Shown: positions 1 to 34,515 of the stretch, in pieces
How the letters are laid out: every line of letters starts with the position of its first letter
Numbering within the stretch: the stretch's first letter is position 1
Source of the DNA: Candidatus Omnitrophota bacterium
Lineage (GTDB): Bacteria; Omnitrophota; Gorgyraeia; Gygaellales; Profunditerraquicolaceae
NCBI GenBank assembly: GCA_028712175.1
Contig: JAQTQQ010000002.1
Location: forward strand, 106,044-140,558
Length of the DNA stretch: 34,515 nt
Direction of reading: 5' to 3'
Program-made: the position numbers and the translations under genes
Notes under the pieces: model-generated
What the model was told of the DNA's origin: nothing
Seen by the model: the letters and a program-made list of their open reading frames with translations, nothing else
Databases searched by the model: none

Positions 1-914
1 GAGCTAAAACCTAAGAGCTTAATCAGGTTTCCTCCCAGTATATTATCTTTATCTTTTTCCGGAATATCCAAATCTTTGACAGCCTTGATGCCTCCGGCAA
101 CATCCTGTTTTGCAGGCCAATCGCTGCCCCACAAAATCCGCTTTGGCCCCATTAAATCTAAACTTAATAAGAAATTGGCACGAGTTGTATCGCCGCTAGT
201 GTCTACATAAATATTCTTAAAATAATCCGAAGGCAGGGCCTGCAGGTCTTTAACAAAATTCAAACCCCTTAGCATCTGGTACGTTGTATCAAAACGCTGT
301 TTTAAATAACAGATCGCGCCGCCAAAATGGGCAAAGATAAATTTCACCTTTGGATACTGGCGGAATATATCTGACATCAAGAGTTTGCCCGCAGAAATCG
401 TGGTGTCAAAAACATATTCGATCACAGGGGTAAGCAACGGGTCTTTTACCCGCTCAAAGCCTATGGGATTAACAATCTGCGGGTGAACAAATACCGGGAT
501 ACCCTTTTCTTCTGCCTCTTTATATATAGGCAAGAACATTGCATCATCCAGGTAAATTCCGTTATAGCTTGAGGCAAAGGAAATTGCTTTAAACCCTAAT
601 TCTCCGGTTGCCCGCTTTAATTCTTCGCGCATATCCGTGGAATTATCAACCGGCAGTATAGCTGCGCCGATAAACTTCTTAGGGTAGGCCTTTAAGATTT
701 TTGCGACATTATCATTATAAATATGGGCTACCCGGCTTATACTGCCTAATTTTAAATGCGCGTCTGTCGTAGGATACGTAAGAACCGCCGCATCAATACC
801 TGCTGCATCCATAATTTTCAGCTGGCCTTCGATATCAGCCCACCCTTTATGAAAAAAGTGCGCATTGGAAATTATTTCATCCGGCAGCCAATGGCTATGT
901 GCATCAATGAACAT
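1..914 (-). CDS. Amidohydrolase_2 / ACMSD-like metal-dependent hydrolase or decarboxylase (3' end truncated by window edge)
   Basis: Not in the supplied ORF list. Reading the minus strand from ATG at 914 gives MFIDAHSHWLPDEIISNAHFF... (HxH motif near N-terminus) and remains open to position 1 (...NLIKLLGFS). Confidence 0.8.
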   Translation of the reverse strand, partial: MFIDAHSHWLPDEIISNAHFFHKGWADIEGQLKIMDAAGIDAAVLTYPTTDAHLKLGSISRVAHIYNDNVAKILKAYPKKFIGAAILPVDNSTDMREELKRATGELGFKAISFASSYNGIYLDDAMFLPIYKEAEEKGIPVFVHPQIVNPIGFERVKDPLLTPVIEYVFDTTISAGKLLMSDIFRQYPKVKFIFAHFGGAICYLKQRFDTTYQMLRGLNFVKDLQALPSDYFKNIYVDTSGDTTRANFLLSLDLMGPKRILWGSDWPAKQDVAGGIKAVKDLDIPEKDKDNILGGNLIKLLGFS

Positions 915-944
915 TAATATTTTCTCCGCTAAGAAGATACTACA

Positions 945-1361
945 TTAATGGGTCTGGGTATTCTTTAAAATACGCTCGGTCATCTCTTTTTCATAAAGAG
1001 ATTTTATTTCTTCAAGCCCCCTTTTGCCTATTTCCTTAATAATCGCTTTTTCTACGGCATTCAGCTTTATCTCGGAAAAAATAAATTCCGGATTTATCTT
1101 CTTTTCTTGGTCCCTTAATTCCGAACAGGCCTTTTCCTTATTTTCGATATATTTCTCAAAGTCATTGATATATTTTTGCAGAGCGTCTTTTTCATGAGGC
1201 AGATATGACCCTAAAAGCTCTTTTTCCATTTCATCCAGGATATCCTTATCAATATCTAACTGGGTAAATTTACGCTCGAATTTATCAAAAACTTCTTTGG
1301 CGCCTTTATATAACCAGATAAAATACCGTTTCTTTAGATTCTTAATATCCTGATTATTCAT
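945..1361 (-). CDS. Hypothetical charged helical protein
   Basis: 138 aa ORF in tight array with neighbours; no recognised motif. Confidence 0.6.
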   Translation of the reverse strand: MNNQDIKNLKKRYFIWLYKGAKEVFDKFERKFTQLDIDKDILDEMEKELLGSYLPHEKDALQKYINDFEKYIENKEKACSELRDQEKKINPEFIFSEIKLNAVEKAIIKEIGKRGLEEIKSLYEKEMTERILKNTQTH

Positions 1362-1372
1362 TTTTCCCCCTT

Positions 1373-1984
1373 TTATTTCTTGACTAATTCTACCGTATCA
1401 AAATAAAGCGTCCCCTTTGATTCAGGAAGCGGTTCAAATTGGAATATTTTAATCGGAAAGTCAAGCTGGGCATTATTATCCGCGTCTTGCGGCTGCCAGT
1501 CATCGCGGACAACAAACTTATCAAAACTGCAGACTACTCTTTTCCATCCCTTAAAATCATCCTCGACAATAAAACGCCAGATTTCTCCGCCGCTGTCTTT
1601 AACATCGAAGGCAATCTTGTTTTTTGAATCTTCGCCATAGATATAAAATGATATCGCCTTATAATCCTCCCATTTAATATCAGAAGGCTTAAGCTCCCAA
1701 TTAGCATTCTTGGCATCAAGCCCATAACCGCGGGACACATATATGTATCCTCCCTGCGCAGCATCATAGACAACTTTTAATGCCTTATTCCCGCTATTCT
1801 TGATATCGCCTGCTTCGGTTACTGTAACAGAAGACCCATTCCCTGCGCCAAAATCAACTGTCCCTTCCGGGCCCCCTGAAACTACGATCTCAAAATCTTC
1901 AAGCAATAGATCATCGCCTGCTGCTAAACAGGCACCGACTAGCAACAAAACTAACGCCATTGTCAAAAAAACCAATTTCTTCAT
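1373..1984 (-). CDS. Secreted protein with CIA30/CBM11-like carbohydrate-binding beta-sandwich
   Basis: Signal peptide MKKLVFLTMALVLLLVGACLAA; pattern LLLEDFE...NKALKVVYD...WEDYKAISFYIYGE...LYFDTVELVKK resembles CBM11/CIA30 folds. Confidence 0.6.
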   Translation of the reverse strand: MKKLVFLTMALVLLLVGACLAAGDDLLLEDFEIVVSGGPEGTVDFGAGNGSSVTVTEAGDIKNSGNKALKVVYDAAQGGYIYVSRGYGLDAKNANWELKPSDIKWEDYKAISFYIYGEDSKNKIAFDVKDSGGEIWRFIVEDDFKGWKRVVCSFDKFVVRDDWQPQDADNNAQLDFPIKIFQFEPLPESKGTLYFDTVELVKK

Positions 1985-2031
1985 TTGTCTCTCCTTTATT
2001 AATGTTTTATTCTTGCCGCATTTATCTGCTG

Positions 2032-2808
2032 CTACTTTCCCGGATGATGCTGTTTAAACGGTATCACCGGGGCGGTCCAGGGCGTTTGCTGATTAATTAC
2101 CGAAATCTCTAAAGGGCAGACATTAGCCGGCACAGTTAAAGCAAACCGCACCGCGTCTTCAATCGCCTGCGTGCTCATTAATCGCGATGTGTCACTGGTA
2201 ATCTCATTAAGTTTTCCAGTCAGATCCGTATCGGTTACCCCGGGTAATATCGAGGTTACTTTAATCCCATGGTCCCTTAGCTCCCAAAATAATCCTTTGG
2301 AAAAAGCCCTTAAACCTACTTTAAGCGAACTGTAAACAATAAAATTTCTTGGGAGGGGGTCGCATAATGTTGAGCCTGATACCATGTTGATTATCGAACC
2401 GCTCTTATTCTTAATCATATCATTGATCAGAAGGCGGATAAGCCTTACATAACCAAGGTAGTTGGTATGCGCCAATCTTTCAAAATCCTCAATTGGCTGC
2501 TCCTGAAAAGGATACTGGCTGGATACCCCGGCATTATTGATCAGGATATCCACTGTACCGAATTTTTCTTTGGCGCTTTTAACTAAATTCTCAAGGTCCT
2601 CCAGCTTGGTCACGTCGCATGCTACCGGTAAAACCTGGACTTTAAATTTTTTGGCAATCTCTTCCGCGGTTTCCTTTAAAGGCCCTTCGTTGCGCGCGCC
2701 GATAACTAAATTTATCCCTAAACTTGCCGCGGTAGAAGCAAGGGCTTTGCCTATACCCCGGCTGGCTCCCGTAACTATGGCAACCTTTCCTTTTAAATCT
2801 GTACCCAT
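2032..2808 (-). CDS. Short-chain dehydrogenase/reductase (ketoreductase-like)
   Basis: GASRGIG cofactor motif, NNAG, YSSLK catalytic motif. Start moved from 2883 to ATG at 2808 (MGTDLKGKVAIVTG), which is preceded by AGGAGG. Confidence 0.85.
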   Translation of the reverse strand: MGTDLKGKVAIVTGASRGIGKALASTAASLGINLVIGARNEGPLKETAEEIAKKFKVQVLPVACDVTKLEDLENLVKSAKEKFGTVDILINNAGVSSQYPFQEQPIEDFERLAHTNYLGYVRLIRLLINDMIKNKSGSIINMVSGSTLCDPLPRNFIVYSSLKVGLRAFSKGLFWELRDHGIKVTSILPGVTDTDLTGKLNEITSDTSRLMSTQAIEDAVRFALTVPANVCPLEISVINQQTPWTAPVIPFKQHHPGK

Positions 2809-2818
2809 AATAATCCTC

Positions 2819-3940
2819 CTAATGTTTAAACTTAAATATTTTGTTGAAAAATAAAAGTAAAAACAGCCCAAGGCCAAAAACAATAAAACCTAAATTAAAA
2901 CTTTCACGCATAATTATACCGCCCAAGCCGGCTCCGATTCCCCCTGAAATAAAACGTATCCCGCTATTTAAGCTGGCCGCTTCATTTAAAAATTCATTTG
3001 GTAAATCAGTCAACATTGTAGCCAGCCCCACATGGTTAAAAGTCCAGCCCAGCCCCCAAAGAACCATAACCAGGCCGAGTAAAACCACAGGTAATTTTAA
3101 TAAAAGCGAGAAAATACAGATAACCATAACTAAAATGCCCATGCTTATCACTTTTTGCCGGCTGAGCTTATCGGCAAGATGGCCGCCCCATAGCTCACCG
3201 AAAATACCGCTTAAACTGGTTAAGGTAAGCAGCATACTAATGGTAAATTGATTTAATAATAGCTGCGTAGAAAAATAAACCCCCAGCCATTGCTGCACCG
3301 CGTGATAAACCAAGCTTATAAGAAAGATGTAAATAAAAATCCTGATAACTGTTTTATCTTTAAAAGCCCTTAAGTACCCGAAACGGAAACCTTCAAGCCC
3401 ATCTTTAAAACTCGGCAGATAAACATACATGACAGCCCAAAGGAACAAGCCTAAAACTGCCGGAATGATGAAAATCAAGCGCCAATGAACAAGGCCGCTT
3501 AGAAATAAACCTGATAAAGAGGCAATAAAAGTTGAGCCGAAAAATATTCCGATAAATCTTCCGCGCCTATTCTTTTCTACGCATCTGGCAATAAGGACCA
3601 AACCGAGCGGGATGACCGAAGCCCCAAAAAGGCCCATTAAAAACCGCCCGATAAAAAGAATGTTGATATCTCTGCTTAAACCCGCCAAGAGGTTGGCTAA
3701 AGAAAATAAGAATATGCAGTATAATTCTACTTTACGCGCGTCAATCGCGCGCACAAGCGGACCGTAGAAAAATGCCGCAAGGCCATAAGGCAGCATATAT
3801 AACCAGACTATTTTGCCTACGATAAATTGAGAAAGAGCAAAATCAGAAGCAATAGAAGGAATCAATGCCGCAGCCGCGGCCACATTGAAGGATAAAACCG
3901 CTCCTTCTAAACAAAGAATAATGAATGTAGAAGTTCTCAC
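2819..3940 (-). CDS. MFS transporter
   Basis: 373 aa, about 12 hydrophobic segments, MFS-like loop sequences (GRFLMGLFGASVIPLGLVLIAR). Confidence 0.8.
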   Translation of the reverse strand: MRTSTFIILCLEGAVLSFNVAAAAALIPSIASDFALSQFIVGKIVWLYMLPYGLAAFFYGPLVRAIDARKVELYCIFLFSLANLLAGLSRDINILFIGRFLMGLFGASVIPLGLVLIARCVEKNRRGRFIGIFFGSTFIASLSGLFLSGLVHWRLIFIIPAVLGLFLWAVMYVYLPSFKDGLEGFRFGYLRAFKDKTVIRIFIYIFLISLVYHAVQQWLGVYFSTQLLLNQFTISMLLTLTSLSGIFGELWGGHLADKLSRQKVISMGILVMVICIFSLLLKLPVVLLGLVMVLWGLGWTFNHVGLATMLTDLPNEFLNEAASLNSGIRFISGGIGAGLGGIIMRESFNLGFIVFGLGLFLLLFFNKIFKFKH

Positions 3941-4377
3941 TTAGCCGCTTCTTTTTCAATAATTTCTTTAAAAATCTTCAGATTATGCTGCGAGCCTTCA
4001 TTAATAAATCCCTCAACCTGCTGATCATTGAATTTAGCTTTAGCGTCCATATGAAAATGCTGAATCCAGGCCAGCTCTACCCCTTCGGGCTTAGGCGTAT
4101 AAAGCCAGATAATTTTCATATACTCAAAGGGAAACAAAGGGTCCTTGCGCTGGGCATAAGTAAAATATTCATCTTTAAAAAGCAGCCTCCAGGATTGCCA
4201 GGATTTATCATCTTCGTCGGTAAGGCGAAAAGTGATTTTATTGCCTTCTCTTTTTAAGAGCTCTGCTTTCTTATATTCGGCCCCGAATAATTCCGTCCAG
4301 CGCACGATATCATTAGAAATATCGAAAACTAAATCATAAGGAGCGTTAATAATTATCGAATTACAAGTATGCCCCAT
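3937..4377 (-). CDS. SRPBCC / polyketide cyclase-dehydrase family protein (aromatase/cyclase-like)
   Basis: 146 aa; INAPYDLVFDISNDIVRWTELFG start and C-terminal long helix typical of SRPBCC. 4-nt overlap with MFS gene. Confidence 0.7.
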   Translation of the reverse strand: MGHTCNSIIINAPYDLVFDISNDIVRWTELFGAEYKKAELLKREGNKITFRLTDEDDKSWQSWRLLFKDEYFTYAQRKDPLFPFEYMKIIWLYTPKPEGVELAWIQHFHMDAKAKFNDQQVEGFINEGSQHNLKIFKEIIEKEAAK

Positions 4378-4416
4378 TTTTTCTCCTTTCGGTCGAAAAA
4401 AGTGTACAGCTTACAG

Positions 4417-4817
4417 TGTACTGTGTACAGTTAATCTAAAGAACTAAGTAGACCAAATAACATGCTGGTGATTTCTTTAGACGCAGATCTTAAATTGTCG
4501 TATTTTTCTTTTTCAATAAGAGCTTCTTTTAATAAAACATTCAAAACTGAGATACATTCCCTTGTCGAATCTAAAGAGGTTGAGTAATAACGGTGTTTTT
4601 ATTTTTTAAACCTTTTCCCGCTTCCCTCTGCTAAGTTATTGGTTATAGATAATCCTGCCCTTATAAGGTTATCTCCAACAGTATGTTTAAACTCTCTAGG
4701 CAAACCTTTATAAATTACAAAGAGCTCATGGACATAATCCAGCCCTTTTTGGTAAACATTAAGTTTTTCAAAGTCGAATTCTTGCATAACGATTTACGGT
4801 TAACTGTAAACAGTAAA
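4417..4817. repeat. About 400-bp IVP element bounded by imperfect terminal inverted repeats
   Basis: TGTACTGTGTACAGTTAA (4417-4434, +) versus TTTACTGTTTACAGTTAA (complement of 4800-4817): 16/18 identical and inverted, exactly flanking the IVP gene. Confidence 0.6.
4431..4787 (-). pseudogene. Four-helix-bundle protein (23S rRNA intervening sequence / IVP family) interrupted by an in-frame TAA
   Basis: LNVYQKGLDYVHELFVIYKGLPREFKHTVGDNLIRAGLSITNNLAEGSGKRFKK*KHRYYSTSLDSTRECISVLNVLLKEALIEKEKYDNLRSASKEITSMLFGLLSSLD*. Same frame before and after the TAA (complement of 4599-4601). Confidence 0.8.
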
Positions 4818-4824
4818 TTGTAAA

Positions 4825-5628
4825 CTATTCTTCTAAAATAGCCACCACCCTCGCCCAGGCAGCACCCGTGTTTTTAATCCTCACCGGCATACACAACACC
4901 TTAAAACCGCTGGCCGGCAGCTTCTCTAAATTCGCCAGCCGTTCTATATGAATAAACTCCCTAATACGCCCGTAAAAATGCGCCGGATAGAATTTCTTTG
5001 GGTCATTTGACTCAAGAAATTCTTTGAGCATAAATCTGTAAGGCCGGTCAATACCCATGGTATCCACACCAAAAATCTTAATCCCTTTATCTAAAAACAA
5101 GTCTATCGCCGTCACATCAATGCCGGGATAATCGGTGAAATATTTCGGGCTGCCAAAAAGCTTATCGGCTCCGGCATTGATTAAGACTATATCCAGAGGT
5201 TTAAGCTGATAGTTTATTTCTTTTAAGGCAGAAACGATATCATCTGCAGTAATCACTTCGTTGGGTTTTTTATGCCGTAAATCAAGCTTGACCCCATCCT
5301 GGTAACAATACTCTAAAGGTATTTCATCTGCGCACTTAGAAGCCCGGTTTTCGGATTTTGACCCATAATGGAAAGAGTAATCCAGGTGGGTCCCGATATG
5401 AACAGGAGCATGGACTATTTCCAAAGATAAAAATTCTTCATCCGGCAGCTGGCCTTTTTTAATTATCCTCCGGCCAAAAGCATACTTGAGCTTACCTAAA
5501 AAGCTTTTACCCATAATCATGCGGTTGAATTTCTTCACGCCTTCCTTATGGGTTATCCGCTCGATTCTAACCTTATGCACCTCAAAGGCCTTTTCATCTA
5601 TTGGCAGGCTTAGGTCTATGATTTTCAT
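4825..5628 (-). CDS. Cyclase-family (kynurenine formamidase-like) metal-dependent hydrolase
   Basis: HxGTHxD motif: VHIGTHLDYSFHYG; IIDLSLPID start. 4-nt overlap with the ACP gene. Confidence 0.75.
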   Translation of the reverse strand: MKIIDLSLPIDEKAFEVHKVRIERITHKEGVKKFNRMIMGKSFLGKLKYAFGRRIIKKGQLPDEEFLSLEIVHAPVHIGTHLDYSFHYGSKSENRASKCADEIPLEYCYQDGVKLDLRHKKPNEVITADDIVSALKEINYQLKPLDIVLINAGADKLFGSPKYFTDYPGIDVTAIDLFLDKGIKIFGVDTMGIDRPYRFMLKEFLESNDPKKFYPAHFYGRIREFIHIERLANLEKLPASGFKVLCMPVRIKNTGAAWARVVAILEE

Positions 5629-5861
5629 TTGGCCAGTTTTGATTGAATATTTTCTGCAATATCATTAATAGTTGAATTCTTAGTTATCTCTTTTGGGCTA
5701 AGTTTTACCCCGAAGGATTTCTCTAAGGCAATCACCGACTCAACCATTTCGGTAGAGTCAACTCCAATGCTATTGATCAAAGATACATCGTCTTTTAGCT
5801 CGTCAATCTTTACCTTTAATAGGCTGCTTAAAACTTCTTTAGTTTTTGACTTTGTGTCCAT
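5625..5861 (-). CDS. Acyl carrier protein
   Basis: 78 aa, phosphopantetheine site context INSIGVDSTEMVESVIALEKSFGVKL. Confidence 0.85.
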   Translation of the reverse strand: MDTKSKTKEVLSSLLKVKIDELKDDVSLINSIGVDSTEMVESVIALEKSFGVKLSPKEITKNSTINDIAENIQSKLAK

Positions 5862-5898
5862 TTATCCTCCCTACATAAAAATTGTTTATAAATATTTC

Positions 5899-5976
5899 GG
5901 GGTGACACGGAGGCGGGTCCCCTGCCGCGCGCAAACGATAGTTGAGCACGGTAGGGTGCCGCAGTGTCAGGACCCC
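5899..5976. repeat. Long imperfect inverted repeat between radical SAM gene and ACP gene
   Basis: GGGGTGACAC (5899-5908) pairs with GTGTCAGGACCCC (5964-5976); inner arm GCGGGTCCCCTGCCG pairs imperfectly with CGGTAGGGTGCCGC. Confidence 0.65.
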
Positions 5977-5992
5977 AAATTTTAAAAAATTT

Positions 5993-7453
5993 TTATATCT
6001 GCACCTCTCCTTTAGTAGCAGCGGCTTCCCACTTATTGATTCCATCCATAACGTCCTTAAAACAAAGCTTGGCTAAAGGATCGAAATTACTTTCCATAAT
6101 CCGGTTAATCCTTCCAGGCTTGGAGAAAAATTCCCGCATACACCAGGAACCCAGGCGGCCGAGGTCTTCCGTAGTAAGATAGTCGGTAGGAATTACCGGA
6201 TGCAGAAAATCCCATTGGGAAAAATCCACTTTTTTAGGGTCCATAAAATTTTTCTTTAAAGCAATCCGCCACATCGGAGAATTCGGGGCAGGAGTAACAT
6301 AGCCTACCCAGAGGACATCCGGGTCTACCTGATCGGTAAACTCAAAACGCTGCTTAACTATCTCTTCGGTATCATAATCAAAACCCATCATGATATCGGC
6401 GACAATCGCGATATCATTCTTACGGAACATCTCTATGGTTTTTTTAATCTGTTCAATTGTGATACCTTTAGCGATTTTCTTCAGTTCCGATTGCGTGGTA
6501 ACTTCGATGCCGAAAACTCCCATGAACAGACCGTTTTCTTTCATCATCGGGAGTATCGATTCACAGTTCACCCAATCTATGGCCCGGCCTAATGACACCC
6601 ATTTAATCGGATTATTGGAAGCTTTTTTAAGCTCGCAGAATTTTTGTACCCTTTTCGGGTCTACGTTAAAATTATCATCCTGGATGACTACGACTTTAAC
6701 GCCGTATTTTCTATGCAAAAGGTTAAGCTCTTCCATAACTCTTTCCGGTGATTTAGCGCGCCATTTCAAGAAATCCGAAGGAGAGCGCGGGTCAAACTGG
6801 TCCCATTCATAACAAAAGGTACAAGCTGAAGGGCATCCCCGTGAAGTAACCATATCTACAAACGGTTTCCAATAAGTATGGCCGACATATTTGTCCATGG
6901 GGAATAAATCATAGGCCGGAAGAGGCAATTTATCTAAATCTTCCATTAATGGTTTATGCGGACCCATAACAATCTGTCCGTCAATACGCGAAGTTACCCC
7001 GCCCACATCTTTAAGGCTCTTCTTTTTATCTATTGCCTCAATCAAATCCCCAAAAGACTCTTCCTCTCCCATAACTACAAAATCAATAGCGGGATTTTCT
7101 TCTAAGGTAGGTACGGGCATCGCCGAATACCATAGACCTCCGACGATAATTTTAGTTTTGGGAAGCGCCTTTTTTATCCCGGCTGCCGCATCGCGGAAAT
7201 GGCGCAGAACACCGTAACCGCCGTAACCATGCAGCTGTTCACCCATTACGACAATATCGGGATTTATGGTTTTTACTTTTTCGATCAACTCTTCCATCGG
7301 GAGCTGGTCGGCTTTTCCGTCAATTACGGCAACATCAGTATACCCCCTTTCCCTGGCATAGGCAGCCCAATGCGCATACAGCTGATTCGGGGATCTATGT
7401 ATTCCATGTGTTGCCCAAGCACCAACCTTTGGCATAACAAATAATATCTTCAT
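5993..7453 (-). CDS. B12-binding-domain radical SAM protein (BchE-like superfamily)
   Basis: 486 aa; N-terminal cobalamin-like Rossmann region (MGEQLHGYGGYG...IIVGGLWYS...FVVMGEEE) then radical SAM cluster motif SRGCPSACTFCYEW (CxxxCxxC). Confidence 0.85.
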   Translation of the reverse strand: MKILFVMPKVGAWATHGIHRSPNQLYAHWAAYARERGYTDVAVIDGKADQLPMEELIEKVKTINPDIVVMGEQLHGYGGYGVLRHFRDAAAGIKKALPKTKIIVGGLWYSAMPVPTLEENPAIDFVVMGEEESFGDLIEAIDKKKSLKDVGGVTSRIDGQIVMGPHKPLMEDLDKLPLPAYDLFPMDKYVGHTYWKPFVDMVTSRGCPSACTFCYEWDQFDPRSPSDFLKWRAKSPERVMEELNLLHRKYGVKVVVIQDDNFNVDPKRVQKFCELKKASNNPIKWVSLGRAIDWVNCESILPMMKENGLFMGVFGIEVTTQSELKKIAKGITIEQIKKTIEMFRKNDIAIVADIMMGFDYDTEEIVKQRFEFTDQVDPDVLWVGYVTPAPNSPMWRIALKKNFMDPKKVDFSQWDFLHPVIPTDYLTTEDLGRLGSWCMREFFSKPGRINRIMESNFDPLAKLCFKDVMDGINKWEAAATKGEVQI

Positions 7454-7491
7454 ATTTTTCTCCTAGCCCAAAAGGGCGCACCCGCGCAATC

Positions 7492-8730
7492 CTATAGCGC
7501 GGGGTGTTTCTCAATCACCAAAACCGAATTAATCCCTCCTCTTCCGCGGGAAATGATCAAAGATTTTGTTATCTTGTATTCCTTTGCCTGTTTGGCAACA
7601 TAATTTAAACCCTTTAAAACCGGTGTTTCCAAATTTAATGTCGGCGCAACTAAACCATGCTCCATATTCAAAAGCGCAATGATCATATCCAGCGCACCGC
7701 TTGCCCCAAGCAGGTTTCCAAACATGGATTTCGGACAGCTTACAGGAATGTTCTTTAAATACTCTCCGAAAACTATCTCTAAAGCCTTGATCTCCGAATC
7801 ATCCCAAAGGCCAACCGCTAAACCGTCCAAACTAATATAACCAATCTCTTCTATGTTTGCCTCTGCATCACTAAGCGCCATACTAATTGCCCGGGCAAGC
7901 TCTTTTCCGTCGCCGGAACAATTAATCCTATCTACCCCGTCGCAAGAATAGCCGTAGCCGCTGATTAAGCCTAAAATACTGGCACCTCTTTTTTTAGCCC
8001 TGTCTACACTTTCCATAACCACAATGCCTGCGCCTTCACCAATAACAAAACCACTGCGCTCTTTATCAAACGGCCGGTAAGCTTCATTCGGGTTCTGATT
8101 ATTTTCTGACAGCGACCCATACGTATTACAGCACAATAAAGCATAAGGCGTAACCGGAGCCTCCATCCCGCCTGACAAAATCATGTTTAATTTATCTTTT
8201 TCCAGTACTTTTTTTGCGTAACCTAAAGCCATAAGAGAACTCGCCCTGTCGCTAACAACGGTTTTGCTAAAACCCTTGATCCCGTAATAAATAGACACTT
8301 GGCCCTGCGGCGCAGCAGGAAACCATGCGCTGGCCATATAAGGAGAAACTCCTTCCCTGCCTTCTAAATATAAATCCCTTAATTCTGTCTCCGCATAAAG
8401 CCAGCCGCCGATGGCGTTTCCCAAAAAAATACCCATAAGGCTGGGATCTTCGTTTTTAATATCAATCCCGGCATCCTGCAAAGCCAGCTCCGAAGCAACC
8501 AGAGCCATATGCGAAAAGGCATCTATCTTTTTTAAGAGCCTTTCGGATATATGGCTGTATTTTTCCAGGTCATCAATTTGCCCTGCGATATGCGATGGAT
8601 AAAGAGAAGCATCAAAACGGGTAATTTTTTTAATAAAAGACCTGCCGCTCTTAATATTCGCCCAGAATTGCCGTTTTCCAATTCCCGATGGGCTGACTAC
8701 GCCGATTCCTGTAATTGCTATTTTCCCCAT
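7492..8730 (-). CDS. KS-beta / chain-length-factor-like ketosynthase homologue lacking catalytic residues
   Basis: 412 aa thiolase-fold KS. Active-site Cys position reads VVSDRASSLMALG (Cys to Arg); first His position YISLDGLAVG (His to Asp); second His position KSMFGNLLGASGA (His to Asn). Confidence 0.85.
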   Translation of the reverse strand: MGKIAITGIGVVSPSGIGKRQFWANIKSGRSFIKKITRFDASLYPSHIAGQIDDLEKYSHISERLLKKIDAFSHMALVASELALQDAGIDIKNEDPSLMGIFLGNAIGGWLYAETELRDLYLEGREGVSPYMASAWFPAAPQGQVSIYYGIKGFSKTVVSDRASSLMALGYAKKVLEKDKLNMILSGGMEAPVTPYALLCCNTYGSLSENNQNPNEAYRPFDKERSGFVIGEGAGIVVMESVDRAKKRGASILGLISGYGYSCDGVDRINCSGDGKELARAISMALSDAEANIEEIGYISLDGLAVGLWDDSEIKALEIVFGEYLKNIPVSCPKSMFGNLLGASGALDMIIALLNMEHGLVAPTLNLETPVLKGLNYVAKQAKEYKITKSLIISRGRGGINSVLVIEKHPAL

Positions 8731-9992
8731 TATCCACCAAACCTTTTAAAGATAAGCGAAGAATGTATGCCTGAAAAACCGCTTGATGTTTTCATGATCA
8801 TATTAACTTTTTTTTGTATTGCCTGGTTCGGAATATAATATAAATCGCACTGCGGGTCTTTTTCCTCTTGATTAATAGTCGGCGGGAGGATATTTTTCTC
8901 AAATATCATCGCAACTATGGTCATCTCAACGGCGTTTGCCGCTGCCAAAGGATGCCCGATCATGGATTTAAGCGAGCTAATCGGAAGTTTATAGGCGTAA
9001 TCGCCAAAAATTGCCTTATAGGCATTGCTTTCAAAAATATCATTCATGCGCGTGCTTGATCCATGGGCATTAATATAATCTATCTGGCCGCATGCAACAT
9101 TCGCATCTTTTAATGCCAGTCCGATACAGGTTTCCATTGCCCTGCCGTCAGAAGGAAGATCAGTCATATGAAAAGCATTGCAGCTGGTGCCAAACCCCAA
9201 AACTTCGCAGTAAATCGGCGCGTTACGTTTAAGAGCATGACTTAATTCCTCGAGGATTAAAATTCCCGCGCCTTCTCCAAGCACAAAACCATCGCGTTTA
9301 TTATCAAAAGGCCGGGATGCCTTTTCCGGTTCGTCATTATGCACGGACAAAACATTGACTACATCAAAAGCGCCGAAGGTTATCGGGGTAAGCGGGGCCT
9401 CGGCTGCGCCACAAATCATTATCTCCTGCTCTCCATCCTGAATACTCTCAAGGCCAAACCCCAAAGAATCTGTCCCCGCGGTGCAGCCGGTAGAAATTGT
9501 ATTGCAGATTCCTTTTAATCCATACCGGGCGCTGATTTCTATGGAAGGAGTATTGAACATAGCCGCATCATATAAATCAGGGCGCACTAAAGCCGGGTCA
9601 ATCGGTTTATGTCCGTCTTCCGTGACCAAAGCGAACTCCTCTTCCATATATTTTGTCCCGCATATCGCATTTGCCAAACATACGCCGATACGCTGGGTGT
9701 CTTCTTTTGAAAAATCCAATTTGCTGTCATCAATAGCCATTTTACCGGCAGCAACTCCAAATTGAACATAACGGTCCATGCGCATAGCCTCTTGGTGATT
9801 TAGGCCCAATTTAAAAGGATCAAAATCCCTTACCTCGGCGGCAATCTTGGTATTAAAAACCGAAACATCAAAACCGGTCACCTTGCGCACCCCTGATTTA
9901 CCGCTTGAAAACCCTTCCCAGGCATTAATTTTCCCGATACCGTTAGGCGAAATTACCCCGATTCCGGTAACAACTACTCTGCGTTTAGCCAT
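8730..9992 (-). CDS. KS-alpha / FabF-like beta-ketoacyl-ACP synthase
   Basis: 420 aa; intact Cys-His-His: ISTGCTAGTDSLG, INAHGSSTRMND, SLKSMIGHPLAAANAVE. STGCT-type motif resembles type II PKS KS-alpha. Confidence 0.9.
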   Translation of the reverse strand: MAKRRVVVTGIGVISPNGIGKINAWEGFSSGKSGVRKVTGFDVSVFNTKIAAEVRDFDPFKLGLNHQEAMRMDRYVQFGVAAGKMAIDDSKLDFSKEDTQRIGVCLANAICGTKYMEEEFALVTEDGHKPIDPALVRPDLYDAAMFNTPSIEISARYGLKGICNTISTGCTAGTDSLGFGLESIQDGEQEIMICGAAEAPLTPITFGAFDVVNVLSVHNDEPEKASRPFDNKRDGFVLGEGAGILILEELSHALKRNAPIYCEVLGFGTSCNAFHMTDLPSDGRAMETCIGLALKDANVACGQIDYINAHGSSTRMNDIFESNAYKAIFGDYAYKLPISSLKSMIGHPLAAANAVEMTIVAMIFEKNILPPTINQEEKDPQCDLYYIPNQAIQKKVNMIMKTSSGFSGIHSSLIFKRFGG

Positions 9993-9995
9993 AAG

Positions 9996-10592
9996 TTATT
10001 TCTTCTCCTCTACCCTAGTAACTTTAAAAATAATATCCCCTCCGTCAGGGCAGGTTACCGTATCGATTGAATCCGGATCCTGCATAAAGAAAAACTTTGC
10101 TCCGAAGTTTAAGGCAAACAAAGCCGGAAAGGCGGTGTGGAATGCCGCTCCGCAAAATCCCGGGATACATTTTAACCCCACAGTTTCCCATTTATCCCCA
10201 ACTTTGTATCCAAAACTACATTTACCTTTTGCCTTAACCACTTCAATGACCATTTTCTTAGGAGAAGGCCCTTTATGCTGGGGGTCACGTTCAATAAATT
10301 CTAACTTGCCTTGCTTATCCAAAATCTCGGCTTTAAATTCAAGCTTTCCTCCGTCCGGACAGGTTACCAGCAAGCTGCGCTGGTTATCGCGGAATCCGAA
10401 CTTAGCGCCAAAACTTAAGGCATAAATTACGGGAAAAAGTGCATGTGCCAGGCCCAGGCAAAAATGTTTCGGCCCATGCGTAAAATCTTCCAGGACAATC
10501 TCATCACCTATTTTATAACCATGATAACACTCGCCGTAGACCCCGGTTACTGTCAATTTTAGGCGGGGAAAAGGAGTTTTAACCTCATCCAT
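9996..10592 (-). CDS. Tandem duplicated TIGR04076-family domain protein
   Basis: Two copies of the pattern VTGVYGECYHGYKIGDE...YALSFGAKFGF...VTCPDGGKLEF and VVKAKGKCSFGYKVGDK...FALNFGAKFFF...VTCPDGGDIIF. Confidence 0.7.
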   Translation of the reverse strand: MDEVKTPFPRLKLTVTGVYGECYHGYKIGDEIVLEDFTHGPKHFCLGLAHALFPVIYALSFGAKFGFRDNQRSLLVTCPDGGKLEFKAEILDKQGKLEFIERDPQHKGPSPKKMVIEVVKAKGKCSFGYKVGDKWETVGLKCIPGFCGAAFHTAFPALFALNFGAKFFFMQDPDSIDTVTCPDGGDIIFKVTRVEEKK

Positions 10593-10593
10593 T

Positions 10594-11598
10594 TTAAATA
10601 AGCTCCTTGGTCTTATCTATCAAATCTTCCTTGCTAAAGAATCTACCGTTTTCTTCAACCTCGTGCACCATATCCACTAAAACCTTGTTTAATGGCGCAC
10701 GCATATTATTCTCCTCAGCCAGGCGCACAAATTCACCGTTAATATAATCAATCTCCGAAAGTTTACCGCGCATTATGCTTTGCAATATGGATCCATATAA
10801 CGGCTCGCGGCTTAAATTACTCATAAGATGAGAAAAAACCCCTGCGGCCTGTTCGCTGGGCATTGAAGTAAGCTTGGTAATATTCTCCACCGGAAACCCC
10901 GGCAGAGAAACCAAATCTATCCCAAGCTTATCAAAGATCTCAAAAGCCTCTTTCCAGATGGCAATACTGATGCGGCTAGTAGTCAAGTCACTGAATACAT
11001 CCTGCATGCTTTTACCGATTATCGCAGGCAGGCAGTTATTGGCATTAACAAAAATTTTTAAGTACTTCATCCCCTTAATATCCTCGCTGATTATCGTAGG
11101 GAAAGCTTCGTCTAAAACCAGGCTTAAAGAAAGCATGGCTTCGGTAGGATTTGGGTTAAAAAAACTGCCTAATACCCAGCTGCCTTCAAAATTATGCACT
11201 ACCTTGCCGGCTTCAAGCGCCGTAGCACCGAACATAATAATACTAGAAATAATATTATCCTTGGAAATATACTTAGAAACCAGTGTATCTGCCTGAACGC
11301 CGTTCTGCGTAGTGAGCACTAAGGAATTATGCAGCAGGTGAGAACTGTCTTTTAAAGCAGCATCGATATCCTGGGTTTTAGTCGCCAGAATCAATAGTTC
11401 CGGAATATAGTTTAGGGTCTCGGAAATACCAATACGCACCGAGAAATTACCCCTTACCCCCGATATAGAAAGTCCTTTTTCCTTAATCGCCCGAACGGCA
11501 TCGCTGCGGCCGACCAAAGTTACATCTTCGCCTTTTCCTTTAAGATACCCTGCGACTAAACAACCTATGGCTCCTGGGCCGATAACTGCGATACGCAT
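10594..11598 (-). CDS. Ketopantoate reductase (PanE/ApbA) family oxidoreductase
   Basis: MRIAVIGPGAIGCLVAGYL (GxGxxG), LILATKTQDIDAAL, LVLTTQNGVQ. Confidence 0.8.
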   Translation of the reverse strand: MRIAVIGPGAIGCLVAGYLKGKGEDVTLVGRSDAVRAIKEKGLSISGVRGNFSVRIGISETLNYIPELLILATKTQDIDAALKDSSHLLHNSLVLTTQNGVQADTLVSKYISKDNIISSIIMFGATALEAGKVVHNFEGSWVLGSFFNPNPTEAMLSLSLVLDEAFPTIISEDIKGMKYLKIFVNANNCLPAIIGKSMQDVFSDLTTSRISIAIWKEAFEIFDKLGIDLVSLPGFPVENITKLTSMPSEQAAGVFSHLMSNLSREPLYGSILQSIMRGKLSEIDYINGEFVRLAEENNMRAPLNKVLVDMVHEVEENGRFFSKEDLIDKTKELI

Positions 11599-11867
11599 TA
11601 GCTTTTAATGTTTTTTGGAAAACCGTATTTTTTATAATCAAAACCGGTCTGCTCAAGTATGCGGACCATCATGCTATAGAACGGGGATGGAACATCGGAA
11701 AAAAAAGCTCCAATCACATCCTGATCCTCTACTCGGGCAGAATTACGCAGAAAAGCTATTTTCTCCGCCTGCACCCTAACTACCGACTCGGCGATATGGC
11801 GATGGAATACCGGTATTTTAGAAATTAAGGTTTTAAATTTGTTTTCGGTTTTAGCTTCCCAAAGCAT
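11598..11867 (-). CDS. Small PCP_red-like domain protein
   Basis: 89 aa; KIPVFHRHIAESVVRVQAEKIAFLRNSARVEDQDVIGAF resembles the PCP_red (PF08369) pattern; recognised by eye only. Confidence 0.45.
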   Translation of the reverse strand: MLWEAKTENKFKTLISKIPVFHRHIAESVVRVQAEKIAFLRNSARVEDQDVIGAFFSDVPSPFYSMMVRILEQTGFDYKKYGFPKNIKS

Positions 11868-11908
11868 GGTTTAACCTTATTAAATTTAAGGAGTTGTATT
11901 CCAAATGA

Positions 11909-11938
11909 AATTATATAGTAAAATTTTACTATATAATT
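11909..11938. promoter_or_regulatory. Perfect 30-bp palindrome, putative operator
   Basis: AATTATATAGTAAAA|TTTTACTATATAATT, no mismatches; overlaps -10 and predicted start site. Confidence 0.75.
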
Positions 11939-11964
11939 CTAATAAAACCGCGTTAGTTTGTCAA
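11936..11964 (-). promoter_or_regulatory. Sigma70-like promoter of the PKS-like cluster
   Basis: Minus strand TTGACA (11964-11959), 17-nt spacer, TAGAAT (11941-11936). Confidence 0.75.
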
Positions 11965-11969
11965 GTTAA

Positions 11970-12929
11970 TTAATACTCTTTCCAGGAGAATACTTTCTTG
12001 GTCGCAGGATGGATAATAATACTATAGCGCAGGCCTTCTTCTTTATTGCCAAAGACAGGTTTAACATTAAAACGCAGGTATTCTGACTTTACATCTAATA
12101 TGGCAAGTAAAGACAGAATATCCTGTTCTTGCCTTAAGCCTAAAAAGGTAAAATTTCTTAAATCCTCCAGGATTAGCGCAGTACTTGAAAACCCATACCC
12201 TAAATCAACATCAGAGTAACGTGGATCAGGGTTTTCGATTTTATGCACACGCCGAAAACGTAAAATTGCGTCAACGACCTCCTCATCTAAACCCAAGGCT
12301 AAAAACACGGGCTTACTTGCTGTATTAATGTTTATTTTACCCTGGCCATAAACAGTAACCAAATCTTTAAAAGACACAAATTTTTCTTTAGTCATATCTT
12401 CGACTAAAAGCACTTCATTGACTGAAGCAAATGGCCGCATTCCGCTATTTATTATTTTGTCTGCGAGCTCTTCGTTTAGGCCCGGCAGCCTTTTAAGGAC
12501 ATCCCTGGACGCAGTATTTAAATTAATCAAGGCGCTTTCATCAACCAGCTCAAAACTATCCGCAGAATATTTTTTATCAGCAAAACAATATTTATAGTAA
12601 ATATTTTCGCATAAAATCTGCTGGTTTTCCCTTGCCAGTTCATCAAAAGTATCAAAGGCAGGGGTAGCATCCCCTTCTTCCAGGTAAAAAACTGTTTTTA
12701 ATGCCGCGCGGGCCACAGGCAATGACAACCTTAAACGCTGATAAGCCTTAGTAAACTTTATCTCCTGAAAAGCCAGCCCTGCCAAACCCATGCCCAATAA
12801 AGAAAGGATCATTATCGCCCAGAGGCAGATAATTAAAATGCTGGCTTTTTTCTGACTTAAGTCCAAAATATTTCTTCCCGGCTTAAGCTGTAGGCAAAAA
12901 TACTGTCGAGTCATACTCTTGATTTTCAT
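11970..12929 (-). CDS. gspK: GspK-like general secretion protein
   Basis: N-terminal hydrophobic helix KKASILIICLWAIMILSLLGMGLAG, then two helix-hairpin-helix-like segments (INLNTASRDVLKRLPGL..., ININTASKPVFLALGL...). Confidence 0.8.
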   Translation of the reverse strand: MKIKSMTRQYFCLQLKPGRNILDLSQKKASILIICLWAIMILSLLGMGLAGLAFQEIKFTKAYQRLRLSLPVARAALKTVFYLEEGDATPAFDTFDELARENQQILCENIYYKYCFADKKYSADSFELVDESALINLNTASRDVLKRLPGLNEELADKIINSGMRPFASVNEVLLVEDMTKEKFVSFKDLVTVYGQGKININTASKPVFLALGLDEEVVDAILRFRRVHKIENPDPRYSDVDLGYGFSSTALILEDLRNFTFLGLRQEQDILSLLAILDVKSEYLRFNVKPVFGNKEEGLRYSIIIHPATKKVFSWKEY

Positions 12930-13512
12930 CAGTAATAGTAAACTTCACGGCAGTAGGCAGATAATCCTCCTGCCACTGGTCCGTCCATTTGTAAGTATTT
13001 TGCTTCAAATCAAAATAAAAATAAGAAAATTTTACATCCTTGACTTTAGACAAAAAAACCGAAGGTTTATCCTTAAAACCCGCCTCTATCGTGCCTTCAG
13101 GTGTCGTGATCTCATCCAGCCTGTCCGCCACACGCATCATGCAGAGTGACGAGCTGTCAAAATAATAAGTTAAACGGCAGGGAAAATAATCCAAGGAGCC
13201 GGCAAAACTAATTCTAGCCTTAGCGCCGGAAAATAACTGTTTCTTGTAACTTGGTTGCTGCCTTAGCTCCCGGCCAAGCCTTTCGACTCTAAGCAGGATC
13301 TTCTGTTGCCTAAGATCGACATTTCTTATCCGGCGCAATATTGAGGCTCCGGAGAAAAAAGTTGAATAGATAGCAATACTGACAACAGAAAAAATGGAGA
13401 CCGCAATAAGCAGCTCTACCAGAGTAAACCCCGGAAGGGTAAAGGCTCTTTTAGTTGATTTATTGTTTTTGTTTGAATAGGTATGTGGAAAGAGTGATAT
13501 GTTTTCTGACAT
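12883..13512 (-). CDS. gspJ: Type II secretion minor pseudopilin, GspJ-like
   Basis: Prepilin motif LPGFTLVELLIAVSIFSVVSIAIYSTF. Confidence 0.7.
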   Translation of the reverse strand: MSENISLFPHTYSNKNNKSTKRAFTLPGFTLVELLIAVSIFSVVSIAIYSTFFSGASILRRIRNVDLRQQKILLRVERLGRELRQQPSYKKQLFSGAKARISFAGSLDYFPCRLTYYFDSSSLCMMRVADRLDEITTPEGTIEAGFKDKPSVFLSKVKDVKFSYFYFDLKQNTYKWTDQWQEDYLPTAVKFTITDENQEYDSTVFLPTA

Positions 13513-13894
13513 TCTGTTCGCGCCAGCTAAGGTTAAGACATACTTGATTAAGATATTCGGTTAAATTTTCCGGCTGAGAGACCTCAGCTACTTCCTGCGT
13601 ATAATTATAATCCCTTAGAGTAGATTGCAATAAACCGCTAGATCCGGAAACAGACGAGCTGCCGGTTAGGCTCAAAACCTCAAGGGCCTCAAGCTTTTGG
13701 CTGGCTAGATTTAAAGCGCCGATAATATTCGCAGTTGAGTTTATCCCTCTTAATGCCGCAATATAAGAATTGGCTACAACAGTCAACCCTATCCCTAATA
13801 TAAGCACACTGATCATTATCTCAACCAAAGTAAAACCCGGGGAAAGACTTCGGAGGTATTTCTTTAACTTCTCAGGAATAGCCCTCTTTGTCAC
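13460..13894 (-). CDS. gspI: Type II secretion minor pseudopilin, GspI-like
   Basis: Prepilin motif SPGFTLVEIMISVLILGIGLTVV. Confidence 0.65.
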   Translation of the reverse strand: MTKRAIPEKLKKYLRSLSPGFTLVEIMISVLILGIGLTVVANSYIAALRGINSTANIIGALNLASQKLEALEVLSLTGSSSVSGSSGLLQSTLRDYNYTQEVAEVSQPENLTEYLNQVCLNLSWREQNVRKHITLSTYLFKQKQ

Positions 13895-13895
13895 T

Positions 13896-14291
13896 TTACT
13901 CCCCCCAGTTTACAACATCATCTGCTGTACCTGACTGGCCATCACGGCCTGCGGAAAAAAGATCGTAACTATCCTGATTATGGTCACCCGGAGATTTATA
14001 TATATACGGCTTATTCCAGGGATCCATAGGTTTTTTCTTTAAGTAAGGCCCACGCCAGCTTTCTCCGCCAGCCGGCCGGTTCCTTAAATAATCAAGGGAC
14101 TCCGGATACTGGCCCATGTCCATTTCATACAGGTCAAGCGCCAGCGGGATGCTTGCATTAATATCTGTTTTTGCTGCTTGAATACGCGCCTGCTCGGATC
14201 TACCGGCCAAACGCGGCACCACCATTGCCGAGAGAACCCCGATAATAATTACGACAAGCATCAGTTCAATTAAAGTAAAAGCTTTTTTCAT
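13896..14291 (-). CDS. gspG: Major pseudopilin GspG-like
   Basis: KAFTLIELMLVVIIIGVLSAMVVPRL, and C-terminal Ca-loop-like DLFSAGRDGQSGTADDVVNW. Confidence 0.9.
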   Translation of the reverse strand: MKKAFTLIELMLVVIIIGVLSAMVVPRLAGRSEQARIQAAKTDINASIPLALDLYEMDMGQYPESLDYLRNRPAGGESWRGPYLKKKPMDPWNKPYIYKSPGDHNQDSYDLFSAGRDGQSGTADDVVNWGE

Positions 14292-14313
14292 AAGGGCCTC
14301 CTTAGAATTACTT

Positions 14314-14844
14314 TTATAAAAATGATACCCCCAAAATGGTTGCGTCCATCTTTAACAAGCTCCCTGTTTCATCTTTAATAGACAGGGCAATTTTCTCAAC
14401 ATGCAATAAAATATTTGCCTGCTCAATGCCTGAAATAAAATCTAAAATATTCGCCAGCTGGCCTTCGGAGCGTAAATTAATACGGTAAAGCCCCACCCCT
14501 CCTTTTGCCTTGCTTGCGCCGGCAAGGTTCATATCTAATATCTGAAGTTTTGATTTTCTTGCCTCGGCTTCAATCTTGCTCATTACCATAGCCGATTTAT
14601 CCTCATCACTACCCTTAAGGCTTAAATACCCTTCAATCTGCTTCTGCGCCTTAAGGATCTCCAGCCGGCTGTGCTCTAATGCCAGATATTTACGGATCTC
14701 CATTTTAGACTGCTCAACTTCTTCGGTATAAGATGCAATCTTTGAGTATATCGGCCCTAGCACAAGGCTCTTAATTACAAATAAAACCACCAGTATGCCG
14801 ATAACTATTATTAATATTTTCTCTTTATTGTTTAATTTTCTCAT
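14314..14844 (-). CDS. PilO/GspM-like inner-membrane assembly protein
   Basis: One N-terminal TM then coiled coil and small alpha/beta domain; position after the GspL/PilMN-like gene. Confidence 0.65.
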   Translation of the reverse strand: MRKLNNKEKILIIVIGILVVLFVIKSLVLGPIYSKIASYTEEVEQSKMEIRKYLALEHSRLEILKAQKQIEGYLSLKGSDEDKSAMVMSKIEAEARKSKLQILDMNLAGASKAKGGVGLYRINLRSEGQLANILDFISGIEQANILLHVEKIALSIKDETGSLLKMDATILGVSFL

Positions 14845-16214
14845 TTTACGACGATTTCAAAATCCACTACATCTTTATCTTTAAGCTTGCGCCTGCGGGT
14901 ATAACGGTTCTGCGCGCCTTTAAAAGCCTCGGAGCTGGATAAGGCATTAGTAAAAGAGAGGATATCCGGAATCTGCTGGGCATACCCTCTAAAAGTAAAA
15001 TTTTTCTGCCACTCCCAATTATAATTGGTGATCGTTATGCTGTCCGGGCATAAACGGTTTAATTCGTATAATAAATATAACACCGAAGATTTAGGGTCAA
15101 CATACTGCTTGGCTATTTTTAATTTATTTGTGATATCGTCTAATTCCTTGGCGTCTTTACTTAAAACAACGGCCTTGGCCTTAAGGCCAGCGGCATAAGA
15201 TTGCTGCTGGATAAGCCTGACCAAAGAGATGCCGCCTAAGCAGATAAGTATATAAAACAAAGAAACCCCCAAGATCATTAGCTGCTGCACCTTGGATTTC
15301 ATTTCTTTCTTTATCTGCAAATCAGGTATAACAAACTTGATATCGTCTTTGGCTACCTGTAAACTAAAACCCATTACCGCAGACATTGAGATATCCTTAA
15401 AGCTGCCCGAAGCAAAACTATCATATTCCTTATTAGACAAATACTGGGCCTTTAGAGTAAAATCTTTTGCCAAAACCCCTTCAACGAGAACAAGGTACTG
15501 CCCTGATGCGCCGGTTAAAAACAGTTTCTCGCATTTTGCCCCGGGGATTTCATTGCTTAATGCCGAAAGCGCCTGTTTTAGCTCAATAGCAAACCTCTCT
15601 TTATCCTGTTCGCTTTTTAATTGTGCCGCGCCCTGGGCAATGACTACACTAGAACCTAATTTACGGTTGTGCACCAGCACAAGGTCGCTGTAATGCGTAT
15701 CAATATCCAATATCATATACGAATTTTGTAAGGCAGACCTATCCCGGCAGGCATCCTCAACATAATGCAATAGCCCTTGGGAACTCATCAATATCGATTC
15801 GGGAAGAATATTTAGAGAGGTAAAAGCGCTGACAATATTCTTGAAGATATTCTTCAGGGCAACCCCTAAAATAATATGGCTGTTGCTTATTCCGTCAAAT
15901 CCCAGGTTTTGATACGCCCAACAGACTTCTTCCTTGTGATACGGTATCTGGCGCATAAGATAAAGCCCAAGCATCTGCTCGATTTCTTTTGGTTCTTGCG
16001 AAGGGAGATCTACGCGGCGCACCGTTATTTTATTGCGGTTAAGCACCACAAAAACATCAACATCCTTGCCGCATTTGTTTTGTTTTAGTATTTTGCTTAT
16101 GGAAACGGCGATAGACGCAGGTTCGGTATCAGGCAGGTATTCAACCGCGATCTTGCGGCCGACGCTGACTTTAAGCAAAAACTCCTCAAGCTCTATAACT
16201 ACTTTAGTCCTCAT
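14841..16214 (-). CDS. GspL-like (PilM-type actin-fold plus PilN-like) protein
   Basis: N-terminal PilM/GspL-like region, TM MILGVSLFYILICLGGISLV, then PilN-like periplasmic domain. Confidence 0.7.
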   Translation of the reverse strand: MRTKVVIELEEFLLKVSVGRKIAVEYLPDTEPASIAVSISKILKQNKCGKDVDVFVVLNRNKITVRRVDLPSQEPKEIEQMLGLYLMRQIPYHKEEVCWAYQNLGFDGISNSHIILGVALKNIFKNIVSAFTSLNILPESILMSSQGLLHYVEDACRDRSALQNSYMILDIDTHYSDLVLVHNRKLGSSVVIAQGAAQLKSEQDKERFAIELKQALSALSNEIPGAKCEKLFLTGASGQYLVLVEGVLAKDFTLKAQYLSNKEYDSFASGSFKDISMSAVMGFSLQVAKDDIKFVIPDLQIKKEMKSKVQQLMILGVSLFYILICLGGISLVRLIQQQSYAAGLKAKAVVLSKDAKELDDITNKLKIAKQYVDPKSSVLYLLYELNRLCPDSITITNYNWEWQKNFTFRGYAQQIPDILSFTNALSSSEAFKGAQNRYTRRRKLKDKDVVDFEIVVK

Positions 16215-16222
16215 AGGAATAC

Positions 16223-17455
16223 TTACCCGCCAATAATGCTATTCATATTAAATATCGGAAGGAGCATAGCAATAACCATCGCGCCGATAATAAGCCCTAA
16301 AGCAAGGATTATCGCAGGCTCAATAAGGGAGCTGACAGTTTTTAGGTCCGCCTCAATCTCTTTTTCGTAAGACTCCGAGATATCCGCAAGCACGCTATCA
16401 AGCCTGCCACCTTCTTCGCCAACGCGAACCATGGAAATAAAAAACCCCGGGAATATTTTGAATTTTGCAAGCGCATCCGAAAAAGGCATGCCTTCGCTGA
16501 TGTCGCGGCGCACCAGCTCAAGCTGGCTTACATAAACCGGGTTTTCCATGATCGGCCCGGCGTCGGAAAGGGCGCTAAGCAGGTTAACCCCGCTTTTCAA
16601 AAGCAGCGATAAGCTCCTTGAAAAATTAGAAACGGATTGCTTATAAACAATGCCTTTGGCAATCGGGATATGGTATTTTAGGCGGCTCAGGAAACTTCCG
16701 TTTTGCCCTCTTTTAAATTTAACAAATAAAAAAAGAATGGCAATAAATACGGCCATAAATAACCAGTAGCTTTTGAGAAAATTTGCGATGTTAAGAAGAA
16801 TAAGCGTGGGCATAGGAAGTTCGGCCTGAAAGTCGTCAAACATGCCTGCAAGCCGGGGCAAAACAAATGTAAGCATAACAAATATTGTGCCGATACCCAC
16901 TAATGTCATAAAAATGGGATAGGCAAGCGCCTGCTTGACCTTTGTCTTTAAATCATCAAACCGGCGCAGGTAATCCAAAAGCTGCAATAACGCATCCTTA
17001 AGCTTACCGGTTGTTTCTCCGGTGTGGATTATGTTTACATAAAGCAGCGGGAAATACTGGGGGTAGTGCGCAAGGCATGAGGAAAACGAGAGCCCGTCTT
17101 TAATGTTTTTTATGATATCGCCTAGTAAAATCTTTTCTGTCTTGCTTTGGCAATTATTTTCAAGCAGCCTTAAGGCAGTAAGCAATTCTACGCGGGAGTT
17201 AATCAGGTTATAAAGCTTCTGGGTAAATAAAATCAGCTGCTTTATGCCCCATTTGCCGGTTGCCCCAAGGATAACTTCACCCTTAGTCGGCTTTAATGAT
17301 GCCGAAGAGGCAGCCGAATTAATTACGGGTTCGATAGAAACCGGGACAAGGCCTTTTCTTTGCAAATCTTCAAGCACAGCCTCAATGCTGGCCATTTCCA
17401 TTCTGCCTTCGACAATCTCATTAAGATTTTTCTTGGCTTTATATTTAAATTCCAT
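16223..17455 (-). CDS. gspF: GspF/PilC-family inner-membrane platform protein
   Basis: Two T2SSF repeats (FTQKLYNLINSRVELLTALRLL..., FSRSLSLLLKSGVNLLSALSDAG...), C-terminal IGAMVIAMLLPIFNMNSIIGG. Confidence 0.9.
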   Translation of the reverse strand: MEFKYKAKKNLNEIVEGRMEMASIEAVLEDLQRKGLVPVSIEPVINSAASSASLKPTKGEVILGATGKWGIKQLILFTQKLYNLINSRVELLTALRLLENNCQSKTEKILLGDIIKNIKDGLSFSSCLAHYPQYFPLLYVNIIHTGETTGKLKDALLQLLDYLRRFDDLKTKVKQALAYPIFMTLVGIGTIFVMLTFVLPRLAGMFDDFQAELPMPTLILLNIANFLKSYWLFMAVFIAILFLFVKFKRGQNGSFLSRLKYHIPIAKGIVYKQSVSNFSRSLSLLLKSGVNLLSALSDAGPIMENPVYVSQLELVRRDISEGMPFSDALAKFKIFPGFFISMVRVGEEGGRLDSVLADISESYEKEIEADLKTVSSLIEPAIILALGLIIGAMVIAMLLPIFNMNSIIGG

Positions 17456-17462
17456 CCCGCCC

Positions 17463-19079
17463 CTATTCTAGTTCTACCACGCGCATAATTTCCTCTTTAC
17501 TCGTCAGCCCCTGTTCAACCAGAAGCATGCCGCTTTCCATAAGCGTATGCATGCCTTTTTTAATAGCTAAAGCCTTGACCTCCTGCGCGCTCTTATGCTC
17601 TCCAATCATGCTGCGGATATCATCATCAATAAGCATGATTTCATATATTGGCCTTCTGCCTCTAAACCCTGTTTCACTGCAAGACTCGCAGCCTTTTCCC
17701 TGGCATATAGGGCAAAATATCCGCACCAGGCGCTGGGCAATAATTACTTCAACCGATGAAGCCAAAAGATACGGCTCAATTCCCATATCCATCAACCGCG
17801 CAATACCGCTGGCCGAATCATTTGTATGCAGAGTGGAAAAAACAAGGTGCCCGGTAAGAGATGAACGTATTGCCAGGTCTGCTGTTTCGGAATCGCGGAT
17901 CTCACCGATCATCATGATATCCGGGTCATGCCTCAAAACACTTCTTAGGGCGCTGGCAAAAGTGAGGCCCACTTTAGGATTAACGTGAATCTGGGTAATT
18001 CCCTCAATAGCATATTCAACCGGATCTTCAATGCTGATAATTTTTACCTCTTTGCGGTTAAGGCGGGAAAGGCAGGTATAAAGCGTGGTAGTTTTTCCGC
18101 TGCCGGTCGGGCCGGTGATTAAAATAATCCCGTGCGGCTTTTGTAAAAGCTTTTCTATTGTTTTTAAATCCTCCGGAGAGAACCCTATTTTATCTAAATC
18201 CAACAACACCTGAGAAGGTAATATCCGGATAACTACATTTTCCCCGAAATAACCCTGAAGAATAGAAACCCTTAGGTCTACTTCCTGCCCGTCGAGCAGG
18301 CGCACTTTCGCACGGCCATCCTGAGGTATACGGTGCTCGACCACATCCAAATGGCACATAATTTTAATACGCGAGACAATTGCCGGTTCGATATAATAAG
18401 CATCCTGCGGCATTTTCATCTCCCGCAAGACCCCGTCAATACGATAGCGTAAAATAACTTTATCCACGTATATTTCGATATGGATATCCGTTGCGCGCAT
18501 CTTGATCGCTTCGCTGATTATCTGATTAACCAGTTTAATCACCGATACCTCATCGGCGTTTTTCTCTATATCTTCTACGCTTTCATCTTTTGTCAGCTTT
18601 GTGCCCCGGCTGATTTTTTCTTCCATAATCTTATCGACGGTGCCGGCGACTGCGCCGTAGTATTTATGTATCGCTGATTCTACTTCGCGGTGGCTGGTTA
18701 GAACCCGGTTTACCCGAAAACCCAGGTTCAATTTAATGTTTTCCGCCATCCAAACATCCATGGGGTTATAAACAGCGACCGTTAAAACTTGGCCTTCCAA
18801 ACTAACCGGTATAAAACCATAATGCTGCACAAACTTTGCCGGGACCGCCTTAATTGCATCAGTAGATATGTGCGCATCTTTTAAGCGCGCAAAAAAAGGA
18901 AGGTTAAACTGCTCGGAGAGCGCTTTAAGCAGCTCTTCTTCTTTTAACAAACCTTTTCCCACCAGGATATTCCCTAACATATCCTCCTGGATAGATGAAT
19001 CTTTAAGCGTCTGGTTAAGCTGTTCCTGAGTTATGCAGCCTCTTTTGACCAGTATCTCCCCCAATAACTTATTTGACAT
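17463..19079 (-). CDS. gspE: GspE/PilB assembly ATPase with N-terminal MshEN-like repeats
   Basis: Walker A GPTGSGKTTTLYT, GEIRDSETADLAIRSSLTGHLVFSTLHTND, tetracysteine CPICQGKGCESC; two LLGEILVKRGCITQEQL / MLGNILVGKGLLKEEEL repeats. Confidence 0.93.
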   Translation of the reverse strand: MSNKLLGEILVKRGCITQEQLNQTLKDSSIQEDMLGNILVGKGLLKEEELLKALSEQFNLPFFARLKDAHISTDAIKAVPAKFVQHYGFIPVSLEGQVLTVAVYNPMDVWMAENIKLNLGFRVNRVLTSHREVESAIHKYYGAVAGTVDKIMEEKISRGTKLTKDESVEDIEKNADEVSVIKLVNQIISEAIKMRATDIHIEIYVDKVILRYRIDGVLREMKMPQDAYYIEPAIVSRIKIMCHLDVVEHRIPQDGRAKVRLLDGQEVDLRVSILQGYFGENVVIRILPSQVLLDLDKIGFSPEDLKTIEKLLQKPHGIILITGPTGSGKTTTLYTCLSRLNRKEVKIISIEDPVEYAIEGITQIHVNPKVGLTFASALRSVLRHDPDIMMIGEIRDSETADLAIRSSLTGHLVFSTLHTNDSASGIARLMDMGIEPYLLASSVEVIIAQRLVRIFCPICQGKGCESCSETGFRGRRPIYEIMLIDDDIRSMIGEHKSAQEVKALAIKKGMHTLMESGMLLVEQGLTSKEEIMRVVELE

Positions 19080-19102
19080 ATATCACCCCGGTTAGAAATG
19101 AG

Positions 19103-19170
19103 GAAAATGGGGTCAGAATTATTTTATCCGTTGCCTTACTTTCAAATAAAATAATTCTGACCCCATTTTC
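19103..19170. repeat. Perfect 25-bp inverted repeat (GGGGTCAGAATTATTTTAT type), possible REP/MITE and/or terminator
   Basis: GAAAATGGGGTCAGAATTATTTTAT (19103-19127) and its exact reverse complement (19146-19170), 18-nt loop. Confidence 0.85.
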
Positions 19171-19175
19171 ATTAT

Positions 19176-21412
<2,237 letters not shown>

Positions 21413-21432
21413 TTATTTATACCCATCATTAG

Positions 21433-21466
21433 TCATTGCTTCAAGCACTTTGTTCACTCGCAATAA
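21433..21466. repeat. REP-like short palindrome (CATTGCGAG...GAAGCAATGA family) between alpha and gamma genes
   Basis: Minus strand TTATTGCGAGTGAACAAAGTGCTTGAAGCAATGA. Confidence 0.5.
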
Positions 21467-21475
21467 CTTTGAGGC

Positions 21476-22933
21476 CTATTTGTTCTGGCTGCGGAAGAAA
21501 TCTCTTATTGAATTATCCAAGAGTGATTTAATCGCTTCCGTCAGCTCGCCTTTATCATTTAACTGCTCGACTAAATTATGCTGGTGTTTGCACAAATAGG
21601 CAAAGAAGTTATTCTTAAATAATTTTACCTGATCCAGGCTTATTGACTCAAGTATCTTCTGGGAAAAAGCATAAAAGGTAGCAATCTCCTCTGCCTGAGA
21701 TAAAGGTGCGCCGTTTTCCTGAATCAGAAGCTCATAAAGGGCCTTACCTCTCTGCAATTGCTGTGCTGCTTCAGGGCTCAGCTTAGTACGCAGGCGGGTA
21801 AGTCGAAGCAGAGTCCGATACTGGACATATTCATAACGCAACCCTTGGCTTAATTTACGGATGGCCGGGCACTGAACCTTGCTTCCGATACGCGAAACTG
21901 AAAGCTCAAGGTCAATTGCCGGCTTAAAACCTTCCTGAAAAAGCCCGGCGTTCAAATAAATTTGGCCGTCGGTCATTGAGACTATATTCGAACAGATATA
22001 GCCGGTAATATCCCCCTGCAATGTTTCTGCCAGCGGTAAAAAAGTCATTGAACCGCCGCCAAACTCCTGCTTCAGGCGCCCGGCGCGCTCCATAAGCTGC
22101 GAATGCAGGAAAAAAATATCTCCCGGGTACGCCTCTCTGCCCGGAGCACGCTCAAGCAATAAAGACATCTGGCGGTAAACCCAGCTATGCTTGGTTAAAT
22201 CATCAAAAATTATCAAAACATCCTTGCCATTATGCATAAAGTATTCGCCTAGCGCAGCCGCAGTATAGGGGCAGATATATTGTTCGCTTGCCGATGAACT
22301 TGCAGAAGCCGAAACTGCCAGACAAAAACTCATGCAACCCTGCTGGTTAAGCGTTTGCATAATCTTATTAAAAGCAACACTTGAGCCTCCGATCCAGCAG
22401 TAAATACAAATAACATTCTTGCCTTTTTGGTTAATTATCGTATCTAAACCGATAGTGGTCTTACCGATCTGCCTATCCCCGACAACTAATTCACGCTGGC
22501 CTTTACCTAAAGGAATAAGCAAATCAATAATTTTTATTCCGGTATGCAAGGCCTGGCTTATCGGTTCACGCTCCATAACTCCGGTTGCCTGGCGGAAAAC
22601 AGGATATGACGCCGAAGGCTCAATCTTACCTTTTGCGTCTATAGGATTGCCTAAAGAGTCGACTACGCGGCCGATAAAATTATCCCCCACCGAGACATTA
22701 AGCAACGCACCGCGGCTTGCGACCGTATCTCCGACTTTTATCCTGCGTTCATCGCCGAAAACAATCCCAAAGGCAAACTCCGGGTTGAATTCCACGATCA
22801 TTCCTTTTAATCCGCTCTCAAACTCAATCATCGAACCAAATGAACAATTAGGCAGGCCGCTGATTTTTACAATCCCCTGCCTGAGTTCTTCGATATGCCC
22901 GACTTCCTTGATATCTAATGCGTCAATTTTCAT
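21476..22933 (-). CDS. atpA: F-type ATPase alpha subunit (divergent, lacking the usual N-terminal extension)
   Basis: GDRQIGKTTIGLDTIINQK, APGREAYPGDIFFLHSQLMERA, LELSVSRIGSKVQ arginine finger region. Confidence 0.93.
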   Translation of the reverse strand: MKIDALDIKEVGHIEELRQGIVKISGLPNCSFGSMIEFESGLKGMIVEFNPEFAFGIVFGDERRIKVGDTVASRGALLNVSVGDNFIGRVVDSLGNPIDAKGKIEPSASYPVFRQATGVMEREPISQALHTGIKIIDLLIPLGKGQRELVVGDRQIGKTTIGLDTIINQKGKNVICIYCWIGGSSVAFNKIMQTLNQQGCMSFCLAVSASASSSASEQYICPYTAAALGEYFMHNGKDVLIIFDDLTKHSWVYRQMSLLLERAPGREAYPGDIFFLHSQLMERAGRLKQEFGGGSMTFLPLAETLQGDITGYICSNIVSMTDGQIYLNAGLFQEGFKPAIDLELSVSRIGSKVQCPAIRKLSQGLRYEYVQYRTLLRLTRLRTKLSPEAAQQLQRGKALYELLIQENGAPLSQAEEIATFYAFSQKILESISLDQVKLFKNNFFAYLCKHQHNLVEQLNDKGELTEAIKSLLDNSIRDFFRSQNK

Positions 22934-22944
22934 CTGTTTAGAAT

Positions 22945-23661
22945 TTATTTAAGGTGAGGAATAATTCTTTGTAGCTTATTTTTTAATGTGCCGTCGATAA
23001 CCATGCCCCCCATTTCCAGGGTGAGCCCGCCTATAAGGCTTGCGTCTATTTGTTCGCTTATTTCTATGTCCTTACCCGTCTTCTCTGACAATACGCGCTT
23101 AATTTCATCTCTCTGCCTGTCTAAAAGCGTAAAGCTTGAAGTAACCTTAACCACTGGATTGCCTTGCATGTTAAACTGCTCTTTGGACAACTGGGAAATC
23201 TCCTGTATTATGCCGTTTGCAAACTCATATTGCAGGGCGATCTTATCGGTTTCAGTAAGCAGTTCAGCGATCATTTTAGAGGCAAGTTCAACGCTTTGCC
23301 CCTGAACATCCTTAATCACGCTTGCTTTAATTTTTTCCGCTTCAAGCCGGCCATTAACAACAATCTCTGTTGCCTGTAATTTAGCCTGCTCCTCCATATT
23401 TATGCGAATCTGCTGCGCTTCCTTATTTGCCTCTTCCACAATCAGCTCCGCTTCAGCTTTCCCTTGGTTGATCTGCGCCTGGCTTTCTTCTTTGGCGCGC
23501 TTAAGCTCTTCATTAAGCTCTTCCTCTTTGGCAAGATTCTCTTCATGCAGGGTATTGAGCCTGCCAAGCGCTGCTTTTAAGTGATTAGAAAACAGGTAAC
23601 GCAGCAAAAAAATAATCCCTACAAAAGTTATAAGCTGGATAATTAAAAGCTGGATAAGCAT
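22945..23661 (-). CDS. F-type ATPase subunit b fused to the C-terminal part of delta
   Basis: N-terminal TM plus long charged coil (subunit b), then VKVTSSFTLLDRQRDEIKRVLSEKTGKDIEISEQIDASLIGGLTLEMGGMVIDGTLKNKLQRI (delta C-terminal signature). Confidence 0.85.
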   Translation of the reverse strand: MLIQLLIIQLITFVGIIFLLRYLFSNHLKAALGRLNTLHEENLAKEEELNEELKRAKEESQAQINQGKAEAELIVEEANKEAQQIRINMEEQAKLQATEIVVNGRLEAEKIKASVIKDVQGQSVELASKMIAELLTETDKIALQYEFANGIIQEISQLSKEQFNMQGNPVVKVTSSFTLLDRQRDEIKRVLSEKTGKDIEISEQIDASLIGGLTLEMGGMVIDGTLKNKLQRIIPHLK

Positions 23662-23673
23662 GGCTATGCGGCC

Positions 23674-23886
23674 CTATTTGGCAAAAAGGTTATATAAAAT
23701 CAGAAGCGCTAAAATTGCTATTGCTTCTGCAAAAATAAAAGACAAAATCATGACGATGAATATTTTTGGGCTGGCGGAAGGATTTCTGGCAACGGATTTA
23801 ACTGCGGCATAACCCACAAAGGCAATAACAGCCGCAGGGCCTGCGGTGCTTAAAAACATAACAATTATTAATGCCAGCGTGGACAT
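23674..23886 (-). CDS. atpE: F-type ATPase subunit c
   Basis: 70 aa two-TM hairpin, polar loop ARNPSA, conserved carboxylate in IFAEAIAILALLI. Confidence 0.88.
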   Translation of the reverse strand: MSTLALIIVMFLSTAGPAAVIAFVGYAAVKSVARNPSASPKIFIVMILSFIFAEAIAILALLILYNLFAK

Positions 23887-23889
23887 AAT

Positions 23890-24114
23890 TTAAATTTGGG
23901 CAAAAACAGTGAGATTATTCGAGCGCATAAAAGCAATGCCGTCTTTTACTGCGATACGTTTATCAGAAAAAAGAATATTGCCTTTTTTAAGCCTGACTAA
24001 AAAAGGCTGGTGAAAATCTAAAACGCACATTTCACCGTCGGCCGCCGGCAGGTTTACCTGTGTCGCCATACCCTGCCAGATTGCCCCTTTAGGCTCTAAG
24101 ATCGCAAGGCGCAT
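23890..24114 (-). CDS. atpC: F-type ATPase epsilon subunit, beta-sandwich domain only
   Basis: 74 aa; MRLAILEPKGAIWQGMATQVNLPAADGEMCVLDFHQPFLVRLKKG; ends before the usual C-terminal helical domain. Confidence 0.82.
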   Translation of the reverse strand: MRLAILEPKGAIWQGMATQVNLPAADGEMCVLDFHQPFLVRLKKGNILFSDKRIAVKDGIAFMRSNNLTVFAQI

Positions 24115-24118
24115 AATT

Positions 24119-25000
24119 TTATGAGGCTACGCACCACTTATTTTTACCGGTCTGCTTAGCTTGATAAAGAGCATTATCTGCTTTCTTAATTAACGGCTCC
24201 GCTTCTCTGGCATCATCCGGAAAAGTAGAAATACCGATGCTTACAGTCGTCGGTAAAAATAACCCTATCTGCACACGAATACGTTCTGCGATAATCTGCG
24301 CCGCTGATTTATCCGTCTGGGGGGATATAATAATGAACTCTTCCCCGCCGTAACGGCATATCATATCCACAGAGCGCACGGAACTTTTCAAAACTTTGGC
24401 AACACCTTTAAGCAAATCATCCCCTGCAGGATGGCCTTTTGTATCATTATAGTTTTTAAAATTATCGATGTCAAGCATTAGTAAAGAAAGCGACGCCGGG
24501 CTGCGGCTCAAGCGCTTAACTTCAATATTAATTAACTCATTGAAATAGCGGCGGTTAAATAACCCGGTCAAACCGTCTCTTATTGCCAAATCTACGAGAT
24601 AATCCTTATCATCACTGGTTGAAAGCAGAAAAAACCTCTCTACCGCCCGCTCGACCACTATGCGTATCTCTGAACTGTTCAAAGGCTTGGTAATATAGCC
24701 ATAGGCGCCTGCCTCCATCGCCTCTATTGCCGAACCGATAAAAGAATAGGGGGTAAGCACCAGAATATTTACGGCAGAGGAAATTTTATGCGCCTCACGG
24801 GTAAACTGGATACCGTTCATCTTTGGAGAACGCAGCTCGGTAATTATCACCGGGAAGCTGCCTGACCCCAGCATGGTAAGGCCTTCCTGCGGGCTATTAG
24901 CCAGCCAAACCTGGTAGCCTGCGCTTTTTAGGGCTGATTCTAAAGAGCTTGCTGCTGCGGAATCATCTTCAACCACTAAAATATTGACTTCTTGTTGCAT
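24119..25000 (-). CDS. Response regulator receiver-GGDEF diguanylate cyclase
   Basis: Receiver ILVVEDD...VIITELRSPKMNG...LTPYS...YITKPLN; GGDEF domain CRYGGEEF with RSVD (RxxD I-site). Start set at ATG 25000 preceded by GGAGG. Confidence 0.9.
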   Translation of the reverse strand: MQQEVNILVVEDDSAAASSLESALKSAGYQVWLANSPQEGLTMLGSGSFPVIITELRSPKMNGIQFTREAHKISSAVNILVLTPYSFIGSAIEAMEAGAYGYITKPLNSSEIRIVVERAVERFFLLSTSDDKDYLVDLAIRDGLTGLFNRRYFNELINIEVKRLSRSPASLSLLMLDIDNFKNYNDTKGHPAGDDLLKGVAKVLKSSVRSVDMICRYGGEEFIIISPQTDKSAAQIIAERIRVQIGLFLPTTVSIGISTFPDDAREAEPLIKKADNALYQAKQTGKNKWCVAS

Positions 25001-25040
25001 CCTTATACCTCCTTTGGTGCCATTGCAAGTAACATAACTA

Positions 25041-25093
25041 CGAAACAATCCCGCTTTCAGAAATTGCTTCGCCCCTTCGGGGCACGCAATGAC
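25041..25093. repeat. REP-like palindromic element (GTCATTGCG...GAAGCAAT...GGGATTG family)
   Basis: Minus strand GTCATTGCGTGCCCCGAAGGGGCGAAGCAATTTCTGAAAGCGGGATTGTTTCG; GCCCC-TTCG-GGGC hairpin. Confidence 0.7.
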
Positions 25094-25107
25094 TTAACAT
25101 AATCCTT

Positions 25108-25884
25108 TTAACTTTTCAACATAAAAGCTTTCCAGGCTTCTTCCATTTCATTAAAATCGTTAAAACGAAAGGCGCTAAGCAATGCTTTCTGCCAATGCAC
25201 TCCGTCGCGGATCTTGCGGCTGAAATCTAAAAAGCTTTCCTTACCGTATTGACGGATCAAAAAAACTACTATTGATGCCGACTGGGAGTAAAATGTCTGC
25301 GGCTGGATATCGCTTCCCAGTTGGTAAATCTCAAAAAGTTTAGAAAACTTCAAATATTTATTTTGCAAAACCAGGTTCTTGGCAAACTGCATCCTGCCCA
25401 ACAGGTAGCTTCTTTCCTGAGAACAAGCGACTCCTTCATCAATCCAAAGCGGCAGGACAACCTTTTGCCCCACAAATTCGCGGAATATTATATGGGCCAT
25501 TTCATGCGGCAGAATTGAATCAAAAAAACCGCTTTGGCCGATAAAGCTCTCTATGGTCCTGTTGGCAACCGTTACTACCGCCCCTGACCAATTGGCGCGG
25601 TTGGCATCTTTACGGAACTCATCGGAATTACGGTAAAGATAAATCTTTGCGCGGTTATCCCAGCTCCAGAAATCAAACCTGCGGAAGCCCAATTCGTCAA
25701 CAATACTATTATAATAATCTTCGGCTTTATAAATAAGCTCATCAAGGAAACCCGCCGGGGCCTCCTGATAATAAACAACAAAATGCTGCGACTTTTTATT
25801 CTGCCAAAACGAGCTGATCACTTCAGCCGGAACCTGGCCAATTAATAATGAAGAAATTAATAAAATACCGGCAATAATTTTCAT
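25108..25884 (-). CDS. Secreted gluzincin-type metallopeptidase (peptidase MA-like)
   Basis: Signal peptide, LPHEMAHIIF (HExxH), downstream WIDEGVA. Confidence 0.8.
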   Translation of the reverse strand: MKIIAGILLISSLLIGQVPAEVISSFWQNKKSQHFVVYYQEAPAGFLDELIYKAEDYYNSIVDELGFRRFDFWSWDNRAKIYLYRNSDEFRKDANRANWSGAVVTVANRTIESFIGQSGFFDSILPHEMAHIIFREFVGQKVVLPLWIDEGVACSQERSYLLGRMQFAKNLVLQNKYLKFSKLFEIYQLGSDIQPQTFYSQSASIVVFLIRQYGKESFLDFSRKIRDGVHWQKALLSAFRFNDFNEMEEAWKAFMLKS

Positions 25885-25890
25885 ATTTTT

Positions 25891-25946
25891 AATTAGGGGA
25901 CGTTTCTATTTATATTTCCTTAATGAAATAGAAGCGTCCCCTAATT
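25891..25946. repeat. 21-bp inverted repeat (AATTAGGGGACGTTTCTATTT type), possible REP/MITE
   Basis: AATTAGGGGACGTTTCTATTT (25891-25911) vs AAATAGAAGCGTCCCCTAATT (25926-25946), 20/21 complementary, 14-nt loop. Confidence 0.8.
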
Positions 25947-25949
25947 TAA

Positions 25950-26636
25950 TTATTCCTGTGTTTTTTGTTCTGCTTCTAATTTTGTCTGACGCTGCCAAAC
26001 AAAGAAAAAACCTGCGCCTAAAATACCTAAGAAAACAATAATAAATAAAATTATTTTCCAGGTGAACTTGGCCATGCCCTTAGGCGCAACTTCAGCTAAA
26101 AGGGTCTTGGCTGCAAGCAAATCTGCCTTAGCAGAATTAAGCAGGCTTAAACTATTACGGTAGTTTGATATCTTATATCCGGGGCTGGCTTCTGACATAT
26201 TCTGCATAGCCTCTACTTCTTTTAATTTTTTATCTATTCCGTCATAAAGCAGTTTGGCACGGTCATAAAATTCAGTTTTCTTAAATTCTTCCAAAATCAC
26301 CGAAGCATCCTGGCGGATCATGGCTATCTGGTTCGGGTCAATAATCCAGACGTCTTTTAATTCAATTTCTTTTTCCAATACCTCTTTGGGCTTAAGCGGG
26401 TATTCCCCGTAAACATAATAGCTGCCTTGCTGCGTATCATAAATAACTTCAAGGTCGCCCTTATAAATTACGTCTTCGGGTTTAACTTCCAGGGGGAGAT
26501 AGACTTTAATTGAAACAACCTGGTCGGAATCAGCGGGGTTTACCGCCATAAGGCGCATGGTAATGCCCGCTTGGGCAGGTGCACAAAATAATAAACAAAA
26601 AACTAAAAATAGGAAAGCGGACTTTCCAATTTTCAT
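25950..26636 (-). CDS. Signal-peptide protein with coiled coil and C-terminal TM
   Basis: SAFLFLVFCLLFCAPAQA signal peptide; IILFIIVFLGILGAGFFFVW near C-terminus. Confidence 0.7.
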   Translation of the reverse strand: MKIGKSAFLFLVFCLLFCAPAQAGITMRLMAVNPADSDQVVSIKVYLPLEVKPEDVIYKGDLEVIYDTQQGSYYVYGEYPLKPKEVLEKEIELKDVWIIDPNQIAMIRQDASVILEEFKKTEFYDRAKLLYDGIDKKLKEVEAMQNMSEASPGYKISNYRNSLSLLNSAKADLLAAKTLLAEVAPKGMAKFTWKIILFIIVFLGILGAGFFFVWQRQTKLEAEQKTQE

Positions 26637-26687
26637 ATTATCCTCCAGCGGGTATTCTACTAAATAAACCTTAAACTTTCAATATAA

Positions 26688-29600
26688 TTATTTGAACTCA
26701 AACCAGGTTTGCACTACGGGCTTCTTGGCCACGTCCTCAATCATCTTTTTATTCAGCTCCATGGCCGCCTTCAATTCTTCAGATTTGTTCTTAATATAAG
26801 TTATATCTTTATTCTTATCTTTAGATACGTCATAAAGTTTCTCAAGGTTAATACCGCTTGTGCCGCCGATATTCTTAATCTGGTCGCTTATGTCTTCCAG
26901 TTGTTTAAAAGTAGCAGCCAATTGGTCCATCGCGCCTTGAGCCTCTCCGAGTTTACCGGCAATCTCTCCACCCGGGCTAAGTTTTGCCAGCATCGCATCA
27001 ATATCGGCAAATTGTGTACTGATTGTGTCAATGGTGCTCTTTAATCTGGATAATCCGGAGGTTGAACCCATAACCGAGGAGACACTGCTTGAAACTTCTT
27101 CTATGTCAGTATCTCTAACCGTAATAACAAAAGCATCTACCGTGCCTTGCGTAGCTTCAGAGCAGATTATCGTAAAATCACCTTTGCCCCAGGCAGAAGT
27201 AAAGGTTACAGTATATTCATAAACTCCGGTTGAGCCTACTTCAACCATAGCTCTATTGGCAAGGACCAACAAATCTTTAGGATTGTAAACATTTAAAACA
27301 GGGGACAGGCCGCTGGTTGTCCTGTAGCGGATAGGGACCTTTGCCCCGCGCTTAACCACATTCTCGCGGTTAAGAATCGCGCTTGTTATATGCGGCTGGA
27401 CTTCTTCAACTACCTTGGTCTTTACTTCATCAATCTTAGTCTGCAATGAATCTGTTCCTGTAGCTAAAAGTATTTTAGCGGTTTCAGTCTTTACATCGGT
27501 AAGCCGGGGCACAAGTACTCCGGTAATCTGGCCCTCTATTTCATCTTTAACCGTCTGTTGAATGGTCGCTGTCTGGCTCGCAATTCCCGTAGTTACTGTT
27601 TGTATGGCGTCGGTAACGGCTTTCAAAGACTGGGTGACGGTTATAGTAAATGTTGTGCCGGAAGTATAGATTGTCCTATCGCCGGTAACATCCCCATAGG
27701 AAACATTGCATCTGGCATAATAAGATTTTCCTGCTTCAAAAGCCTTGGTAAACCCGTTAGGAGTAGCCGCGACCGCTTCGGCAACCCTAAACCAGAAATT
27801 CCCCTGCGCATCAGCTTCCGTATCTACTAAGGTACCAATGAGAGTTGCGCCATCATATATTTCTATTGTAGCAGTGCCTAAATTATTTAAGCCGTCTGAA
27901 AATTTCTGCTGGCCCCTTCTTTCAAGGCGCTGGGTTACATTCAATACGTCATTTAATTCATCATAGGTAAAATCAGCGATGACCTGATAATCCGCCATAG
28001 ACTCGGCGATAGAAGTCATTAATGCGTTCCAGGTAAGATCATTATCATAAGAGGCATCCACCCCGTCTTGCGTGGTATCTGCGGATAGGTCCAGCGTCGT
28101 AGGAACATACGCATCTTTTTCCAAAGAAATAGTATACGTTCCGTAAGGAAGATAGAAATTATCCTTAAAAGGGCTGTTTCCTGTCCATGGGCTGCTGTGG
28201 GTAGGCACAACCACTACATTACCGTTTGAATCAGTGATTGACAACGATACGGCAGTTAAGCTGCCGAGAGTTACTGAATCTTTTACGTTTAAGGTAATCG
28301 TATATTTTTCTACTATACTGACACTATCGGAGGCGCTGCTTGAGGCAGATCCGGTGGACGCGGTTAATGTGATAACTGTAGGATAAGTCCCTGCCGTAGA
28401 ATAAACCGCAAAATTATTAAAAGTTGCAACTCCTGACTGGGCAGCTACCACGCTGGTAGAGGAAGAAGAAAGAGTAACCCCGGAGCTGGGAGTGATCGTA
28501 ATGGTTTCAGAGCTCGGAGAAACATTGCCATAACTATCGGTAACGCTTACGGCAAACGGTTTCCACGGGGCATTGGCCACTACGGTTGCAGCCGGCTGCC
28601 TGTACCATGATAATTTATTGGCAGCCCCTCCGCTTACGACTATCTCTAAATCCTCTGCGCCGGATGTAGTAATTGTAGGAGTAGTGGTTGCCGGATTAGA
28701 ATTATGCGCCTTAATAGCCGCGCCTTCTGCCTTATATAAGGTAACTGCGGTATTTGCTACGCCATTAACAAAAGTACAAATGGTTTCATCGCCAAACTCA
28801 ATAGATGTACCAACGTTATTTACAGCCGTAGGATTAGTCACCGGGCTGGCCGATGCATTTGCCCCGGTAAAATACAGGCTCCTAGACTGCCCCGGAAGGG
28901 CTCCGCCGTAATCAGTAGTAATATTATCATAATAGTCATACGCGGTAATTGTAATGTTGGCGCTCTCGCCTGCAGTCAGCGTTGTCGTATCTGATGTTAC
29001 TTTATATTTATTTGTGCTTGCAGGCACAACTGTCAACTCATCCGTCGCATCATCTATGCCGCTTGTGCCGTCGGCAGGAACAGCATCAGATACGGTTATA
29101 GTCCAGGTCCCGGCTTTTGTATCGGAATACCAGAAATTAGCGCTGCTTTGTCCGCTGATTATGGTGACAGTAGTAAGAGTGTTGCCTAACACCGCAGCAT
29201 CTTTAAATATCGCAGCAGATCCGGTAGAATTAGTAGTAAGATAAACTACTTCTGCGCCGACATTCTGCAGGTTATCATAAGCATCATACCTAGTAATCGT
29301 ATATGCTGCCCTGGTGCCGGCAGTAATATCCGCAGGAGAAGTCAAAGTATATCTTACGGTAGTCGTTGAATTAACCGTAATAGTCTTGGTTGCGGTAATA
29401 ACCGAATAAACAGTATCAGTCACTCTTATATATTTTGAGCCCCTGGTGATTAAAGTTGCCCCTGAACTGAAAGTCTTTTGGCCTTGATCGCCTGTAGTAA
29501 ATGTATAATTGGTAGGCAGGCTCACATTCTCATTGGTATCATCGGATTGGAATGTTACTGTGCCTGTATAATTTGTTTTAATATTGCCTAAAGTATCTTT

Positions 29601-32600
29601 AGCGGTTACTGTAACATCAAAAGGCACGCCTGCAGTGACCGCTGTGAGGGCAGTCCCGCTAGCCCCTGTTCCGGCGGCGGTTAATTTTAATTCCAAAAGA
29701 GTAGTAACTATAGAAAAATTCTTGGTTGAGGAAACAACCGTATTTGCCGCCAGGTCTTCTGCGGCGCTGACAGTAATAACTGCAGTACCGTCTCCGGTAG
29801 AAGAGGTAATCGGGTTAACGTTGCAGGCTTTATAAGTATCATTGGCAACTGTTGTAGTTGACCAGCCTCCTCCTGCAGCACAGGCTGCTGCTGTGCAAGG
29901 CTGGCTTGTAACTGGCCCAGCAGGATCATAAACTACTGTTGGCACGGCCGATGTCTTCATGCTTTCGCTAAATATTGTAGTCACCGCTACATCCCCTGCA
30001 TCAGCTATCCCGGTTTGGTCATTAGTCAAATTGGTTGTTATAGAATTTATTGTCGGCGCATTGGTATCCGCAGTTACTGATCCGGTAATTGTGCCCAAAT
30101 TTGTGATTGTCGCGGAATTGCCTGCGGCATCTGTAATCGTAAAATTAATAGTATTAGGAGTGACTACTCCGTTATCCCCTGAGGCTACTGTGAATATTAT
30201 ACTATCTGTCGCGGCATTGCTTGCGGAAACATCCTGTGTTACTGCCGCAGCAATATTGTTTGCCCTTGAGGCAACATTAACCGAGGCAGTAACTGCTTCG
30301 CTGTAATTTATGGAATAAGTTACAGTGTTGCCTGCCTTGGCTAAAGTTGTAGCGGAATTATTTGAAGCTACGCTTACCGAACTAATAGCCGGAGCCGTTG
30401 TATCATAGGTAACAGCAGTGCTCTGGACTGCGCTGGCAGTATTACCGGCTAAATCTACTGCATCGAATCTTACGGTATATACTGCACCGTCTACCAGGAT
30501 AGGATCATTGGCTAAGGTTATATTGGTATGCGCTCCGGAATTTAGCTCATTACCGGTAAGAAGTTTTATATGCGGAGAAGAAGGGTCCGCTGTCCCTGAA
30601 GTCCTTGTCCAGGTTATTTTACTTCCGGAACCTGCGGCCGCAACTTCCGAAAGCGTGTAGCTTACCCGGGTTGAATTCACCTTAGTTGAGCTTGCCGGAG
30701 CAATAGCTGAAATTACAGGGGGAGTATTTTCTTTAGATACCGGCCCGGAGGTATATATTTCAATTACAGCAGCGGCATTGCCGGAAAGATCTTTTACCGC
30801 GCCGCTTACCGGAGTCACCCCGATATATTTGCCATGAGGGATATAAGCTGCATCAAGCAATTCATTCAAAGTTATGGTAGCAATTCTCTTTGTGCTGTCC
30901 CAGGAAACAGTTGCATTAGCAAGCGGAATATCCATCTGATTTAAGCCGCCCGCATTATCCGAATAATCTATTTCAATATTGCTGGCTAAATTAGCATTGG
31001 TTAAAGTAGAATTATCCATTGGTTCATTAAAAGTAAGGACAATGGTATCTCCTCCGGCGTGGACAGATGTTGCTGCTACAGTAAATGTCGGAGGAGTAGT
31101 ATCTCCGGTAATCGGAGAAGGGGTCCAAGTCGCAAGCACAGGGGTATTGCCTACCAAATCCTTGACATTAGTAGAATTTGGCACCACTTTAATATATTTA
31201 CCGTTAGGAAGGACCACGCCATCGGTTACTTCATTCAAAGTTATGACAAGGATTTTCTTGGTTGCATCCAAAGGAGATATCGCGGCATTGGTCGTCGTAA
31301 TCTGGGTCTCTCCTCCGGGAGCGCTATCATCATCGTAGAAAACCGACCAGTTAGAAAGGACCTGGGCTTGAGAAGATAAAACCTCGTTTGAGGTAATTGT
31401 AACAGTATCATCTCCGCCTGCAACATACTGGCCGGCAACAGTCAGCGCCGGAACAGTTGTCTCCTTAGGAACCGCGGAACTGTAATATTCATTAGAAACT
31501 ATGCTGTTTCCTGCCGCGTCATTTACCACATCAGAACCAAAGGTTACCCCGATATATTTACCGTCGGGGATATAGGCGCCGTCTGTAGCCTCATCAAGCG
31601 TTATTGTAGCTACTGTATTGCCCGCGCTCCAAGCCACTGAAGCATTACTAACGGCTAAATCTATTTGATCGGCATTGCCTGCATTATTCGAATAATCTAA
31701 AGTTATATTTGAATCAGCCCGCAATATCGCATTGGTGATAGTTGCCGGGTCCATCGGTTCAGAGAAAGTAATGGCAATAGTGTCTCCTCCTGCATGAATT
31801 GAGGTAGCGGCAACACTTAAGACAGTAGGGGCGGTAGTATCAATGGAAATAGCTTTATTATAGCTTAAGGAGCCGCTTGAGCCGGGTGCAGGTAAAGTTA
31901 AGACCGCATTCACTCCGGCTAAATCTTTAATCGTCCCACCGTTTAAGACCAAGGAATTCGTAGCTACATAATCCAAGTCGCTAGATGTATCCCCTGCCTG
32001 AACAGTATAATTAAAGGTCAAGGTCTCTGTCCCTGAACCGGAGGCATAAGCAGCAGTTCTGTCAATTGTGCCGGTTTCCAGTAAAATTGTCGGTACGCCG
32101 GTTACGTTTGCCGGAGCAGAGAAGGTTACGGTAATGGCAATTATGTCATTCGCCTTATAAGCTCCATTTGCGGTTGAAGCGGATACCGAGGTTACTCCTA
32201 TGGGATTAACCGTCTGGACCTGAGTGCCGCTGGTTAAACCGGTATAAGAAACTGTTATTGTAGGAGACCCTGCGGCTTGATCCTTATAATAAAAAGTTCC
32301 TACGCCGTTTACCGTAGTTATTGAGGTAACGCTTCCGTCAAATGCCCCTGCCGCTGTAGTATCAAATTTTCCCTGGCCGGAAGTAGAAGACAGGCCGACT
32401 ACAAGATTATCCGCAGCCCTCAAATTGTCATACTGGTCTCTTACCTGAATAGTATAAGCGGATGACACAACGTTTGCATTCAGGGTCTGCGCGCTGGAGG
32501 TAAATACAATCTTTGAAGCTGCCCCGACATTAACAACAATTGAGCCCTGATTACCGGTAATGCTTGGGGTAACCGTATCGGTTGCGGTTACGGATTGCGT

Positions 32601-34515
32601 CCCCACGGTTTTAAATTGTACCCCATCGGTAAACGCCTTAGTGCCAACGTCCCCTAAACCATTGGTATAAGAGTAAGTTATTTTAACATCATTTAAAGTA
32701 GGAGTTATTAATGTATTAGCGGTTGAAAGCGTGGCTTGGTATTGTATATACCTGTGCCCGTTAGTAACGCTGCTAAGCGCAGAAATATCCTGATTCTTGG
32801 TTACTGTTGAACAGCTTGCCCAGTCAGTCGCGCCGCTCATATCCGCGGAATTAGAGGTACGCACTTTCATCGAAACGGTTTGCACGCCGGAATCGATCCA
32901 GTCTATGACACCCCAAACAGGAGAAACCCCCGCACCCGCGTCTTTAATGCTAGAAACCAAATTACCGGGGGTAAGATATTCCCCGACTGTTTCCGCTCCG
33001 GGTGTTGCTGCGCTGGGTTCAGTCGATGCATACTTGCGGATAGAAAATTCATCCATACTAAATATTAAATTTGCTGACCCCCATTCTTTCCCGGCCAACA
33101 CTATATTGTTAAATGCTACATCCGAATAGGTACTGCCAACCTGTGTCCAGGTAATATTGTCTAAACTTATATAGAAGGAATACACGGAACCCACTCTGCG
33201 GATTCCCAGATAAGACGGGGTTGTAGTGCTGGTATAGTTTCCTAAGTTTTGGGTACCGGTTTTTTCTAATCGGTAGTTATCTGTTGCACCATTACGATAC
33301 CTTCCCCATTGATATGCGCTGGTGTCTGATCCATAAACAAACATGCCTGCATGGCTTAAATCATTATTTGTGCAAGCAACTAATTTTATCGTGGCTTGAA
33401 AATCTCCGCTAGGCAGGTCATTTAACTTTAAAGCTATCCCCTGCCTTGAAGTACTACTCCACCAGTCATTAGCTTCGCTTCCGGTATAAGCAAAATTAAG
33501 TACGCCTTCGCTTTCAGTAATTGAACCGTTGCCGGCCAATACCCCCCAGATATTTTTTATGCTTCCGTCATCAAAATCATCATAGGCGGCAAAAGTATTA
33601 ACCCCGCTGCTCTGCGCCGCAGCGCCGGTATTGCCATAATATAGGTATATAGTGGCTGTATCGGGCGAGGCGGGGATTGATGGAACTTTGACCCAGATCC
33701 TGGTTGAAGAGGTATTTATCCCGGATTCAATCCAATAAGAAAGCACCGCGCCTAAAGAATCCGTAAACCTGATATCGCTTCCGTCGGCATTCATCTTTCC
33801 GGCTGTTATCAACGCGGCAGTATCAACTGTTACCGCAACCTGATAATTGGTTTGCGCGCCTGCGCTTGAACCGGTAATCTCAATGGATTTCTTGTAATAG
33901 AAGATTGCTCCGCCGACATCAAACCCGCCTCCGGCCAAGGTTAAATTACCTGTTGAAGTGGAAGCGACATCGGTCTTTATGCCGGCATCAAAATCAGCTT
34001 GGCTGGTTTGATTCCAGAAATCATAGCTTTGAGTTGTAGCGGTAAACCCAAAATCAGCAGGCAGCACTGCTTGGGCATCGGTTGAGGTAAAATGTATTGT
34101 GCCATTATAACCGGCAGCGATATTATTTGCGGCATCTCTGGCAGTAACAACAACAGAGGCGAGGCCTCCGGTTAAAAGCGGAGTAGTAATACCGCTGACA
34201 TCAAAATGCGTAGCATTGCCGATATTAACCGTAAACCCGTTGCTATAGGCTGTAGTAAGCCCGGAGGCGGTTGCTAGCAAAGTATAACCTCCGCCTGCTT
34301 TATCAATATTTAATCCGCTAAAAGTCGCCACCCCTGCGCTGGCAGATATAGTTTTTGTGCCGGAAAGTGTGCCTGATCCGGGGTTAGTGCCTATAGCCAA
34401 AGTTATAGAATCAGTGGCGCCTGTCACAGTATTATCGCAAGAATCCTGAATGGTGATTTGCGGCTGGGTGCTAAAGGCAACCCCGCCGGTGGAATTAGAA
34501 GGCTGCTGGGTAAAA
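26688..34515 (-). CDS. Giant repetitive Ig-like / DUF2341-containing surface protein (N-terminal part outside window)
   Basis: Open frame continues to window end ([28 protein letters not shown] upstream of the listed GTG start); DUF2341-like YKKSIEITG...NYQVAVTVD...IWVKVPSIP...IYLYYGN; many Ig-like repeats; C-terminal coiled coil. Confidence 0.88.
30720..31860 (-). repeat. Three tandem Ig-like/SwmB-like repeats inside the giant protein (approximate limits)
   Basis: [22 protein letters not shown]..., [20 protein letters not shown]..., [22 protein letters not shown]..., each ending in GKYI(G/K)V...(V)xDxxGN. Confidence 0.7.

Follow-up and report, generated by a model that had tools for sequence, protein, structure and literature searches.

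The stretch of DNA analysed here, 34,515 nucleotides long and referred to below as the window, carries at the head of a ketosynthase-containing biosynthetic operon a palindromic operator whose 18-bp core recurs, with a promoter of its own, in many other genomes of the Omnitrophota. We consider it highly likely, from comparative sequence analysis, that this palindrome is the operator of a PadR repressor placed over the biosynthetic operon, and that a small molecule would release PadR from it. As hardly any gene regulation has to our knowledge been studied in the Omnitrophota, the result provides a concrete predicted regulator-operator pair for the phylum, defined well enough for in vitro testing. 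It also singles out a conserved metabolic pathway as one under a switch instead of constitutive expression, and the PadR ligand would offer a direct lead on the product of that pathway. Operators usually turn over fast, and a single-copy 18-bp site that is the same across 15 families is an unusually clean case for asking why some of them persist.

The palindrome and its promoter

The regulatory elements of the window are as follows:

11909 to 11938, no strand: perfect 30-bp palindrome, the candidate operator with local flanking symmetry
11915 to 11932, no strand: conserved 18-bp operator core ATAGTAAAATTTTACTAT, with half-sites TAGT and ACTA and the 8-bp spacer AAAATTTT
11936 to 11941, minus strand: -10 element TAGAAT, sharing 3 bp with the palindrome
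11959 to 11964, minus strand: -35 element TTGACA, conserved in relatives

The original prediction had described a perfect 30-bp palindrome that overlaps the final part of the -10 and the predicted start site of a minus-strand promoter, TTGACA-N17-TAGAAT, and all of these elements were recovered. The palindrome, AATTATATAGTAAAATTTTACTATATAATT, consists of two fully (100%) complementary 15-nt arms without a loop, spans the expected transcription start site and is the only palindrome of at least 16 bp in the window. The promoter matches 11 of the 12 consensus positions, with its two hexamers at a spacing (17 nt) within the 16-18 nt of sigma-70-type promoters, and among six candidates within 2 kb it ranks first, the remaining five scoring 9. 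It lies 5 bp beyond the stop codon of gspK, from which the minus strand reads TTAATTAACTTGACA-AACTAACGCGGTTTTAT-TAGAAT-TATATAGTAAAATTTTACTATATAATT and onward to the ATG, at 11867, of a gene for an 89-aa DUF2621-like protein.

Only the inner 18-20 bp of the palindrome are conserved in relatives, whereas the arms outside them diverge: on the right, conservation drops to roughly 0.1 bits only a few bp from the core, and on the left some signal persists, mostly due to the -10. The full 30-bp symmetry is therefore partly local to this genome. Hence, the element stands as an operator, but not with 30 bp as its working unit; the alignments point to the 18-20 bp core as the functional unit. The core occurs exactly once in this genome, and a search for further copies yielded none within three mismatches of the 24-mer or two of the 18-mer.

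The further claim that the cluster thereby has its own switch, separate from the upstream secretion operon, held in part. The core always comes with its own promoter, including at loci where the upstream neighbour differs from the secretion operon, which supports a dedicated switch. Full separation is another matter, as the stretch from gspK to the palindrome promoter showed no terminator, and transcription of the secretion operon may to some extent run through in this genome. What lies upstream differs among relatives (accA-padR, an RND efflux gene or others); the link to type II secretion genes is thus local, and was rejected as a general feature.

The gene cluster behind the promoter

The genes of the cluster, all on the minus strand, are given in the order of transcription:

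11598 to 11867, minus: first operon gene, 89-aa DUF2621-like protein (Pfam DUF2621, E 6.6e-6, just below the curated cut-off)
10594 to 11598, minus: ketopantoate-reductase-like dehydrogenase (ApbA/PanE family)
9996 to 10592, minus: protein with two TIGR04076 repeats
8730 to 9992, minus: ketosynthase alpha, FabF-like, cysteine kept in ...STGCTAGT...
7492 to 8730, minus: second ketosynthase, chain-length-factor-like, VVSDRASSLM without cysteine at the equivalent stretch
5993 to 7453, minus: B12-binding radical SAM enzyme (BchE is the nearest named model, with a score below its cut-off)
5625 to 5861, minus: acyl carrier protein
4825 to 5628, minus: putative cyclase (PF04199)
3937 to 4377, minus: polyketide cyclase/START-like protein
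2819 to 3940, minus: MFS transporter
2032 to 2808, minus: short-chain dehydrogenase/reductase (by sequence; start at the ATG at 2808)
3 to 914, minus: amidohydrolase-like protein (by sequence)

The placement of the element at the head of a PKS-like cluster was borne out, with the first operon gene starting at 11867 and two ketosynthases and an acyl carrier protein downstream. The second ketosynthase, in lacking the active-site cysteine, is like the chain-length factors of type II polyketide synthases. An ortholog of the short-chain dehydrogenase/reductase is found in the cluster of many relatives. "Ladderane" clusters of the antiSMASH type have been reported in Omnitrophota MAGs (PMC9902471) and share with the present cluster the phylum and a richness in ketosynthases; however, against the ladderane radical SAM model the radical SAM enzyme of the cluster scores 71.6, far below the cut-off of 360.

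Past window position 1, the same strand continues (L166, G000:C15, about 8011-13823 for the first four) with genes for a nucleoside phosphorylase (PNP), an MtnA-like isomerase, a class II aldolase and an aldehyde dehydrogenase, and with an AMP-ligase gene. The DHAP shunt is a route for 5'-deoxyadenosine, a by-product of radical SAM enzymes (PMC8102628, PMC10986504). By analogy, the first four enzyme types together with the radical SAM enzyme of the cluster look like a built-in, DHAP-shunt-like salvage route for 5'-deoxyadenosine.

The usual gene order behind the core in relatives is DUF2621-ApbA-TIGR04076-KS-KS-radical SAM-ACP-cyclase; alternatively, an AMP-ligase gene comes first, and after it either this same series or a set of MMPL / LolA-like / DUF1302 genes.

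Conservation of the core

The operator claim had been staked beforehand on conservation upstream of orthologous clusters, and such conservation was found both in the genus and across 15 families. Within the genus, every genome with an assembled promoter has the core in unaltered form ahead of the orthologous cluster, where it lies behind TTGACA and a -10 between divergent flanks. A search of 27 genus genomes allowing up to two mismatches found one exact copy each in 24 and none in three. In the latter the cluster is seen, or may lie, on a contig broken before the promoter: in two of them (G005, G006) the cluster contig stops short of the promoter, and in the third (G008) it is a 3.4-kb fragment. 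The -35 is unreadable in one further genome (G003) because its contig begins at the core itself.

Two minor observations come from the genus. In G009 (C8:6302-6629) an intact core precedes a DUF2621 reading frame that contains two TGA stops, and the TIGR04076 gene was not detected behind it; this cluster may be decaying, or the contig may be faulty. In G004, G010 and G002 a two-mismatch site, CAAGTAAAATTTTACTAT, is present upstream of the same small gene (L260 1896, L261 1933 and L262 1901); a site of this type is absent from the window's own genome, and we regard it as a possible, weak candidate for a second target.

Across 386 Omnitrophota genomes the exact 18-mer was found in 75, with one copy each, whereas the reversed pattern had no exact match in the same set. 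Since the control rises once two mismatches are allowed, such matches were considered only in combination with data on position or PadR. A wider scan for the pattern TTGACA-N10-40-core across 85,462 species matched 84 stretches. Going by record titles, 79 of the 80 stretches listed belong to Omnitrophota/Omnitrophica or to an unnamed bacterium; the exception is one "Planctomycetales" MAG, which has the same cluster in the same gene order. This distribution places the window's own genome in the Omnitrophota. Nearly all of the 80 listed loci head a DUF2621/ketosynthase cluster or an AMP-ligase operon. A different target is seen in G145, of a genus of family f30, where the core heads a xanthine-dehydrogenase-like operon (L153, about 9937-9954); two genomes of the same genus (G250, G346) have one exact copy of the 18-mer each. 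PadR is present in this genus, so the regulator may have been re-targeted there.

A PadR-family protein as the probable partner

As had been predicted, the window has no obvious repressor gene; the likely one lies elsewhere in the same genome, on contig C13, and codes for a PadR-family protein. In about 30 neighbourhoods, only one transcription-factor family was repeatedly found next to the core, namely a 171-aa protein whose gene directly follows accA. In many relatives this gene separates accA from the palindrome, and it adjoins the palindrome at about one third of the examined loci, which are spread over many families. The window's own genome has one ortholog (G000:C13:7333-7845, 171 aa), directly behind accA and with 65% identity to the ortholog of G011. 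Its N-terminal winged-helix domain matches PF03551 with 52.1 bits (curated cut-off 27, E 7e-14). An AF2 monomer model (pLDDT 86.6) predicts C-terminal helices at 110-135 and 144-170 and the overall PadR fold; it gave 46 matches in the PDB at E <= 0.001, almost exclusively to the PadR family, and the top ones are PadR proteins throughout, among them B. subtilis PadR in complex with its own operator. A search of titles and abstracts found no papers treating an Omnitrophota PadR.

A profile search of the 386 genomes found 166 strong PadR orthologs, and 74 of the 75 genomes with the palindrome have one; the Fisher value (2.7e-31) is descriptive, since it ignores kinship, and it overstates the association because related genomes are not independent. 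The exception, G368, is a fragmented genome with the palindrome in which no PadR was found; another, G342, has the cluster and a two-mismatch site without PadR. In the window's own family and order, sites with up to two mismatches occur with PadR in 70 genomes and without it in none.

An alternative is that the palindrome serves another regulator encoded elsewhere, PadR being only an inherited neighbour of the cluster. The PadR gene is indeed away from the palindrome in this genome, where the pairing consequently rests on orthology, and in several others; moreover, the gene order accA-padR-cluster is old and might account for some of the co-occurrence. This confounder is broken by two observations. 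Among genomes without the cluster marker, PadR is present in 13 of 14 with the core as against 49 of 266 without it. Conversely, G381 (L272, G381:C87; genome 83% complete) has kept the cluster while both PadR and the palindrome are missing, and is a natural case of loss. PadR also accompanies the palindrome where the latter heads other operons, there is no second recurring transcription-factor family, and the spacing of the half-sites fits the published PadR motif (see below). We therefore regard another regulator as unlikely, and the C13 PadR as very probably the protein that binds the palindrome.

Position of the core and direction of control

In the 80 listed loci of the 84 matched stretches the core starts 12-39 nt behind TTGACA (12-13 nt in 9 loci, 24-28 in 20, 31 in 5 and 34-39 in 46). 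With the -10 at 17-23, this places it on the -10, across the start site or a short way behind the latter. The promoters at these loci are near consensus, with TAAAAT or TATAAT as the -10 in 69 of 79. At many of the 34-39 nt sites the core is preceded, at a distance of about 14 bp, by a second copy that is weaker and partial, such as tatagtaaaatttaaATAG, which suggests paired binding.

These positions bear on whether PadR, when bound to the palindrome, might activate instead of repress, as the activating roles of its relative AphA could lead one to expect. None of the 80 listed loci has the core upstream of the -35, although the scan pattern itself demanded the core behind TTGACA and would miss upstream sites; the un-anchored genus set has the same layout, behind TTGACA and the -10, and the promoters are themselves close to consensus. 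A core that overlaps or follows the -10 and is never upstream of the -35 fits repression best, and we hold activation to be improbable, somewhat more so than a different regulator.

It is very improbable that the element acts as an mRNA-leader hairpin or in a riboswitch-like manner. Most of the palindrome would be transcribed in this genome, and a 6-bp stem is predicted, but neither a stable nor a covarying leader structure emerged: the fold z-score is -0.38, no Rfam family comes near its threshold, and near-matches such as TTAGTAAAATTTTACTAT alter one side without compensation. Furthermore, in those relatives where the gap is 12-13 nt, the core extends over the -10 and only a part of it would be transcribed. 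A chance palindrome, for which AT-rich intergenic DNA favours short examples, is refuted by the 75 exact single copies against an empty reversed control and by a length of 30 bp, where the longest palindrome in 150 first-order simulated windows was 24 bp and about 8e-5 of 30 bp are expected per window from local composition.

Repression by PadR might then proceed thus: 1) A dimer of the 171-aa protein would bind TAGT-AAAATTTT-ACTA. 2) The bound dimer would cover the last part of the -10 together with the start site. 3) It would thereby block transcription of the approximately 18-kb biosynthetic operon beginning at 11867. 4) A small molecule, which may be a pathway intermediate or product, would free PadR from the operator. 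More tentatively, and with rather less than even confidence, we propose that this has been a one-regulator, one-target circuit since the early diversification of the Omnitrophota, in which the 18 bp stayed frozen while changes affected the flanks, the gene order, the adjacent operons and even the pathway under control, with PadR sensing a metabolite of the ketosynthase / B12-radical-SAM pathway.

Comparison with known PadR systems

The published PadR motif is ATGT-N8-ACAT (PMC4517056), of which looser variants are known (PMC3506622). The present element has the inverted repeat with an 8-bp spacer, and thus matches the published geometry, but its half-sites, TAGT and ACTA, are not the canonical letters; other PadR proteins likewise use differing half-sites (PMC3506622, PMC5050560). 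One of these is cdPadR1 of Clostridium difficile, with half-sites related to TACT/AGTA that are non-canonical like those described here, and with a required AT-rich spacer (PMC5050560). In contrast to the single target per genome observed here, cdPadR1, a small PadR-s2-like protein, autoregulates its own promoter and has many candidate sites.

PadR/padC of B. subtilis (PDB 5x11) combines, as is predicted for the Omnitrophota protein, a winged helix-turn-helix with a C-terminal helical dimerisation part, and likewise has a palindromic operator with half-sites 8 bp apart at a metabolic operon. It controls phenolic-acid detoxification, whereas the candidate operator described here, with TAGT/ACTA half-sites, heads a ketosynthase/AMP-ligase pathway; its ligand p-coumarate (PDB 5x13, 5y8t) is not implied for the Omnitrophota PadR. 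The best full-length match in both structure and sequence is Rv0047c of Mycobacterium tuberculosis (PDB 8jxk), although identity is about 29% and the phylum is another one.

Autoregulation of padR was rejected for this genome, as its 3.5-kb padR locus has no core-like site within five mismatches. Near padR on C13, upstream of a small helix-turn-helix-like gene, there is a separate perfect palindrome of 22 bp, ATTTATAGTAATTACTATAAAT (L167 1319-1340), whose half-sites resemble ATAGT/ACTAT but are set 4 bp apart.
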